Assembly (NCBI GenBank): GCA_937927515.1
Contig: CALBDO010000006.1
Location: forward strand, 1-64,000
Length of the DNA stretch: 64,000 nt
Direction of reading: 5' to 3'
DNA from: Candidatus Kapaibacterium sp.
Lineage (GTDB): Bacteria > Bacteroidota > Ignavibacteria > Kapaibacteriales > UBA2268
Part shown: piece by piece, positions 1-64,000 of the stretch
Layout: every line of letters starts with the position of its first letter
Position numbering within the stretch: position 1 is the stretch's first letter
Notes under the pieces: model-generated
Database searches by the model: none
What the model was told of the DNA's origin: nothing
What the model saw: only the letters and a program-made list of their open reading frames with translations
Translations under genes and position numbers: made by a program

Positions 1-2
1 CT

Positions 3-485
3 ATTGATGGTCAACCCGCTGTGGATGACTCTTCCAAAGTTGCTCAGGATGCAATATTTCTGCTAGCTTTTGGCAAAACTAAATCCGAAGTCGAAAAAAG
101 TGGTATATCGGGCAGTTTCAACTTGTACGAGGTCTCTACCTCGGGAAGTTCTGCTATTTTGTCCAAAATTGTAACCGATGCACTTTCTGGTACTGGTTTC
201 ATCTCCAGTGCAGACATTGTACTTCCTCCGAGCGCCTCTCTTATGGACAAGGCTACATTGAAGCTTGGGGGAAGATTCCTTGGAATGAGTTGGAATTTTG
301 GTGGTACCATGGCAGACTTGCTTAATAACAACGAGTTAAGCGTAGAAATACCCGTCGGAACTGTACTACCATTCAATTTACCTAATATTATTCTTCAATT
401 GAGTAAAAGCTCCAGTTTGACGCAAAGTGTTCAGAGAACTCAAAAGGATTGGGAAATTAAATTGAAATATGGTTCTAATTGGTAA
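3..485 (+). CDS. C-terminal end of a TamB-like envelope protein (5' truncated)
   Basis: The frame is open to the left edge of the window, so only the last 160 or so residues of a longer protein are present; the GTG at 21 is internal, not a start. The fragment has the pattern seen at the end of TamB/DUF490-type translocation-assembly proteins: a segment with acidic and serine residues, then a short helix reading AIFLLAFGKTKSE, then amphipathic beta strands ending in basic/aromatic residues (WEIKLKYGSNW). TamB proteins span the periplasm and help lipids or outer-membrane proteins reach the outer membrane. The match is by pattern only. It sits about 100 bp upstream of qmoA in the same direction but is functionally unrelated. 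Confidence 0.45.
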   Translation: MDGQPAVDDSSKVAQDAIFLLAFGKTKSEVEKSGISGSFNLYEVSTSGSSAILSKIVTDALSGTGFISSADIVLPPSASLMDKATLKLGGRFLGMSWNFGGTMADLLNNNELSVEIPVGTVLPFNLPNIILQLSKSSSLTQSVQRTQKDWEIKLKYGSNW

Positions 486-549
486 ATATTTACAACAATT
501 AGAATACATTATTTTTTAAGCACTTCAAAACCATTCATACTCATCATAA

Positions 550-579
550 TTTACATTTTGATTAACATTGTTTTACAAT
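550..579 (+). promoter_or_regulatory. Possible sigma70-type promoter before qmoA
   Basis: TTTACA at 550-555 and TACAAT at 574-579 are separated by 18 bp, each one base from the sigma70 consensus. The predicted start of transcription would leave only a very short leader before the qmoA ATG at 592, which counts against it. In AT-rich DNA such matches are common. Confidence 0.2.
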
Positions 580-591
580 ATTGGGATAAAT

Positions 592-1872
592 ATGAGTTCC
601 AATAATGATTTTCCCGAGCAAATAGAGGTCGACATAGTTGTAGTTGGGGCGGGCATAGCTGGGTTGTCTTCTGCACTCGAGGCTGCAGAAACTGGGTTCT
701 CTGTTCTTCTTTTGGAAAAGAATCCATACATTGGTGGACGGGTAGCACAGTTATATGAATATTTTCCGAAATTATGTCCACCCACTTGTGGTCTCGAAAT
801 AAATCTAAAAAGACTTCGAGAAAACGACAAAATTCGCTTGCTTACTCTTGCAACGGTGGTAAATCTCGAGAGAAATAATGGCAAGTTTCACTTAAAAGTA
901 CAACAGAATCCTCGCTATGTAAATAATCGTTGCACTTTATGCAACGAGTGTGTTGATGTTTGTCCCGTCGAGCGACCCAATGACTTCAACTTTTTCCTCG
1001 ACAAAACAAAGGCAATCTACTATCCATATAACAACGCTTACCCGCAGAGATATGTTATCGACCCAAGTTATTGCCAATTTGAAAATTGCAAGATGTGTGT
1101 GGAAGTTTGCAAATATCAGGCCATCGATTTGAAAGAGAAAAAAAGGACAATTGAAGTTCTGGCTAAAGCAGTTATTTTGGCAACTGGTTGGGACCCCTAC
1201 GATGCCACAAATCTCGACTATCTTGGCTATGGTAAGTTCCCAAATGTTATTACAAATATGATTATGGAGCGTCTTGCTTCACCATCGGGACCAACTAAAG
1301 GAGAACTGAAGTTGCCCGGATTTGAGGGACCTATTCGCGAGGTTGCCTTTGTGCAATGTGCTGGTAGTAGAGACGAAAACCACCTTGAGTATTGTTCATC
1401 TGTTTGCTGTCTTGCATCGATGAAGCAAGCACACTATATCCGCAATCAATATCCTGAAGCAAAGATACACATTTTCTATATTGACTTGCGTGCGAATGGT
1501 ATTTTAGAAGATTTCTATAACAAAGCAAAAGATGACCCACAAATTGAGTTTCACCGAGGTAAAGTTGCAAAGGTTTCAAAAGGTAACTCCCAAAATAGCT
1601 TATTAATAGAAGCAGAGGACACTCTCTCTGGTAAAATTATTCAAAAGGAAGTTGATTTAGTTGTTCTTGCAACGGGTATGCAGCCCACTGCAAACAGCAA
1701 GTCTTTACCACTAGAGGGTATCTTGGACGATAATGGATTTGTGCGAAGCGATTTGAACAATGGTATTTTTGGTTGTGGTGTTTGCGTTAGCCCCAAAGAC
1801 GTAGCTTCGGTGGTGCAAGAGGCAACAGGGGCAGCTATGAAAGCTATTATTAAAGTAAAGGAGGTGCAATAA
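592..1872 (+). CDS. qmoA: QmoA, flavoprotein subunit of quinone-interacting membrane oxidoreductase
   Basis: QmoA is an HdrA-like FAD subunit of the Qmo complex, which links the menaquinol pool to APS reductase (AprBA) in sulfate reducers. The 426-residue protein starts with an FAD-binding Rossmann motif (VVVGAGIAGLSS, about residues 15-26), then the HdrA-type GGRVAQ and LCPPTCGLE segments. Two cysteine clusters follow, CTLCNECVDVC near 114 and CQFENCKMCVEVC near 161, consistent with FeS binding. The frame runs up to a TTG at 568, but ATG 592 is preferred because it places the start at the usual family N-terminus. It overlaps qmoB by one base (TAATG) with a strong AAGGAGGTG ribosome site inside its end. 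qmoC is not adjacent but about 17 kb away on the other strand. Confidence 0.93.
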   Translation: MSSNNDFPEQIEVDIVVVGAGIAGLSSALEAAETGFSVLLLEKNPYIGGRVAQLYEYFPKLCPPTCGLEINLKRLRENDKIRLLTLATVVNLERNNGKFHLKVQQNPRYVNNRCTLCNECVDVCPVERPNDFNFFLDKTKAIYYPYNNAYPQRYVIDPSYCQFENCKMCVEVCKYQAIDLKEKKRTIEVLAKAVILATGWDPYDATNLDYLGYGKFPNVITNMIMERLASPSGPTKGELKLPGFEGPIREVAFVQCAGSRDENHLEYCSSVCCLASMKQAHYIRNQYPEAKIHIFYIDLRANGILEDFYNKAKDDPQIEFHRGKVAKVSKGNSQNSLLIEAEDTLSGKIIQKEVDLVVLATGMQPTANSKSLPLEGILDDNGFVRSDLNNGIFGCGVCVSPKDVASVVQEATGAAMKAIIKVKEVQ

Positions 1873-4088
1873 TGGATGCTGGCAAAAATATTGGTGTTTA
1901 CATTTGCTCTGGCTGTGGAATAGGAAGTTCAGTCGACTGTCAAAAGTTGGCAGAGCAAGTGCAAAAGGAGTATAAACCATCTGTGTGCAAAGTAGATAAT
2001 TGGGTTTGTAGTGATGGGTTCGTAAATCAAATTCGTCGAGACATAAATGAGAACCAATTGGATAAAGTTGTTATCGCTGCATGTTCTCCGCGCTTCCTCA
2101 CAGATTTGTTTAATTTTGGCAAAATTGTTGTCGAAAGGGTAAACCTTCGTGAACAAGTTGCTTGGACGCATTCTCCTAATGACGAAAATACCAACGAGCT
2201 GGCAATTGATTACATCAAAATGGGTGTTGCAAAAGCTATTGCATCATCCTATCCAGAACCTATCGTTTTAGATGTGAATTCCGCTGTTTTGGTCGTCGGA
2301 GGCGGTATCACCGGAATGAATTCTGCTTTGGCATGTGCAAATGCTGGTTACAAGGTGATTTTGGTTGAAAAAGAAAGCAATTTAGGTGGATTTTACAAAA
2401 ATCTTTACAAGCTTGTCCCTCGAAAGGCTCCTTTCTTACTCTTAGAACATAACGACATTGACGAAACCATCGCAAAGACTCTGTCTCACCCCTCCATAGA
2501 GGTTCTAACTAATACGAAGATTGAAAAAATTTCTGGCCAACCAGGAATGTTTAACGTGGATGCTATTCGTAACGGGGATAGATTGCAATTTCAAGTAGGA
2601 GCGATAATACAAGCTACTGGCTGGAAACCATATGATGCAAACAAATTATCACACCTCGGCTACGGAGTTTTGCCAAACGTGATTACAAACATCGAATTTG
2701 AGCAATTATTCAAAGAGGGGAAGATTAAGGAAAAGCTCAATGGAAAAAGTTTCGAGAGTGTAGTATTTATTCAATGTGCTGGGTCTCGAGACCAAAATCA
2801 TTTGCCATATTGTTCCTCTTACTGTTGCAATGCAAGCTTAAAGCATGCTTTGTATGTACGCGAACTCAATCCAGACGCAAAAGTCTACGTCGTTTACAAA
2901 GATATGAGAACACCTGCCCAGTATGAAAAGTTTTACAAACGGGTCCAAAGCGAAGACAATGTGTTTCTTACCAAAGGTGAAATCAGTAGTATTACTGGTA
3001 ATGGTAACGGTCGAGTTTCTATTGAAGTTAGCGACACGCTGATTGCACCTAAAATCAAATTGGAAGCCGATTTGGTTGTACTTGCTGTTGGGCTTGTCCC
3101 AACGACATTTGTTGAAGTAGTCGAAACAGAGGAAATTACAACAACCGCAGATGGGAAAAAAGTTGCTGCTGGGGCTGAGCTTGGAGCTAAAATTCTGAAC
3201 CTAACATATAGACAAGGGACAGACCTCCCAACTTTGAAATACGGCTTTCCAGATTCGCATTATATTTGCTTCCCATACGAAACAAGAAGAACTGGGATTT
3301 ACGCTGCCGGAACTGTTCGTGCACCAATGGATGGAATTTCTTGTGCCAATGATGCTAATGGGGCTGCTTTGAAGGCTATTCAAGCGATTGAAAGCGTCCG
3401 TGTAGGCAAAGCTGTACATCCGAGAAGTGGTGATACTTCTTATCCAGATTTCTTCTTGCAAAGATGTACTCAGTGTAAGCGTTGCACCGAGGAATGTCCT
3501 TTTGGTACTCTCGACGAGGATGACAAAGGAACACCAAAGCCAAATCCCAACCGTTGCCGAAGATGTGGTATTTGTATGGGAGCTTGCCCGGAGAGAATAA
3601 TCAGCTTCAAAAACTACTCACCCCAGATTGTCTCTTCAATGATAAAAGCTTTGGAGATACCCGAAAGTGAGGAAGAAAAGCCAAGAATTCTTGCATTCCT
3701 TTGCGAAAACGATGCCTATCCCTCGCTTGACATTGCTGCAAGAAAAAGAATTCAGTACTCTCCGTTTATTAGAATAATCCCAGTTCGCTGTCTTGGCTCT
3801 GTAAATGTTATTTGGATTGCGGATGCACTTTCAATGGGTTTCGATGGTATAATTTTGATTGGTTGTAAGTACGGGGAGGATTATCAGTGTCATTTCATTC
3901 GTGGAAGTGAACTCGCAAACAGAAGAATGGAAAACGTTCAAGAAAAATTGAAACAATTGGTGCTTGAACCAGAAAGGGTCGAACTTCACGCACTGTCAAT
4001 TGATGAGTACGATAAAATTCCCGAAATCTTTAACAGATTTGTCGAAGTGATTGAGGAACTTGGACCTAATCCATACAAGGATATGTAA
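1872..4088 (+). CDS. qmoB: QmoB, HdrA/MvhD-like subunit of Qmo complex
   Basis: This is the second flavin/FeS subunit of Qmo and the probable contact for APS reductase. At 738 residues it is close to the usual length. Domains in order are an HdrA-type N-terminus with CSGCG and conserved cysteines (1-130), an FAD fold (VLVVGGGITGMNS near 140), a repeat of the QCAGSRDQNHLPYCS region also found in QmoA, two [4Fe-4S] motifs (CTQCKRCTEEC near 531 and CRRCGICMGAC near 560), and a C-terminal MvhD-like domain (about 600-738). It is translationally coupled to qmoA by a one-base overlap. Its stop lies 10 bp from the stop of the convergent response regulator, with no terminator between them. Confidence 0.94.
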   Translation: MDAGKNIGVYICSGCGIGSSVDCQKLAEQVQKEYKPSVCKVDNWVCSDGFVNQIRRDINENQLDKVVIAACSPRFLTDLFNFGKIVVERVNLREQVAWTHSPNDENTNELAIDYIKMGVAKAIASSYPEPIVLDVNSAVLVVGGGITGMNSALACANAGYKVILVEKESNLGGFYKNLYKLVPRKAPFLLLEHNDIDETIAKTLSHPSIEVLTNTKIEKISGQPGMFNVDAIRNGDRLQFQVGAIIQATGWKPYDANKLSHLGYGVLPNVITNIEFEQLFKEGKIKEKLNGKSFESVVFIQCAGSRDQNHLPYCSSYCCNASLKHALYVRELNPDAKVYVVYKDMRTPAQYEKFYKRVQSEDNVFLTKGEISSITGNGNGRVSIEVSDTLIAPKIKLEADLVVLAVGLVPTTFVEVVETEEITTTADGKKVAAGAELGAKILNLTYRQGTDLPTLKYGFPDSHYICFPYETRRTGIYAAGTVRAPMDGISCANDANGAALKAIQAIESVRVGKAVHPRSGDTSYPDFFLQRCTQCKRCTEECPFGTLDEDDKGTPKPNPNRCRRCGICMGACPERIISFKNYSPQIVSSMIKALEIPESEEEKPRILAFLCENDAYPSLDIAARKRIQYSPFIRIIPVRCLGSVNVIWIADALSMGFDGIILIGCKYGEDYQCHFIRGSELANRRMENVQEKLKQLVLEPERVELHALSIDEYDKIPEIFNRFVEVIEELGPNPYKDM

Positions 4089-4098
4089 TATTGTTTGC

Positions 4099-4464
4099 TT
4101 ACAAAAGATTTTCGATTAGTTTCGCAAAATTTATTATATCGAAAGGTTTTTCTACGAGGTAATTAAACCCTTTGCTTAGGCACTCTTCTTTGCTAAAAAT
4201 ACTAATATATGCTGTGATTGCAACAGCGGGGGTACTTTTATATTCTTCTAATGAGCGGAGGCGAGATAAAAATTCAAATCCATTTGTGCCAAATGGTAAA
4301 TTCAAGTCAATTATAAATAAGTCGAAATGCTTCTCTTGAATTTTTTCCCATGCAGATATTGCATCGCTGGCTTGCTCGACAGTCGTACCTTCTTTTGTTA
4401 ATGCTTTTTTAATAAGGGTACTATTTGTTATGTCATCTTCGACCACAAGTATATTTTTGTGCAT
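4099..4464 (-). CDS. Stand-alone response-regulator receiver domain
   Basis: This is a 121-residue CheY-like receiver with no output domain. The acidic pair (ED-D at 9-11), the phospho-acceptor aspartate in IIDLNLP (about 52), the conserved T in AITAY and the lysine in VEKPF are all present, so it should be phosphorylatable. It lies 14 bp downstream of the multi-PAS histidine kinase in the same direction, which makes that kinase its likely partner. With no DNA-binding domain it probably acts through protein contacts or as a phosphorelay intermediate. It converges on qmoB, but nothing in the sequence proves a link to sulfur metabolism. Confidence 0.9.
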   Translation of the reverse strand: MHKNILVVEDDITNSTLIKKALTKEGTTVEQASDAISAWEKIQEKHFDLFIIDLNLPFGTNGFEFLSRLRSLEEYKSTPAVAITAYISIFSKEECLSKGFNYLVEKPFDIINFAKLIENLL

Positions 4465-4478
4465 AGTACCACCAAAAA

Positions 4479-7400
4479 TTATTCGACATCTATATGAGTT
4501 TTAATTGGTAATCTAACAATAAAAGTACTACCTTTCCCTAATTCACTTTGAACAGATATGCTTCCACCCATAATTTCTGTAAATTTTTTTGCAAGGGTGA
4601 GCCCTAAACCTTGTCCTTCGAACTCTCTGGACAAACCTTGGCTTACTTGGTAAAATTCCTTCCAGATTAAATCTAATTTATCCTCGGGTATTCCAATTCC
4701 AGTATCCGATACGATAAGTTCAACATATTCATCACTTCCATCCTCTCGAAGCACTCTCAACTGAGTATTTATACTTCCTTCTCTTGTAAACTTAAAAGCG
4801 TTGTGAACAAGGGCGTGAACAATCGTTCGAACCAAAAATTCATCAAGTTTTACTACTAAGTAGTCCGTTTCGAGATTCAAAACTACTTCAATGTTTTTGT
4901 GTGAGAAAAATTCTTTCGTTGTTTGAACAATCTCTCTTATTGTGTCTACAATATCAAATTCTCTAAGTTGGACTTTAAAAAGACCAGTCTCTAATTTTGA
5001 ATAATCGATTATTAAATCTACAGTGTTTAAAAGTCTTTTTCCACTCTTATATATTTGGTCTGCAATTTCTTGAATTTCCTGTTCTTTTTGTTCGCTTTTC
5101 AACCACTGCGCCCAACCCAATATACCTGTCAGTGGCGTTCGGAATTCATGGCTGAAATTCAAAAGAAGATAATTTTTTAGGGAATTTAATTCTTCTGCTT
5201 TTTCTTTGGATTCTTGCAGTTGTTGGAGATATTCTTTTTCTTGAGTAATATCAGTAATTAAACCAACATAATTTATAATTTGACCAGCTTCATCATATAA
5301 TGGAAATATTTTTGCTTTTATCCATTTGTTAAGATATTTTAAATATAGCTCTATTACTTGGGGACCACATGTATTAACTTTTTGAAACAAGTTGGCAAAA
5401 TATTTATCATTAACTATATCTGAATGAATGGATTGAATACTTTTACCAATGAAATTTGCTTTTTGGATTTCTAAAATTTGTTCTAAACTATTATTTATGT
5501 AATTAATTTTGCCATCTGTGTCAAGTATGAACACACCAGTAGGTGTTTGCTCGATGATTTTTTCAAATACTCTTATGCTTTTTTCTAATTCCTTCAGTTT
5601 CGTGATATCCCTTCCGATGCCGACAATCCCAATAATTTCATCTTTGTCATTATAAATAGGCGAAATTTTTGTTTGAAAATAATAAGTATTTTCACCAACT
5701 GTTTTAGACCATTCATAAGTTATGGTTTCACCCTGCAAGCATCGGTTCTGCATTTCAATATGGATTTTGCCGTCTTCTTCACCTAATATTTCCGTGGCAG
5801 TCTTGCCAAGAAAATCTTCCTCTCTTAATCCGAAATTTCCCAGCCATTTACCATACAATCCATTATGCCGATGTTCTGTGTCGAGGGTAAATACCATATC
5901 GTCCATCGAAGAAATCAAAGTTCGAAATTTCTCTTCGCTTTCCTTTATTGCTTTTTCGATTTCTATTCTTTCTGTCAAGTCGATTGCAACACCAATGTAG
6001 CCAATGACATTTCCCTTCTCCTCAATTATTGAATTTGTGGTCAACTGTATTTTAAATTTTCTTCCATATTTATCTTTATTCCATAGTTCTCCTCTCCAAG
6101 TTTGATTTTTGGATAATTTATCGAAAATCTCTTTGTCGACATTTGGGTCGAGGGATTCTTCGGTACGAAGTATTGAAGGTGTCTGACCTTTAATCTCCTC
6201 CAAAGTGTAACCATAGAGTTGGACAAAAGCTTTATTTACATAAATAAATTTATTTGATAAATCATTTATCGAGACAGCCTCTCCAATAGAATCCAGTGCT
6301 TTGCCTAATTTAGTGATTTCATATAATGCTCGCTTACTTTCAGAAATATCTCTTACAATTGCTACAAGGAGTGACTTCTTTCCATAAATTATTTTGTTCA
6401 AAGATACTTCGCACTCAAACTCGGTACCATCAAGTTTTTTATGCATCCATTCGAAACGTAGTTCTTCGCCACGATATGCACGGGTGATATAATCCAAAGC
6501 CTTTTTTCTCGATGGTATACCATCTGGTTGAAACTTTGGGGAAAATTCGTAAGGTGGCTTGCCAATGATATCACTTCGTTCACATTTAAACATTTTCAGT
6601 GCAGAAAGATTGCAATCGAGAAAAACATCTCCAGACATTATAAATATTGCATCAGCAGAATTTTCGAACAATGCTCGGTATTTCTTTTCGCTTTCTTTAA
6701 GTTTTTCTTCAATTTCTTTCCTTGAAGTAATATCGGTAATATATCCCTCGATTGCAATTACTTTTCCTTTTTCATCGTATATACCTCGGCCCTGCTCGAA
6801 AACCCATCGAATTTCGCCATTTTTTGTAATAATTGGATATTCATCTTGGAAAACTTCTTTTTTGTTGAGTACGATTTGATACTTCACCCAGATTCGTTCT
6901 TGGTGGTCTTTGTGTATTAAGTCATTAAAGGATAGTACCTTATTTCCTACGACTTCTTCGGGTTTGTACCCAGTAATCTTGTAGAAGTTTTCGGAGAGAT
7001 ATTCCATGGTCCAGTATCTATCGTTGCGACAGCGGTATACAAATCCTGGCAGATTGCTTACAAGTGTGTAATAGAACCTTTCGAGCTCTCGTGTTTTTTT
7101 TTCGATTTGGTCTTTCTCTAAAATTTTTTCTCGCAAAGTAAAAGTTAAAAGTATATTTTCGATGAATTCTTGTAACAAGGAAATCTCCTCTTCGCAGTAG
7201 ATTTCGTGCGTGTGGTAAATCAATAAGAAATATCCTAAAAATTCTTTCTTATTTTTAATGGGAAGGGCAACGGAACACAATTTGATATTATTTATTGTTT
7301 CTTCGAACTTTATGATATTCTTTTCGTTGGCATTTGTATTTTCAAAAGTGATAATTTTGACATCGCTTCCATATTTTAAGAGTAATTCTGCTTTGAATTC

Positions 7401-8009
7401 ATCGATTTTTCGAGCTTCTAATTCGATAGGTAAATTAGTTTTGTAGATTATCTTTTGAGATAAAAAAGAAGTTTCAGGAATTAAAAATCCCACTGTAGTG
7501 TAGTTGGGTATTTGTGATAATTGCTCGCAAGCTAATTCTAAAATTTTCTCTGGTAATGTTTCGAATGTAAATGTATGATTGAAATTGTTTATTGCTATCA
7601 AGAGTTTGTTTAAACGAATAAGCTTTTTTTCTTTTACTACATTTTCAGTCTCATCTTTTGCAATATGTATGATATTTTTAAGTTTATTGTTATGGTCGTA
7701 CACTGGGGTGCAATTCAACTTAAAATATTTTTCCCCAATTCTAACAGACATTTGGTAAATTTCCTTATCTCTTACTGCAGGTAGTTCTTTTGCTGGACAA
7801 AACTTTGGTATCTTTTCAAGGTGAGTACATGAAAACACGTCGTAACAGTGTGGGAAATCGTCAGGTGTTAATGTATTAGAGATTTCTCTTCCTTTGTCGT
7901 TTAGAAATATTATTTTACCAGTTTCGTCAGAAATAGCGAATACGTCATCGATATATTCGAGAATTTGAGCATACTCCAACAATTCCTGCAAAGACTTGTT
8001 CTTTTGCAT
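4479..8009 (-). CDS. Multi-PAS/GAF sensor histidine kinase
   Basis: This 1176-residue kinase has no obvious membrane segment, so it is probably a cytoplasmic sensor. From the N-terminus there is a PAS domain with a cysteine-bearing stretch (CYDVFSCTHLEKIPKFC, about 53-70), a GAF-like region (130-300), then five further PAS modules with PAC tails (about 320-935). The HisKA segment has its phospho-histidine in NFSHEFRTPL (near 952), and the C-terminal HATPase has N, G1 and G2 boxes (DTGIGIPEDK and GQGLGLTL). No receiver is fused; one is encoded directly downstream. The start ATG at 8009 has an AGGA ribosome site and a plausible promoter just upstream. The signal sensed cannot be deduced. Confidence 0.92.
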   Translation of the reverse strand: MQKNKSLQELLEYAQILEYIDDVFAISDETGKIIFLNDKGREISNTLTPDDFPHCYDVFSCTHLEKIPKFCPAKELPAVRDKEIYQMSVRIGEKYFKLNCTPVYDHNNKLKNIIHIAKDETENVVKEKKLIRLNKLLIAINNFNHTFTFETLPEKILELACEQLSQIPNYTTVGFLIPETSFLSQKIIYKTNLPIELEARKIDEFKAELLLKYGSDVKIITFENTNANEKNIIKFEETINNIKLCSVALPIKNKKEFLGYFLLIYHTHEIYCEEEISLLQEFIENILLTFTLREKILEKDQIEKKTRELERFYYTLVSNLPGFVYRCRNDRYWTMEYLSENFYKITGYKPEEVVGNKVLSFNDLIHKDHQERIWVKYQIVLNKKEVFQDEYPIITKNGEIRWVFEQGRGIYDEKGKVIAIEGYITDITSRKEIEEKLKESEKKYRALFENSADAIFIMSGDVFLDCNLSALKMFKCERSDIIGKPPYEFSPKFQPDGIPSRKKALDYITRAYRGEELRFEWMHKKLDGTEFECEVSLNKIIYGKKSLLVAIVRDISESKRALYEITKLGKALDSIGEAVSINDLSNKFIYVNKAFVQLYGYTLEEIKGQTPSILRTEESLDPNVDKEIFDKLSKNQTWRGELWNKDKYGRKFKIQLTTNSIIEEKGNVIGYIGVAIDLTERIEIEKAIKESEEKFRTLISSMDDMVFTLDTEHRHNGLYGKWLGNFGLREEDFLGKTATEILGEEDGKIHIEMQNRCLQGETITYEWSKTVGENTYYFQTKISPIYNDKDEIIGIVGIGRDITKLKELEKSIRVFEKIIEQTPTGVFILDTDGKINYINNSLEQILEIQKANFIGKSIQSIHSDIVNDKYFANLFQKVNTCGPQVIELYLKYLNKWIKAKIFPLYDEAGQIINYVGLITDITQEKEYLQQLQESKEKAEELNSLKNYLLLNFSHEFRTPLTGILGWAQWLKSEQKEQEIQEIADQIYKSGKRLLNTVDLIIDYSKLETGLFKVQLREFDIVDTIREIVQTTKEFFSHKNIEVVLNLETDYLVVKLDEFLVRTIVHALVHNAFKFTREGSINTQLRVLREDGSDEYVELIVSDTGIGIPEDKLDLIWKEFYQVSQGLSREFEGQGLGLTLAKKFTEIMGGSISVQSELGKGSTFIVRLPIKTHIDVE

Positions 8010-8030
8010 TATAAATTTCCTACTTAATGC

Positions 8031-8059
8031 AATATAGTAAATTGTTGGAATTTCAACAA
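8031..8059 (-). promoter_or_regulatory. Probable promoter of the histidine kinase, overlapping a near-palindrome
   Basis: On the minus strand TTGTTG (8054-8059) and TATATT (8031-8036) are spaced by 17 bp, and the kinase ATG follows after about 20 bp with an AGGA ribosome site. The -35 half overlaps the imperfect palindrome TTGTTGGAATTTCAACAA (8042-8059), which could be an operator. The same TTGTTG-17-TAnnnT layout occurs upstream of sat. This is inference from pattern only. Confidence 0.35.
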
Positions 8060-8117
8060 ATTTTTAGGAAAGAATTTTGAAATTATGGCAATCTGAGGAC
8101 AGAATGATGTTTTTGTG

Positions 8118-8735
8118 TTACTTGGTAAATGTCAAGTTTAGCTCCAGGGTGAAATTATCATAGATTACGTTATCGCCAAGATTTTCGAAGAAAGAGCCTG
8201 AACCAAAGCGGATGTCGAACTTTGTCCTATCAATTTCAATTTTTACCTTGGCTTTGATTTTATCGTTTTCTATATTTATTTTTGCTGGGAAAGAAATGGT
8301 TTGTGTTATTCCTTTAATGGTCATTTTTCCAGTAATAGCGAAATTTGGGTCGTTGGGTTTTTCTGGTTGCAAAGGAGTGGAGTGCGTTAGAACAAATTTT
8401 GCAATTGGAAACTTTGCCACAGAGAAGAAATCGTCGCTTTTAAGATGACCGATTAGTTTATTCTTTGCTGCAGGGTCTTTTAAATCTTCGTTCTCTATGG
8501 AATTCATATCTACCTCAAACTCTGCAGATACTATACGATTCTCATCGAAAACCAAAGTACCAGATTTAAACTTCACCCATCCCCAATGAGACCCCAGAAA
8601 TTTTTTGCCAATCCATTTAATTTTACTTTTCTTTATATCGAGATTGTATGTGTCTGCTGCAGAGGAGTTTAAAGAGTGGAATACAAATGCAAATAGCACT
8701 AAAACAAAAAACTTCGATATAAATACATTTTTCAT
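8118..8735 (-). CDS. YceI-family lipocalin-like periplasmic protein
   Basis: The frame extends to 8855, but the ATG at 8735 begins a clear signal peptide (basic KNVFISK, a hydrophobic core, then an SSAA cleavage region), so it is taken as the start, giving about 205 residues. The mature part matches YceI proteins: YNLDIKKSKIKWIGKKFLGSHWG at its N-terminus, the FEVDMNSIENEDL and HLKSDDFFSVAKFPIAKF segments, and a final DNFTLELNLT strand. YceI proteins form beta-barrels that bind polyisoprenoid-type lipids in the periplasm; their physiological role is generally unsettled. It stands alone between the kinase and divergent gltA. Confidence 0.88.
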   Translation of the reverse strand: MKNVFISKFFVLVLFAFVFHSLNSSAADTYNLDIKKSKIKWIGKKFLGSHWGWVKFKSGTLVFDENRIVSAEFEVDMNSIENEDLKDPAAKNKLIGHLKSDDFFSVAKFPIAKFVLTHSTPLQPEKPNDPNFAITGKMTIKGITQTISFPAKINIENDKIKAKVKIEIDRTKFDIRFGSGSFFENLGDNVIYDNFTLELNLTFTK

Positions 8736-8854
8736 ATGGAACCTAAGTTTTGGTTGAATAAAATTTACAAATCGAATCTCTAAAATTTTTATTTTAAAAA
8801 CACAAAAGTTACAGTTTTGAATTTTTATTTTGTTTTGTAAGATAAAGGCTTCCA

Positions 8855-8883
8855 TTGTTTAAATATTTATTAAATTGTATTTT
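8855..8883 (+). promoter_or_regulatory. Possible promoter of gltA
   Basis: TTGTTT (8855-8860) and TATTTT (8878-8883) are spaced by 17 bp, with the gltA ATG 54 bp downstream. A short CTCCC/GGGAG hairpin (about 8885-8901) would form at the 5' end of the transcript. The match is modest and the region is AT-rich. Confidence 0.33.
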
Positions 8884-8937
8884 CCTCCCGTAAATTGGGA
8901 GAAATAGAATGTATTAACAACAAAATTAAGGTGTGAT

Positions 8938-10218
8938 ATGTCGCTTCTAAAAGAAAAGTTAGCACAAATATTTCCTCCATTGCGACAAGAAATTCAAGCT
9001 TTTGTAAAGCAGTATGGTGACAAAGTTGTCTCGCAAGTAACCTTGGCCCAAGCTTACGGTGGTATGCGTGGTGTGAAATGTTTAGTTTGTGATACTAGCG
9101 AAGTTCCTCCAGACAAGGGTCTTATTATTCGTGGTATCGAGTTGAAATATTTGTTTGAAAAGTGGCCCGAGGAAATTTTATGGCTTCTTCTAACGGGTGA
9201 GCTGCCAACCCCGGAGGAATTAAAGGATTTGCAATCTGAATTGAGAGCCCACGAAGAGGTTCCAGATTACGTCTGGAATGTCCTCGATACTATGCCAGCC
9301 GATTCCCACCCGATGACGATGTTCAATACTGCTATCTTGGTAATGCAGAGAGAATCCGTTTTCGCAAAACGATATGCGCAGGGTATGAAAAAAGAGGAAT
9401 ATTGGGAGGCAACATATGATGATTTGATTAGCATTATAGCCAAACTTCCCGCAATTGGTGCTTATGTCTATCGCAAGAGATTCAATAAAGGACCACGAAT
9501 TGAAAGCGACAAAAACGCAGACTGGGCGAAGAACTTTGTGCATATGATTGGTTTACCCGACCCAAACGAAGAATTGACAAAGTTGATGAGGTTGTACTTT
9601 ACTTTGCATTGCGACCACGAGGGTGGAAATGTTAGTGCATTTTCTGCAGCCACAATTAATTCTGCATTGTCTGATTTGTATTATGCTTTGTCTGGTGGTT
9701 TAAATGGACTTGCCGGACCGCTCCATGGCCTTGCCAATCAAGAATGTCTTGCTTGGATTATAGGTGTGGTCGAAAAGTTTGGCGGTGTCCCAACCCATGA
9801 GGAACTTGAAAAATATGCATGGGAAACCTTGAACTCTGGTAGGGTAATTCCCGGTTATGGTCATGCTGTATTGAGAATTACCGACCCACGCTTTGATGCC
9901 TTCTTAGCCTTTGGTAATAAGTACTTCCCAGAAGACCCAATATTCAAGACCGTTGCGAGAGTTTACGAAGTTGTTCCTAATGTCCTTAAACAAGTGCAAA
10001 AGATTAAGGACCCATGGCCCAATGTCGATGCTGCCTCCGGTGCTACCCTCTACCATTATGGTATGACTGAATTTAGCTATTACACTGTACTATTTAGCAT
10101 TTCTCGTGCCCTCGGAATTTGCTCTCAAGCAGTGGTTGCTCGTGCTATGGGTTATCCGATTACAAGGCCAAAGTCGTTAACCACGGCTAGTTATAGAAAA
10201 ATTGTCGAGTCTGATTAA
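8938..10218 (+). CDS. gltA: Citrate synthase (eukaryote-type)
   Basis: Condenses acetyl-CoA and oxaloacetate to citrate. The 426-residue protein resembles the mitochondrial/eukaryote-type citrate synthases also found in some Bacteroidota, including the YGGMRG and DKGLIIRG segments near the N-terminus. Catalytic segments are visible: HCDHEGGNVSAF, GLAGPLHGLANQE with its histidine, VIPGYGHAVLR, and the late aspartate region with NVDAASG. An AAGGTG ribosome site precedes the ATG. It is followed by a strong terminator and then mdh, so the two probably share transcripts by read-through. It lies between qmoAB and the dsr/apr operon and would feed carbon oxidation that supplies electrons for sulfur reduction. 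Confidence 0.95.
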   Translation: MSLLKEKLAQIFPPLRQEIQAFVKQYGDKVVSQVTLAQAYGGMRGVKCLVCDTSEVPPDKGLIIRGIELKYLFEKWPEEILWLLLTGELPTPEELKDLQSELRAHEEVPDYVWNVLDTMPADSHPMTMFNTAILVMQRESVFAKRYAQGMKKEEYWEATYDDLISIIAKLPAIGAYVYRKRFNKGPRIESDKNADWAKNFVHMIGLPDPNEELTKLMRLYFTLHCDHEGGNVSAFSAATINSALSDLYYALSGGLNGLAGPLHGLANQECLAWIIGVVEKFGGVPTHEELEKYAWETLNSGRVIPGYGHAVLRITDPRFDAFLAFGNKYFPEDPIFKTVARVYEVVPNVLKQVQKIKDPWPNVDAASGATLYHYGMTEFSYYTVLFSISRALGICSQAVVARAMGYPITRPKSLTTASYRKIVESD

Positions 10219-10224
10219 AAAAAT

Positions 10225-10253
10225 GCCCACGAGTTATAATTCGTGGGCTTTTA
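10225..10253 (+). terminator. Rho-independent terminator between gltA and mdh
   Basis: GCCCACGA (10225-10232) pairs perfectly with TCGTGGGC (10241-10248), followed by TTTT. It starts 6 bp after the gltA stop, and mdh begins 24 bp later with no room for a full promoter. It therefore probably acts as a partial terminator that lowers mdh expression relative to gltA. Confidence 0.8.
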
Positions 10254-10276
10254 TGTTCAATAATAAAAGGTGTAAT

Positions 10277-11212
10277 ATGAAAATTACTGTTATTGGTGCT
10301 GGAAATGTCGGAGCTACAACTGCTCAATTGCTTGCCAATGCAGAACTAGCAAATGAAATATATCTTGTGGATATCTTGGAGGGAATTCCGCAGGGTAAAG
10401 CGCTCGATATGTACGAGTCGATGCCTATTATGGAATCCGATACCAAGCTCTATGGTGTCAACACCTACGAACAAACCAAAGATTCCGATATCGTTATCCA
10501 GACTGCAGGTATGGCAAGAAAGCCCGGTATGTCCCGCGACGACCTGCTTGTTGCAAATGCAAACATTGTATCGTCTTGTATTAAAGAAGCATTTAAATAT
10601 TCCCCAAATGCATACTATATTATCGTTTCAAATCCTCTCGATGTTATGACATACCTGGCAATGAAGATTACTGGCTTGCCGAGAAACAAAATGTTTGGAA
10701 TGGCTGGGATTCTCGATACTGCTCGTTATCGTGCTTTTATTTCAATGGAACTTGGTGTTTCAATGCAAGATATTCAAGGCTTGATATTGGGTGGGCATGG
10801 CGATACTATGGTACCTTTACCACGGTTTACTTCCGTGGCTGGTATACCTGTGACCGATTTAATACCACCAGATAGATTAGAGGCTATAGTGAAACGAACC
10901 GCCGGGGGTGGAGGCGAAATTGTTTCGTATCTCAAAACTGGCAGTGCTTACTACGCTCCTGCTGCAGCAGTTGTGCAAATGGTTGAATCCATAGTTAAAG
11001 ACCAAAAGCGAATTCTACCTTGCTCCGTTATGCTCGAAGGTGAATACGGTTACAATGATGTTGTTGTTGGAGTGCCAGTTGTTCTTGGCAAAGGCGGTTG
11101 CGAGAAAGTTATTGAATTGAAACTTAATGAGGATGAGAAAGCTCTTTTGCATAAGTCTGTGGAACACGTACGAAAAGTTATCCAAGAGGGTATGCAGCTA
11201 ATAAATATGTAG
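10277..11212 (+). CDS. mdh: Malate dehydrogenase (LDH-like type)
   Basis: NAD-dependent interconversion of malate and oxaloacetate. The start is set at ATG 10277, after an AAAGGTG ribosome site; the open frame runs further upstream only because it reads through the terminator. The 311-residue protein begins with the Rossmann motif VIGAGNVGATTA, has the acidic VDILEG that selects NAD, the substrate loop TAGMARKPGMSRDDLL, and the active-site histidine in LGGHGDTMVPL. This is the compact type common in Chlorobi and Bacteroidota. Together with gltA it makes a two-gene TCA unit between the two halves of the sulfate-reduction genes. Confidence 0.95.
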   Translation: MKITVIGAGNVGATTAQLLANAELANEIYLVDILEGIPQGKALDMYESMPIMESDTKLYGVNTYEQTKDSDIVIQTAGMARKPGMSRDDLLVANANIVSSCIKEAFKYSPNAYYIIVSNPLDVMTYLAMKITGLPRNKMFGMAGILDTARYRAFISMELGVSMQDIQGLILGGHGDTMVPLPRFTSVAGIPVTDLIPPDRLEAIVKRTAGGGGEIVSYLKTGSAYYAPAAAVVQMVESIVKDQKRILPCSVMLEGEYGYNDVVVGVPVVLGKGGCEKVIELKLNEDEKALLHKSVEHVRKVIQEGMQLINM

Positions 11213-11248
11213 TTTTATTAATTTTGCCTACAAACTTATCAATTAAAG

Positions 11249-11272
11249 CAAGGGGCTTTTGCCCCTTGTTCT
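11249..11272. terminator. Terminator after mdh, possibly bidirectional
   Basis: CAAGGGGC and GCCCCTTG form an 8-bp perfect stem around TTTT (11249-11268), followed on the plus strand by a T-rich stretch. It lies between the convergent mdh and dsrK. On the minus strand it is followed by CTTTAATT, so it may also end the dsr transcript. Confidence 0.75.
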
Positions 11273-11355
11273 GTATTTGATTAAGTAAGTTGAATAAAAT
11301 TGGTTTAAATAGACACTTATCGAAGAACCTTCTAATCTGCAATTAGTGTAGTATT

Positions 11356-12969
11356 TTACATCATAGAGAAATCAATGAAAGGCTCCTTTAAATCTGCCAT
11401 AGCATTGACAACAAGCTCTACTAATCCACCGTAATAAATTCCGGATTTATCTTTTGCTCCGAAGTAGTCAAGAATGTCGCGGATTTGTCCCTTGCAGTTT
11501 GAACAAGGTGCGCAGACATATTTTGGCACCTCTGGTCCCGGGGGCTCGTCTTTGAATGCATCAAGAATTTGTTTGAATTTTTTACGACCACTGATTTGTA
11601 CTCTCCAATCGAGGAAATTGTATGGCGACATGACTGCAAAGCCACTACCGCCACCACAACAATAGTTTTCCACTCCATGTGGTTCCATTTCTCGGAATTT
11701 TGGAGCAAGATATCTCAGCACTCGTCTTTGTGGTTCTACAATACCCATTAATCTAACAATGTTACAAGGGTCGTGAAGAGTTACGGGGAAGTAATTTCTT
11801 TCTGGGTCGAACTTAATTTTACCACTAAAAACTATTTGTTCGATTAGGGTCATTGCATTAATTGTTTTTATCTCGTTACCAAAGATGCGTTCGGCGATAA
11901 TTCCCATAGATTTCGATTCGTGGCCACATTCGCCCATAATGATAGCTTTGACACCTAATTTTTTAGCAATTTCGAAATGCTTTTGAGCAATGCGAGAAAA
12001 TTGAAAATCGTCGTACCATACACCATAATTTACACCATCATAACCAACCAAATCGCTAGACAATGTCCATTTAATTCCAGCTGCATCCAGTAATATTGTA
12101 AAAGCGGCCGGATTCTCTGGCCAAGAGAGGAATTCCCCAGCATTATGTATTAGCAAATAATCGGCACCAGCTACATCCCATTTCGTTTCGACTTTTATTC
12201 CCAGCCTCTCGCTTAAATCTTCATCTATGAAGCTGACGTTGTCCCTTACGACCTCGGGAGTCATACCAGTTGAAGAACCAACTAAGAGTTGTTGCACTGT
12301 TCCTTTTTCATGTATTTCTTTTGCTGCTATGCCAAGTTCCTGGCTAAATAATTTCCGAAGTTCATGCGTAATGAGACCATTGTCGATACCTATAGGACAG
12401 GATTGTGCACATCGTCGGCAAATTGTACAGCGATAACTCAACTCCACTAAACGAGATATCAGTGTCCAATTTAGTTCGATATCCCCAACTTGAAATTTTT
12501 TCAAAAATGTGCTACCAGGTTTAACATATTTGAAGTATAATCTTCTCAAAATCTCTGCTCTGTATGTTGGTCTATAAATCTCTTCATAACCACTTGCCTC
12601 GAAGATTGGACATTGTTCAGCGCAGGTCTGGCATTTGGCGCAATGCTCCATAGTAAGTACAAGTGGCTGCAAAAATGTCCAATTGTTTTCTTTAGAAAAG
12701 AGTTTTATCAAGCCAGAAATGAATTTTTCAACAAGTTCTTTTTCTTCTTCTGGGGTTTTTGGTTTTGGTACACCGACAGCAACTACGCCATCGAGAGAAT
12801 CATCTACTGCTTGTCGAGTTTGCTCGCTTAACTTTTTAAACCCAGGTAAATTTTCCAGTTTATCGTATGGGGGAGGGAGTTCAATTACATCTGTGGGCTT
12901 AACCTCGGCTAATGGATAAATGTTGGGATTACTAATGTCTGTAATTCGTACTTTTCTTTTCTCAGCCAT
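11356..12969 (-). CDS. dsrK: DsrK, heterodisulfide-reductase-like subunit of DsrMK
   Basis: DsrK is the cytoplasmic catalytic subunit of the DsrMK membrane complex, which reduces the DsrC trisulfide with electrons from menaquinol. The 537-residue HdrD-like protein has two ferredoxin motifs, CAKCQTCAEQC (near 113) and CTICRRCAQSC (near 181). Its C-terminal CCG-type cysteines (HDPCN and YCCGGGSG) are expected to hold the noncubane catalytic cluster. It is the last gene of the long minus-strand operon and overlaps dsrM by 8 bp. No dsrJ, dsrO or dsrP follows, so the complex is the two-subunit form known from Gram-positive and some archaeal sulfate reducers. Confidence 0.93.
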   Translation of the reverse strand: MAEKRKVRITDISNPNIYPLAEVKPTDVIELPPPYDKLENLPGFKKLSEQTRQAVDDSLDGVVAVGVPKPKTPEEEKELVEKFISGLIKLFSKENNWTFLQPLVLTMEHCAKCQTCAEQCPIFEASGYEEIYRPTYRAEILRRLYFKYVKPGSTFLKKFQVGDIELNWTLISRLVELSYRCTICRRCAQSCPIGIDNGLITHELRKLFSQELGIAAKEIHEKGTVQQLLVGSSTGMTPEVVRDNVSFIDEDLSERLGIKVETKWDVAGADYLLIHNAGEFLSWPENPAAFTILLDAAGIKWTLSSDLVGYDGVNYGVWYDDFQFSRIAQKHFEIAKKLGVKAIIMGECGHESKSMGIIAERIFGNEIKTINAMTLIEQIVFSGKIKFDPERNYFPVTLHDPCNIVRLMGIVEPQRRVLRYLAPKFREMEPHGVENYCCGGGSGFAVMSPYNFLDWRVQISGRKKFKQILDAFKDEPPGPEVPKYVCAPCSNCKGQIRDILDYFGAKDKSGIYYGGLVELVVNAMADLKEPFIDFSMM

Positions 12970-13891
12970 TTTTGTTCTCCTTTGTTGGTAATGGTGAAGT
13001 AGCTATAACAAGCCATGTCTTTCGACCGTCGGCACCAATATGCGGTGCAGACCATCGTACTGGGAAGTTCAATTGTTCCATTAGCTTCTTGCGAATTTTG
13101 CTATCGGGGAAATTGGGTTCATCGTCCCAGCGCACTTTATGATATGTGAAGTATTTCATAAAGAAGTGTGTCATATGCGTAAATGGCAAGTAAAACATAA
13201 AAAAGGATAGTAGGTAAAAATGTATGTAGCCACAAATTGGAAGATTGGGTATCGTTGAAAAAGTAAAGACACCATTGTAAAATCCACTTATTTCACTAAT
13301 GGCATTATTCGAACCTAATAACCAAATGAATGATGTTGCATAAAGAGCGCCAATAATTATGATATTAAAATAGTGGCTTGGATTTGAGTACAATCGCAAA
13401 TTTACATCAAATATTCTTTTAACTAAGAGGATAATCGAGCCAATAATTCCTAATATAGAAGCAACCCAAAGGATTATATTTAATAGAGATGTGAAGTAGT
13501 TGGATTCAATTTTACTATCGAAAGGATTATAGCCAAATATCAAACCAATAATTGTAAGCATTGTAAATAGAATATAAAGATAGAGGGCGTAGTGAAAAGG
13601 TGCAGAGCCAAACCAAAGTGAACGATTGTGTTCCCAGACACCTTTTAGTAGTATTATCTCTTGAGACATAGTCCAAAGTTCACCGAACAAATCCTTTTTA
13701 AGTGGTTTTGTCCACCATTCAAACTCTTCGAGGTAGGAACCACCGTAGCGGGCTTTTCCTTTTTCGTGCGCTACTGGATAAAGTTCCCAACGAAGATGCA
13801 CAGGCGAACTTGCAATTTTAATTCCTTTGTAGATTACAAGAGTAATGAAGGTAATTAAACCGATATAAAAAGCTAAGTGTAAAACTTCCAT
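12962..13891 (-). CDS. dsrM: DsrM, cytochrome b-type membrane subunit of DsrMK
   Basis: An integral membrane protein of about 309 residues, expected to oxidise menaquinol and pass electrons through b hemes to DsrK. An N-terminal membrane helix (LAFYIGLITFITLVIY) is followed by a soluble loop and about four more helices, with histidines in APFHYALYLYI, FYLPFTHMTHFF and neighbouring segments that could ligate heme. The frame extends to a TTG at 13948, but ATG 13891 begins directly before the first helix and is preferred, although its ribosome site is weak. That leaves a 122-bp gap after dsrC containing a 15-bp hairpin. Confidence 0.88.
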   Translation of the reverse strand: MEVLHLAFYIGLITFITLVIYKGIKIASSPVHLRWELYPVAHEKGKARYGGSYLEEFEWWTKPLKKDLFGELWTMSQEIILLKGVWEHNRSLWFGSAPFHYALYLYILFTMLTIIGLIFGYNPFDSKIESNYFTSLLNIILWVASILGIIGSIILLVKRIFDVNLRLYSNPSHYFNIIIIGALYATSFIWLLGSNNAISEISGFYNGVFTFSTIPNLPICGYIHFYLLSFFMFYLPFTHMTHFFMKYFTYHKVRWDDEPNFPDSKIRKKLMEQLNFPVRWSAPHIGADGRKTWLVIATSPLPTKENKNG

Positions 13892-13966
13892 AAGTTGACC
13901 ACTTTGTGTGCAAAACTGATTTTTAAAGGTAAAGCCTTCAAAAATCAATTTTGGATTATTTTAGCA

Positions 13967-14000
13967 CAAGCAAGGAATCTCGAAAGAGATTCCTTGCTTG
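13967..14000 (-). promoter_or_regulatory. Perfect 15-bp intercistronic hairpin after dsrC
   Basis: CAAGCAAGGAATCTC (13967-13981) pairs perfectly with 13986-14000 around a 4-base loop, starting 13 bp after the dsrC stop. No T-run follows on the minus strand, so it is not a classical terminator. It is better explained as an mRNA-stabilising or processing structure that separates dsrC message from dsrMK. Confidence 0.8.
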
Positions 14001-14013
14001 AATGAAAGAACGC

Positions 14014-14331
14014 TTATACGCAACCGGTTGGTTTTGCCAAGCCGGCAACTTTGCAAGCCCCCTTTGCTGGTCCGGACGGAAAAAGGTCGTAGATTTGCTT
14101 CAAAGTAAATCCAGTCTCTTTGCAAAGTTTACGAATCATCGGTGCTATTCCGTATTGCTTGTAGTAGTCGCGTAGATAATTGATAACCTTCCAATGGTCG
14201 GGTGTCAATTCTGTAACTCCTTCTGTCGACGCCAAGGCGAGGGCTACTCTTTCATTCCATTCTTCAGGGTTTGCCATAAAGCCGTCTTCATCGACTTCGA
14301 TTTTGATTTCATTCCATTCGAATATTGGCAT
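14014..14331 (-). CDS. dsrC: DsrC, sulfur-carrier substrate protein
   Basis: DsrC carries sulfite-derived sulfur as a trisulfide between DsrAB and DsrMK. The 105-residue protein has the typical C-terminal arm: GACKVAG holds the first cysteine and the chain ends in PTGCV with the second cysteine next to last. It is therefore a true redox-competent DsrC rather than a TusE-like or single-cysteine RspA-type protein. A GAGG ribosome site precedes the ATG. It sits between dsrL and dsrM and has its own 3' hairpin, which would suit the high DsrC levels known in other sulfate reducers. Confidence 0.97.
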   Translation of the reverse strand: MPIFEWNEIKIEVDEDGFMANPEEWNERVALALASTEGVTELTPDHWKVINYLRDYYKQYGIAPMIRKLCKETGFTLKQIYDLFPSGPAKGACKVAGLAKPTGCV

Positions 14332-14380
14332 TGTTCAGACCTCAATTAATTAAACATACTCGTAAAGAGTGATTTTATCA

Positions 14381-16132
14381 TCATTGGTAGATGACTTTTC
14401 CAGTTTCCGGGTCGCGTGGTGCAATTTGACCTGTCATAGGGTCTTTCATTTCAATGTAACCGCAAGGACAAGCCTCTGCACATTTATTACACCCTTTGCA
14501 TAGTTCTAACTTGAATGTATATGTTTGAAATTTTTGGACTGGTCTATGGATTACTTGGTCTTGGCAAATGCTCCAGCAAGTACCACAGTCGAAACAAGAG
14601 CCACAACTCATGCATCTTCGTGATTCTTCTATTACTTGTTCCTCTGTTAATGTACAAGTGATTTCCTTTTCGAGACTTGCAAGCCTTTCATCCGGAGGCA
14701 ATCTCAGAGCCTCATTCCTGAATTTTTCAGTATAATAAGAAAACACAATTCGGTCCTTAGTAACAATAGGATAAGAAAGTTCTGGTTCTTGTTCGATAGG
14801 AATTCCCCTAAAGTTGCTATGAATTGTTTCCGCTGCCATTCGCCCTTGGTAAATTGCGATTGTAACTAAACCTAATTCAATATCATCACCACCAGCGTAT
14901 ACTTTTGGGTCTTTTGTAGAGTGGAATTTTTCATCAACTTTAATCCAGTCTTTACCCTCGCGTAGGTGTTCGAGTCCATAAAAATCTGGCTCTTGGCTAA
15001 TTGCGGCGATAAGAGTGTCGCATTCAAATGTTTCTTCGGCACCTTCAATTGGAATGGGTCGGCGTCGGCCGGACTCATCTGGTTCACCAAGTTCCATTCT
15101 CTGGCACTTAACTGCTTGGACTTTTTCACCGTCGAGAATTAATTCTTTTGGTGCAACTAAAAATACAATGTTAACACCCTCTTCTTCTGCTCCAACTATT
15201 TCCTCCTCAATTGCAGGCATCTCATTTCTTGTCCTACGATATAAAATTGTAACCTCGGCACCCAATCGGCGAGAAACCCTTGCTGCATCAATCGCAGTAT
15301 CCCCACCACCAACAACGAGTACCTTTTTACCTACATCTACTGTTCTACCAGAATTAACCATATTTAAAAATTCAGTTCCAGAAAATACATTTGGAGCATC
15401 CTCTCCAGGTAGACCAAGATTTTTTCCCTTGTGTGCACCTATTCCTACAAATATAGCATCGAATTTCTCTCGAATTTCCTCGTAAGGAATGTCTCTGCCA
15501 ATTGCAGTATTACATTTGATTTCCACACCTAAATCAACAATTCTTTGGATTTCTGCATCGAGTATATGCTCTGGCAGTCTGTACTTCGGAATTCCGTAGC
15601 GTAACATACCGCCAGGTTTACTAAATGCTTCAAATACTGTTACACTGTATCCGCGTCGAGCAAGTTGATATGCACAGGAAAGGCCCGCTGGACCAGCACC
15701 AATTACAGCAATCTTTTCTGGGTATTTCTCATCAGAGAGTTTTTTAAGTGGGAATTTATGCTCGAGCGCGTAATCCCCAATAAAACGCTCGATACTGTGA
15801 ATGTTTAAAGCTCCGTCTTTGTATTGTCTATTGCAATTTTCTTCGCAAGGATGTGGGCAAACACGGCCACTCACAGCAGGGAAAGGATTCCTTTCAGCAA
15901 GTATTTCAAATGCGAGTTTATAAGACTCGTCGTAGGTTCTACCTCGGTCTTCGGTTTGTGCTATAGCCAAAAGAACTTCCCGAATTTTTGTTCCATTTGG
16001 ACATCCAGAGCGACAAGGGGCAAGTTTAGGAACATGTGTTGGCCGTAGCGGCGATGTTTCAACACCAGATGTTCCAGTACTTGTTCCCCTTATTTTACCA
16101 AGGGGCTTTTTATCTTTTTTTACTAAGCCCAT
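14381..16132 (-). CDS. dsrL: DsrL-like NAD(P)H-dependent FeS flavoprotein
   Basis: DsrL resembles the small subunit of glutamate synthase (GltD) and couples NAD(P)H to the DsrAB reaction. The 583-residue protein has an N-terminal Fer4_20-type domain (CRSGCPNGTKI near 41 and CPHPCEENC near 92), an FAD motif (VIGAGPAGLS near 142), an NAD(P)H Rossmann motif (VVGGGDTAIDAAR near 272), and a C-terminal ferredoxin domain (CMSCGSCFDCGTC near 507 and CKGCNKCAEAC near 547). It is shorter than the DsrL of sulfur-oxidising purple bacteria, in line with the DsrL-2 group found with reductive-type DsrAB. Its position inside the dsr operon supports this over a plain glutamate synthase subunit. Confidence 0.85.
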   Translation of the reverse strand: MGLVKKDKKPLGKIRGTSTGTSGVETSPLRPTHVPKLAPCRSGCPNGTKIREVLLAIAQTEDRGRTYDESYKLAFEILAERNPFPAVSGRVCPHPCEENCNRQYKDGALNIHSIERFIGDYALEHKFPLKKLSDEKYPEKIAVIGAGPAGLSCAYQLARRGYSVTVFEAFSKPGGMLRYGIPKYRLPEHILDAEIQRIVDLGVEIKCNTAIGRDIPYEEIREKFDAIFVGIGAHKGKNLGLPGEDAPNVFSGTEFLNMVNSGRTVDVGKKVLVVGGGDTAIDAARVSRRLGAEVTILYRRTRNEMPAIEEEIVGAEEEGVNIVFLVAPKELILDGEKVQAVKCQRMELGEPDESGRRRPIPIEGAEETFECDTLIAAISQEPDFYGLEHLREGKDWIKVDEKFHSTKDPKVYAGGDDIELGLVTIAIYQGRMAAETIHSNFRGIPIEQEPELSYPIVTKDRIVFSYYTEKFRNEALRLPPDERLASLEKEITCTLTEEQVIEESRRCMSCGSCFDCGTCWSICQDQVIHRPVQKFQTYTFKLELCKGCNKCAEACPCGYIEMKDPMTGQIAPRDPETGKVIYQ

Positions 16133-16166
16133 ATTCGCACCTCAGCTTTTGTTTAACAAATGAAAG

Positions 16167-16604
16167 TTAGTAACCACCGTATGGATACATTCCTTGCTTG
16201 ATTTTATTCATCTCTTCTAACAGGTTATCATGTTTTGTTTCATCATAAAGCAAGTATTCAAGTAAATACTTTGCAATGGGTGACTTAACATCTTGCAACG
16301 CTTCTTTTGCAAGTGCTATTGTCTTTTTCTCTACTTCATCATGCTCTTCAACTAGCGTCCAGAATGTAGCAAGCTCCTCTGGATTCATTGTTATTGGTTG
16401 CTTTTCAAAATGGTCGATTATTAATTGCTGTACCCGACGATGAACCACTGAATCTTGTCTAATTATTTCCATAACAAGATGAACTAACGGATTGTCTGTC
16501 CTCTTGATGATTTCAGTAGTATTCTTAATTGATGCATCTTCAATTTTTTGCCACCTTTTCAGCAATTCAACGAATTTTTCAATGGTTTCCTTTTGTGTTG
16601 ACAT
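16167..16604 (-). CDS. Ferritin-like four-helix protein in the dsr operon
   Basis: A 145-residue, fully helical protein. Its pattern suggests a ferritin-like diiron bundle: an acidic residue pair in KIEDAS, DSVVHRRVQ in the second helix, EEHDEVEK in the third, and YDETKHDNLLEEM in the fourth give the spaced E/D and ExxH-like residues expected for two metal ions. Family assignment beyond the fold is uncertain. It lies between dsrN and dsrL with a good AGGAG ribosome site, so it is co-expressed with sulfite reductase. A role in iron handling or peroxide/oxygen protection is inference. Confidence 0.6.
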   Translation of the reverse strand: MSTQKETIEKFVELLKRWQKIEDASIKNTTEIIKRTDNPLVHLVMEIIRQDSVVHRRVQQLIIDHFEKQPITMNPEELATFWTLVEEHDEVEKKTIALAKEALQDVKSPIAKYLLEYLLYDETKHDNLLEEMNKIKQGMYPYGGY

Positions 16605-16652
16605 TTGCTTTTCTCCTAATATTGAACATTTTTAAATTACATAAAAATGAAA

Positions 16653-18059
16653 CTATTTAGTTCTTTCAATTGCATTTCTGTATAATGACTTGTTTTTTTT
16701 ACAAAAGCTTAAAAATTCCTTTGCCCAAAAGGGCGACCCTAAATGGTGCAAATGAAAATATGAAGCGTACACATTCCTATGAATTATCCCATCACGGTTA
16801 TCTATGCTTCCAGTGCCTCTGAATACTTTAACGGTTGTTTGAATTTCACCCCTGATTTCACTTATGTATGAATAATGAAATTCATGACCTCGAATGAGTG
16901 TTCCTTTTGCGAAATATGGATTCTCGATGTCTACAATCCCTTCGAAATAACCATGGCCAATCGGTTTCGAACTCATCGAGATGGTGATTGGAAAAATTCC
17001 AGCCAGTTTGTAATTATTATTGTAAATAAGTTCTTCAGCGAGATACATTAGGCCACCGCATTCTGCAAAGACTGGTAATCCGTTTAATACTTTTTGGCGA
17101 AAATCAGTTAAAAACGACAGGTTCGTAGATAATTCTACTGCATTTGTTTCTGGAAAACCACCACCAATGTAGACTCCTTCAACATCCGGTAGTGTTGTAT
17201 CATTTATTGGCGATACTGGGATAAGTTCTGCCCCGTATTGTTCCAATGCTTCAAGGTTCTCTTTATAGTAAAAGCAAAACGCTTTGTCCCAGAAATATGC
17301 AATTCTAACTTGTTTCGGACTTTTGATTACTTCCGTTGGGTAGTTTGTGATATAGATTTCATTTGCAGAATTTGCTACATCGAGAACTTTTTTGATGTCA
17401 ATGTAGTCTTGAACTATTCTTTGTGCATTTTCGATAGCTTCTGTTCTTTCTCTTAATTCAAATGGGGTGACCAAGCCCAAGTGCCGATTTGGAAATAGTA
17501 TTTTATCGGAAAGTCGAGGTATAGCACCCACTATTGGTACCCCTGTTAGTTCGGTGATAGAATTAACAATAATTTCCTTGTGTCTTTTCCCCGAATAATT
17601 ATTAATAATCACCCCAGCAATATTTAAACTTATGTCGAAGTACTTTAATCCCCAAAGAATAACCGAACTAGTCCTGGTCATTTTTTGGGTATTCAGAACC
17701 AAAATAATTGGGGTATCGAGAACTTTTGCTAATTCGGCTGTGCTATGAGAACCAAACTCATCAAATCCGTCGTACAAGCCACGGTTACCCTCTATTATAG
17801 CAATTCCATCACTGCGGGTATTGCTGATAAAACTTTCCACAATGGTAGGTTTCGACATTATAAATGTGTCGAGATTTCGAGCAGTTGTCGACGAGGCTTG
17901 TGAAAGCCACATTGTATCAATATAATCTGGTCCCTTCTTAAATGGATAAACTTTGTAACCATTGTTTGTTAGGTACGAAGCGAGCCCTACTGAAATTAGA
18001 GTTTTCCCGCTATCGCCAGCGATACCAGCAATGATAAACCTTGGTCTCTTGAGGTTCAT
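16653..18059 (-). CDS. dsrN: DsrN, cobyrinate a,c-diamide synthase-like siroheme amidase
   Basis: A 468-residue CobB/CbiA homologue. In dsr operons this protein (DsrN) is thought to amidate siroheme to siroamide for DsrAB. It has an N-terminal P-loop (GDSGKTLISVGLA), a dethiobiotin-synthetase-like domain, and a C-terminal class-I-like glutamine amidotransferase with the nucleophile in FAECGGLMYL and a late histidine in GHEFHYS. No other cobalamin genes lie nearby, which favours the siroheme role over B12 synthesis. It follows dsrD across a strong terminator, with an AGAGGTG ribosome site just before the ATG, so it should be expressed less than dsrABD. Confidence 0.9.
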   Translation of the reverse strand: MNLKRPRFIIAGIAGDSGKTLISVGLASYLTNNGYKVYPFKKGPDYIDTMWLSQASSTTARNLDTFIMSKPTIVESFISNTRSDGIAIIEGNRGLYDGFDEFGSHSTAELAKVLDTPIILVLNTQKMTRTSSVILWGLKYFDISLNIAGVIINNYSGKRHKEIIVNSITELTGVPIVGAIPRLSDKILFPNRHLGLVTPFELRERTEAIENAQRIVQDYIDIKKVLDVANSANEIYITNYPTEVIKSPKQVRIAYFWDKAFCFYYKENLEALEQYGAELIPVSPINDTTLPDVEGVYIGGGFPETNAVELSTNLSFLTDFRQKVLNGLPVFAECGGLMYLAEELIYNNNYKLAGIFPITISMSSKPIGHGYFEGIVDIENPYFAKGTLIRGHEFHYSYISEIRGEIQTTVKVFRGTGSIDNRDGIIHRNVYASYFHLHHLGSPFWAKEFLSFCKKNKSLYRNAIERTK

Positions 18060-18070
18060 AATTCACCTCT

Positions 18071-18100
18071 GAAAAAAAGGGCTCCCCCAAAGGAGAGCCC
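18071..18100 (-). terminator. Rho-independent terminator between dsrD and dsrN
   Basis: On the minus strand GGGCTCTCC pairs with GGGGAGCCC (9 bp including one G-U; 18079-18087 and 18092-18100) around a TTTG loop, followed directly by seven Ts. It begins 6 bp after the dsrD stop, and dsrN starts 12 bp beyond the T-run. It should end a share of dsrABD transcripts. Confidence 0.88.
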
Positions 18101-18106
18101 ATGTAG

Positions 18107-18361
18107 TTAATCGTTCTGAGCCCCTTCTTTATGGGGTATTTCGAGGAAGCTGCCCCCGAAATAGGTGTACACCAAGCGACCAGAGTTAACTAATTCTTTT
18201 ATGGCTTCTTTGCAGAGATTTTTATCGCAACGGTCTTCACCAAATAATTCTATTGCAGCTTTTTGTAAGTCGGTTGCTTTCCATTTTTTCATACCCATCG
18301 TGTCTTTTACCATTTTATACATTGCTTCTGCAACTTCCTCGACCGATACTTTTTCCGCCAT
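18107..18361 (-). CDS. dsrD: DsrD, activator of dissimilatory sulfite reductase
   Basis: An 84-residue winged-helix-like protein, matching DsrD in length and sequence (KATDLQKAAIELFGEDRCDKNLCKEAIKELV, followed by a YTYFGGSFLEIP end). DsrD is typical of organisms with reductive-type DsrAB and is reported to stimulate DsrAB activity allosterically. Here it directly follows dsrB, as in deltaproteobacterial sulfate reducers, with a strong AGGAGG ribosome site. Its presence argues for a reductive or disproportionating metabolism rather than the rDsr sulfur-oxidation pathway. Confidence 0.93.
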   Translation of the reverse strand: MAEKVSVEEVAEAMYKMVKDTMGMKKWKATDLQKAAIELFGEDRCDKNLCKEAIKELVNSGRLVYTYFGGSFLEIPHKEGAQND

Positions 18362-18369
18362 ATATCCTC

Positions 18370-19452
18370 CTAATATGTTAAATGAACAGAAGTCTTATAT
18401 GTTAGACCAGCATGTTTGAAATCATCAATGTGTTGTTTAGTAAACTCAATCCCAGTTAGTTTAAAGAATTTAGGCCATCCGATTCTTTCTATCCATTCAC
18501 CAACTCTTTCATGCTTATGAGCATTTGCAGCCCATATTTCTACAATTTTTTTAACTGTTTGAACAACCTCTGGCCATCGTGGAGGATTGTTTGGTAAATA
18601 TGGCACAGCAAGCTTTGAAAACATAGGCTCGGTCCTTGCATTCGAAACTTTACCACCGACCCAAATTGATATTCCATCCGTTTCTGGGTTGTTCAATGGC
18701 ATTGCTGGGCAAACAGTGTAGCAGTTGGCACAATACATACACTTCTCTTCTTCAACTTCAACACTAGGTTTACCCTGGAATGTCGAAGGTCTAATTGCAG
18801 CTGTTGGACAAGATGCAACTACATTTGGAATTTCGCATACTTTCGGTAATAATTCATGGTTTACTTTGGGAGGTCTTGTGTGTATTCCTAAAATTGCAAT
18901 ATCCGAACAGTGTACTGCACCGCACATATTCAAACAGCAAGCAAGAGCCAGGCGGATTTTCGCAGGCAATTTCATCGTCTTGAAGTAATCGATTAATTCA
19001 TCCATAACAGCTTTTACGACGCCAGAGGCATCTGTTGCAGACGAATGGCAATGTATCCACCCTTGAGTGTGTACCATGCTCGAAATAGCATTTCCAGTTC
19101 CACCGACAGGATGTCCAATTGCTTCTAATTCTTGTATCAATGGGTCAATTTTTGATGGGTCTGTGAGTAAAAATTCTACGTTGTGGCGAGAGGTAAATCT
19201 CAAGTAGCCATCGGAGTACTTTTCTGCCAACTCAGCAAATTTCCGAATCTTGGCGGTACTCAACAATCTTGGGGATGCTGCTCGTACAGTATATAATTTT
19301 GCTCCCGTATCGGAAGTGTGGACTATTACACCCGGTCGGGGTATTTCATGGTATTTCCAGCGCCCGTAATTTTCTTTGATAATTGGGGGGAGAAATTTTT
19401 CATAGTGCGGTGGACCAATATCTGTAATTCTTTTTTTGACTGTATCTGCCAT
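18370..19452 (-). CDS. dsrB: Dissimilatory sulfite reductase beta subunit
   Basis: DsrB holds the catalytically active siroheme and a [4Fe-4S] cluster, and reduces sulfite for transfer to DsrC. The frame extends to 19476, but ATG 19452 is preferred because AAAGGAG lies just upstream of it; this gives about 360 residues. Visible motifs are [10 protein letters not shown] (siroheme environment), the siroheme-cluster cysteines in [11 protein letters not shown], and the ferredoxin domain [11 protein letters not shown] with a further upstream cysteine in [10 protein letters not shown]. It starts 30 bp after the dsrA stop. Confidence 0.97.
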
Positions 19453-19482
19453 TTTTATCTCCTTTATTATTTTCAATAATAA

Positions 19483-20682
19483 TTATTCTTCTTCTAAGTA
19501 GTTTTCGTAAAATACATATGGATTTGTTCTGGGATGTTTAATCATTTCTGGTTGTGGGTCCAATCCAATAGCTTCGAGGAAGTTCCCTAATCCAACTCTT
19601 TGAACAAATTCTCCAATTCTTTCTCGGTTTTTACCTTCTTCTATCCAAGGCTCGAGGATAGCATCGATTAACTCGACTATATCATTGTAAGAGTCTTCAT
19701 CGTCTAATTTAACAAAGGGTACAATAACTGACGAAAGAATAGCACCTTCAACAATTGGTGCCTTGGAGCCAAGTAAAATGGCAGCACCACGGTCTTTTCC
19801 GGGCGCAAGTGCCTTGGGCATAACGTTAATGCAGTGCATACAATGCCGACAGCTGCTATTGTCAATTTTAAGAGTATTTCCGTCCCATTCGATACATTTA
19901 CCTGGACAAAGAGCAACAATCTCTTTGTTGATATCCACACCGTTTTTTGCATACTCACGCACCATTTCTTGGTCGATTTGAATCTCATCGCGCCAAGTTC
20001 CAATTATTGAAAAATCAGCCCGGGCTACAGAGGCAACACAATCATTTGGGCAACCCGAGCATTTAATTTTAAATTTGTATGGGAACGCTGGACGGTGAAT
20101 TTCGTCCTGATAGTGCTGAGTAAGGAAATACGTGAGTTTCATTGTGTCGTAGCAGGCCCATTCACATCGTGCCATTCCGCAGCAACAGCTTGGGGTCCGT
20201 ATATCCGACCCAGAACCACCTAAGTCGAAGCCAGCCTGTGTTAATTCTTCAAATGTCGGTTCGAGTTCTTCGGTTCGAGTACCAAGGAAGATTATGTCTC
20301 CTGTAGAGCCATGGAAGTTTGTTAAACCGGAGCCGTGACGGTCCCAAATATCCGCAAGTGTACGCAGTGCTTCGGCTGTGTAGAACCACCCAGCTGGTTG
20401 ATTAATTCGCATCGTATGGAAATGTGAAACGTGTGGAAACTCCTCGGGCAAATCAGTATATCGCCCGATAACCCCACCACCGTATCCCATAACACCTACA
20501 ATCCCACCGTGCTTCCAATGGCCAATTTTTTCCCTATAAGACCTTTCAAGAAGGCCTAGTAAGTCGTTTGCCATTGGATTCCATTCAGCGGCTGCTTTGA
20601 TTTCTTTTACAAAGCTTGGCCATTGTCCTTTCTCTAACTCGTCCAAAAGTGGGGTCTCGTACTTTTTCATTTGTTCCGACAT
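19483..20682 (-). CDS. dsrA: Dissimilatory sulfite reductase alpha subunit
   Basis: The alpha subunit of siroheme sulfite reductase. The 399-residue protein has [10 protein letters not shown], the FHGSTGD segment, siroheme-cluster cysteines in [13 protein letters not shown] and KCSGCPNDC, and a ferredoxin insert with CPGKCIEW and CRHCMHC. It is slightly shorter than the deltaproteobacterial protein of about 430 residues. A GAGGAG ribosome site lies before the ATG. It directly follows qmoC, an arrangement that puts electron supply to AprBA and sulfite reduction in one transcript. Confidence 0.97.
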
Positions 20683-20725
20683 ATCAACTCCTCATAAAAA
20701 TGAACATACAAACTTAAAAGATTAT

Positions 20726-21952
20726 TTAATTTAGTACAAAGGAATTAGCTTTCCTCTCCTCTCTTCCATACATTTTTAGAAATATTAATCCTAAAAAGCG
20801 ATATACCATATGCGCAAACTTTGAGTATGGCATGTACCACAATAAAAAGTAGACCAAAATTAAATGAATAAAGTAGGTAGGATAGCCCAATGTTGCTGTA
20901 TGCATTAATCTAAACATCACGCAAAGCAGACCAGTAAAAGCTACCCCCCAGACCACCCAAAGGAAAAGCATGTCGCTGTAATTGGAACCTCCTTTTTCGG
21001 GTGGCATATTATACCTTCTTAGTATGCACATCAAGCTACCAATAACTATTAGAAATCCAGATAAAATACCAAATAGTTTAACAAAAAGCCCAAAAAATTC
21101 ACGTACTTCATTAGGATTATTAATATCGAACCCAGCAAGCATCCTGATTGGCAAATTCATTTCCTCTGGTAATATTTGCCCAAAGATGTTAAGAATATTA
21201 ATTACAACAATCCCGGTTGCAATTACCGCTCCAATGAATCCGTAGAAAATGAAAAGATGCCCTATGAATCTGGTACTATTTGTTGTGCACTGCTTGAATT
21301 TTTTGTGGAGTAGGAGTTCAATGATTACTTGCCAGGTTGCTTGCCAGAAATTCCTAACCCTTGGGCGGTTGAGTTTACATTTCAAGTTGTTCCAATAACG
21401 TTTATATCCCCAAAAGGTAAATGCAAAAATTAAAATGTTGCCAGCGATGAATAGCCCTTCAATTGGTCCGTGTGCGATAAAATCCTTGTAACGAAAAGGA
21501 CCATTAACAACAGGAAATAGATTATTTAAATCCCAATTTTGAGTTATCAACACAAGTATCGAAATTAGTATAATTGGAAGAAGTAATAATATAGGTAAGT
21601 ATTTAGGAGAGCCTAGGGCAGTTCCCATGAATTTTGGTACAGCAAAGTTCTTGTAAACATAGTCTCTGATGGCACTCAATAGGTCTGCGGGGCGAGCACC
21701 CCGAGGACATTTTTCACTACATTCCATACATCCGTGGCAAAGCCAAATATCCGGGTCCGAAAGCAGTTCATCTTTTAAGCCCCAGCTTGCCCAAATCATT
21801 TCCTTTCTTGGAAATGCATTCTCTGTCGGGGACAAGTCGCACACCACAGAACAAGTTGCACATTGGTAACATTTTTTCAAAGTTTCGCCGCCTCGTTGCT
21901 TCAATGCTTTTATAAATTCTATATCGTTTTTGATTTCTATTACATCTCTCAT
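20726..21952 (-). CDS. qmoC: QmoC, membrane and HdrC-like subunit of Qmo
   Basis: QmoC is the membrane anchor and quinone-reactive subunit of Qmo. The 408-residue protein has an N-terminal HdrC-like domain with two cysteine motifs (CYQCATCSVVC near 24 and CHGCMECSEKC near 69). About six membrane helices of the HdrE/NarI-type cytochrome b fold follow (residues 115-395), with histidines available for heme. Unusually it is not next to qmoAB but lies between a YkgJ-like gene and dsrA. An HdrE-like subunit of another complex is possible, but the paired HdrC+HdrE fusion and the absence of another qmoC here favour this call. Confidence 0.9.
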   Translation of the reverse strand: MRDVIEIKNDIEFIKALKQRGGETLKKCYQCATCSVVCDLSPTENAFPRKEMIWASWGLKDELLSDPDIWLCHGCMECSEKCPRGARPADLLSAIRDYVYKNFAVPKFMGTALGSPKYLPILLLLPIILISILVLITQNWDLNNLFPVVNGPFRYKDFIAHGPIEGLFIAGNILIFAFTFWGYKRYWNNLKCKLNRPRVRNFWQATWQVIIELLLHKKFKQCTTNSTRFIGHLFIFYGFIGAVIATGIVVINILNIFGQILPEEMNLPIRMLAGFDINNPNEVREFFGLFVKLFGILSGFLIVIGSLMCILRRYNMPPEKGGSNYSDMLFLWVVWGVAFTGLLCVMFRLMHTATLGYPTYFIHLILVYFLLWYMPYSKFAHMVYRFLGLIFLKMYGREERKANSFVLN

Positions 21953-21964
21953 CTCCGCACCAAT

Positions 21965-22780
21965 TTATTTAACTTTTACTTTCTCTTCATCGAGATAATC
22001 CTTTCGCAAGTGAAAAATCTTTTCGCCAAAAATACTAAATCGTAACCATTCAAATCCGAATTTGATTAATTCAGCATCGTCGGTTTTAATCTTTTGTTTT
22101 CTTTCTTCGTCTACTTCAAATCTTTTGAAGAAAGTACTCTCGAAAAGAAAGCTACGAAACTTATCAATATCGTAACACACCATATAAAACATTTCCAGTT
22201 TTACTGGTTCGATTGCTTTTGCAGTAACAAAGAACTTGTGAAGAGAAATTTCTTTGAAAAGTTCACCAAGTTCCTGATATTCTTTTAATCCTTGGTCTTC
22301 GAACCATCCGTCTATGGTCCACTCTCGCTCTTGATTGAAACCCAAACACACATTTTCTTTAATCAAAAAGTAAAATTCTTCACCGTTGTTTAATTTTTCT
22401 GCTTCATTTGGCGAAGCAATTCCAACGGGAAACATTCTACAGCTCCACGGACGGTCTTTGTATACGCTACAACCACTCTTCCCAAGGAATGGACAGTTCA
22501 ATGTCTTATCATCCATCTTTAACATAACTATTGGATGGCGTAAGTTGGAAGCAATTGGTAAAACTGTATACTTACTTAAAAACTCTGAAGAACTTATTCC
22601 TAGTGCTTTGCGCAATCTTGCTATGTCGTATGGGGTTAAAAATATATTTACGTCGTTACAACATTTGTTGAAACATTCAATGCCGGGCTTGCATTCAAAT
22701 TTGAATTTTGCGTTTTTATCCAATTTTGGATAGCTTGCAATTAAGTTCTCATCTATTATTCTAGCATTTTTGTTGAACAT
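21965..22780 (-). CDS. YkgJ-family cysteine-cluster protein
   Basis: A 271-residue protein with the cysteine pattern of the YkgJ/CxxCxxCC family: CKPGIECFNKCCNDVNIFLTP near the N-terminus, then CPFLGKSGCSVYKDRPWSCRMFPV. These proteins are thought to bind zinc or iron-sulfur, but their function is unclear. The C-terminal 130 residues look helical and are not recognised. It starts two bases after the stop of the zinc-ribbon gene and ends 12 bp before qmoC, so the three are one transcription unit. A role in maturing or supplying metal to the FeS-rich Apr/Qmo/Dsr enzymes is inference. Confidence 0.8.
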   Translation of the reverse strand: MFNKNARIIDENLIASYPKLDKNAKFKFECKPGIECFNKCCNDVNIFLTPYDIARLRKALGISSSEFLSKYTVLPIASNLRHPIVMLKMDDKTLNCPFLGKSGCSVYKDRPWSCRMFPVGIASPNEAEKLNNGEEFYFLIKENVCLGFNQEREWTIDGWFEDQGLKEYQELGELFKEISLHKFFVTAKAIEPVKLEMFYMVCYDIDKFRSFLFESTFFKRFEVDEERKQKIKTDDAELIKFGFEWLRFSIFGEKIFHLRKDYLDEEKVKVK

Positions 22781-22782
22781 TT

Positions 22783-23055
22783 CTACCTCTGGATTGCTTC
22801 CACATAGGCATTTTTAATGTCGTTTTCCTTTGTGACTGGATATGGTCCCTGGTAGCCGTTGAATGGGTTAATCATAAATCTATACGAAGCGTGTACATGA
22901 TAGTTGTTCCACATCCAATCCCAACCTCTTTTGAAATAACCACACTCGTCGTTCAAACATACAAAAAGATATTCTACTCCCCAATCGGAATCAACTGGCA
23001 AGTAAACTTTTTTAATCTCGCTTCCACAGTATTTACAATAATATTTCTTTTCCAT
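22783..23055 (-). CDS. Small zinc-ribbon protein between aprA and qmoC
   Basis: A 90-residue protein with a CKYCG...CLNDECGY four-cysteine pattern (residues 7-10 and about 33-38) typical of a zinc ribbon or rubredoxin-like knuckle. An aromatic middle (WDWMWNNYHVHASYRFMINP) follows, then a short helical end. I do not recognise a named family. It follows aprA after tandem hairpins, with AAAGGAG before the ATG, and is followed two bases later by the YkgJ-like gene. Its location inside the sulfate-reduction operon suggests an accessory role for APS reductase or Qmo; that is inference. Confidence 0.7.
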   Translation of the reverse strand: MEKKYYCKYCGSEIKKVYLPVDSDWGVEYLFVCLNDECGYFKRGWDWMWNNYHVHASYRFMINPFNGYQGPYPVTKENDIKNAYVEAIQR

Positions 23056-23093
23056 ATTTTTTCTCCTTTAATTATCGGGCTTAATTTGGGGGT

Positions 23094-23133
23094 AGAAAAA
23101 CAGGATTAAGATGGTTAACTCATCTTAATCTTG
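23094..23133 (-). terminator. Terminator-like hairpin, second of two after aprA
   Basis: On the minus strand GATTAAGATG pairs with CATCTTAATC (23121-23130 and 23104-23113; 10 bp) around a 7-base loop, followed by CTGTTTTTC. It would stop part of the sat-aprBA transcript before the zinc-ribbon, ykgJ, qmoC and dsr genes. Confidence 0.75.
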
Positions 23134-23160
23134 TCTTTCCTGCCCGTTTTTCAAATAACG

Positions 23161-23188
23161 CTGTGTCCCGGGTTGCCCCGGGACACAG
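23161..23188 (-). promoter_or_regulatory. Very stable GNRA-loop hairpin right after aprA
   Basis: CTGTGTCCCGGG (23161-23172) pairs perfectly with 23177-23188 over 12 bp. On the transcribed minus strand the loop is GCAA, a GNRA tetraloop. It lies 9 bp after the aprA stop and has no T-run, so it fits a 3' stability or RNase barrier element that protects the abundant aprBA message. Confidence 0.8.
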
Positions 23189-23197
23189 TGATGAGTA

Positions 23198-25069
23198 TTA
23201 GAATATGTGAATGATATCCCTTGTGAAAATATTCCAAGTGTCTGTCTTACGGTCGTAGGTCATATTCACAAATTTTTCCCAGTTCGGGTCGAGATTTGGC
23301 TTGTCTGCACGGAAGTAGTAACCGGGCCAACGTGTCTCTTCGCGGAACAGAATTGCACGCATATGTGCCTCGGCTTGGTACATACGATGTATGTTTTCCC
23401 AGCACCGCATCAATTCGTGTAGGTCTGCAGCAGCCAATTTTTCGCTATCTTCTTTTAGGAATTTCAAGAGTTGTAGACCTTTTTCCAAAAGTGTCTTGCT
23501 TGTTTTAAACTGGGAAGACACGCCACCAGCGTATTCGTCCATAATTTTTTGCAAGCGGAACATAAACATCTTTGGTCTTATGTAATTCGGATTGATATCT
23601 GGGTCGGTTGTCTCTTTGTAATGTGCTTCGTAAATTTCCAGTGGCTTGTAAATTCTTTTCTTCAACTCTTCAATTTGGTTCGCATCGTAGTTTAGTTGTG
23701 GATTTTCTTTAACGATGTATTCGATAGCACCTTTTGCAGCAATTCGTCCCTCTGCGTGTGAACCAGAGGAGAATTTATGGCTAGATGCTCCCGAGGCATC
23801 GCCAGCGCAGAACAACCCTTTTACAGTAGACATATTTGGGTATCCCCAGAAATACTCTGGTGGGGCAAGGTCCTTTGGTCCACTGACCCACGCTCCAGAG
23901 GCACCCGAGTGTGAACCAATAAAGTATGGCTCTGCTGCGGCTATTTCAGAAGGGGCTTGCTCTGGGAATGTATTAGTAGCAGCCCAGAGGATAGCTTGTG
24001 AAATTGTCATGTCGAGAAAGTCTTCCCAAGCTTCTTCTTCGAGTTCTTTCATTTTTTTCTTATATGCTTTCGGGTCGTCCTTATATTGGTCCGCTAATTT
24101 TTGAATTGCCTCCTCGGTTCTCATGTAAATTGGTCCTTTACCTTCCATAACATCGAGCATGCCCAGCCAGTTTCTTAAGTTAGCAGGAATTGGTTTAACC
24201 TTGCCATAAGGTAGCCATTTCTCCAATTCGTCGGTTCTTTCGACCATGTAGTCGCCGCCAAGAGCATTCGTTGCTCGGGATTTAAATAAGAGGAACCATG
24301 CACCTACTGGGCCATAAGCGTCCTTGAATCTTACTGGTATAAATCTCACTTCTTGGCATGTCATTTCGGCACCAGCAATAATTGTGAAGTAAGCGCTTGA
24401 ACCAGAGTTCCAAGGTGGATACCAAGCACGGCCCAAACCCTCTCCAGTCGAACGTGGACGGAAGACATGCACTGCACCACCCATTGCTACAAGTGTTGCT
24501 TTTGCCTTGAAAACGTAAAATTTGTTTTCACGAACACTGAAACCAACGGCACCAGCGCAGCGGTCACCATCCATTAGTGGTTCGACTATGAATACTCGCT
24601 CGTAGATGTTTTCGATACCAAGTGCATTTTTGGCTGCTTCTGCGACAACCACTTTGTAGGATTCACCATTAATCATTAATTGCCAGCGGCCTTCGTGCAC
24701 ATAGTTCCCTTCTTCGTCCTTCCATATTGGAAGTCCCCATTTTTCGAAGAGGTGAACGGTGGAGTCCACGTGTCGAGCGATGTTCGCAACTAAGTCTTCA
24801 CGAGTAATTCCCATCAAGTCGTTGCGAACATAATTGACATAATCTTGAACAGTATTTTTACCAGAATTCAAATCGACATATTGATTAATAGCAGAGAGGC
24901 CCATTGCCACAGCACCGCTTCTATCGAGGGCAGCTTTGTCTACGAGCGTAACTTTTAATCCGTATTTTTTTGCCCAGTAGGATGCCTCGACTGCTGCACC
25001 ACATGCAGCCATGCCACCGCCAACTATCAGTAAATCGGTGTTGATTTCTACAGTTTCAAATGGTCCCAT
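23198..25069 (-). CDS. aprA: Adenylylsulfate (APS) reductase alpha subunit
   Basis: AprA is the FAD subunit that reduces APS to sulfite and AMP. The 623-residue protein starts with a dinucleotide motif (LLIVGGGMAACGAA), then has the DRSGAVAMGLSAIN segment, the RSTGEGLGRAW and PVRFKDAYGPVGAW regions near the flavin, and SGSHAEGRIAAKGA. The frame runs up to a TTG at 25090, but ATG 25069 is preferred because AAAGGAG lies 7 bases before it. It follows aprB at 32 bp. It is cytoplasmic and expected to form AprBA, with electrons from QmoABC. Confidence 0.97.
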   Translation of the reverse strand: MGPFETVEINTDLLIVGGGMAACGAAVEASYWAKKYGLKVTLVDKAALDRSGAVAMGLSAINQYVDLNSGKNTVQDYVNYVRNDLMGITREDLVANIARHVDSTVHLFEKWGLPIWKDEEGNYVHEGRWQLMINGESYKVVVAEAAKNALGIENIYERVFIVEPLMDGDRCAGAVGFSVRENKFYVFKAKATLVAMGGAVHVFRPRSTGEGLGRAWYPPWNSGSSAYFTIIAGAEMTCQEVRFIPVRFKDAYGPVGAWFLLFKSRATNALGGDYMVERTDELEKWLPYGKVKPIPANLRNWLGMLDVMEGKGPIYMRTEEAIQKLADQYKDDPKAYKKKMKELEEEAWEDFLDMTISQAILWAATNTFPEQAPSEIAAAEPYFIGSHSGASGAWVSGPKDLAPPEYFWGYPNMSTVKGLFCAGDASGASSHKFSSGSHAEGRIAAKGAIEYIVKENPQLNYDANQIEELKKRIYKPLEIYEAHYKETTDPDINPNYIRPKMFMFRLQKIMDEYAGGVSSQFKTSKTLLEKGLQLLKFLKEDSEKLAAADLHELMRCWENIHRMYQAEAHMRAILFREETRWPGYYFRADKPNLDPNWEKFVNMTYDRKTDTWNIFTRDIIHIF

Positions 25070-25101
25070 TTTTTTCTCCTTTATTGTCAAACATTAATTA
25101 A

Positions 25102-25545
25102 TTACTTATTTAAAGTGAATAGTGAATCCATTTTGAGCGAGCCAGGTTCTGTAAATAACAATGGGCTGGAGATGTCATCGGTTCCAGTTTCCCATCCACC
25201 GTCTGGAACGGCAGAACCCTCGGGTGTCGTGCGAATTGGGAATTTGAAACGTTTTAATTCGCCGTTGCGGAATTTAACTGTCCACATAATGGAGTCTGAA
25301 CTTCGCATCGGGGTCACTTGTGCACCTAATGGTACGAAATCTGCGTAGCCGCGAACTTCAATTGCTTGAGTGGGGCAAATCTTCACGCAGTTGTAGCATT
25401 CCCAGCAAAGCTCGGGTTCACGATTATACGCTTTCATAATGTCCTTGTTCAGGACCATCAAGTCGTTTGGGCAAATGTACTGGCACGCTGTCTTGTCCAG
25501 TGCTTTGCACCCATCACATTTGTCGACTAATACGAAACTTGGCAT
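25102..25545 (-). CDS. aprB: APS reductase beta subunit
   Basis: AprB is the two-cluster ferredoxin subunit that passes electrons to the AprA flavin. In its 147 residues, CDGCKALDKTACQYIC and CWECYNCVKIC supply ligands for two [4Fe-4S] clusters. A beta-rich segment follows (VTPMRSSDSIMWTVKFRNG), and a C-terminal tail of about 45 residues that in known structures wraps around AprA. An AAAGGAG ribosome site precedes the ATG. It lies between sat and aprA, the usual sat-aprBA order. Confidence 0.97.
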   Translation of the reverse strand: MPSFVLVDKCDGCKALDKTACQYICPNDLMVLNKDIMKAYNREPELCWECYNCVKICPTQAIEVRGYADFVPLGAQVTPMRSSDSIMWTVKFRNGELKRFKFPIRTTPEGSAVPDGGWETGTDDISSPLLFTEPGSLKMDSLFTLNK

Positions 25546-25598
25546 TTTAGTACTCCTTTAATTTGTTAAACATACAAAAAATAAAATGAATTGTCATT

Positions 25599-26819
25599 TT
25601 ACTCACCTGTTGCTGCTCGATGCAGCTTGATTTCGACTTTCTCTTGCAAACCAGAATAATACTCGCGTAAAATTGCCAATACTTCGGGTCGGGAAAACTC
25701 TTTCGGTACTTCCAATCCCTCTGATAATGCTTTTCGGAGCATAGTTCCGCTTAACAACAATCTATCCTCTTTTGAATGAGGACAGGTTTTCATTGATGCC
25801 ATTCCCTCGCACTTGTAGCAGTAGAATGTCCAATCAATTTTCAAAGGCTGGCAAAGAAGAGCCCCGTCCCAAAGTTCGTCGAAAATATCCTGTGCTTCGA
25901 ATGGACCGTAATAATTTCCAACCCCAGCATGGTCGCGTCCGATAATCATGTGTGTACAACCGTAATTTTGGCGGAATAATGCGTGCAACAGCGCTTCTCG
26001 CGGTCCAGCATAGCGCATATCTAATGGATATCCACCAGTTACAACAGTGTCTTTAACAAAGTAATTTTGAACGAGAACATCAATGCATTTTACGCGAACA
26101 TCGGCAGGGATGTCGCCAGGTTTAAGTTTACCAACTAACTGATGAATATACAAGCCATCAGAGACTTCGAGTGCTATTTTGGCAAGGTATTCATGCGAGC
26201 GATGCATAGGATTGCGCAATTGTAGTGCAGCAATAGTTTTCCATCCGCGTTCGGCAAATATTGCTCTTGATTCCTCGGGCCTTTGGTAAATTCCTTTGAA
26301 CTGTTCTGGGAATGGTCCCTCGCTTAGTACCTTTACTGGTCCAGCTAAGTTGATTTCAGCTTGGTCCATTACCATCTTAACCCCGGGATGCTCTAAATCA
26401 GTGGTTTTGTACACATGCAAGCATTCAAATTCTTTGTCGATTTTGTACTTTTCCTCCACTCGCATAGTTGCCATTATTTCGTCGTATTCATCGGAATATA
26501 GTGCAACCTCGTCCCCAATCTTAATTTTGTCTGCTGTTTCTTTATCAGTAGATACTGTGATAGGAATAGGCCAGAACAATCCGTTTTTGCTTGGCATTTT
26601 CATCTCTTCGCAAACACTCTTCCAGTCGTCATATCCCATAAATCCAGTCAAGGGTGTGAAGCCCCCAATTCCCATCATTATTAAATCACCAGTTTCGCGG
26701 CTAGTAATGTTCACCTTGAGCAACTTTTCTGCTTTCTTTTTTTCTTCTTCTAATTCTTTCCCTTCAAGTAATAGCTTAATTAATTCGGGGCTGCCGTGTG
26801 GACTTATTAGTTTCGCCAT
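25599..26819 (-). CDS. sat: ATP sulfurylase (sulfate adenylyltransferase)
   Basis: Makes APS from ATP and sulfate, the activation step of sulfate reduction (or, run backward, makes ATP). The 406-residue protein has [15 protein letters not shown] (the QxRNPxHR active site), GRDHAGVG, and a zinc-ribbon-like [15 protein letters not shown] insert seen in many homologues. There is no APS kinase domain, as expected for the dissimilatory form. An AAAGGAA ribosome site precedes the ATG. It is the first gene of the fifteen-gene minus-strand array, with a candidate promoter about 45 bp upstream. Confidence 0.97.
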
Positions 26820-26858
26820 ATAATTCCTTTCAAAATTTATTGAACAAACTCAATTGCA

Positions 26859-26887
26859 ATATTAGATTTGTATCTATATCCCAACAA
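26859..26887 (-). promoter_or_regulatory. Candidate promoter of the sat-apr-dsr array
   Basis: On the minus strand TTGTTG (26882-26887) and TAATAT (26859-26864) are separated by 17 bp, 40 bp before the sat ATG. The 200-bp gap between gmk and sat holds no gene, and this is its best promoter-like pair. It is AT-rich, so a chance match is possible. Confidence 0.35.
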
Positions 26888-27019
26888 CTTATTAAGTTTT
26901 TTTGTATTCTTAGTGTAGTTAGATGTTGAGTTTTTAATTTTTTGTCAATTATGGAGGGTGCTTGTTTACTATAATTTAGAGTGTGATTTCGGATTGCAAA
27001 ATTAATAGCAACATTTCTG

Positions 27020-27592
27020 TTACAGAAAGTCTGTGATTCTTTTTACTAAGTTTTCCAGTTCTTCCTTAGCTTTTACTAAATCATCATTAACAAGTATGTA
27101 GTCGAATTTATCTTGCATTTTCATTTCCATTTCTATTCGTTCAAAGCGTTTTTGCAATTGCTCTGCTGTTTCTGTTCCTCTTTGGATTAATCTTTCTTTT
27201 AACTTATCCAAAGATGGTGGGGCAATAAAGATTAGAAATGAATTTTCGGGATAAAGTTTTTTTATCGATAAAGCTCCTTTGACATCAATATCAAATACTA
27301 CAGTTTCTCCTCTAGCAAGGCTTCCTTCAACCTCGCTTCTAAGTGTCCCATAATAATTTCCAAAAATTTGTTCATATTCGATTAGACCTCCATTCTCAAT
27401 TAATTTTTTGAATTTCTCTTCGCTAAGGAAATAATAGTCTTTGCCATCGATTTCATTTTCTCTGGGTTTGCGGGTGGTTGCTGAAACAGAAAATTTAAAT
27501 TGAGGAAATCTAGAGAGCAAGAAGCGAGCAAGTGTAGTTTTTCCAGCACCGCTTGGTGCAGAGAGAACTATTAGTTGCTTTTTTGTTTTCAT
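27020..27592 (-). CDS. gmk: Guanylate kinase
   Basis: Phosphorylates GMP to GDP. The frame begins at 27619, but the protein proper starts at ATG 27592 (MKTKKQLIVLSAPSGAGKTTL), giving 190 residues with the P-loop SAPSGAGKTT, the GMP-binding SATTRKPRENEIDGKDYYF region, and the lid with ERLIQRG. It follows the sulfur-module rhodanese gene by 92 bp and precedes sat by 200 bp, so it separates the two sulfur regions. Its presence there looks incidental. Confidence 0.95.
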   Translation of the reverse strand: MKTKKQLIVLSAPSGAGKTTLARFLLSRFPQFKFSVSATTRKPRENEIDGKDYYFLSEEKFKKLIENGGLIEYEQIFGNYYGTLRSEVEGSLARGETVVFDIDVKGALSIKKLYPENSFLIFIAPPSLDKLKERLIQRGTETAEQLQKRFERIEMEMKMQDKFDYILVNDDLVKAKEELENLVKRITDFL

Positions 27593-27684
27593 AGAATTTT
27601 CAAAAACACAAAAGTACAAAATAGTTGATTTTAATCCTTCGAGAAAACTTGATTTTAATTACCCGCTTCATACAACTATATTTA

Positions 27685-28350
27685 TTAGCATCCTTCGCGT
27701 TTTGGCTTTTTTGTTGCTTCAGGTTTTGGCAAAGCAACAGATTGTTTAGGTAACTGAGTTGGTGTTTGCTTGAATTCCATCTTTTCAGTTTGGATGGTTT
27801 TACCCTCGCTAACGAATATTGGAGAACCACCAAAATAATTTGAAACTTGTATGATTTTTTCACTCTTTGCTTTGTCCACGTCTTTCAAATCGAGAGGGAT
27901 TTTTGGATGAAGAATCTCGTTTATCCAGCCGTCGAACCCATCTTTCAATACGTAAACATTTTTGTAGTTCATAGCTTTTAAAGCAAGCCAAGCATTTAAA
28001 CTTTTGGTATCATCATCAGAAAAAACAACTATTTGTTGATTCCTTCCGATTACATTTTCAAGTAAGTCGCCGACAGTAAGATTGATTGCATTCGGAATCG
28101 TTCCTTTTTCATATTCAGTGGGGCTGCGCAAATCGACCAACAAAAAAGACTCCGTCCCTTTTATAATTTTTTCTGCTAATTCAAAAGGGGTAATAAATTT
28201 GGTTGTATTTTTGGACTCGAAAAGAAGATTCTTCGGGTCTACTTTAACGAACGAGGTCTTAGCTGGGTCCTTCGTGAAAAGTGCAATTATGCCTAAGAGG
28301 ATAGCCAGTAAGCCAAGCTTTTTGTTTGTAGACATTTTATTCAGCTTCAT
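27685..28350 (-). CDS. Membrane-anchored rhodanese-fold protein without the catalytic cysteine
   Basis: Start ATG 28350 is chosen for its GGGAGAGGAA ribosome site; it overlaps the upstream yeeE gene by 14 bp. The 221-residue protein has an N-terminal membrane anchor (LGLLAILLGIIALF after a basic start) and a rhodanese domain (about 45-150) with LLVDLRSPTEYEKGTIPNAIN and VYVLKDGFDGW. Where active rhodaneses have the persulfide cysteine loop (VxYCxxGxRS) this one reads VVFSDDDTKS, so the cysteine is replaced by serine. The only cysteine in the protein is its last residue, at the end of a Pro/Lys-rich flexible tail (KKPKREGC). Topology suggests the domain is outside the cytoplasm. A sulfur-relay or scaffold role beside the YeeE transporters is inference. 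Confidence 0.75.
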   Translation of the reverse strand: MKLNKMSTNKKLGLLAILLGIIALFTKDPAKTSFVKVDPKNLLFESKNTTKFITPFELAEKIIKGTESFLLVDLRSPTEYEKGTIPNAINLTVGDLLENVIGRNQQIVVFSDDDTKSLNAWLALKAMNYKNVYVLKDGFDGWINEILHPKIPLDLKDVDKAKSEKIIQVSNYFGGSPIFVSEGKTIQTEKMEFKQTPTQLPKQSVALPKPEATKKPKREGC

Positions 28351-28951
28351 TTCCTCTCCCCAAAAATTTTGAGTTAAATTTCTTTTCCAGATAGGTTGCA
28401 CCAGAAAAACCAGCGACAGCAATCAGTACAACAGCAAAAACAGCCACACCATATGGAATGTGTAAGAAACCATGAAGTGTTTGTTTTCCCATAGCTGTTG
28501 AATTGGCAAAATTAGAAATTAATGGATAGAGCTCACCATAAATGAAAATCCCGATAAATACACCAATCAAAAACAAAAAGCCATCAATCCTCCCCGTAGA
28601 AGCTGAAACAACAGATGTGCCAGGGCAATATCCTCCAAGAATAAAACCAAATCCCAAGATAAATCCACCGACAATCTGGGGTATTAAAAATGTCGGTGTG
28701 AAGTAAATTAAGTTTATGTCCAGGAGTCCAAATGCGCCGAGGAAGAAAACTCCAAGCATTGCAGTTATGATGGCTGTGAACATAACTTTAAATACCCTCA
28801 TATCGTAGAAGTAAAACTGTGCAGCGAGCTTGTCTGCAGAGCCAAAACCAGCCCTTTCGAGAAAAAATCCAAATGCAATACCAATAAGGAATGCAATGAT
28901 TAAACTAAATTCTTCGCCAAAATAACCAAATTTGTAAAATGGTGCTATCAT
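28337..28951 (-). CDS. YeeE/YedE-family sulfur transporter, second half-size subunit
   Basis: A membrane protein of about 204 residues with about six helices. It carries the family glycine/cysteine motif GGYCPGTSVVSA, the kind of cysteine that in thiosulfate-transporting YeeE proteins contacts the substrate. It starts at ATG 28951 with an AGGAGG site and overlaps the previous yeeE-like gene by an ATGA. The two small genes together correspond to one full-length two-repeat YeeE, so a heterodimeric channel for thiosulfate or another sulfur species is likely. A C-terminal soluble end (KKFNSKFLGRGNEAE) overlaps the start of the rhodanese-like gene. Confidence 0.85.
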   Translation of the reverse strand: MIAPFYKFGYFGEEFSLIIAFLIGIAFGFFLERAGFGSADKLAAQFYFYDMRVFKVMFTAIITAMLGVFFLGAFGLLDINLIYFTPTFLIPQIVGGFILGFGFILGGYCPGTSVVSASTGRIDGFLFLIGVFIGIFIYGELYPLISNFANSTAMGKQTLHGFLHIPYGVAVFAVVLIAVAGFSGATYLEKKFNSKFLGRGNEAE

Positions 28952-29517
28952 AACCAAAACCTCCTAAATAAATATGCAATAAGATATCCTCCAGCAAATA
29001 CAGATAGCATAAAAGCCCAGCTTCCTAAATTTAGCAAGGCTCCGCCAGTAAGTGCTTGCCCACTTGTGCAGCCGCCAGCCAATTTTGCTCCAAAGCCCAT
29101 CATAATCCCGCCAAGAACAGCAAATATCATTCTTGTTGAATTAGTGATTCTTGGTCCTTTGACAATTTTGAACTTTACTCTATTTGCAAAAATTCCAGAA
29201 ATGAAACCACCAAACAATACTCCCAGTACCTCGAAAACTAACCAATCTTTTAGCGGGTTTTCATTAGTTAAGTAATTTTGATAAAATTCGTTGCTTTGGG
29301 CATGGTTCGGTGCAATCTTTGCAACACCTGTTGCGACTATTGTAGATATAGCACCGGAAGCTCCGAGACCGCGACCCATAAGAACAAATGCAGATAGTAG
29401 GACCAAACCAAGTCCAATTCCAGCGATGTAAGGGTTCCAATAAGGCTGCTCTGGAAATTTTTCTTTGTGAAATGCTTTAGTGCTTTCTTCGCTTCTAAAT
29501 TGATTTTCTTCGACCAT
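28948..29517 (-). CDS. YeeE/YedE-family sulfur transporter, first half-size subunit
   Basis: A 189-residue membrane protein with a soluble N-terminal stretch of about 30 residues and about five helices. The motif GGCTSGQALTGGAL is the conserved cysteine site of YeeE/YedE (PmpA/TsuA-like) transporters, matching GGYCPGTS in the neighbour. It follows the NrfD-like subunit by 13 bp and is translationally coupled (ATGA) to the second half. No TusA-like partner, common near YeeE genes, is present here; the defective rhodanese may take its place. Confidence 0.85.
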   Translation of the reverse strand: MVEENQFRSEESTKAFHKEKFPEQPYWNPYIAGIGLGLVLLSAFVLMGRGLGASGAISTIVATGVAKIAPNHAQSNEFYQNYLTNENPLKDWLVFEVLGVLFGGFISGIFANRVKFKIVKGPRITNSTRMIFAVLGGIMMGFGAKLAGGCTSGQALTGGALLNLGSWAFMLSVFAGGYLIAYLFRRFWL

Positions 29518-29530
29518 TTTACACCTTCAT

Positions 29531-30484
29531 TTAAAAATTAATAAAAACATTTCTGGGCCATTGGCTATACTGACCAGCATAAACAACGATGAACCTAAGA
29601 ATTAAACCACCAAATAAAACCATTATTGGGGCAATGTTCGTGTGTGGAATTTTGTTGTTTACGGAAAAAATTTGTATGATGAATGGAATGATTATTCCGA
29701 TAAAAACAACAAAAACCCAAAATGAAGCCGCGAAAGGTCCCGATAGGATTAATCTTGCAGCATCGATGTGTACCTGGCTCGAAGATACAAAGCCAATAAT
29801 CATCAAGATAATTATAATAATCTCGGCTATTAAAAAACCATTGTCGGCTTTTGCAAGAAGATGCCGTTCCTCTGGGTCTTTACCAACAAGATGAACGAGC
29901 GCTGCTGCGCTTGATAGCCCAGAAGTAATGAACAATGTCCAGAGCATTGGGCTGTTCCAAGCCGGTCGAGCGGAAAAGTTACTTAGCAATATGGCAGTAT
30001 AAGCCCCAAGCAAGCCTCCAAAAACCATACTCAATGCTCCAATTAATTTAGTTATAAAAGGATTTCTTTGTATTTTGAGGGATATTTCATTAAGTTTGGG
30101 TAATTTTATGCCAACATTCTCGGGTAATCGTAAAGTTATATTTAATAATAGAATTGGATAAATAATAATAAGTATCCAAGCACCCCAAGACATTGGAGAT
30201 TTCCACATAAAGTTTAAATATAGATTCCAAACGTAGAGCTTGTGTTCCAAGTCGAGAAATAAAAGAAACATCCCTAATGAAATCGCAAAGATGCCAATGA
30301 TTGGAATTCGATAGCAAGAACATAAGGTATTTTTTGTTCTTCCAGTGAGGATAAAATAGCCAGAGATTAACATCATTCCACCGACCAATCCTCCAAGAAA
30401 AAGATAAACAGGAATTTCCCAGCCCCAAATACTTAGTGTAGGGTCGATTAAATTATTGTGCCTTGTTATAACTACTTCGTTCAT
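29531..30484 (-). CDS. NrfD/PsrC-type quinone-reactive membrane subunit
   Basis: A 317-residue polytopic membrane protein of the NrfD/PsrC family, with eight or so helices starting at WGWEIPVYLFLGGLVGGMMLISG. These subunits exchange electrons with menaquinol and have no heme. It is encoded 10 bp after the ferredoxin subunit, completing a three-subunit Psr/Phs-type enzyme. Its early glycine-rich helix and the acidic residue in LFLDLEHKLYVW are typical of the family. Confidence 0.88.
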   Translation of the reverse strand: MNEVVITRHNNLIDPTLSIWGWEIPVYLFLGGLVGGMMLISGYFILTGRTKNTLCSCYRIPIIGIFAISLGMFLLFLDLEHKLYVWNLYLNFMWKSPMSWGAWILIIIYPILLLNITLRLPENVGIKLPKLNEISLKIQRNPFITKLIGALSMVFGGLLGAYTAILLSNFSARPAWNSPMLWTLFITSGLSSAAALVHLVGKDPEERHLLAKADNGFLIAEIIIIILMIIGFVSSSQVHIDAARLILSGPFAASFWVFVVFIGIIIPFIIQIFSVNNKIPHTNIAPIMVLFGGLILRFIVVYAGQYSQWPRNVFINF

Positions 30485-30494
30485 AGCTTCCTCC

Positions 30495-31034
30495 TTAAAT
30501 TAAATAATAAATCTGAGGTTTAGTACCGGTTTCTGGATTTAAAACACGGTATTTTCTTGAATTAAGTAATTTCTTTACTTCGCTATTTGGGTCTTCTAAA
30601 TCTCCAAAATACATGCAATGAGTTGGACAAGAGGCAACACATGCTGGGTCGAGTCCTTGGACAATCCTATGCTCACAGAATGTGCATTTACTTACATATC
30701 CATCTGGATGGACAAAACGAGCATCGTACGGGCAAGCAGCTATACAAGCTTTACACCCAATGCATTTTTGGTAATCTACCAAAACAATTCCGCCAATATC
30801 GGAAATGTGGCTGGCACCAGTAGGACATGTGTAAACACAAGGAGGATTGTCGCAATGATTACATCTTTCTGAACGAATTTCCATATGCAACGTCGGAAAT
30901 TTTCCTATTGTCTCGTAGGTTATCCAATCTCGGTTGAAGCCCTCTGGGACATTATTCTCTGTCTTGCATGCAACTACACAGTCCATGCAACCAACACATT
31001 TCGTAGTATCTATAACCATTGCATATCTTGCCAT
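30495..31034 (-). CDS. Four-cluster ferredoxin subunit (PsrB/PhsB-like)
   Basis: A 179-residue electron-transfer subunit with the sixteen cysteines needed for four [4Fe-4S] clusters: CVGCMDCVVAC, CNHCDNPPCVYTC, CIGCKACIAAC and CTFCEHRI...CVASCPTHC. There is no signal peptide, as is usual when the subunit is co-exported with a Tat-bearing catalytic partner. It lies two bases after psrA and 10 bp before the nrfD-like gene. Confidence 0.92.
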   Translation of the reverse strand: MARYAMVIDTTKCVGCMDCVVACKTENNVPEGFNRDWITYETIGKFPTLHMEIRSERCNHCDNPPCVYTCPTGASHISDIGGIVLVDYQKCIGCKACIAACPYDARFVHPDGYVSKCTFCEHRIVQGLDPACVASCPTHCMYFGDLEDPNSEVKKLLNSRKYRVLNPETGTKPQIYYLI

Positions 31035-31036
31035 AA

Positions 31037-33238
31037 TTACACCTTTTCTATTGTCACGAAATTATTATTCATACCAGTACCGCCCATAATTGGGTCGATG
31101 TCATAACGAGTTATAAGTTGAGCATCACTTGCTCCTTTTAGGTATGCTCTTCTAAGTCTGCGAGATGTATGTCCAAAACCATGATACATATAAACACAAT
31201 CCGGTCTTATCCTTTGGGTAACGCGCGCTTTCACTTTGTTGCTTACTACTCCATCTTGGTTTTTCAACACAATATAGTCACCATTTTTAATTTCGAGTGT
31301 CTCTGCAACGTCGGAGTTAATCCAAACTTCGTTTTCTGCAACCATATCCATTAAAATAGGGTTTGATTGAGTCATACTGAAGGTGTGTACAGGTGTTCGA
31401 CCAAAGAGCAAGCGGAAATAACCAGGCGGTGGTTCAGGAGGTCTTTCGTATGTTGGAAATGGTGAAAACCCTTTTGCGGCAAGCTGGGTGGAGTATAATT
31501 CAATCTTGCCAGTATTTGTGTAAGGAAATTCTAAGTTCAATCCATCATCTACATAGATTGGTTGTTCTTCGCCAATTATAATGCCATCGGTTTTAAGTTG
31601 TTCATAGGACAATCCGGCAGATTCAATGCGATATCGCAAATATTCTTCGATGTGTTTCCAAGGATAAAATTTTTCCAAGCCAAGTTTTATTGCCAACTCT
31701 CTAGCAATCCACCAGCCATCGCGTTGGTCGTGAGGAGGAGCAACTACTGGTTGGCGTATTCCAACAAATGGTACACGAAAAGAGCTGATATTGAGCTCGT
31801 CGTATCTTTCAAGATAAACGGTCTCGGGAAGAACAACGTCTGCCCACATTGCAATTTCGCTTGGTATGACATCAATTACCAGCAAAAAGTCCAGTTTGTT
31901 TATAGCTTCGATTGTTTCTTTTTGATTTGGCAGTGTTTGGATAAGATTGGTGCCATAAACAATCCAAGCCTTTATTGGATAAGGCTCGCCAGTGATGGTA
32001 GCGGAACGAATACCTTGGGTAAGACCTTCTTCTTCACCGGCAAAAGGATATTTGCTATTAGGATTGTATACGACTTCGTAGTCCATCTCTGGATAGGGTG
32101 GGTAGGGATACTTAGGAATCTCCATTTTGACGGGTTTAAAAAATGCTCCCTTGCGATTCCAATTGCCTAAAAGTGCATTAATTATAGTAATTGCTCTTAT
32201 TCTTTGCACATCGTTGCCGTACCAATTGACATGTCGACCAGGATGCACAAATGATGCGGGCTTGTACCTTGCAAGCTCTCGAATAGTCTCTCGAATTAAA
32301 TTAGGTTCAATTCCAGTCTCGACAAAAGCCCACTCGGGAGTAAATGGCTCTATGTATTCTTTCAATTGTTCAAAGCCAAATGTGTACTTGTCGACGAAAT
32401 CTCTGTCGTAAAGTTTTTCTTGAATAAGAACATTAATCCAAGCCAAAAGTAATGCTGTATCTGTTCCCGGTTTTATTGGTAGATAATACTTTGCTTTACT
32501 TGCAGCAATAGAAAATCGAGGGTCTACTACTATAATCGTTGCTCCTTTTTCAATTGCTTCGGCAAATTCTTGAACTTGGCTGTTGTGCATGTTCTCGCCA
32601 ATGTGAGAGCCAATCAGAGCGAAACATTTAGAGTTTTTTATATCCGTGCGCTCTGGTGAACCTATAATTTCGCCATAAGTTAGTTCAAAAGCAACCTCTC
32701 TTGGCCCACGACACTGCGCAAAAGATGGGGCAGAGAAATTTTTAATTCCAAACGCTCTTAAAGTATGTTTTAGAAAAGCACCACCAGGACCGTGACTGAA
32801 TACGGCAATCGCTTGGGGACCATATTTATCCTTTATTTCAACAAGTTTTTGGGAGGTGTAGTTTAATGCTTCATCCCAAGTTGTGACTTTCCACTCCTCA
32901 CCTCCACGGTTGGAGATACGAACCAAAGGAGCCTGAAGTCTGTCGGGGTCGTAGTGTTGCCCAACACCACCGTTGCCTCGGGGGCAGAGGCGTCCTCGGC
33001 TTAGCGGGTCTATAGGATTTCCCTCTAATTTCCAAAGCTTACCATCTTTTACGTAACCAATTAGGCCACATTTCCAAAAACAGATAGAACAATAAGATGG
33101 AATTTTCACTACACCTTTGTTCTTTTCATTTGCAGACAGAGTGGATTGAATCATCTTTGTTCCACCTACGAGCAAACCTGCGCCGGCAAAAGTTGTTCCG
33201 CTAATTTGTAAAAATTTCCTTCTTGTTAGTCGTTCCAT
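31037..33238 (-). CDS. Molybdopterin oxidoreductase, polysulfide/thiosulfate reductase type
   Basis: The 733-residue catalytic subunit starts with a Tat signal (LTRRKFLQISG then a hydrophobic stretch), so the enzyme acts in the periplasm. SYCSICFWKCG and GRLCPRGNGG bind an FeS cluster, a cysteine in SFAQCRGPREVAF is the probable Mo ligand, and later segments bind two MGD cofactors (YGTNLIQTLPN and FGRTPVHTFSMTQ). The subunit set A-B-NrfD with neighbouring sulfur transporters points to polysulfide, thiosulfate or tetrathionate chemistry; the exact substrate and direction cannot be read. A cytoplasmic SoeA-type sulfite dehydrogenase is disfavoured by the Tat signal. Confidence 0.88.
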   Translation of the reverse strand: MERLTRRKFLQISGTTFAGAGLLVGGTKMIQSTLSANEKNKGVVKIPSYCSICFWKCGLIGYVKDGKLWKLEGNPIDPLSRGRLCPRGNGGVGQHYDPDRLQAPLVRISNRGGEEWKVTTWDEALNYTSQKLVEIKDKYGPQAIAVFSHGPGGAFLKHTLRAFGIKNFSAPSFAQCRGPREVAFELTYGEIIGSPERTDIKNSKCFALIGSHIGENMHNSQVQEFAEAIEKGATIIVVDPRFSIAASKAKYYLPIKPGTDTALLLAWINVLIQEKLYDRDFVDKYTFGFEQLKEYIEPFTPEWAFVETGIEPNLIRETIRELARYKPASFVHPGRHVNWYGNDVQRIRAITIINALLGNWNRKGAFFKPVKMEIPKYPYPPYPEMDYEVVYNPNSKYPFAGEEEGLTQGIRSATITGEPYPIKAWIVYGTNLIQTLPNQKETIEAINKLDFLLVIDVIPSEIAMWADVVLPETVYLERYDELNISSFRVPFVGIRQPVVAPPHDQRDGWWIARELAIKLGLEKFYPWKHIEEYLRYRIESAGLSYEQLKTDGIIIGEEQPIYVDDGLNLEFPYTNTGKIELYSTQLAAKGFSPFPTYERPPEPPPGYFRLLFGRTPVHTFSMTQSNPILMDMVAENEVWINSDVAETLEIKNGDYIVLKNQDGVVSNKVKARVTQRIRPDCVYMYHGFGHTSRRLRRAYLKGASDAQLITRYDIDPIMGGTGMNNNFVTIEKV

Positions 33239-33245
33239 ATTTCGC

Positions 33246-33668
33246 TCACATTTTTTTTATGAATTCCTTTATATCAGAACAGTTAGTAAAGTTTGTATAA
33301 ACATAACAGGTCTTGCAATCCATTTTAGCACAAACATTTGTTTTGTGTTCAATCGACCAGCAAGGAACTCCTATACTTTTATATGCAGGGCATGCGATTC
33401 TTTCTTTTTCCGGACAATTGATTATCTTCCAACAAGGGACCATAGATAACATTGTTTTAATCGAGGCGATTGTAAACTGCTTTTTTCTTATCGCCTCCAA
33501 GATACATTGAATTCTTTCGATGTCGGCTTTTGAGTACAATCTATTCTTTTGGTTAACCCCTCGATTTGTTAAGATTAAACCCTCGCGTTCGTACATTCTC
33601 AATGTATGTACGCTTACACCCAGAAGCCTCGAAACAACTCCTATTGGATAAATTGGTTCATTTTCCAT
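33246..33668 (-). CDS. MerR-family regulator with a cysteine-rich 'two-CW'-like tail
   Basis: Residues 1-75 form a MerR winged helix (PIYPIGVVSRLLGVSVHTLRM with a following YEREGL turn). Residues 80-140 hold ten cysteines in a repeated pattern (PCWKIINC, ACPAYKS, PCWSIEH, then CAKMDCKTCYVY and CSDIKEF), resembling the two-CW domain thought to bind metal or FeS. It lies 7 bp upstream of psrA in the same direction, so it probably regulates its own operon. Sensing of redox state, reactive sulfur or metal is inference. The 196-bp upstream gap (33669-33864) contains A/T-rich inverted repeats but no site I can assign. Confidence 0.85.
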   Translation of the reverse strand: MENEPIYPIGVVSRLLGVSVHTLRMYEREGLILTNRGVNQKNRLYSKADIERIQCILEAIRKKQFTIASIKTMLSMVPCWKIINCPEKERIACPAYKSIGVPCWSIEHKTNVCAKMDCKTCYVYTNFTNCSDIKEFIKKM

Positions 33669-33864
33669 ATTTCAACTTTCACTCTCAAATCAATTCACAT
33701 TCAAAATTAGCAAATGTATTTAGATGATTAAGTGAAAAGTAATCTAAGATTGATGATTTTTGTTTTGCTCAACAAAAAATATATTTTAGATAGAGCTTAA
33801 TTGCTTGATATTTCTTACTTTAATCAAACAAGACAATAGCAACATCAAGAATACAAAAGTTATA

Positions 33865-35487
33865 TTATAATTCTACTACGTAATGTTTATTAGAGGTGAC
33901 ATTGAATATTGGTTCAAGTGTTTTAATGAAATAATTTGTACCAAACAAAAAAAGCATAGTCGCCAACGCAAAAGTTCTTTCTTGTAATGAACCATTCGGG
34001 TAGAGAAAAGTGTTTAATTTGATTAAATCTTTATTGTCGTGAAGAATTTTTCTTCTCTCAGTCGAATATATTTTGTTGATATATGCATCAATTGATTTTT
34101 TGCTTTTTTTGATATGCTTTTCGCCAACAAAATTTAACGATTTGTCCAAACGAGCACCTATTTCCCTAAGTGATTCAAAATCGAAAGCAATGTTTTTTTC
34201 GATGTTTTCGACCTGGCTTTGTAGAGATAAATTTCGAAAGCGATGGTATAATTCTTCCTCAAAGTTACTTTTGTCCTTTAGAAAGTAAGACAATGTTTTA
34301 GTGTTGACCAAATCAGAATATTCTGCTGGGATTACAGTGATGGAATGTCGGGGCACAATACCCGGCATAATAACATCATACCATTTGTACAACTCTTTAA
34401 GTTGGGCGAAGAAAACGATTTCGCTTGGGCTTTGAATAGAGACAATAGTCGGAAGGATAAAATCTTGGCAAATTGGTCTTAGAAGGACATTTGGACTGAA
34501 CTTATCGGTATTTTTTTCGAAAAATTCTACAATTTCTTTTTCAGTGATTTCAATCCCATCCAAATTAAATGTTTTTTTAAAGAGATTCAATTCAAGCCTG
34601 ACCCTTTTGTCCTTGGTGTGGTAAAATATATTCAAGAATGAGTTTTTTGATTTTACTCCGATACCCTTCGATTCTAAAAGTTTGTTAGCCTTTTCAATAA
34701 TCTTTGAACTTGCTCCAAAAGTTTCGATTTCTTTAATTAATATCTTTGCAAATGAATTGTGAGCTCGACATTCCGATGAGATGATGAATAGTAATCCATA
34801 ATCCTTTAGTAAGTAATTCAGGATTTCTACAAAAGTTTTTGTCAATGAAGTTTCATTCTTATATAAATTTATCAAAAAGGTTGATGTTTCTAAGCTCGTC
34901 TCGATGTATTCATTGGAGTGAATATGTATTTCAAGGAAATTTATTAGATTCTCGGGGATACGAAAATTTGAAATTGAACTCCTCCAATTAGTAATTACTT
35001 CGGTATTTATTGGAATATTAACAATGTCATAATTCTTGGTAAGCAAAGTGATTTGGAACGACTTTAAGCAGTTATGCTCATTGTCCTCAATCCAAATTAT
35101 TGGAACGAAGTTGAAGTATGGAAATCTAATGGAAAGTTTCCTTGCTATGAAAATTGAAGTCAATGTTTTATATAATACTGAAAGAGGACCACCAAGAAAA
35201 AAAGGATTTATTGAAGCTACAACAACTAAAGTGTTATCTTTCGACATTAGCTCAAGATTTGCCTTTTGATTTTTAGATAATTCGATATTTGTGCTGATTT
35301 CCTTTACTAACTTCATCATTTCATCTCTGTTCTTATAAGATTTTAATTTTTGCTCAATAATCTTTTCTGTTTGAAGTAGTTCATCGAAGTAAAGAAATCG
35401 TTCACGAATGAACCCTTTTTTACTCAAGAATTCGCAAAAAAAACGCGACAAACCAGGGAGGAGTTCAAAATCAATTTCTCTTATCAT
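33865..35487 (-). CDS. bshC: BshC-like bacillithiol biosynthesis enzyme (cysteine-adding)
   Basis: BshC is thought to add cysteine to GlcN-malate in the last step of bacillithiol synthesis. The 540-residue protein has the general BshC layout: an N-terminal helical part, FFLGGPLSVLYKTLTSIFIARKLS in place of the usual GQQPGLFGGPxYTxYK, FVPIIWIEDNEHN in place of FVPVFWIAxEDHD, and a coiled-coil C-terminal part (about 400-480). The key motifs have drifted, so activity is less sure than the family call. It is transcribed away from the flavodoxin-fold gene. Chlorobi are known to make an N-methylated bacillithiol, which fits the proposed lineage. Confidence 0.75.
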   Translation of the reverse strand: MIREIDFELLPGLSRFFCEFLSKKGFIRERFLYFDELLQTEKIIEQKLKSYKNRDEMMKLVKEISTNIELSKNQKANLELMSKDNTLVVVASINPFFLGGPLSVLYKTLTSIFIARKLSIRFPYFNFVPIIWIEDNEHNCLKSFQITLLTKNYDIVNIPINTEVITNWRSSISNFRIPENLINFLEIHIHSNEYIETSLETSTFLINLYKNETSLTKTFVEILNYLLKDYGLLFIISSECRAHNSFAKILIKEIETFGASSKIIEKANKLLESKGIGVKSKNSFLNIFYHTKDKRVRLELNLFKKTFNLDGIEITEKEIVEFFEKNTDKFSPNVLLRPICQDFILPTIVSIQSPSEIVFFAQLKELYKWYDVIMPGIVPRHSITVIPAEYSDLVNTKTLSYFLKDKSNFEEELYHRFRNLSLQSQVENIEKNIAFDFESLREIGARLDKSLNFVGEKHIKKSKKSIDAYINKIYSTERRKILHDNKDLIKLNTFLYPNGSLQERTFALATMLFLFGTNYFIKTLEPIFNVTSNKHYVVEL

Positions 35488-35581
35488 TGTCTAAAAAAAT
35501 TGAAAATTTTGTTAAACCAACTAAGGAATTAAAATTAAATAATTTTTTTTGCTTTTCGTTTAGAATTTTTGAATTTCACCA

Positions 35582-36262
35582 ATGCATATGGAAACGGTAA
35601 TATTCGACTTCATGAAAAGCACACCTTCGCTTACAAAATCTTTACTCGAAAGCTTTATCGAAGGTATCAGTGAATGCAACTATCCTGTTCATAGAATAAA
35701 TCTCTCCTCTACTAATGTTCTCGATTGCAAGGCTTGCACAGAAGATATTTGGTTCGACCCCAATAGTGGGTGTAAGTGTGATGATGAGCTCGCAAATCTT
35801 TATCCTATTTTGAAAAAATGTGAGTTACTTGTTTTTGCTATTGACCTTGAATACAAAAATTTATTAAAAGAACTTTCAAAAGTGATAGACCGCTTGGAAC
35901 CTTTATTTAATATAAGTTTTAATGGTGATACTCGCTTTGACAGAAAAAAAGTTTTGGCATTAATTTTTTTCAGGTCCAACGGTTCACTATCCATACAAGT
36001 TTCCAATCTTTTAGATGAGTTTGCTTCCTTTTATAATTATGAATATCTCGGACATATCTATCGAGGTCAAACACATCTCGTGGATTTGTTGCCAGAAAGT
36101 ATATTTAAGAGCCTCGGATTTGATTTGGACTATCACAAATTGGCTATCGAATTGGTAAAGAACAACACATTAAATGAAGATTTGATAAATAGAATACAAC
36201 GAAACCTTACTCCCGAAGATTCTGTTCTTAGGGAAATATTTTCGGCATATCGATTAATCTAA
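35582..36262 (+). CDS. Flavodoxin-fold NAD(P)H oxidoreductase-like protein
   Basis: A 226-residue protein resembling the NADPH-dependent FMN reductase/iron-sulfur flavoprotein group. It has a beta-strand start with STPSLTKSLLESFI, the cysteine segment DCKACTEDIWFDPNSGCKCDDEL typical of that group, and a later strand-helix with LVFAIDLEY in place of the usual SPxY segment. The phosphate-binding loop is degenerate, so FMN binding is uncertain. A second ATG lies two codons in, and neither has a clear ribosome site. It overlaps the convergent hydroxylase gene by 4 bp. Confidence 0.6.
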   Translation: MHMETVIFDFMKSTPSLTKSLLESFIEGISECNYPVHRINLSSTNVLDCKACTEDIWFDPNSGCKCDDELANLYPILKKCELLVFAIDLEYKNLLKELSKVIDRLEPLFNISFNGDTRFDRKKVLALIFFRSNGSLSIQVSNLLDEFASFYNYEYLGHIYRGQTHLVDLLPESIFKSLGFDLDYHKLAIELVKNNTLNEDLINRIQRNLTPEDSVLREIFSAYRLI

Positions 36263-36882
36263 TTGCTCTTAGATTTTGGCAGTGTCCCAAATACAATATC
36301 CCACAGAGGCGAACTAACCCCAAAACGTGAATTTTCATCCGAGTAATGATGTCTCATATGGTGTGATTTTATTTTAAGAAATAGCTTATTTTTTATCGGG
36401 AAATGGTGAACGGCATAATGCGTAATATCGTAAACTAAATAACCTAAAACGAAGCCCGAGAAAAATGGAAGATGAAGATTATTAGGAATGAGCCACTTGA
36501 ATAAGAAATAGAACATAAATGCTAAGGGTATACTTACCGATGGAGGCATAACCAATCTCAGTGGGTCTCTTGGGTAGCTATGATGCACACCGTGAAATAT
36601 GAAATGTATTCTTTTCCCAAATTCGCTTTTCGGGTGATAATGAAAAACAAAGCGATGTAAGATATATTCAACTAATGTCCAAAAAAATATGCCAAAAGCA
36701 AAAAGAATAGCTACATTCAAAACATTAAAATTGTGGTACACTATTGAGAAATATATACTTGTAGCGATGACTGGAATATAAATCAATAATGGCACGTACC
36801 AACTCACTCTTGAGAAGAACTCCATTATGTTATTTCGAAAAAGCCGTGGAGTTAATTCTTCATTTGATATAATTGAAGGCAT
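36259..36882 (-). CDS. Fatty-acid hydroxylase-type membrane diiron protein
   Basis: A 207-residue protein with membrane helices and the histidine boxes of the fatty acid hydroxylase superfamily: HRFVFHYHP, HFIFHGVHHSYPRDP, DITHYAVHHF and HHMRHHY. Length and layout resemble FA2H/Scs7-like 2-hydroxylases without a cytochrome b5 domain. These enzymes use oxygen, so the organism probably meets oxygen at times. It converges with the flavodoxin-fold gene and overlaps it by 4 bp. Confidence 0.85.
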   Translation of the reverse strand: MPSIISNEELTPRLFRNNIMEFFSRVSWYVPLLIYIPVIATSIYFSIVYHNFNVLNVAILFAFGIFFWTLVEYILHRFVFHYHPKSEFGKRIHFIFHGVHHSYPRDPLRLVMPPSVSIPLAFMFYFLFKWLIPNNLHLPFFSGFVLGYLVYDITHYAVHHFPIKNKLFLKIKSHHMRHHYSDENSRFGVSSPLWDIVFGTLPKSKSN

Positions 36883-36950
36883 AAGATTACTCCATAGTTA
36901 CAATTACTTTAGACGAGTAATCATTGATAAAATTTAGACCTTTAGTATAA

Positions 36951-37544
36951 TCAGAAGGAAATTTCAGAAAGAGAAACTGCATATTTTAGTATTTTTAAAT
37001 ATTGAGTTCTTGGTATCTCGATAGCTCCTAAGCGCCGGGTGTGGTCATTTATAAATTGCGAGTCCAATAGCACAAAGCCCTTTTTCTTTAGATGTTCCAC
37101 TAAATGATAAAAGGCAACCTTTGAGGCGTTACTTACTAATGAAAACATGGACTCTCCAAAGAAAGCAGCTCCAATGACCACACCATACAATCCCCCAACA
37201 AGTTTGCCTTCCTGATAGGATTCAACTGAATGAGCATAGCCGAGTTTATGAAGGTTAATGTATGAATTAATTATTACATCATTAATCCAAGAATCTGGTC
37301 GATTGGAACATTCAATGATAACTCGTTCAAAACAAGTGTCGAATCGGACATCGAAGAAACCTTTTTTTAAGATTTTTTTTGTTGAATGTGATGGTTTTAT
37401 TTTGTCAATTGGGAATATTGCTCTTGGATTTGGGGAGAACCATTCAATTTCGTCGGTATCTGGGTCTGCCATTGGGAAAAAGCCATTCATGTAAGCATCG
37501 ATTAATAATTGCGGCGGTATAATTCTTGTCTCTTGTCTATTCAT
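36951..37544 (-). CDS. aat: Leucyl/phenylalanyl-tRNA-protein transferase
   Basis: Transfers Leu or Phe from tRNA to N-terminal Lys/Arg of proteins, marking them for ClpAP. The 197-residue protein has the family signatures: GFFPMADPDTDEIEWFSPNPRAIFP, the RPDSWIND segment, HSVESYQEGKLVGGLYGV, GESMFS, and LLDSQFINDH. It follows queA by 6 bp in the same direction and is probably co-transcribed with it. Confidence 0.95.
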   Translation of the reverse strand: MNRQETRIIPPQLLIDAYMNGFFPMADPDTDEIEWFSPNPRAIFPIDKIKPSHSTKKILKKGFFDVRFDTCFERVIIECSNRPDSWINDVIINSYINLHKLGYAHSVESYQEGKLVGGLYGVVIGAAFFGESMFSLVSNASKVAFYHLVEHLKKKGFVLLDSQFINDHTRRLGAIEIPRTQYLKILKYAVSLSEISF

Positions 37545-37550
37545 AAATTA

Positions 37551-38807
37551 CTAATTTGTTTTAAATAACAATGATGAGTCGCCGTAACTGAGAAATCGAT
37601 ACTTATAGTTTAGTGCAGATTGATAAATATTTTTCCAGTCCTCTCCAACAAATGCGTAAACAAGCAATAATAACGTGCTTTTTGGTTGATGAAAATTGGT
37701 GACCAAAGCATCGAAATAGTTGATTTTGTAGTCTGGGGTAATGTATAAACTCGTGCTTCCAGCAAGAATATTAATATTTAGTTTTTCCATTCTTTCGAGT
37801 AGCAATTCCAAAGCCTCTGAGATAGATAGTTTTTTGGGTAAGTATTTCCAGATGTACTGTGGTATTTCTACGGTCTGGCTATTTTTTGAATTGTTTTGAT
37901 GATAGAGAAATTGAGCATACCAAAAAATTGATTCCAAGGTGCGTACACTTGTTGTTCCAATAGCTACGAGCAGATTCTCACTGCTACGATTCTTTAAGAA
38001 ATCATAAATCTTGGTCAAATCCAGATACGATACAGAGAAATTTTCTTTATGCATAATATGTTCGTAGATATTTGACGTTTGAATAGGTTTAAATGTACCA
38101 AGGCCGATATGCAAGGTGACTTCGGCGAATGAAATAGATTTTTCTTTCAATTTGTTTTGAACTTCTGTAGTAAAATGAAGGCCAGCAGTGTGAGAAGCAA
38201 CAGAACCCAATTTGTTTCCGTAAATGGTTTGGTAGCGTTCTTTGTCGATATTTTCGTCTTTGCGCGGGATGTATGGTGGTAGAGGGATATGACCAACTTG
38301 ACTCAGAATGTCGGAAAAGGAAATATCCTGCGAGTACCAATTAAATTCAACAGTGTAGTGCTGGGAATTTTTATCAATGACTTTGGCATATAAATTAACA
38401 TCTTTTGTTAAAGGACAAATTAATTGTAGGGCTGTTCCTACCTTGAGGTTTCTGCCTCGAAGTAGTGCTTGCCAGATGCATTTTTGGGTCGCTCGAAGTG
38501 TTGTTTCTGGGTCGTTGCTTGGAAATACAGGTTCAAGAAGTAAGACTTCGACCCTTCCTCCGCTCTGCTTTTGAAGAAAAAATCTTGCTGGAATTACCTT
38601 CGAAACATTTCTCAACAAGAGACTTCCTTCCGGTATAAACTCTGGCAATTCTTTGAATTTAGTGTGTTTAATAATTCTATTTCTATCGTAAACGAGTAAG
38701 TTGCTCTCGTCTCTTTTTGAAAGAGGGTACACTGCAATTAATTCTTTTGGAAGTATATAGTCGAAATCAGAGAGCTGAAAATTATTTAAAAACTCGAGAT
38801 TACTCAT
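37551..38807 (-). CDS. queA: S-adenosylmethionine:tRNA ribosyltransferase-isomerase
   Basis: Makes epoxyqueuosine in tRNA. The start is set at ATG 38807 (MSNLEFLNNF) because the longer frame begins with TTG; this gives about 418 residues. Motifs include FDYILPKELIAVYPLSKRDES, GHIPLPPYIPR, TAGLHFT, HIGLGTFKPI, AIGTTSVRTLES and TNFHQPKSTLLLLV. The chain is longer than the usual 340-360 residues owing to insertions near 80 and 300. It is followed by aat. Confidence 0.95.
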   Translation of the reverse strand: MSNLEFLNNFQLSDFDYILPKELIAVYPLSKRDESNLLVYDRNRIIKHTKFKELPEFIPEGSLLLRNVSKVIPARFFLQKQSGGRVEVLLLEPVFPSNDPETTLRATQKCIWQALLRGRNLKVGTALQLICPLTKDVNLYAKVIDKNSQHYTVEFNWYSQDISFSDILSQVGHIPLPPYIPRKDENIDKERYQTIYGNKLGSVASHTAGLHFTTEVQNKLKEKSISFAEVTLHIGLGTFKPIQTSNIYEHIMHKENFSVSYLDLTKIYDFLKNRSSENLLVAIGTTSVRTLESIFWYAQFLYHQNNSKNSQTVEIPQYIWKYLPKKLSISEALELLLERMEKLNINILAGSTSLYITPDYKINYFDALVTNFHQPKSTLLLLVYAFVGEDWKNIYQSALNYKYRFLSYGDSSLLFKTN

Positions 38808-38880
38808 AATATACTTAAACGAAAAAGTGAACAAAAAAATGGATTAATTTTGTATTTAAGTAATTTTAAAAATTAATTTA

Positions 38881-39612
38881 ATGACAAAAGATTTAATTTC
38901 CCTTGTAATTCCAGTTTATAATGAAGAAGATAGAATAGTATCAACGCTTGAGAAAGTATGGAACTATTTTACTCGGAATAACTATTTTTTTGAAATTCTT
39001 GTGGTCGATGACGGTTCGACCGACAACACACTTGAAAAACTCCAAATATTCAGCAACCAAATTCAACTGGTAAGTTACAAACCAAATCGTGGCAAGGGTG
39101 CAGCTGTTAGAGCTGGGATGTTGTCTTCCAAAGGCAGGTATAGATTTTTTTCAGATGCCGACCTATCTACACCTATTTACGAAATCGAGAAATTGTTGGA
39201 AAGATTGTTGGCTGGTGCTGATATATGTATCGGAAGTAGGGCAATAGACCCCAGTTTAATAAAAAAACATCAGCCATTTTATAGAGAATTTATGGGGAAA
39301 ACATTTAATAAATTTGTGCAGATGTTGGTATTGAAAGGCATAGAAGATACTCAATGTGGTTTCAAAGGATTTACTAATACTGCTGCAGATTTAGTCTTCA
39401 CGCACTCAAAAATCAATGGATTTAGCTTCGATGTAGAGATATTATACCTTGCCCAAAAAGCTGGTCTGAAAATTGCCCAGGTCCCAGTTGAATGGTATAA
39501 CGATAGTAGAACAAAGGTTAATCCTCTAAAAGATTCATTTAATATGTTTCTGGAGCTTTTAAAAATTAGAAATTTACACTCAAACACAAATTTCAAGGCA
39601 AGTGAAGATTGA
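38881..39612 (+). CDS. Family 2 glycosyltransferase, dolichyl-phosphate glucosyltransferase-like
   Basis: A 243-residue GT-A fold enzyme: LVIPVYNEEDRIVSTL, VVDDGSTDNTL, the metal-site segment SDADLSTPI, GSRAID, and QCGFKGF. This arrangement is typical of ALG5-like enzymes that move a sugar onto a polyprenyl phosphate. There is no C-terminal membrane domain. Its end overlaps the MFS gene start by 11 bp, so the two are translationally linked, though a functional link is not evident. Confidence 0.85.
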   Translation: MTKDLISLVIPVYNEEDRIVSTLEKVWNYFTRNNYFFEILVVDDGSTDNTLEKLQIFSNQIQLVSYKPNRGKGAAVRAGMLSSKGRYRFFSDADLSTPIYEIEKLLERLLAGADICIGSRAIDPSLIKKHQPFYREFMGKTFNKFVQMLVLKGIEDTQCGFKGFTNTAADLVFTHSKINGFSFDVEILYLAQKAGLKIAQVPVEWYNDSRTKVNPLKDSFNMFLELLKIRNLHSNTNFKASED

Positions 39613-40822
39613 ACTAAATTCTTTGAAACTGAATGTTAACGATGTCTGGCAGCGTAATTTAATTTTTCTTGCCGTATCACAATTCATTGCAATGATGGGA
39701 ATGAATGCTTGTGTACCATTTCTTCCTCTTTATGTGCGGGAATTGGGGGTGGTGGGAGAGTCTGCCCAAAGGTTCTGGAGTGGTTTAGTCTTTTCTGGTC
39801 CATACATTCTTTCCATTGTTTTTGTTCCGATTTGGGGAAGTCTGGGAGATAGATATGGAAGAAAACTAATGATTATTCGAGCAATTTTAGGTTTGGCTAT
39901 TGCTATGTTTTTAATGGGATTTGCGAGAAATGTATTTGAATTGTTTTTACTGAGAGTTTTTCAAGGAGCTACAAGTGGATTTATTGCTGCAAATCTTGGT
40001 TTCACAGTTTCGAATACCCCAGCGGATAGAAAAGGCTATGCAGTTGGATTTTTGCAGAGCTCTCAATCTGCAGGGGCAATTGCTGGTCCGATTCTTGGGG
40101 GATTTGTATCGGACTTACTGGGATTTCGCGAAGTATTTTTTGCCGTTGCTTTTTTGTGTTTACTTAGCGCTCTTTTGATTGTAGGTTTTGTAAAAGAGAT
40201 AAATAAAACGAATCTGGAAAATAGCGAAAGCACGCTTCAAGTGTTGAAAATGGTGATTAGAGAGCCCAAATACAGGTATCCAATGATAATGATTACATTA
40301 GGGCAAATAGGGATTTTTTTAACTTTCCCAATCTTGCCATACTTTTTAGAGCAATTAGGAGCACCTCCTAAAATTTTGAGTTCAATTACAGGTCTTGTAA
40401 TTGGTTTAAGTAGTATTTTTAACATTATCTTTGCTCCGATTTGGGGACGTTGGTCCGATAAACACTCAGTTGTAAAACTTTTAAAAAGGTCTTCTCTGAT
40501 TTTGACGGTGGCATTTTTTCTTCATAGTTTCGCCTTTTCTTATTACTTGATTTTAGTTCTTAGGGCATTAGTTGGGTTGAGTATCGCTGGTTTAGTTCCA
40601 ATTCTTTACTCACATCTAGGTAAAATTGGTGATAGGGAAAAAATCGGAGTTATCATGGGTTTTGCCTCGTCGGCAACATTGTTTGGTTCTCTAGTTGCAT
40701 TCCTTGGTAGTGCACTAATTTCCCCTCTAATGAATTTAAATTGGTTGTTTGTGCTATCTGCTGGTATCTTGTCTATTACATTCCTTCTAACCAAGAAGAT
40801 TGAGCAAGGTTCTGCGAGATGA
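39602..40822 (+). CDS. MFS transporter (MdtG-like)
   Basis: A 406-residue carrier with twelve predicted helices in two six-helix halves. The motif-A loop WGSLGDRYGRKLMIIRA lies between helices 2 and 3, repeated as WGRWSDKHSVVKLLKR in the second half. It resembles multidrug-type exporters, but the substrate cannot be predicted. The start is a GTG inside the end of the glycosyltransferase gene. Its 3' end overlaps the convergent hrcA by 47 bp, an unusually long tail-to-tail overlap. Confidence 0.85.
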   Translation: MKIELNSLKLNVNDVWQRNLIFLAVSQFIAMMGMNACVPFLPLYVRELGVVGESAQRFWSGLVFSGPYILSIVFVPIWGSLGDRYGRKLMIIRAILGLAIAMFLMGFARNVFELFLLRVFQGATSGFIAANLGFTVSNTPADRKGYAVGFLQSSQSAGAIAGPILGGFVSDLLGFREVFFAVAFLCLLSALLIVGFVKEINKTNLENSESTLQVLKMVIREPKYRYPMIMITLGQIGIFLTFPILPYFLEQLGAPPKILSSITGLVIGLSSIFNIIFAPIWGRWSDKHSVVKLLKRSSLILTVAFFLHSFAFSYYLILVLRALVGLSIAGLVPILYSHLGKIGDREKIGVIMGFASSATLFGSLVAFLGSALISPLMNLNWLFVLSAGILSITFLLTKKIEQGSAR

Positions 40823-41879
40823 CTTTGGAGATAGCATTGACAAGTCTGATTACCTTTGGATAGTGCATCCTTTTAGGTCCAAGCAACCCAATATATCCAA
40901 CTGAATTTGTAATCCAATAGGGAGAAGCTACAAGCGAGTAATTGCAGAATAATTCATTATGAATCTCGCTTCCAATTAAAACTTTTACATTCAAATTCTT
41001 ATCTTCTTCGAAAAGTGGTAGAATATTTAGTATCAATTCACTGTTCTCAAGCAAGGATATAATTTTTTTGATATGTTCAGGCTCTTGAAATTCTGGGTAT
41101 TGGAGCAAGTATTTTATACCAGATATCATTGTCCTTTCTTGTTCCATAAGAGTGTTGTAGATTTTATCAAAGAAGTTGATAAAAATATGAAATATTGGCA
41201 ATTCCTTGCTCTCGAATGTTTCAATGAGATTCGTGAAATTTTCGTTAATGAATTTCAAAGATTTACCTGCTATTTTTTCATTTAATATACCAACGACACT
41301 CTCTATTTGTTCTTTATTAATCTCGATGTCGGTTTCGATAGTTAATGTTTCCACAAAGTTTGAGTTAAGTGCCAAAACAAAAAGCAAACGCTTGGTTGAA
41401 AGTTGCACAATATCAATTTTTTCGACTGTTATATCTTGAATTGATGGTATAATGATAATGCTTAGATATTTAGAGAGATGTCCTAAAATTTTCGAGGCAG
41501 TTTTTAATGTATCTTCGATGCTTGTAACTTCGGTTTTCTGTAGTTCTTCCTGTATTTTTTTAAATTCACGAGCACTTGGCTTTACTTGTGGCAACAAAGC
41601 ATTAATGTACACCCGATAGCCCTTGTCTGTTGGAATTCTTCCAGAGGAAATATGGGTCTGCTCCAATAATTCCATTTCCTCGAGTTCAAACATAACGTTT
41701 CTGATTGTTGCTGGGCTTAAATTTAGTTTTTTCTCTAAATATTTTGCAACAAGGCGAGAACCAATTGGTTGAGCTGTGAGGATATGCAGGTGGACTATAG
41801 CTTTCAAGACCAACTGCTCCCTTTCGCTCAGTTCTATTGATGAACTCTTAGTTTTTATTTTTACAATATTTGTTTTCAT
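40776..41879 (-). CDS. hrcA: Heat-inducible transcription repressor HrcA
   Basis: HrcA represses chaperone operons by binding CIRCE operators. The 367-residue protein has an N-terminal winged helix (REQLVLKAIVHLHILTAQPIG with SPATIRNVMFELEEMELL), GRIPTDKGYRVYI, a GAF-like middle, and the C-terminal GPKRMHYPKVIRLV motif. It is not next to grpE, dnaK or dnaJ here, and I see no CIRCE inverted repeat in this window. It overlaps the convergent MFS gene by 47 bp. Confidence 0.95.
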   Translation of the reverse strand: MKTNIVKIKTKSSSIELSEREQLVLKAIVHLHILTAQPIGSRLVAKYLEKKLNLSPATIRNVMFELEEMELLEQTHISSGRIPTDKGYRVYINALLPQVKPSAREFKKIQEELQKTEVTSIEDTLKTASKILGHLSKYLSIIIIPSIQDITVEKIDIVQLSTKRLLFVLALNSNFVETLTIETDIEINKEQIESVVGILNEKIAGKSLKFINENFTNLIETFESKELPIFHIFINFFDKIYNTLMEQERTMISGIKYLLQYPEFQEPEHIKKIISLLENSELILNILPLFEEDKNLNVKVLIGSEIHNELFCNYSLVASPYWITNSVGYIGLLGPKRMHYPKVIRLVNAISKVISQNLAQSSWLEGM

Positions 41880-41954
41880 TGATATTATGTAATAAATTTA
41901 CTCTTTAAAATAGACAAAAAATAGATAAACTTATTTTTTTAAAAAGTAGATATT

Positions 41955-43073
41955 ATGAAAAAAGTTGCAATTCTATTAGCTGGAGGGAGTGGCGAGAGAT
42001 TTTGGCCATTGAGTAGAACAAAAAAGCCAAAACAACTTCTTCCGTTAAATACTGATAAGCCCCTGATTGAGGAATCTATCGAACGAATTCTCACTATGAT
42101 TCTGCCACAAGATACATATGTATTTACGAATCAGGCAATTTTGGAGTCGCTACGAGACATCTTGAAGCTTCTTCCAAAGGAGAACATTATTCCGGAACCC
42201 TTCAAACGCAACACTGCTCCTGCTCTTGCATATGCTGCTAGCTGGATTTTGGCAAAGTATGGCAAAGAATTCAAAGAAAATGAAATTTTAGTTGGGGTTT
42301 TTACCTCCGACCATAGGATTGAACCGATTGATGGATTTCGCAAAACAGTTGAAATTGCCTTCGATTACGTTTCAAAACAACCCAAAATAGCAACAATTGG
42401 GATTTTTCCAACCCGAGCAGATACTGCTTTTGGGTACATAGAAGTTGAAAGTGATGAATTTACAACCGATGGGAACATTTTCAATGTGCGTTGCTTCCGA
42501 GAAAAACCGAATTACGAAACTGCAAAACAATATTTAAGCTCGGGGAATTTCTACTGGAACAGTGGGATGTTTTTCTGGCGCTTGGATACTTTTTTGAATG
42601 AGGCAAAAAAGCATATGGCTGAAATTTATCCTAAAATTTTTACTTTCAGGGATTTATTCCTTAGTTCATCTTCAATAGACAACATATGGGATGAAATTGA
42701 AAGCAATTATAAAAATTTCCCCGACATATCAATTGACTATGCTCTAATGGAAAAAACTGAAAATATAGTTCTTATTCGTTCGCATTTCCAATGGGACGAC
42801 ATTGGTTCGTGGGATGCTTTGGATAGAACCAAGCCACATGATGAGAATAATAATGTTGCTATAGGAAACAATATTTTGATTGATACATTCAATTCTATTG
42901 TAGTAAATGATTTTTCCGAAAAACCTTTCAAAGTTTGCATCGTTGGCTTGAACGATATTGTTGTTGTTGTTAGCAACGATGCTCTTCTGGTATGCCACAA
43001 AAGTCAGGTTCAGAAAGTTAAAAAATGTGTTGAAGAGATGAAGAAAAACCCCGATGATTACATATTTATCTAA
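41955..43073 (+). CDS. manC: Mannose-1-phosphate guanylyltransferase
   Basis: Makes GDP-mannose for polysaccharides and glycans. The 372-residue protein starts with the nucleotidyltransferase signature LLAGGSGERFWPLSRTKKPKQ, and has TSDHRIEP, FREKPNYETA and WNSGMFFWR. It lacks the C-terminal phosphomannose isomerase domain of bifunctional ManC/AlgA, so it is the short form. hutI follows after 12 bp in the same direction. Confidence 0.9.
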   Translation: MKKVAILLAGGSGERFWPLSRTKKPKQLLPLNTDKPLIEESIERILTMILPQDTYVFTNQAILESLRDILKLLPKENIIPEPFKRNTAPALAYAASWILAKYGKEFKENEILVGVFTSDHRIEPIDGFRKTVEIAFDYVSKQPKIATIGIFPTRADTAFGYIEVESDEFTTDGNIFNVRCFREKPNYETAKQYLSSGNFYWNSGMFFWRLDTFLNEAKKHMAEIYPKIFTFRDLFLSSSSIDNIWDEIESNYKNFPDISIDYALMEKTENIVLIRSHFQWDDIGSWDALDRTKPHDENNNVAIGNNILIDTFNSIVVNDFSEKPFKVCIVGLNDIVVVVSNDALLVCHKSQVQKVKKCVEEMKKNPDDYIFI

Positions 43074-43085
43074 AGAGTATGGATT

Positions 43086-44336
43086 ATGAAAATACTTTTG
43101 AAAGAAATTTCATCCCTTGTAACGTTAGTTGGTAATAACTCCACTCCTCGAAGAGGGAAATTGATGAATGAAATCGGCGAGATAAAGGATGGCGCTTTGT
43201 TTTTCGACGACAAAATACTCTGGGTTGGTACGACAGTAGAAGCCGACATTAAACTCCAAAATGGCGAGTTGGTTCCAGAGCAAATTGTTTCGTTAAAGGG
43301 CAGGACTGTTTTTCCCGGCTTTGTCGATTCACATACCCACTTGGTTTTTGCTGGAGATAGGTCTGGTGAATTTGCTAAAAGAATTTCTGGCGTTTCTTAC
43401 AAACAAATTGCCAAAGAAGGTGGGGGAATAATTTCTACCGTTTCTGCCGTTCGAAAGGCTTCGGAAGAGGAACTTTTTGATAACGCAAGCAAATACTTGA
43501 CGAATGCTATTCAGCATGGGACAGTTGCTATTGAAATCAAAAGCGGTTATGGGCTGGATACAGGAAATGAAATCAAGATGCTTAGAGTAATTGAGAGACT
43601 ACGAGAAAACTATCCAATTTATATTGTTCCAACTTTTTTAGGAGCACACGATTTCCCTCCAGAGTATAGGTCCAATCCCGATGGCTACGTTGAATTAATT
43701 TGCAATGAAATGATACCAAGAGTTTCAGAAATGAATTTGGCAAAATATTGCGATTGTTTCGTGGATGATGGATATTATACGTTGCAACAAGCTGAAAAGA
43801 TTTTCAAAACTGCTATGCAATATGGTCTCAAAGTGCGAGTTCATGCTGATGAACTTGCTGATGTTGGTGCTGGGATGCTTGCCGCAAAAGTTGGGGCAAT
43901 CTCTGCCGACCATTTACTTTTTGTATCCGAAGATAGCTTGCAGGCTTTGTCCGAAACTGGAACAATTGCAACCCTTTTACCTGGAACTTCATATTTCATC
44001 AGAATGCCCTATGCACCTGCAAAGAAAATCCTTCAGTACAGCATACCAATTGCTCTTGCGAGCGATTTCAATCCTGGTTCTTGTTTCACAGAAAATATGC
44101 AAATCATACTTTCCCTTGCTGTTGTAAATTTAGGGCTAACCTGTGAACAAGCAATTGTAGCCTCGACAATAAATGGTGCCCATGCTTTGGAAATAGCAGA
44201 CAAAATTGGTTCTATTGAAGTTGGCAAGGATGCTACCTTTGTCATTTTGGATTGTTCATCGTACATTGAGATTTTTTATCACTTTGGTGTCAACCATGTA
44301 CAATCTGTCTGGGTCGAGGGAAAAAAAATTGCTTAA
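43086..44336 (+). CDS. hutI: Imidazolonepropionase
   Basis: Opens the imidazolone ring in histidine degradation. The 416-residue amidohydrolase has the metal-binding DSHTHLVFAGDR, EIKSGYGLD, HADELADVGA, SADHLLFV, and SDFNPGSC. The rest of the hut pathway (hutH, hutU, hutG) is not in the window, so it is either scattered or this enzyme has another role. It lies 12 bp after the mannose-1-phosphate guanylyltransferase. Confidence 0.93.
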   Translation: MKILLKEISSLVTLVGNNSTPRRGKLMNEIGEIKDGALFFDDKILWVGTTVEADIKLQNGELVPEQIVSLKGRTVFPGFVDSHTHLVFAGDRSGEFAKRISGVSYKQIAKEGGGIISTVSAVRKASEEELFDNASKYLTNAIQHGTVAIEIKSGYGLDTGNEIKMLRVIERLRENYPIYIVPTFLGAHDFPPEYRSNPDGYVELICNEMIPRVSEMNLAKYCDCFVDDGYYTLQQAEKIFKTAMQYGLKVRVHADELADVGAGMLAAKVGAISADHLLFVSEDSLQALSETGTIATLLPGTSYFIRMPYAPAKKILQYSIPIALASDFNPGSCFTENMQIILSLAVVNLGLTCEQAIVASTINGAHALEIADKIGSIEVGKDATFVILDCSSYIEIFYHFGVNHVQSVWVEGKKIA

Positions 44337-44410
44337 ATGCATAAAAATTTTTTGTAATTTCGTATTTTTAAATTTTTAATTCATAACTTACTTTTTTTGT
44401 GCTTTTTAAT

Positions 44411-44486
44411 TATAATAAGATAAATTTCAAGACATTCTGTAGAACAAAAGTACCCTCATTAATTTTCTTTGATTTGAAATCGTTCC
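44411..44486 (+). promoter_or_regulatory. Promoter-like -10 and riboswitch-like leader before the asparagine synthetase
   Basis: A perfect TATAAT (44411-44416), with only a poor -35, is followed by ATTTCAA (44424-44430), which can pair with TTGAAAT (44474-44480) to enclose about 43 bases. A terminator follows at once. The promoter-helix-terminator order is that of a cis-acting leader or a small RNA. No T-box consensus was seen, and the AT-rich helix could be chance. The rest of the 44337-44410 stretch shows nothing. Confidence 0.35.
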
Positions 44487-44512
44487 AAGGCTGGGTGTTC
44501 CCAGCCTTTTTT
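44487..44512 (+). terminator. Rho-independent terminator in the leader upstream of the asparagine synthetase
   Basis: AAGGCTGGG (44487-44495) pairs with CCCAGCCTT (44500-44508) around TGTT, followed by a T6 run (44507-44512). It lies 150 bp after hutI and 83 bp before the next gene. It could end the manC-hutI transcript or act as an attenuator. Confidence 0.85.
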
Positions 44513-44540
44513 GTTCATTTTTCGACCAGTATGGAAAGAG

Positions 44541-44567
44541 AAAAGGAGGCGATGGCCTCCATTTTTG
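44541..44567 (+). terminator. Second hairpin with T-run directly before the asparagine synthetase
   Basis: GGAGGC (44545-44550) pairs with GCCTCC (44555-44560) around GATG and is followed by ATTTTT; flanking As and Ts extend the stem. The stem holds a ribosome-site-like GGAGG and the loop an ATG. The ATG opens a 15-codon frame (MASIFVINIIILEVL) whose stop overlaps the downstream start codon as ATGA. Whether that frame is translated is unknown. Confidence 0.6.
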
Positions 44568-44595
44568 TTATTAACATCATTATTTTGGAGGTATT

Positions 44596-45558
44596 ATGAA
44601 CAAAAACACAATAATTCTCAAAAGCTTGATTTACCAATCGGCACTTGAGTTTCTCTGGCAGGAAGGTTTCGTCGGAATTCCTTATCCGGGGATTACGAAT
44701 GCTACGGGTTCGTGCGAAGCGGTGAGCAATGTATTCACCCTACACGAAAGAGAATTCCTGACTCTGTCGCAAACTGTCCAATTACATTTGGAAAAGGATA
44801 TCATTAAGAATGGATTGCCGAGAATGTTTTCAACTAATCGCTCATTTCGTAGGGATAATTCTTTGTGGAAAAGTGACGGTAGGCACTTAAATGATTTTGA
44901 ACTACTCGAAACAGAAGCATTAGATACAGATTTGAATTGGCTTTTAAAACATTGTATGGACCTGTTGAACTACATTTTTATCAATGTTTTGAATGTTTCA
45001 TCAAGATATGGCTTGCTAACACCAGAACAACACCACAATTTGTATGAATACTATGAAAAAGGTTTTGAAATTATTACCTATACAGAAGCTATCGAGGTTT
45101 TGCAAAAATATTGTAGTCTTGACATAAATTGGGGGGATGATTTGAAATCGGAACACGAACAACAGCTTGTTGAGTATTACGATAAAAACTTAATGATAAC
45201 TCATTATCCAGAAGCAATTAAGTTCTTCAATATGAAATTGACTAGGGATTGTCCTCCGGAAAGGCAAACATGTGACTGCGTTGACATTATCTTAAAACAT
45301 TCTGGTGAAAGTATTGGCGGTTCAGAAAGGGAATATGACTATGAAATCCTTCGCAATAGATTATACAATGGAACTATGATTAAACAGCTCAGGCATTTGA
45401 AAACTGAACACGATAATAAACCCGAGGAAATTGACCAAGTATTCGAAGAGTATCTTGATTTGTTCAAAAATAATCCTCAAAAACGCTCTGGAATGGGATT
45501 GGGTTTTGGTAGAGTTGCTCAATTTATCCTTGGGTCCGAGGAAATAATACCGTTTTAA
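44596..45558 (+). CDS. AsnRS-like asparagine synthetase (archaeal AsnA type)
   Basis: A 320-residue class II aminoacyl-tRNA synthetase catalytic core without the N-terminal anticodon-binding domain. Motif 2 is seen as FRRDNSLWKSDGRHLNDFELLETEA and motif 3 as GMGLGFGRVAQFILGSEEI. This is the layout of the archaeal asparagine synthetase derived from AspRS/AsnRS, which makes asparagine from aspartate and ammonia. A GGAGG ribosome site precedes the ATG. A truncated tRNA synthetase with another role remains possible. It is a single gene between a regulated-looking leader and a bidirectional terminator. Confidence 0.8.
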   Translation: MNKNTIILKSLIYQSALEFLWQEGFVGIPYPGITNATGSCEAVSNVFTLHEREFLTLSQTVQLHLEKDIIKNGLPRMFSTNRSFRRDNSLWKSDGRHLNDFELLETEALDTDLNWLLKHCMDLLNYIFINVLNVSSRYGLLTPEQHHNLYEYYEKGFEIITYTEAIEVLQKYCSLDINWGDDLKSEHEQQLVEYYDKNLMITHYPEAIKFFNMKLTRDCPPERQTCDCVDIILKHSGESIGGSEREYDYEILRNRLYNGTMIKQLRHLKTEHDNKPEEIDQVFEEYLDLFKNNPQKRSGMGLGFGRVAQFILGSEEIIPF

Positions 45559-45560
45559 TC

Positions 45561-45605
45561 AAAAAAAAAGAGTGAACTTTAAAACCTAAAGTTCACTCTT
45601 TTCTT
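45561..45605. terminator. Bidirectional terminator between asparagine synthetase and rplY
   Basis: AAGAGTGAACTTTA (45568-45581) pairs perfectly with 45587-45600 over 14 bp, with an A-run before and a T-run after. It can therefore act on both the plus-strand synthetase and the minus-strand rplY transcript, which converge here. Confidence 0.88.
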
Positions 45606-45658
45606 TAAAATATTTAAATTGGTTAATTCCAAGAGGAAAATGTGAACAATAATAGATT

Positions 45659-46219
45659 TTACCTAGCGGAGACTCTTGGTGCTAAACACGCAACAATAAC
45701 AGTTTCGGGAGCAAGTTCGAATTCTATGCCTTCGCTTTGTATGTCGGAAATATGTATTGCTTTTCCAATTTTTAAGTTACTTATGTCCACTTCGAAGTGT
45801 GATGGAATTTTATCGGGTAGGCATTTAACTTTTACTTTAGAAAGGTTCTGTTGAAGTGTTCCTCCTTCTTTGACACCAATTGATTGCCCCTTTAATACAA
45901 TTGGCACTTCTACAGTTAGTTTAGTGCCCTCGTGTATACCAAATAAATCGAAATGGGCAATTGTGTCCTTGATTGGGTCAATTTGTAAATCTTTTAAAAT
46001 GCAGGTGTATTCTTTGCTCTCTGGTTCAATCTGCAATTTTATAATTTTCGTTTCGGAAGTATGCACGATTGGTCTCAACGATTTTGGTTCTGCAATAATT
46101 GGAACTGGCTCTACATCTTTAGAGTAAAAAATCCCAGGTATTAGACCTTTGCTTCGCAATTTCTTTGCGGTGTTTTTGCCAATTTCTCTTTTTCGAACTT
46201 TTAGTGTTATTTCACTCAT
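45659..46219 (-). CDS. rplY: 50S ribosomal protein L25 (CTC form)
   Basis: A 186-residue L25/CTC protein that binds 5S rRNA. The N-terminal domain (ITLKVRKREIGKNTAKKLRSKGLIPGIFY) and the C-terminal TL5/CTC beta domain (VPIVLKGQSIGVKEGGTLQQNL and HFEVDISNLKIGKAIHISDI) are both present. It follows prs by 25 bp, the common prs-rplY pairing, though no pth follows. Confidence 0.93.
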   Translation of the reverse strand: MSEITLKVRKREIGKNTAKKLRSKGLIPGIFYSKDVEPVPIIAEPKSLRPIVHTSETKIIKLQIEPESKEYTCILKDLQIDPIKDTIAHFDLFGIHEGTKLTVEVPIVLKGQSIGVKEGGTLQQNLSKVKVKCLPDKIPSHFEVDISNLKIGKAIHISDIQSEGIEFELAPETVIVACLAPRVSAR

Positions 46220-46244
46220 TTTGATTACTCCTCATTTATTTTTA

Positions 46245-47183
46245 CTACCTTTCTATTTCAAATAAAGAGCTTATTGAACGATTGTCGTGGGTTCTTATTA
46301 TAGCCTCGGCGAAAAGTTCTGCGACAGAAACTATTTCAATCTTATCTGAATTGCCTTTGAATGGAATTGTGTCGGTAATAAACATTTTTTTAATGGCGTC
46401 TGTGTTATTAATTTTTTCAAGTGCATTGCCAGAGAAAACCGGGTGCACACAAAGACCGTAAATATCCAAAGCTCCGCGTTTTTTCAAAGCTTCTGCACAC
46501 TGAATAAAAGTTGTCCCAGTATCTATCAAATCGTCTACCATTATGATGTTTTTCCCTTCTGGTTCGCCAATGATGTTGACCACTTCGGCGACATTGTGTT
46601 CTGGCCTTCTTTTGTCTATGATGATGAGTTCTGCATCTAATCTTTTAGCGTAAGCTCTGGCTGTCTTAGCCGCACCTATATCAGGCGCTGCAACAGCAAA
46701 GTTGCTTAAGTCCAACTGGTAAAGTCTTCTGATTAGCACTGGCGAGGCATAGAGATGGTCGAAGGGTATATCGAAAAATCCTTGAATTTGTGAACTGTGC
46801 AAATCAATTGTAATTACCCTATCGGCACCTGCTCGTGTGATTAAATTTGCTATAAGTTTTGCGCTAATGGAAACTCGAGGTTGGTCTTTCCTATCCTGTC
46901 TTGCATAAGCAAAATAAGGTATAACTGCAGTTACTCTACGAGCAGAGGCTCTTTTGGCTGCATCGATAAGAAGCAAAAGTTCAAGAAGGTTTTCGGCTGG
47001 CGCTTGAGTTGATTGAATTATAAACAAGTCGACTCCTCGAATGTTCTCCTCGTATTTGACCCAAATTTCACCGTCACTGAAATTTTTAATGTTTACATCT
47101 GTTAGCTCAACTCCTATGTAATCTGCAATTCGTTGAGCTAAACCAATATTCGACCTACCACTTGCTATTTTAAAGTCCAACAT
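46245..47183 (-). CDS. prs: Ribose-phosphate pyrophosphokinase
   Basis: Makes PRPP from ribose 5-phosphate and ATP. The 312-residue protein has FSDGEIWVKYEENIRG, the flexible-loop segment RVTAVIPYFAYARQDRK, TIDLHSSQIQGFFD, and the PRPP-binding IIMVDDLIDTGTTF. It lies 21 bp downstream of the tRNA-Gln gene in the same direction and upstream of rplY. Confidence 0.95.
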   Translation of the reverse strand: MLDFKIASGRSNIGLAQRIADYIGVELTDVNIKNFSDGEIWVKYEENIRGVDLFIIQSTQAPAENLLELLLLIDAAKRASARRVTAVIPYFAYARQDRKDQPRVSISAKLIANLITRAGADRVITIDLHSSQIQGFFDIPFDHLYASPVLIRRLYQLDLSNFAVAAPDIGAAKTARAYAKRLDAELIIIDKRRPEHNVAEVVNIIGEPEGKNIIMVDDLIDTGTTFIQCAEALKKRGALDIYGLCVHPVFSGNALEKINNTDAIKKMFITDTIPFKGNSDKIEIVSVAELFAEAIIRTHDNRSISSLFEIER

Positions 47184-47204
47184 TATATACTAACAAAAAT
47201 AAAG

Positions 47205-47278
47205 CAGGGATGGCAGGATTCGAACCTGCGAATGTCGGCTCCAAAGGCCGATGCCTTAAACCACTTGGCTACATCCCT
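47205..47278 (-). tRNA. tRNA-Gln (UUG)
   Basis: The reverse complement folds as a complete cloverleaf. AGGGATG pairs with CATCCCT in a 7-bp acceptor stem, the D region is AGCCAAGTGGTTTAAGGC, the anticodon stem TCGGC/GCCGA encloses CTTTGGA with anticodon TTG, and the T arm is CGCAGGTTCGAATCCTG. The discriminator is G, as usual for tRNA-Gln. CCA is not encoded. It precedes prs on the same strand. Confidence 0.95.
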
Positions 47279-47421
47279 GTAAGAAAATACAAATTTAATA
47301 AAAAATTCAAAAAGATACAAAAGAGAGAAAAATTAAATTTTCCGATTTCAATATTTACCAACACAGTGATATGGTTGAAAAATTTTTTGAAAATTATTAA
47401 ATCAAATAATTGTCGTAGCTA

Positions 47422-47438
47422 CATTGTTGACAACAATG
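47422..47438. promoter_or_regulatory. Perfect palindrome upstream of nifJ
   Basis: CATTGTTG and CAACAATG are perfect inverted repeats around a single A, 90 bp before the nifJ start. This is the only clear structure in the 250-bp gene-free stretch 47279-47528. The site contains TTGACA, which could be a -35 box, but no good -10 follows at the right distance. A dimeric regulator operator is possible. Confidence 0.4.
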
Positions 47439-47528
47439 ACATAATAGTTACAAAATTTAGAATTTATAGGTTGGAAATGGTTATTATTCCTAATTTTGTT
47501 TTTGTATGTTTTGATTTTTAGGAAAATT

Positions 47529-50500
47529 ATGGAAAAAAGAAAATTTGCTGTAATGGATGGAAACGAAGCTGCTGCATATGTAGCTTTTCGTGTCAATGAA
47601 GTTATTGCTATTTATCCAATAACACCATCTTCGAATATGGGTGAGTGGTGCGATGAATGGGCTGCTAAAGGATACAAAAATATTTGGGGGGTTACTCCTA
47701 CAGTTGTTGAAATGCAAAGCGAAGCGGGAGCAGCTGGTGCTGTTCACGGTGCCCTTCAAGCCGGAGCACTTACTACAACTTTCACTGCTTCGCAGGGACT
47801 GTTGTTGAAAATACCAAATATGTTCAAAATTGCTGGCGAGCTCACACCCACTGTATTTAATATTAGTGCCCGGACGGTTGCAACACATGCGCTGTCTATT
47901 TTTGGCGACCACAGCGATGTGATGGCTGCTCGAACAACTGGATTTGCTATGATGGCTTCGGGCTCTGTCCAAGAGGTTATGGATTTGGGCTTGATTTCTT
48001 ATGCTTCCTCTTTAAAGTCTCGGATTCCGGTTATTCACTTCTTCGATGGTTTTCGGACCTCACACGAGGAAAATAAAATCGAAGTTGTCCCGGACGAAAT
48101 TATGAGAGAGATGATACCCGATGAACTTGTCAAAGAGCATCGCAACAGAGCTTTAAATCCAGAACGACCCGTTATTAGAGGTACTGCTCAAAACCCTGAT
48201 GTCTTCTTCCAAAATCGTGAGACAGTCAATAGATTTTATCTTGCTTGCCCAGATGTGGTTCAAGAGCAAATGAATAAATTTGCTGCTTTAACCGGTAGAC
48301 AATATCATCTTTTTGATTACTATGGACATCCGGAGGCAGAGCGCGTTGTTGTCATTATGGCAAGTGGTGGTGAGACTGCTGAGGAGACTGTTAAATATCT
48401 TGTGAGCAATTACGATGAAAAGGTGGGTGTCGTTCGTGTTAGATTATTTAGGCCTTTTAGTATTAAACATTTTATAGAAGTACTTCCGTCGACTGTTAAA
48501 GCTATTGCTGTGTTAGACAGAACAAAAGAGCCTGGTGCTGTTGGCGAGCCATTGTATCAAGATGTTGTTAGTGCTATCTACGAGCATTTCCGAAATGGGT
48601 CTGTTAAATTTAAACAGTTTCCCGAAATTGTTGGTGGTCGTTATGGACTTTCTTCAAAAGAATTTACCCCGGCTATGGTAAAGGCAGTTCTCGACAACCT
48701 CAAGTTGGAGAAGCCTAAAAATCATTTTACAGTTGGAATCATCGATGATGTTACATTTACAAGTTTGGAATACGACCCAAATTTCTCCATTGAATCGGAT
48801 AAAGTGGTTCGGGCGATGTTCTTTGGGCTGGGCTCCGATGGAACTGTTGGTGCGAATAAAAATTCTGTTAAAATCATCGGTGAACATACCAATCTTTATG
48901 CCCAAGGCTATTATGTTTATGATTCAAAAAAAGCTGGAACATTGACTGTATCGCATCTACGATTTGGTCCACAGCCAATAAGAGCACCTTATTTGATTTC
49001 ACAAGCCAATTTTGTTGCTTGCCATCAGACCGTTTTTATTGAAAAATATCATTTATTAGATACTCTCATCAAGGGTGGAACATTTCTTATTAATGCGCCA
49101 TTCGAGGGTGAAGAACTATGGAATTTCTTTCCAAAATCAGTCCAAGAGCAGATTTTAGAGAAAAACATTCGTGTCTTCTACATTGATGCCCAAAAAGTTG
49201 CTGAAAGTAGTGGAATGGGTCGTCGTATCAATACAGTGATGCAAACTTGTTTCTTTGCTATTTCTGGAATTTTGCCGAAAGATGATGCTATCCAGGCAAT
49301 CAAGGATTCTATTGTTCGAACCTATGGAAAAAAAGGCGAGGAAATTGTCCGAATGAATATTCAAGCTGTTGAGAATACACTTGATAATTTGAAGGAGTTG
49401 CAAGTCCCACAAAGAATAACAGCTACCTACGATATACGACCTCCTGTGCCAGATTATGCCCCCGAATTTGTTAAGAAGGTCGAAGGTCCAATTATTGCAG
49501 GTCGTGGTGATTGGTTGCCAGTAAGCGTTTTCCCAGTTGATGGGACTTGGCCTACTGCAACCACCCAATATGAAAAAAGAAATATTGCTCTTGAGATACC
49601 CGTCTGGGATGAAAACATCTGCATCCAATGTGGTAAATGTGCTTTCGTTTGCCCTCATGCTACAATAAGAATTAAAGTCTACGAGCCCAAGTATCTCGAA
49701 AATGCTCCCATGACCTTTAAATCTACCAATGCAAGAGATAAAGAATTTGCTGGTTTGAAATATACAATACAAGTGGCCCCAGAGGATTGTACTGGTTGTG
49801 GAGTATGCGTGGAAGTTTGTCCAGCAAAGGACAAAACCAATCCCAGGCGAAAAGCACTAAATATGGAACCTCAATTACCACTTAGACAACAGGAAGCAGA
49901 AAATTGGGATTTCTTCCTACGAATACCAGATTTCGAGAGGACGAAGATAAAAGTTTCAAGTATACGACAGCAGCAGTTGCAAAGACCTTTGTTTGAGTTC
50001 TCTGGAGCTTGTGCTGGCTGTGGTGAAACACCGTACGTTAAACTACTTTCACAATTATTTGGCGATAGAGCTATTATTGCAAACGCAACTGGTTGTTCTT
50101 CGATTTATGGTGGGAATCTACCAACTACACCTTGGGCAAAGGATGAGAATGGGCGCGGTCCGGCTTGGTCTAATTCTCTCTTCGAAGATAATGCTGAATT
50201 CGGCTTTGGTTTTAGGCTTGCTATTGATAAACAAAAAGAGATTGCAATTAATTTGCTAAAGTCTCTAGCACCGCAAATTGGTGAGCAACTTGTCGAAGAG
50301 CTTATTAATGCTCCCCAGAAAACAGAAGCAGATATCTATGAGCAAAGAGAAAGAGTTAGGGTTTTGCAGCAAAAGTTAAAAGATATTCAAACACCCGAAG
50401 CAAGGAAATTAGAAACAATCGCTGATTATCTTGTTAAAAAGAGCGTTTGGATTGTGGGTGGTGATGGCTGGGCGTACGATATTGGTTATGGGGGTCTCGA

Positions 50501-51098
50501 CCATGTAATTGCAATGGGTAAGGATGTAAATCTACTCGTCCTCGATACTGAAGTCTATTCCAACACTGGTGGACAAGCCTCTAAATCGACTCCAATTGGT
50601 GCAGTTGCTAAGTTTGCGGCAAATGGTAGGCCAGCATTTAAAAAGGACCTTGGCTGGATGGCGATGAGTTACGGTAATGTTTACGTTGCTACTGTAGCTT
50701 TTGGAGCAAAAGACGAGCATACTCTGAAAGCGTTTCTCGAGGCTGAAGCCTACGAAGGACCTTCTATAATCATTGCTTATTCCCATTGCATTGCTCACGG
50801 TATAGATATGAGTGCTCCTCTCAAACAACATAAACTTGCTGTGGATACTGGTCAATGGATTTTGTATCGTTACAATCCAGAATTAAGCAAGGAAGGGAAA
50901 AACCCATTAATTCTGGACTCGAAAGAACCGTCTGTTCCCATTTCCCAATACATGACGTCAGAAATTCGTTTCCGTATGCTAGCGCAAAGTAAACCAGAGC
51001 TGGCTAAATTCCTACAAGAGCAAGCCCAATTACATGTGAAGAGGAGATATGAAATGTTCAAACATCTTTCTGAGTTAAAATTAAATTCGAATGAATAA
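47529..51098 (+). CDS. nifJ: Pyruvate:ferredoxin (flavodoxin) oxidoreductase
   Basis: Oxidises pyruvate to acetyl-CoA and CO2 with ferredoxin reduction, or runs in reverse for carboxylation. The single-chain 1189-residue enzyme has all domains in order: VNEVIAIYPITPSSNMGEW (domain I), ATHALSIFGDHSD, the gamma-type domain VRAMFFGLGSDGTVGANKNS, two [4Fe-4S] motifs (CIQCGKCAFVC and CTGCGVCVEVC), and the TPP-binding part with CAGCGETPY, GDGWAYDIGYGG and YSNTGGQASKST. The start is ATG 47529 after TAGGA; the frame upstream opens with TTG. It probably supplies acetyl-CoA to citrate synthase and low-potential electrons. Confidence 0.96.
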   Translation: MEKRKFAVMDGNEAAAYVAFRVNEVIAIYPITPSSNMGEWCDEWAAKGYKNIWGVTPTVVEMQSEAGAAGAVHGALQAGALTTTFTASQGLLLKIPNMFKIAGELTPTVFNISARTVATHALSIFGDHSDVMAARTTGFAMMASGSVQEVMDLGLISYASSLKSRIPVIHFFDGFRTSHEENKIEVVPDEIMREMIPDELVKEHRNRALNPERPVIRGTAQNPDVFFQNRETVNRFYLACPDVVQEQMNKFAALTGRQYHLFDYYGHPEAERVVVIMASGGETAEETVKYLVSNYDEKVGVVRVRLFRPFSIKHFIEVLPSTVKAIAVLDRTKEPGAVGEPLYQDVVSAIYEHFRNGSVKFKQFPEIVGGRYGLSSKEFTPAMVKAVLDNLKLEKPKNHFTVGIIDDVTFTSLEYDPNFSIESDKVVRAMFFGLGSDGTVGANKNSVKIIGEHTNLYAQGYYVYDSKKAGTLTVSHLRFGPQPIRAPYLISQANFVACHQTVFIEKYHLLDTLIKGGTFLINAPFEGEELWNFFPKSVQEQILEKNIRVFYIDAQKVAESSGMGRRINTVMQTCFFAISGILPKDDAIQAIKDSIVRTYGKKGEEIVRMNIQAVENTLDNLKELQVPQRITATYDIRPPVPDYAPEFVKKVEGPIIAGRGDWLPVSVFPVDGTWPTATTQYEKRNIALEIPVWDENICIQCGKCAFVCPHATIRIKVYEPKYLENAPMTFKSTNARDKEFAGLKYTIQVAPEDCTGCGVCVEVCPAKDKTNPRRKALNMEPQLPLRQQEAENWDFFLRIPDFERTKIKVSSIRQQQLQRPLFEFSGACAGCGETPYVKLLSQLFGDRAIIANATGCSSIYGGNLPTTPWAKDENGRGPAWSNSLFEDNAEFGFGFRLAIDKQKEIAINLLKSLAPQIGEQLVEELINAPQKTEADIYEQRERVRVLQQKLKDIQTPEARKLETIADYLVKKSVWIVGGDGWAYDIGYGGLDHVIAMGKDVNLLVLDTEVYSNTGGQASKSTPIGAVAKFAANGRPAFKKDLGWMAMSYGNVYVATVAFGAKDEHTLKAFLEAEAYEGPSIIIAYSHCIAHGIDMSAPLKQHKLAVDTGQWILYRYNPELSKEGKNPLILDSKEPSVPISQYMTSEIRFRMLAQSKPELAKFLQEQAQLHVKRRYEMFKHLSELKLNSNE

Positions 51099-51130
51099 AA
51101 AGGATAATAATTTCAGTGTTTATATTCACA

Positions 51131-51154
51131 GGCTCTCTTCTTCCGAGGAGAGCC
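51131..51154 (+). promoter_or_regulatory. Intercistronic hairpin between nifJ and the DHOD-like gene
   Basis: GGCTCTCTTC pairs with GAGGAGAGCC (10 bp with one G-U) around TTCC, 32 bp after nifJ. There is no T-run, so it is more likely a message-stabilising structure than a terminator, like those after aprA and dsrC. Confidence 0.65.
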
Positions 51155-51191
51155 AACGTGATTAAATTATCTAATTAATGAAGGAGAATTC

Positions 51192-52184
51192 ATGGAACTA
51201 ACAACAAATTACATGGGGTTGTCTTTGAAATCGCCATTAGTTGCTTCTGCATCTCCATTAACAGAGGATTTGAAGGGAATAAAGAAACTTGAAGATGCTG
51301 GAGCGGCTGCTGTGGTGCTTCCATCTATTTTCGAAGAACAGCTACGTTCTGAACAAAAAGATTTATTTTACCATACCACACAGGGGACATACTCATACTA
51401 CGAATCTCTCACCTATTTTCCCGAAATGGATGAGTATCGATTTGTAACCGAGCAGTATTTAGAATTGATTAGGAAGGCAAAAGAAAGTGTTTCCATACCG
51501 ATTATAGCTAGCTTAAATGGGGCAACTTCTGGAGGCTGGGTTGAATTTGCAAAGAAAATAGAGCAAGCTGGTGCTGATGCACTTGAATTGAACATTTATT
51601 TCATACCCACAGACCCCGATGAAACCAGCGAAGAGGTGGAAAGTTCTTATCTCGAAATTGTCGAGGCTGTTCGTGCCACGGTAAAAATACCCCTAGCAGT
51701 GAAGTTAAGTCCCTTCTTCTCAAATTTTGCCAATTTTGCTAAAAAAGTCGAACAAGCTGGCGCAAATGCTTTGGTATTGTTCAACAGATTCTATCAGCCA
51801 GATATCGACCTGGAAAATCTCATAGTACGTCCCTCAATACATCTAAGCACATCACACGCTAATCGTTTACCAATGCGCTGGATTGCTATTTTGAAGAACA
51901 AAGTAAATCTCGACTTTGCTGCCACCAGTGGTATCCATACCTCTGATGACGTAATCAAAATGCTACTTGTAGGTGCAAATGTAACAATGCTTTGCTCTGC
52001 TCTGCTGAAAAACGGTGTCTATTACCTTTTGCAATTAGAAAGAGAAATTGTTGAATGGATGCAAGAACATCAGTACGATAGCGTTAAACAAATGATTGGC
52101 GTAATGTCTCAAGAGAAAACACCAAATCCAAGTGAATACGAACGCGTTCAATATATTAAAGCTATCTCCTCGTACAAGATTTAA
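51192..52184 (+). CDS. Dihydroorotate dehydrogenase-like FMN protein paired with nifJ
   Basis: A 330-residue TIM-barrel flavoprotein of the dihydroorotate dehydrogenase-like group. It begins LTTNYMGLSLKSPLVASASP, as in class 1 enzymes, with IIASLNGATSGGW, ALELNIYFIPTD, VKLSPFF and the phosphate-site FAATSGIHTSDDVIKMLLVGANVTML. The NIY and SPFF segments differ from true PyrD, so orotate may not be the product. It follows nifJ by 93 bp with a strong GGAG site, a pairing seen in other anaerobes, where its role is unknown. Confidence 0.85.
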   Translation: MELTTNYMGLSLKSPLVASASPLTEDLKGIKKLEDAGAAAVVLPSIFEEQLRSEQKDLFYHTTQGTYSYYESLTYFPEMDEYRFVTEQYLELIRKAKESVSIPIIASLNGATSGGWVEFAKKIEQAGADALELNIYFIPTDPDETSEEVESSYLEIVEAVRATVKIPLAVKLSPFFSNFANFAKKVEQAGANALVLFNRFYQPDIDLENLIVRPSIHLSTSHANRLPMRWIAILKNKVNLDFAATSGIHTSDDVIKMLLVGANVTMLCSALLKNGVYYLLQLEREIVEWMQEHQYDSVKQMIGVMSQEKTPNPSEYERVQYIKAISSYKI

Positions 52185-52238
52185 TTAAGGCAATAAGTTT
52201 CAGAAATTATAACATTTTAAGGGAATTTAAAAGAGTAA

Positions 52239-52850
52239 TTATTTCTCTTTGAGTTCCTCTTTCCTTTGCTTTTCATATTGTTGTATCTTGACCTTGTCTG
52301 GAGCAAGGACTATAGAAATTCTTTTGCCTTCGGCTTTAATTGTCTGGTCCACTTTGCTTATGTCGCTTAAAGCCTCGACAAATCTGTTTAGTAGTTCTTC
52401 TCCAATTTCTTGGTGCATCATTTCTCTACCACGGAATATTACTGTACCTTTCACCTTGTTCCCGTCAAGTAAGAATTCTCTTGCATGGCGGACTTTGAAA
52501 TTAAAATCGTGGGAGTCTGTTCTCCATTTGAACCGTATTTCCTTCAATTGCTGTTGTGCTTGTTTTTTACGTTCTTGCTTCTCTTTCTTTTGTTGCTCAA
52601 AGATAAATTTGCCATAGTCAATGATTTTGGCAACAGGTGGGTCCGCTTGAGGAGCTATAAGTACAAGGTCCAGCTCTCTTTGATATGCAATCGACAAAGC
52701 TTCGTTAGTCGGATAGATTCCGAGCATCTTGCCATTTTCATCAATTAGACGAACTTTTTCGACGCGAATTTCATTATTTACTTTGAATTTAGAATCGGAG
52801 GCTTTCCCACGATATTGTGGTTTGAAAGGAGTGTTGTTCAAACTTTTCAA
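52239..52850 (-). CDS. infC: Translation initiation factor IF-3
   Basis: A 203-residue IF-3 with an N-domain (VNNEIRVEKVRLIDENGKMLG) and IDYGKFIFEQQKKEK leading through the lysine-rich linker to the C-domain (KEIRFKWRTDSHDFNFKVRHAREFL and KVKGTVIFRGREM). The start appears to be TTG at 52850, after AAAGGGAA. No ATG lies near the N-terminus and an in-frame TAA directly precedes the TTG. A rare start codon is typical of infC autoregulation. Its 35-residue N-terminal extension is longer than in E. coli. Confidence 0.95.
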   Translation of the reverse strand: MKSLNNTPFKPQYRGKASDSKFKVNNEIRVEKVRLIDENGKMLGIYPTNEALSIAYQRELDLVLIAPQADPPVAKIIDYGKFIFEQQKKEKQERKKQAQQQLKEIRFKWRTDSHDFNFKVRHAREFLLDGNKVKGTVIFRGREMMHQEIGEELLNRFVEALSDISKVDQTIKAEGKRISIVLAPDKVKIQQYEKQRKEELKEK

Positions 52851-52976
52851 TTATTCCCTTTTGTTTGTTCATAATACTCTTTAATAAAAGTACAAAAATA
52901 AAAATAATTATCGATTAACCAATCTAACATAAGCATTTTTTATTAAATTAAAGCTTTCAATAATTTACGCTTGGTT

Positions 52977-55900
52977 ATGAAAAAGATAAAATTTCTTAAC
53001 CTCCTTTCAATTATGTTCACACTTTTTGCTTTAATATTGTCTCTGACATTAATCTTGAACATATTTAACAAATCGTCCGAAATTAATTTTAGTACTTTTT
53101 GGTCCCCACAATTTTTGATTTTTATCTTTTTGTTAGCTATTTTCTTTTCTTTTTCACAACTTGCTAAGAATTTCGACATCATAAGTAAAGATTTTGAACT
53201 TCGAAATACTCTTTTCAATGGAATATTAGAAAGCTCAAGCATTGGATTAGTTCTTGCTAGCAAGAGTGGCGGTGTTATTCTTTGCAATAAATTTGCAAAG
53301 GATTTTCTTGGTTTTTCTTGTGAAATTGGGGCAAATGTTTTCGATGTTTTCAATCTACGAGATGTCCTCGACGAAAAGAAAGTAATTTCCAATGGTGAAA
53401 TCTTAACTTTAATGGATTATGAAATCGAGCTCTCCAATATGAAAAAGAAATACTTAGATTTGACAATTTTTGAGAATAAGGAAGCAGAAACATTCTTATT
53501 CCTCTTTAGTGATAGGACAGATTTTATTGAAATAAAAAACATTGCATACATACGAAAGCAGTTGTTGGAAGCAATGGATGAAGCCGTGGTATTAGTCGAT
53601 AGCGAAGGGAACATTGTAGAATTCAACGAGGCATATTCTAAATTGAGTAGAATCCCAAAAGAAAAGTTAGTAACTGGTAAAATTTTTGACCTTTTTGAGC
53701 ATGGTAATTTATTAAGTGAGTTTCCTGATGAATGGGAAAAAAACTACATTGAAAAATTGAAGTCTGTTTTAAAAACTGGGGAACTATCGCCTTTTGAGGG
53801 GAAAGTTCTTAAGTTTTCCGTCTCCTTTCCAGAAAAAAAACACTACCAACAGAAAATTTTCAAAGTTAATCTGAATGATAATAAATACTTGATTGGTAGT
53901 ACAACTATCGAAATTACCCAACTTGAGAATTTACTAGAGGAAGTGAAAAATGTAAATGCAATTCTTGAGCAAAGAATCGAAGAAAAGGAAAAGGAATTGG
54001 GAATAAGAATACAAGAACTAGACCAGATTAATGAAGAGCTTAGAAATGAGATTGAATTAAGGAAAAGGACCGAGGAACAATTAAAACTTAGCGAATCGAA
54101 ATATAGAAATTTTGTCCAGAATCTACCCGTCGGTGTGTATAGAAGCACATTAGATGGGCAGATTGTTCTGGCAAATCAAAGTTTGGCAAAGATTCTCGGG
54201 TGTAGTTCTGTGGAGGAATTACTAAGTTCCTCTGCATTTGATTTTTATGTCGATAAAAATATGCGTTTCAAAGTACTGGAGTTGCATTCTTCGGAAGCCG
54301 AAGGTCTTCTGAAGGTCGAAACAGAGATGATAACCAAAGATGGTAGAAAAATCATTGTGGAGGATTATGGGAAAGGTAGTCTCGACAATGATTCAATGAA
54401 AATATTTTTCGATGGCATCATTATAGACATTACTGAGAAGTACAAATATCAAAAAGAATTGGAAAAACGGGAGAAGCTTTTTCGACAATTATTTGAAAGA
54501 CTTAATGAAATTTTAATCCAAATGAACACAGATGGAGTTATTGAATTGGTTTCTCCTTCAATTTCAAAAGTTCTTGGATATTCACCAGAAAAGTTGATAG
54601 GGAAAAATCTTTCGAGCCTTCTCGAAAAACCGGATTGGCTGGGTAAAATATTTCAGATTATCAATGAAAATGGCTCCGCAAGCGACATTGTATTGCCATT
54701 TGTAGCTCAAGATAATAGTGTTAAATTCTTAAAAGGAGATTACTTCTTGTTTATAGATGAAATATCTGGTTTAAAAATTATCGAAGTCTTGCTCCGAGAT
54801 GTAACAGAAGATTTAGAGAACCAAAACTACATAAATTCAATGTTTTCGATTTTTCGTACTTTCAGTACAGAAAGAGATATTTTTGAAATTGCTGATAATA
54901 TTTATAAAACATTAAAGAATTTTACATTAGTTCCAAATTATATTTTTGCATTATATGAACCCGAAACTCAAAGTTTGAAAGTCATTCGCCAAGATGATAG
55001 GTTTGGTCATCGCTTTATTCGTATCAGTCTCGACAATGAAGAGCACCCGCTTATTAAACCCATAAAGCAAAACAAGATAATGTTCTTTAAAAGTGAGGAT
55101 TTGGAAGAATTTTGGTTCGACAAAAGGTTTCAACAGCCGTCATACCTTATTTCAATTCCTCTTGTTTCTAACAATAATGTTTTGGGATTAATATCAATAT
55201 ATACTTATGCTCAAGAACATAGATTGTCAAAGTCGAAACTTTATCTTCTCTCTTCCATAGCAGAACAAATAACGATTGGATTGGAGAGGAAATTGCTTGC
55301 AGACCAACTTGAAATTCAATTAAAATTGTTCGAATCTTTGGTTGAATCGATACCGTATCCGATTTACTACCGTGACCTTCTTAGCAAAAAGTATAGATAC
55401 TGCAACTCTGAATTTGGAAAATTTGCTGGTAAGAAAAGAGAACAAATCATTGGAAAAACTGTAGAAGAAGTCTTTCCAAAGGAACTTTCTGATTTGATAC
55501 TGGAAAAAGATGAAGAAATTCTAAAAGACCCTAGTAAACAACAGTTTGAGCTTAGAGTGAAAACCCCATCAGACGAGGAAAAAATATTTATTTCAATTCG
55601 CTCGCCTATACTGATTGAAGAATCTAAGGAGAAAGCTGTTGTAGGTATATTAATCGACATCACAGAACGTTTGCATTATGAATTTGAACTTAAGAAAGCG
55701 TTAGAATATAATGAATTGTTGCTAAACTTGGTTCCTTCTGCTTTATTTACTTTTGATAAAGAGAAAAGAATCACCTTCTGGAATAAGCAAGCTGAAATTT
55801 TAACAGGATTTAAATCTGAAGAAGTTGTTGGAAACAAATGTTTTATTTGCAATGAAATTAATAAAACCAATCTTTGTCCCATAATCGATAATTCATTAGG

Positions 55901-57284
55901 CGAAAATTACATTGAGAAAGAACAAAAGTTTACCAGAAAAGATGGACAGGAAATAATCTTGTTTAAGAAGGCAACGGTACTTTACGGTAAGGATAATAGT
56001 CTCCTGGGTGGAATTGAAGCTTTTGAGGATATAACTTTGAGAAAACAACTCCAACAGCGATTGGAATACTTAGCTGAAACCAACTCTCGATTGGCGACAA
56101 TTTCCAGCTTTGCAACCAATGTGGACGACTATGAAACGCTCTGCGATGTAATTTTGCCAGTAGGACAGCAAATATCCCAATCAGCGGGCATTTGCTTTGT
56201 TGAAATAGAAAAGGATATGACCAAAGTATTCATTTCTGGCTTAGTCCACTTCAAGATTAGTTACGGAAAAGATACTTATAAAACAATGATACCCATAGAA
56301 AAAATTATTAATTCTTATTTGGGTAAAATCTTTGTTGAGCGAGATTCTTTAGTTGTAGAAAATCCTGAAGAAGACAAGATATTCGATGAATTAAATTTTT
56401 TGAAAGGAAGAAGATTTATTGGCATCCCAGTTGGAAGTGGGAAAAAATTTTACGGTATCTTAATTGCATATGGTAAAGATAATACATACTCGGAGGAAGA
56501 GATTATTTCCTCTGAAAGATTAGCCTTGATTTTTGCTACTAATTTAGATAGAATAAGATATCAACATGAGTTGGAGGATATTTTAAATAAGCAGCTACAA
56601 ATTAATGAACTGCGCTCGAACTTTATTAATTTAATTTCCCACGAATATCGGACGCCTCTGCAAGCCGTTATTCTCTCTTCGGATATACTAAGAAAACATT
56701 TTGATAAACTAACTCCAGAACAAAAAGAAAAGCAATTCAAAATAATTGAGAAAGCGGTTTCCGATATGTCGCAAATGCTCGAAAATGTAACGCTTTATAA
56801 CAAATTAACTCAACCTACGGAAACTGTCCAGTTGGAAAATGTTAACGCTAAATCCTTTTTCAGTAGCTTGATACAAGATTTTCAATTATATTACCAGGAC
56901 AAAGCAAAATTTAATTACCAGTTTTCATCGTCTTTAAATGATATTCGGATTGACCAAAAACTAATGCAAATCATTTTTTCAAATTTACTTTCGAATGCGG
57001 TTAAGTACTCGCAACCAAATTCAAAAATCGACATCTTGGTAAAAATAAACGAAGAAGAATTGCTGGTTTCTATTAAAGATAATGGAATTGGAATAAATGA
57101 AGAGGAGATGCAAAAGATATTCGAGCCATTTTACCGAGGGAAGAATACAAAAACAATTGCCGGAACCGGCCTTGGGCTATCTATTGTTTCAAACTCTGTT
57201 AAGTTGCTGGGAGGAAAAATCAATGTAGAATCGAAAGTAGGCAAAGGAACAGTTATTGAAATTCGCATACCGTTGATTTTATAA
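52977..57284 (+). CDS. Membrane-bound multi-PAS/GAF histidine kinase
   Basis: A 1435-residue kinase. Two membrane helices (residues about 7-28 and 43-62) anchor it. PAS-like domains follow (about 75-185 and 190-300), then a coiled coil (about 315-375, rich in E/K with a heptad pattern), two PAS domains (375-620), a GAF domain (625-770), two more PAS (775-1025) and a second GAF (1035-1190). The HisKA has its histidine in NLISHEYRTPLQAV near 1221, and the HATPase has DNGIGINEEEM and GTGLGLSIV. No receiver is fused or adjacent. The frame begins with TTG two codons earlier; ATG 52977 is preferred. Its 3' end stops 4 bp from the convergent dnaX. Confidence 0.92.
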   Translation: MKKIKFLNLLSIMFTLFALILSLTLILNIFNKSSEINFSTFWSPQFLIFIFLLAIFFSFSQLAKNFDIISKDFELRNTLFNGILESSSIGLVLASKSGGVILCNKFAKDFLGFSCEIGANVFDVFNLRDVLDEKKVISNGEILTLMDYEIELSNMKKKYLDLTIFENKEAETFLFLFSDRTDFIEIKNIAYIRKQLLEAMDEAVVLVDSEGNIVEFNEAYSKLSRIPKEKLVTGKIFDLFEHGNLLSEFPDEWEKNYIEKLKSVLKTGELSPFEGKVLKFSVSFPEKKHYQQKIFKVNLNDNKYLIGSTTIEITQLENLLEEVKNVNAILEQRIEEKEKELGIRIQELDQINEELRNEIELRKRTEEQLKLSESKYRNFVQNLPVGVYRSTLDGQIVLANQSLAKILGCSSVEELLSSSAFDFYVDKNMRFKVLELHSSEAEGLLKVETEMITKDGRKIIVEDYGKGSLDNDSMKIFFDGIIIDITEKYKYQKELEKREKLFRQLFERLNEILIQMNTDGVIELVSPSISKVLGYSPEKLIGKNLSSLLEKPDWLGKIFQIINENGSASDIVLPFVAQDNSVKFLKGDYFLFIDEISGLKIIEVLLRDVTEDLENQNYINSMFSIFRTFSTERDIFEIADNIYKTLKNFTLVPNYIFALYEPETQSLKVIRQDDRFGHRFIRISLDNEEHPLIKPIKQNKIMFFKSEDLEEFWFDKRFQQPSYLISIPLVSNNNVLGLISIYTYAQEHRLSKSKLYLLSSIAEQITIGLERKLLADQLEIQLKLFESLVESIPYPIYYRDLLSKKYRYCNSEFGKFAGKKREQIIGKTVEEVFPKELSDLILEKDEEILKDPSKQQFELRVKTPSDEEKIFISIRSPILIEESKEKAVVGILIDITERLHYEFELKKALEYNELLLNLVPSALFTFDKEKRITFWNKQAEILTGFKSEEVVGNKCFICNEINKTNLCPIIDNSLGENYIEKEQKFTRKDGQEIILFKKATVLYGKDNSLLGGIEAFEDITLRKQLQQRLEYLAETNSRLATISSFATNVDDYETLCDVILPVGQQISQSAGICFVEIEKDMTKVFISGLVHFKISYGKDTYKTMIPIEKIINSYLGKIFVERDSLVVENPEEDKIFDELNFLKGRRFIGIPVGSGKKFYGILIAYGKDNTYSEEEIISSERLALIFATNLDRIRYQHELEDILNKQLQINELRSNFINLISHEYRTPLQAVILSSDILRKHFDKLTPEQKEKQFKIIEKAVSDMSQMLENVTLYNKLTQPTETVQLENVNAKSFFSSLIQDFQLYYQDKAKFNYQFSSSLNDIRIDQKLMQIIFSNLLSNAVKYSQPNSKIDILVKINEEELLVSIKDNGIGINEEEMQKIFEPFYRGKNTKTIAGTGLGLSIVSNSVKLLGGKINVESKVGKGTVIEIRIPLIL

Positions 57285-57288
57285 ATGA

Positions 57289-58878
57289 TTATGGCAAGGG
57301 TATCTCTCTTGCATCGAAGTAGTCCTTCAAAGTTTTTTCAATAATGCTCTCATTCTCCGATGAGTTTTTATTATTGATTGGATTTGTTGTATTACTTACC
57401 GATTTTGTATCTTGAGAATTTATTTCGGAAAAAATTATCTCTAATTCAAAATTTTCGCCGAAGAATTCTTTTATGGCTTGTTTAATAGAGCGCTTTTTGC
57501 TATTGAGATTTTCGTATACTACTTCGTTTTTAGCAATTATAAGGATTTGTTTCGTTTTGAATTCGACATCTATCAATCGGCTGATGTAAAATGATTTCAA
57601 ACCATTTAATTTATTACCATAGGTATTTAGAAAGTCTTCCCATTTAGGGTTTTCGCTTGTTATGGTTTGTGGTTTATTAGAAGAACTTAATTGCTGTTGT
57701 TTGCTGGAAGGAGTCTCGTTTGCAAACGAATTGAACTTTGCCGTTTGTTTTAACTCTTGGATTTCTTTAATTAGTTCGTTGAGTTCAATTGCATTGGGCA
57801 TTTCAATAATTTGCAAAAGCAAAAGTTCGAGCCTGATTCGTGGAATGGAGGAAAATTTAATTTGTTGCTCAAAGTTTGAAATTAAATTCATAATTCGCAG
57901 TAGGTCTTTATCGTTAAATTTTTTTGCTTCTTCTAAGTACTTATTTAGGATTACACGAGGTGCATTGATTTTATCCTCCTTTTGTGTTACTTTTAGGTAG
58001 AAAATGTTTCTAAAATGCTCAAGCAAGCCAACGAGAAATTCTGAATAGTCGTAGCCATTTTTGGTGATAGCCTCGCAAATCTCGAAAGCTATGGCACTAT
58101 CTTTTTTGTGAAAAGCATCCGAGACTTTGAAGTAGAAATCAGAATCTATTAAATGGAGAAGCTCACTAACCTTTTCAAAAATAATCTCTTTTCCAGCAGA
58201 GGCAACAAATTGGTCGAATATACTTTGTGCGTCTCGCATCGACCCGTCTGCTTTTTTCGCAATGGTAAATAGGCTCATTTCATCAATTTGGATTCCTTCT
58301 GCTTTGGCAATTTTGGAGATTTGTTCCTGAATTGTATTATCCTCTAATCGATGAAAATCAAATCTTTGGCATCTACTTACTATTGTTGGTATTACCTTGT
58401 GGGGTTCTGTTGTAGCAAATATAAAAATCAAATGTTTTGGTGGTTCTTCTAATATTTTCAAAAGTGCATTGAAAGCCGAAGTAGAAAGCATATGAACTTC
58501 GTCGATTATGTAAATCTTGTACTTACCGGCTATTGGTGGATACTTTGCGTTTTCTCGTAATGTTCTGATATCATCAACACTATTATTCGATGCACCATCA
58601 ATTTCTATAACATCCAAAGAACGACCCTCGAGTATATTTAGGCAGGAGTCGCAATGATTGCAAGGTTCTGCATCAACAGCATTTGCACAATTAACAACTC
58701 GGGATAATATTCTTGCAGTTGTGGTTTTACCAACTCCACGTGGTCCAGTAAACAAGTATGCATGATGAATTCTGCCAAAGCGTACAGCGTTCTTAAGAGT
58801 CTGTGTTATATGCTCTTGACCTATGACTTCATCAAACCTCAAGGGGCGCCATTTCCTCGCTGTGACTATATATCCCAT
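57289..58878 (-). CDS. dnaX: DNA polymerase III subunit gamma/tau
   Basis: The clamp-loader ATPase. In its 529 residues are YIVTARKWRPLRFDEVIGQEH at the N-terminus, the P-loop GPRGVGKTTT (about 45), a zinc module (CANAVDAEPCNHCDSC), IIDEVHMLS, and ATTEPHKVIPTIVSRCQRFDF with the SRC arginine finger. The C-terminal 150 residues are low-complexity and tau-like. I see no AAAAAAG slippery heptamer; the nearest is CAAAAAG, so gamma by frameshift is not supported. The gap 58879-59023 is AT-rich and shows no clear signal. Confidence 0.96.
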   Translation of the reverse strand: MGYIVTARKWRPLRFDEVIGQEHITQTLKNAVRFGRIHHAYLFTGPRGVGKTTTARILSRVVNCANAVDAEPCNHCDSCLNILEGRSLDVIEIDGASNNSVDDIRTLRENAKYPPIAGKYKIYIIDEVHMLSTSAFNALLKILEEPPKHLIFIFATTEPHKVIPTIVSRCQRFDFHRLEDNTIQEQISKIAKAEGIQIDEMSLFTIAKKADGSMRDAQSIFDQFVASAGKEIIFEKVSELLHLIDSDFYFKVSDAFHKKDSAIAFEICEAITKNGYDYSEFLVGLLEHFRNIFYLKVTQKEDKINAPRVILNKYLEEAKKFNDKDLLRIMNLISNFEQQIKFSSIPRIRLELLLLQIIEMPNAIELNELIKEIQELKQTAKFNSFANETPSSKQQQLSSSNKPQTITSENPKWEDFLNTYGNKLNGLKSFYISRLIDVEFKTKQILIIAKNEVVYENLNSKKRSIKQAIKEFFGENFELEIIFSEINSQDTKSVSNTTNPINNKNSSENESIIEKTLKDYFDAREIPLP

Positions 58879-59023
58879 ATTATATTGCTTTTTAAAAATT
58901 CAAATTAAAAAAATCACTCTATCTAACAAACTTGCTTGTTGCTCTTGTGAGATATTCAGTTTATTTTAAAATTTCATAATTTGCATTTTATTCGTCTCCT
59001 TTAGTTAATTAACTTAAATTAGT

Positions 59024-61813
59024 ATGAGAAAAAAGTTATCTATTTGTTTGACACTATTTTTTTTAATTCTCAACGTGCAAATTAACTTTTCATTGGACCA
59101 GAATATTTATTTGCGTTTCAAGAAGGGGACAAAAAAGTCCGAAATCTGGAATATTATTAAATCCGAGGGATTTAAAACCTTTAACCAGCTTTTACCCGAG
59201 GAAGCATCTTTTACTGTGAAACTTCAAAAAGGAGCGAAGATTCTTGGTGTGGACAATAAAAAATTGGAAAAGATACTTCTTGCAGAAGAGCCATTGCTTC
59301 GAACTTATGAGCTTAGTATCGAAACAGGACTAAGCATTGAAAAATTCTGTAGTTATCTGTTAAAAAAATATCCACAAATTGAAATTGCAGAGCCAATCTA
59401 TTTTAACGAAATTTTGGAAATCCCAAACGACCCATTGGCTCCTTCACAGACGATGCTATCGACAATCAAGGCTTTCCAAACTTGGGATAGCATTAAAGGG
59501 GACACAAATGTTGTAATTGGGATTGTCGATATCGGGGTACTTCAAGAGCACGAGGATTTATCTGCTTCAATTGCGATTAATTGGTTGGAAATCCCCGACA
59601 ATGGTATAGATGACGATGGGAATGGCTTTGTAGACGATTACAGAGGATGCAATCTGGCATACGCTTTTGAAGGGAATGGTGGTAATACATTTCACCCATC
59701 TGAACACGGAACAGCTGTTGCTGGGATTGCTGGAGCAACAACCAACAACTCAAAAGGAATAGCTGGCGTGGGGTATAAATGTAGAATATTCCCCATAAAA
59801 GCTTCAAAGGTTACAAATTTATCTACAATAGATTACGGCTACAAAGGTATCTTGTATGCTGGTATACGTGGTTTCGATGTCGTAAATTGCAGCTGGGGAA
59901 AATCCAATAAACCGCCTTCACCAATAGAACAATCTATAATTGATTACGCAATTTCTCGCGGAGTGGTTGTTGTTGCTGCTGCTGGAAACGAACGAAATGC
60001 TAGTACAATGCTCTATCCAGCTGGTTATTTTGGAGTGCTCTCTGTTGGTGAAGTAAATCAAGTTGATTACGTTACCACAAACACATCTATTAATGAATCT
60101 GTGAGAATAATGGCACCTGGCGAAGGAAATTACATCACTTTAAATACGCCAAATGGGTACGAAGCATCGACACGAGGAGGAACCTCCTTTGCCGCTCCAG
60201 TTGTATCTGGCGCTGTAGCGATTGTGCGCTCGCAGTATCCAGAATTAGACCCATTGCAAACAATTGAATATGTTCGCCAGTTGACTGATGATATTTCGGA
60301 TAAAAATCAGCCATTTCAATACTTAATCCCAGGAAGGATAAATTTATCCAAACTCTTGGAAATCCAACCTTTTTCAATCCCAGGTATCAAGCCCTTGAAA
60401 ATAAGTTTCTCTCGTACCGATGGTACATCCGAGGACCGTTTCTTTCTTGGGGATACTGTAATTGTTAATGTCGATGCTTACAATTACCTTGGTTCAGCCA
60501 AAAATCTAAGATTTGTTTTATCAACTGCTGATATATTCGACAACTCACTTCAAGTTTTGGACGCAGAGCAAGAATTGGAGTTTTTGCCCCAAGACACAAA
60601 GCTTGCTATTGGCCCATTTTCTTTTAAAATTGTTGATAAAAATGACAACCCAACTTTTCTTCGCGTTGATATTTTGGGTGAAAATTCATACAAGGACTTC
60701 TTCTTGATAAGATTTGTACCCACTTCTTATATTACCACATTCGAAAACGATTCAATAAAGTTTTCAATTAGCGACAAAGGTACTCTTGGGTTCTACAGAA
60801 ATACTTCTAACCAATTTGGTTTTGGAGTTGGTAGTAAAAAATTTGGCAACCAAATTTACAAAGCCGGGCTGATGGTTTCGGAGGATTCAAGCAAAATCGT
60901 TACAGCTTTGTATGGTCTTGCTCCAGATGGTAGTGATTTTAGAGTGCTTAAACCTTTTGCTGGAAAAGAGAAGAATGTTTCCATTATCGACGATAGTCTT
61001 GCTCAGCAAATTGATAGAATTGGTGTCCAAATTCAACAATTTGTTTACGTGCCTCCCGATGGAGAAAATTACTTTAAAATTTACTTCACTGTACGGAACA
61101 CATCTGGAAAAGTTTTGAAAAATCTTTCGATAGGGTACTTTCAAGATTGGGACGTTGGAACATCTGCAAAAGAAAATTTTTCTTACCTCGAGCCAGATGC
61201 TATTCCAAGGTCAATTCTGCCAATTTCGGCTGCAGTTCAGTTTATTCAATCCTCGGACTCATCCGTTTTTGTTGGTGTCGGAGTAATCTCCGATAATTCA
61301 ACATATATTCCTCAATCTGCGGTTTTAAGCTCCGATTTTACCTCTGCTTTTTCTCGAGATAAACAGATTCTTTCATTAAATTCAGGCACAAAAATACAGT
61401 TCAAAGGTGTCGATGATATTTCTATCGTAAGCGGGATGAAATTTCCAGGTGAGATTTACCCCGGTGAAACAAGAAGTTTCACAATGATGATTTCGATTAC
61501 TGATAGTCGTGAAAATCTAAAACAGATTTTTTTAAGACATCTTCTGGAAAACCCTACGAATTACTCTGAAAGCTTCGACAACAAGATTCATTTGTATCCA
61601 AATCCTGCAAGTGAATTCGTCTTTGTTCAACCAATCAATTCAAATATTTATTCATCCAAGTTTCAAATTTTCGATTATCTTGGAAATTTAATTGATGAAG
61701 GCTTGTTAAATGCAAATTTTATAGACGTTTCACGATTACCCACAGGCGTTTACTACTTAAAAATCTATTCAAAGCAAAAAGTTTTTATTCAAAGGTTTGT
61801 ACTAATAAGGTAG
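59024..61813 (+). CDS. Secreted S8 (subtilisin-like) protease with type IX sorting domain
   Basis: A 929-residue extracellular protease. It has a signal peptide (residues 1-24), a propeptide-like region to about 140, and an S8 catalytic domain with Asp in [14 protein letters not shown] (about 167), His in [13 protein letters not shown] (about 227) and Ser in [12 protein letters not shown] (about 387). Beta-rich domains follow, then a C-terminal T9SS type A sorting domain ([14 protein letters not shown] ending in [22 protein letters not shown]). The sorting domain implies export by the Bacteroidota-type IX system and strongly supports an FCB-group host. Confidence 0.92.
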
Positions 61814-61820
61814 GGTAGAG

Positions 61821-62237
61821 ATGAAGTCGTATAGAAAAGAAATATGGTTCAATATACCACGAAGAAGAGCATTCGTAAATATTACTCGGGAAGTCGAAAA
61901 ATGCGTGGAGGAGAGCGGAATAAAAGAGGGGTTGTGCCTGGTTAATGCGATGCACATTACTGCAAGTGTTTTTATCAATGATGATGAAAGTGGTTTGCAC
62001 CAAGATTTTGAAACTTGGCTTGAAAAACTTGCTCCAGAGAAACCTTACTCGCAATATCGTCACAATACATTCGAGGATAATGCGGACGCTCATCTTAAAA
62101 GAACGATTATGGGACGAGAAGTGGTTGTTGCAATCACCAACGGGAAATTAGATTTTGGTCCTTGGGAACAGATATTTTATGGTGAATTCGATGGAAATCG
62201 TCGTAAGCGCGTTCTTGTAAAAATCATCGGAGAATGA
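61821..62237 (+). CDS. YjbQ/UPF0047 family protein
   Basis: A 138-residue protein of the YjbQ family, some members of which have weak thiamine-phosphate synthase activity. The core [37 protein letters not shown] and [20 protein letters not shown] are family hallmarks with conserved metal-binding histidines. It starts 7 bp after the protease stop and is followed by a SemiSWEET gene at one base distance. Confidence 0.9.
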
Positions 62238-62238
62238 A

Positions 62239-62505
62239 ATGGAGTTTACACAAATTGTTGGCATCTTTGCTGCAATCTTAACAACGTCCGCTTTTGTTCC
62301 GCAAGCTCTTAAAATCATTAAAACAAAAAGCACCAAAGATATCTCCTTGGGAATGTATATAATCTTAACAACTGGAATTCTGTTTTGGCTTATCTATGGT
62401 ATACTTCTAGGCGAACCTCCAATTATTTTTGCCAACTCAATTGGTTTTACTTTGACATTCATAATATTATTGTTAAAAATTCGGTACAGAAATATCAATG
62501 GATGA
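62239..62505 (+). CDS. SemiSWEET sugar transporter (PQ-loop)
   Basis: An 88-residue, three-helix half-transporter of the SWEET family. The PQ motif lies in TSAFVPQALKIIKTKSTKDIS, followed by ILFWLIYGILLG and the asparagine in FANSIGF. SemiSWEETs act as homodimers moving mono- or disaccharides. The start is one base after the YjbQ stop. It overlaps the nadB start by 8 bp, so three genes form a tight operon. Confidence 0.9.
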   Translation: MEFTQIVGIFAAILTTSAFVPQALKIIKTKSTKDISLGMYIILTTGILFWLIYGILLGEPPIIFANSIGFTLTFIILLLKIRYRNING

Positions 62506-64000
62506 AATAAGAACTGAAATATTAATCATTGGCTCTGGAGTTGCTGGTCTTATTGCAGCTTTAACTGCGGCAGAGTTGGGTCGTGAAGTGTTAATAATCA
62601 CCAAGCTTCCAACACTTCTTAGCGGCAATTCCCCTTGGGCACAAGGGGGAATTGTATTTATTGGGAAGAACGATTCACCCGAGAAATTGAAAAAAGATAT
62701 TTTCGAAGCTGGACATTGGCATTGCTGGCCACCAGCTGTCGAAATTCTTGTCGAGCTTGGGCCTAAGCTTGTAAAAGAATTACTAATCGAGAAATACAAA
62801 GTACCATTTGATATGACCGAGAGTGGAGAGTTGCACTTAACCGCCGAAGGTGCCCATTCGGTTCATAGAATTGTTCATTCCAAAGATAAAACTGGAGAAA
62901 TAATCCACACAAAGTTAATTGAAGCTGTTTTAAAACAAAAAAATATCAAATTTCTTGTCGACCACACCGCTGTTGATATTCTAACGCTTTCTCATCACTC
63001 GACCCGTTCGATTGACATTTATGAGAAACCTACCTGTTTTGGGGCTTTTGTTCTGGATAACAAAACTGGAAAAGTTTTTCCTATTTTTGCCTATAAAACT
63101 ATACTTGCAACTGGTGGTCTGGGGCAAATTTATCTTCACACTACAAATCCACCTGAAGCAACTGGCGACGGTATTGCTATGGCATATCGTGCAGGGGTAC
63201 GTTTGTTGAACTTACAATTCATTCAATTCCACCCAACTGCATTCTACCACGAAAGAGAGAGATTCTTAATTAGCGAGGCGGTTCGCGGCGAAGGTGGTAG
63301 ACTAATAGACAAAAACGGCTATGAGTTCATGAAAGACTTCCACGAATTGGGCTCCCTTGCTCCACGTGATATCGTTGCTCGTGGAATACATCAAACTATG
63401 CTTAGAACAAATCACCCTTGTGTTTATCTCGATATTTCACACAAAGATTCTCGATGGATTATTTCGCGATTCCCAACTATCTACAGCAATCTAATGAGAT
63501 ACGGTATCGATATGACAAAGGAGCCAATTCCAGTAGTCCCCGCTGCACATTATTCTTGTGGCGGGATTGGTGTAAGTTTACGAGGCCGTACATCAGTGCA
63601 TCGACTTTATGCCATTGGCGAAGTTTCTTGTACGGGTGTTCACGGGGCTAATCGACTTGCGTCGACTTCTTTGCTCGAGGCAGTGGTTTGGGGTTATAAC
63701 GCCGGTTTGGATGCCTCTGAACTTCACAAAAGCGACGAGTATATTCCCGAAATCTTTCCTTGGAAAGAGGAAAATGAAGAAATAGACCCAGCTCTCATTG
63801 CACAAGATTGGTTGACTATTAAAAATACGATGTGGAATTACGTAGGATTGGTTCGTACAAGAGAGCGTTTAATGAGAGCAACCACAACACTACGGCATTT
63901 ACAAACGGAGATTGAACGCTTCTACCAAAAAGCTAAGATGAACAAAGAAATCTTGCAGTTGCGTAATGGCATTATAACTGCAATTGCCGTTACAAATGCA
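62498..64000 (+). CDS. nadB: L-aspartate oxidase (3' truncated by window end)
   Basis: Oxidises aspartate to iminoaspartate in NAD synthesis. The frame runs from ATG 62498 to the window edge with no stop (501 codons). It begins with the FAD motif ILIIGSGVAGLIAALTAAE, then has NSPWAQGGI, HSVHRIVHSKDKTG, LATGGLGQIY, FIQFHPTAFYH, EAVRGEGGRLID, PAAHYSCGGIG and GANRLASTSLLEAVVWG, all typical of NadB rather than fumarate reductase. The visible part covers the flavin domains and the helical region; the last few residues are outside the window. Confidence 0.95.
   Translation, partial: MDEIRTEILIIGSGVAGLIAALTAAELGREVLIITKLPTLLSGNSPWAQGGIVFIGKNDSPEKLKKDIFEAGHWHCWPPAVEILVELGPKLVKELLIEKYKVPFDMTESGELHLTAEGAHSVHRIVHSKDKTGEIIHTKLIEAVLKQKNIKFLVDHTAVDILTLSHHSTRSIDIYEKPTCFGAFVLDNKTGKVFPIFAYKTILATGGLGQIYLHTTNPPEATGDGIAMAYRAGVRLLNLQFIQFHPTAFYHERERFLISEAVRGEGGRLIDKNGYEFMKDFHELGSLAPRDIVARGIHQTMLRTNHPCVYLDISHKDSRWIISRFPTIYSNLMRYGIDMTKEPIPVVPAAHYSCGGIGVSLRGRTSVHRLYAIGEVSCTGVHGANRLASTSLLEAVVWGYNAGLDASELHKSDEYIPEIFPWKEENEEIDPALIAQDWLTIKNTMWNYVGLVRTRERLMRATTTLRHLQTEIERFYQKAKMNKEILQLRNGIITAIAVTNA

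Follow-up and report, generated by a model that had tools for sequence, protein, structure and literature searches.

What does a protein of rhodanese fold do once the cysteine of its active-site loop is gone and its only thiol is the last residue of the chain? The question is raised by the last gene of a same-strand run in the window, the whole stretch of 64,000 nucleotides of DNA analysed here, and the following parts of this gene were delimited.

27685..28350, minus strand: rhodanese-fold protein with terminal cysteine, 221 amino acids, stop included (open reading frame and translation; Pfam PF00581, 5.6e-18; AlphaFold2 mean pLDDT 84)
28276..28329, minus strand: predicted N-terminal membrane helix, residues 8-25 (AlphaFold2 helix; positive charges mostly on its N-terminal side across homologues)
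28000..28029, minus strand: former active-site loop VVFSDDDTKS, with S111 in place of the catalytic cysteine (alignment with 33 non-linked rhodaneses, 32 of which have cysteine there)
27688..27819, minus strand: Pro/Lys-rich tail, residues 178-221 (per-residue confidence about 50-60 from residue 191)
27688..27690, minus strand: codon for Cys221, the last residue (every one of the 32 rows of the homologue alignment ends in Gly-Cys)

The reading frame starts with ATG at 28350, stops at the codon 27687-27685 on the minus strand and yields a protein with the C-terminal sequence KKPKREGC. Rhodanese (PF00581, E = 5.6e-18, residues 58-144) is its sole Pfam domain, and the best PDB matches of the AlphaFold2 model are rhodanese-like structures. 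The place of the catalytic loop cysteine of active rhodaneses is taken by Ser111, and the single cysteine of the protein is residue 221, its last. Serine for cysteine in the loop together with a lone terminal cysteine in 221 residues is what the original prediction had read from the DNA, and translation, Pfam and alignment bear it out.

An initial set of 60 related genomes contained a standalone orthologue in 10, the window's own genome being one of these, and all 10 orthologues end in Gly-Cys. The set was widened by searching 395 genomes of the phylum with a profile and by a contig scan (58 loci from 81 stretches), homologues being gathered by similarity to the family's own profile. Record titles from the contig scan name Ignavibacteriae, Kapabacteria, Calditrichaeota, Acidobacteria/Vicinamibacteria, Eisenbacteria, Bacteroidetes and others, and those of metagenome bins may be wrong. 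The 179 matching open reading frames gave 126 distinct C-terminal sequences, 89 of them linked to YeeE (a YeeE half within 1,500 bases on the same strand) and 37 not. Among the linked sequences, 80 end in GC and one in QC (locus L084), four run off their contigs (L145, L149, L150, L151), two are broken, by an in-frame stop in L106 and a frameshift in L053, with the letters KKKK-(K/R)-EGC further on in both, and two are other nearby rhodanese genes (L015 and item 12 of L084). Terminal cysteine was absent from 33 non-linked sequences and present in four, namely L147 and two paralogues of L058, all at contig ends, and item 8 of L119 at the edge of the fetched stretch.

Several trivial origins of the terminal cysteine were considered. 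Only four of 950 other called genes of at least 120 amino acids in loci L063-L160 end in cysteine and one in Gly-Cys, and chance was rejected on the latter count. A sequencing error at the last codon, which the original prediction had named as a way in which it might fail, is ruled out by the Gly-Cys ends of 80 of the 89 linked sequences. A ubiquitin-like carrier with a C-terminal GG was likewise rejected, as the fold is that of a rhodanese and many members have one glycine only.

For comparison, 85 distinct sequences with terminal cysteine (the window's included) were set against 33 controls that are neither YeeE-linked nor end in cysteine, so that the absence of terminal cysteine from the controls holds by construction; eight rows (four contig-cut, two broken, two non-orthologous) were kept apart from both as group B. 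The loop cysteine is absent from 80 of the 85 and present in 32 of the 33. The loop position is held by S in 56, G in 13, A in 10, C in five and D in one of the terminal-cysteine sequences, and by C in 32 and K in one of the controls. In a FastTree tree of 122 domain sequences, the split that best separates the groups (support 0.975) places all 85 terminal-cysteine sequences on one side, with none of the 32 controls included, and three orthologues of group B (two broken, one cut) fall on the same side. From the alignment (loop cysteine lost in 80/85 against 1/33) and the single clade it is evident that loss of the loop cysteine and gain of the terminal one are co-conserved, as had been proposed for checking. 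The two traits are not strictly exclusive, since five of the 85 members carry both cysteines (loops YCED, YCEN and VCYD); all five lack the Arg-bearing loop pattern common to most controls, and four of them form one nested clade (support 0.996), in which the loop cysteine is, on the tree, best read as one reversal. No orthologue was seen that keeps the loop cysteine in the same context and lacks the terminal one; nearest to such a case is an MBL-rhodanese gene (L015/L174), which lies outside the clade and beside a more distant YeeE pair. The window protein thus shares fold and sequence family with the single-domain sulfurtransferases of PF00581, but it has neither the loop cysteine nor the Arg-bearing loop pattern of most controls, and its candidate reactive residue is C-terminal. 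Two peculiarities of locus L084 were also seen: its dead rhodanese ends in FQC rather than GC, and at 4964-6610 it encodes a three-domain rhodanese upstream of YeeE, without a cysteine tail, whose matched domain falls among the dead rhodaneses in the FastTree tree.

The genes directly upstream of the rhodanese gene encode the two parts of a YeeE-type transporter.

28337..28951, minus strand: YeeE1, the N-terminal half of a transporter of YeeE/TsuA type, with one additional helix predicted (Sulf_transp, PF04143, positions 1-147)
28948..29517, minus strand: YeeE2, C-terminal transporter half (PF04143 positions 164-309)

The YeeE1 gene shares 14 bases with the start of the rhodanese gene and 4 bases with YeeE2. 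Profiles of the halves align to structures of Spirochaeta thermophila YeeE (StYeeE), YeeE1 to residues 5-108 of PDB 6LEO (E 3e-4) and YeeE2 to residues 235-329 of PDB 8J4C (E 2e-8). The only cysteine present in every row is C109 in YeeE1 (24/24) and C150 in YeeE2 (23/23). The coupling to YeeE genes that had been predicted is upheld, whereas the two supposed transporters are, by the PF04143 and PDB alignments, the N- and C-terminal halves of one. A reverse search with YeeE1 against the same 60 genomes (E 1e-5 or better) found 31 places. The 22 places with E below 1e-40, in 21 genomes, either adjoin a standalone terminal-cysteine gene (10) or are fused with it in one frame (12), and all 22 partners, standalone or fused, end in GC. 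Of two inspected among the nine weaker places, G005 is an operon of the octaheme type truncated at a contig end, and G028 has another YeeE pair next to an MBL-rhodanese gene that lacks terminal cysteine. Judged from the gene order of the window and the 22 of 22 close YeeE1 places, the constant partner of the terminal-cysteine protein is the split YeeE, with a coupling that is near-universal. Elsewhere in the genome a second, more distant YeeE-like match was observed (G000:C15:46832-47329, open frame of 400 amino acids). A role connected with selenium was set low, the best NCBIfam match of YeeE1 being seleno_YedE with 36.5 bits against a cut-off of 200.

Split transporters of this type are known. 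YeeE/TsuA with YeeD/TsuB, the split PmpA/PmpB and YedE1E2 belong to the same transporter family, with two halves and one conserved cysteine each. The PmpB/PmpA split of a YeeE-like transporter is described in PMC11582611, whose section on these half-transporters names no rhodanese-type subunit, and YeeE halves may therefore work without a rhodanese protein.

Further upstream on the same strand, the run is completed by a regulator and a molybdopterin reductase, so that the gene order reads MerR, PsrA-like, PsrB, NrfD/PsrC, YeeE2, YeeE1 and, last, the rhodanese gene.

29531..30484, minus strand: NrfD/PsrC-type membrane subunit (PF03916, 1.2e-36)
30495..31034, minus strand: PsrB-type iron-sulfur subunit
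31037..33238, minus strand: PsrA/PhsA-type molybdopterin subunit with the twin-arginine start RRKFLQ (PF00384)
33246..33668, minus strand: MerR-family regulator with 9 cysteines (PF13411, 2.6e-16)
33865-35487: bshC, bacillithiol synthesis, immediately ahead of the MerR-psr-YeeE run (Pfam 204 bits; NCBIfam 263.4, narrowly below the cut-off of 265.8)

The best NCBIfam match of the PsrA-like subunit is PhsA with 508 bits, below the cut-off of 694. In genome G002 a gene of the same length as bshC lies at the same place (L063 13891-15513). A plasmid search gave no match.

Upstream genes were then counted at 77 distinct loci, which remained from 95 after removal of 8 duplicates and 10 loci without a called terminal-cysteine gene. 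Psr-type genes were found at 54, an octaheme cytochrome and/or cytochrome b at 10 and an ordinary rhodanese at five, and eight (L119 among them) with upstream sequence of 1,366 bases or less were unclassifiable. No YeeE was called upstream at four of the 54 Psr loci (L082, L085, L092, L122): L092 reaches the edge of its contig, and for the other three the linkage is given by stop-to-stop frames. In locus L097 the octaheme protein belongs to the TIGR04315 tetrathionate reductase family (575 bits, cut-off 375) and has a leader-like start, and the cytochrome b matches a thiosulfate-reductase cytochrome b best, with a score under the cut-off. The octaheme-type loci L097-L102 encode an octaheme cytochrome and a cytochrome b together with YeeE2, which was not called in L102, and with a fusion of YeeE1 and the dead rhodanese ending in GGC; no paper on octaheme tetrathionate reductase together with YedE was found among the matches listed. 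The loop cysteine is retained in all five upstream ordinary rhodaneses, within YCHIG in four of them and within THCGG in that of L084. Each has a leader-like start, and in L088 the gene is divided between two called open reading frames. Coupling to a Tat-exported sulfur reductase, also part of the prediction, accordingly describes the gene order of the window but not a constant partner, as its place is taken elsewhere by the octaheme cytochrome or the ordinary rhodanese. Because the psr reductase is replaced in other lineages, the protein is better described as a partner of YeeE than as a shuttle between reductase and transporter.

The regulator gene suggests a different role, in which YeeE and the terminal-cysteine protein would act as a sensor reporting external sulfane sulfur to the cysteine-rich MerR protein, in the way that SoxT1B serves SoxR. 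Of the 54 Psr-type loci, 31 have a MerR relative upstream, and a signalling role is reported for SoxT1B, a YeeE-like protein (PMC11582611). Yet YeeE and the terminal cysteine are kept where no MerR relative was found upstream, in five of five loci with an ordinary rhodanese and in eight of ten octaheme loci (four of these eight being stretches of less than 5 kb), and we regard this role as improbable.

The part of the protein that bears the cysteine was examined in an AlphaFold2 model of the window protein, made with 31 homologues. At a mean pLDDT of 84 for the whole model, the tail from about residue 191 has a confidence of 48-60, and the C-terminal tail is predicted to be disordered. Throughout the 32 rows the Gly-Cys end is invariant, Pro196, Lys215, Lys217 and Glu219 are nearly invariant, and 38-46 amino acids follow the FGG motif, so that by prediction (tail confidence and the Gly-Cys end of the 32 rows) the protein has the flexible C-terminal arm with conserved cysteine of a swinging-arm protein. 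The nearly invariant Pro196 stands midway along a tail that varies elsewhere; in many homologues it is part of a PKL/PKI-x-x-P-like motif, and this region may possibly be a docking motif. Two operons contain two adjacent dead-rhodanese genes with near-identical GGC tails:

L090, 6628-7915: paired dead-rhodanese genes, both ending in PEGGC
L092, 7-1314: paired dead-rhodanese genes, both ending in KVEVEEGGC

Since the paralogues in each pair carry nearly the same tail, the tail seems to be a working module. A purely structural cysteine, which would join two copies of the protein by a disulfide or bind it permanently to YeeE, with the rhodanese fold as no more than an assembly factor, would agree with the single cysteine per protein, which permits one intermolecular bond, and with a second YeeE1 cysteine that lies just past the pore motif in 12 of 24 rows. 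However, half of the YeeE1 rows are without this second cysteine, and a long, predicted-disordered tail with an invariant free Gly-Cys end is an unusual site for a structural bond; this is the least likely of the alternatives considered here.

On which side of the membrane the arm lies depends on the N-terminal helix. The 15 residues that precede the helix have a mean net charge of +2.9, against +0.1 for those that follow it (84 of 85 sequences), and Lys/Arg are more frequent before than after it in 60, equal in 15 and fewer in nine, the 15 pre-helix residues having been taken from stop-to-stop frames that may include some ahead of the true start. Three of 32 rows have no helix by the hydropathy cut-off. 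In a model of a natural YeeE1-rhodanese fusion (L141; mean pLDDT 79, pTM 0.51) the YeeE1 helices are followed by a helix at residues 212-230 and then by the rhodanese; a Foldseek search with this model returned no YeeE structure among the best 50 matches listed. The charge distribution, the helix order of the fusion and the exported look of the partner enzymes favour a periplasmic domain, and a membrane anchor with the rhodanese domain outside is the better-supported topology by prediction, in line with the anchored, periplasm-facing protein first envisaged.

The opposite orientation gives the main rival, which is the mirror image of the carrier reading developed below: the protein would be a cytoplasmic stand-in for YeeD/TusA, its terminal cysteine receiving the sulfur where it leaves YeeE on the inner side. 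Thiosulfate uptake through YeeE is reported to require YeeD, a member of the TusA family whose cysteine is a fourth one at the cytoplasmic side of YeeE, and Cys22 of StYeeE is shown beside YeeD Cys17 at the inner side (PMC11073785). At the YeeE1 position aligned with this Cys22, 23 of 24 rows have Gly and the remaining one has Ser. TusA gave no match in the window's genome (98.3% complete), nor did DsrE; across the 60 related genomes searched, TusA was matched in two, one of them over cut-off; the 36 genomes that make up the window's family, 21 of them with the YeeE1-rhodanese pair, gave no TusA match. As YeeD is reported to be essential elsewhere and TusA was not detected here, the YeeE of the window's family probably works with another partner, and the dead rhodanese could be just that. 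The protein is itself no member of the YeeD/TsuB group, which is marked by the TusA fold and a CPxP motif: Rhodanese is its only Pfam match, and with its only cysteine at the last residue it has no CPxP. Against the cytoplasmic position stand the charge distribution and the helix count of the fusion, which put the domain outside, and the inspected partner enzymes, which look exported (PsrA by its twin-arginine start, the octaheme cytochrome of L097 and the five rhodaneses by their leader-like starts). A cytoplasmic protein is thus unlikely, and still the most probable of the alternatives. That the terminal cysteine fills the place of Cys22 from outside was set low, Cys22 lying beside YeeD Cys17 at the inner side (PMC11073785).

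Which molecule would take up sulfur on the cytoplasmic side is a guess; DsrC and bacillithiol are candidates with genes nearby. Next to the cassette, positions 592-26819 of the window hold dissimilatory sulfate-reduction genes, with dsrAB and dsrC found by family search and presumably sat and aprBA among them.

14014-14331: DsrC, ending in TGCV (family search)

The presence of this true DsrC in the window leaves the swinging-arm likeness to DsrC that had been suggested for the rhodanese protein as an analogy, and not as kinship: a match to the DsrC/TusE family (PF04358) was not obtained, PF00581 alone being found. DsrC has a C-terminal cysteine arm, and SoxY bears its cysteine on a C-terminal GGCGG arm. 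In both, the cysteine on a flexible C-terminal arm carries sulfur, and it is in this way of working only that they resemble the window protein; their folds are other ones, and here the chain ends with the cysteine itself and the protein has a membrane anchor. Neither the carrier fold nor the terminal GGCGG of SoxY was found, as Rhodanese is the only Pfam match and the chain ends in REGC. Sud of Wolinella, a periplasmic rhodanese that supplies Psr and uses its loop cysteine, is likewise a rhodanese-fold protein associated with a Psr-type reductase, but the window protein lacks the loop cysteine and has YeeE as its constant partner. Compared with YeeE-YeeD, the linked partner here is a membrane-anchored dead rhodanese, and TusA was found neither in the genome nor in the family. 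The DsbA-like Hden_0679, encoded beside SoxT1A, has a cysteine pair at the very C-terminus and is considered a helper that releases sulfur for a YeeE-like transporter (PMC11582611); it is, however, thioredoxin-like with CxxC motifs, in contrast to a rhodanese with a single cysteine.

The locus itself was described in 2019 in Ca. Thermonerobacter thiotrophicus, where a psrABC-DUF395-rhodanese locus has the same order (MerR, psrABC, two sulfur-transport domains, rhodanese) near a dsr operon and the gene is called a "rhodanese-related sulfurtransferase"; similar psrABC genes were noted in Melioribacter roseus and Ignavibacterium album (PMC6338057). In the available passages of PMC6338057 no mention of the missing loop cysteine or of the terminal cysteine was found, nor did the open-licence PMC literature yield a report of such a relocation; further papers in the field are PMC10812762, PMC13047784, PMC12998232 and PMC9516567.

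Taken together, we consider the protein to be a periplasmic tethered sulfur carrier that presents sulfane sulfur to the split YeeE importer through its tail cysteine, with a probability of roughly 0.6; the location outside the membrane, the sulfur chemistry, the docking to YeeE and the direction of transfer are what we infer. The N-terminal helix would anchor the protein in the membrane, and the rhodanese fold, under this model no longer an enzyme, may serve as a docking body, the cysteine having been transferred from the loop to the tip of a tail about 40 residues long. Cys221 would take up sulfane sulfur, as persulfide or S-thiosulfonate, made by the periplasmic enzyme encoded upstream, be it a Psr/Phs-type reductase, an octaheme cytochrome of the tetrathionate-reductase family or an ordinary rhodanese. 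The arm would then swing to the mouth of the YeeE1-YeeE2 pore and hand the sulfur to the pore cysteines C109 of YeeE1 and C150 of YeeE2, which would pass it on. Import is assumed as the direction because it is the known role of YeeE. In PMC11582611, the delivery of sulfur to transporters of the YeeE kind is treated as a model and no more.

The finding offers a defined and testable single-cysteine candidate for the hand-over of sulfur to YeeE in a widespread bacterial family, and the annotation as "sulfurtransferase" is probably misleading. Rhodaneses whose catalytic cysteine has moved to the chain end may, as we tentatively propose, constitute a new class of sulfur carrier, a tethered thiol that feeds covalently bound sulfane sulfur into the YeeE pore from the periplasm. 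If this is true, the cysteine relay would be shifted outward relative to TsuA-TsuB, with an outer cysteine gained, the inner Cys22 lost and the TusA partner missing in the window's family, and one transport module would have been plugged onto three different periplasmic sulfur enzymes.
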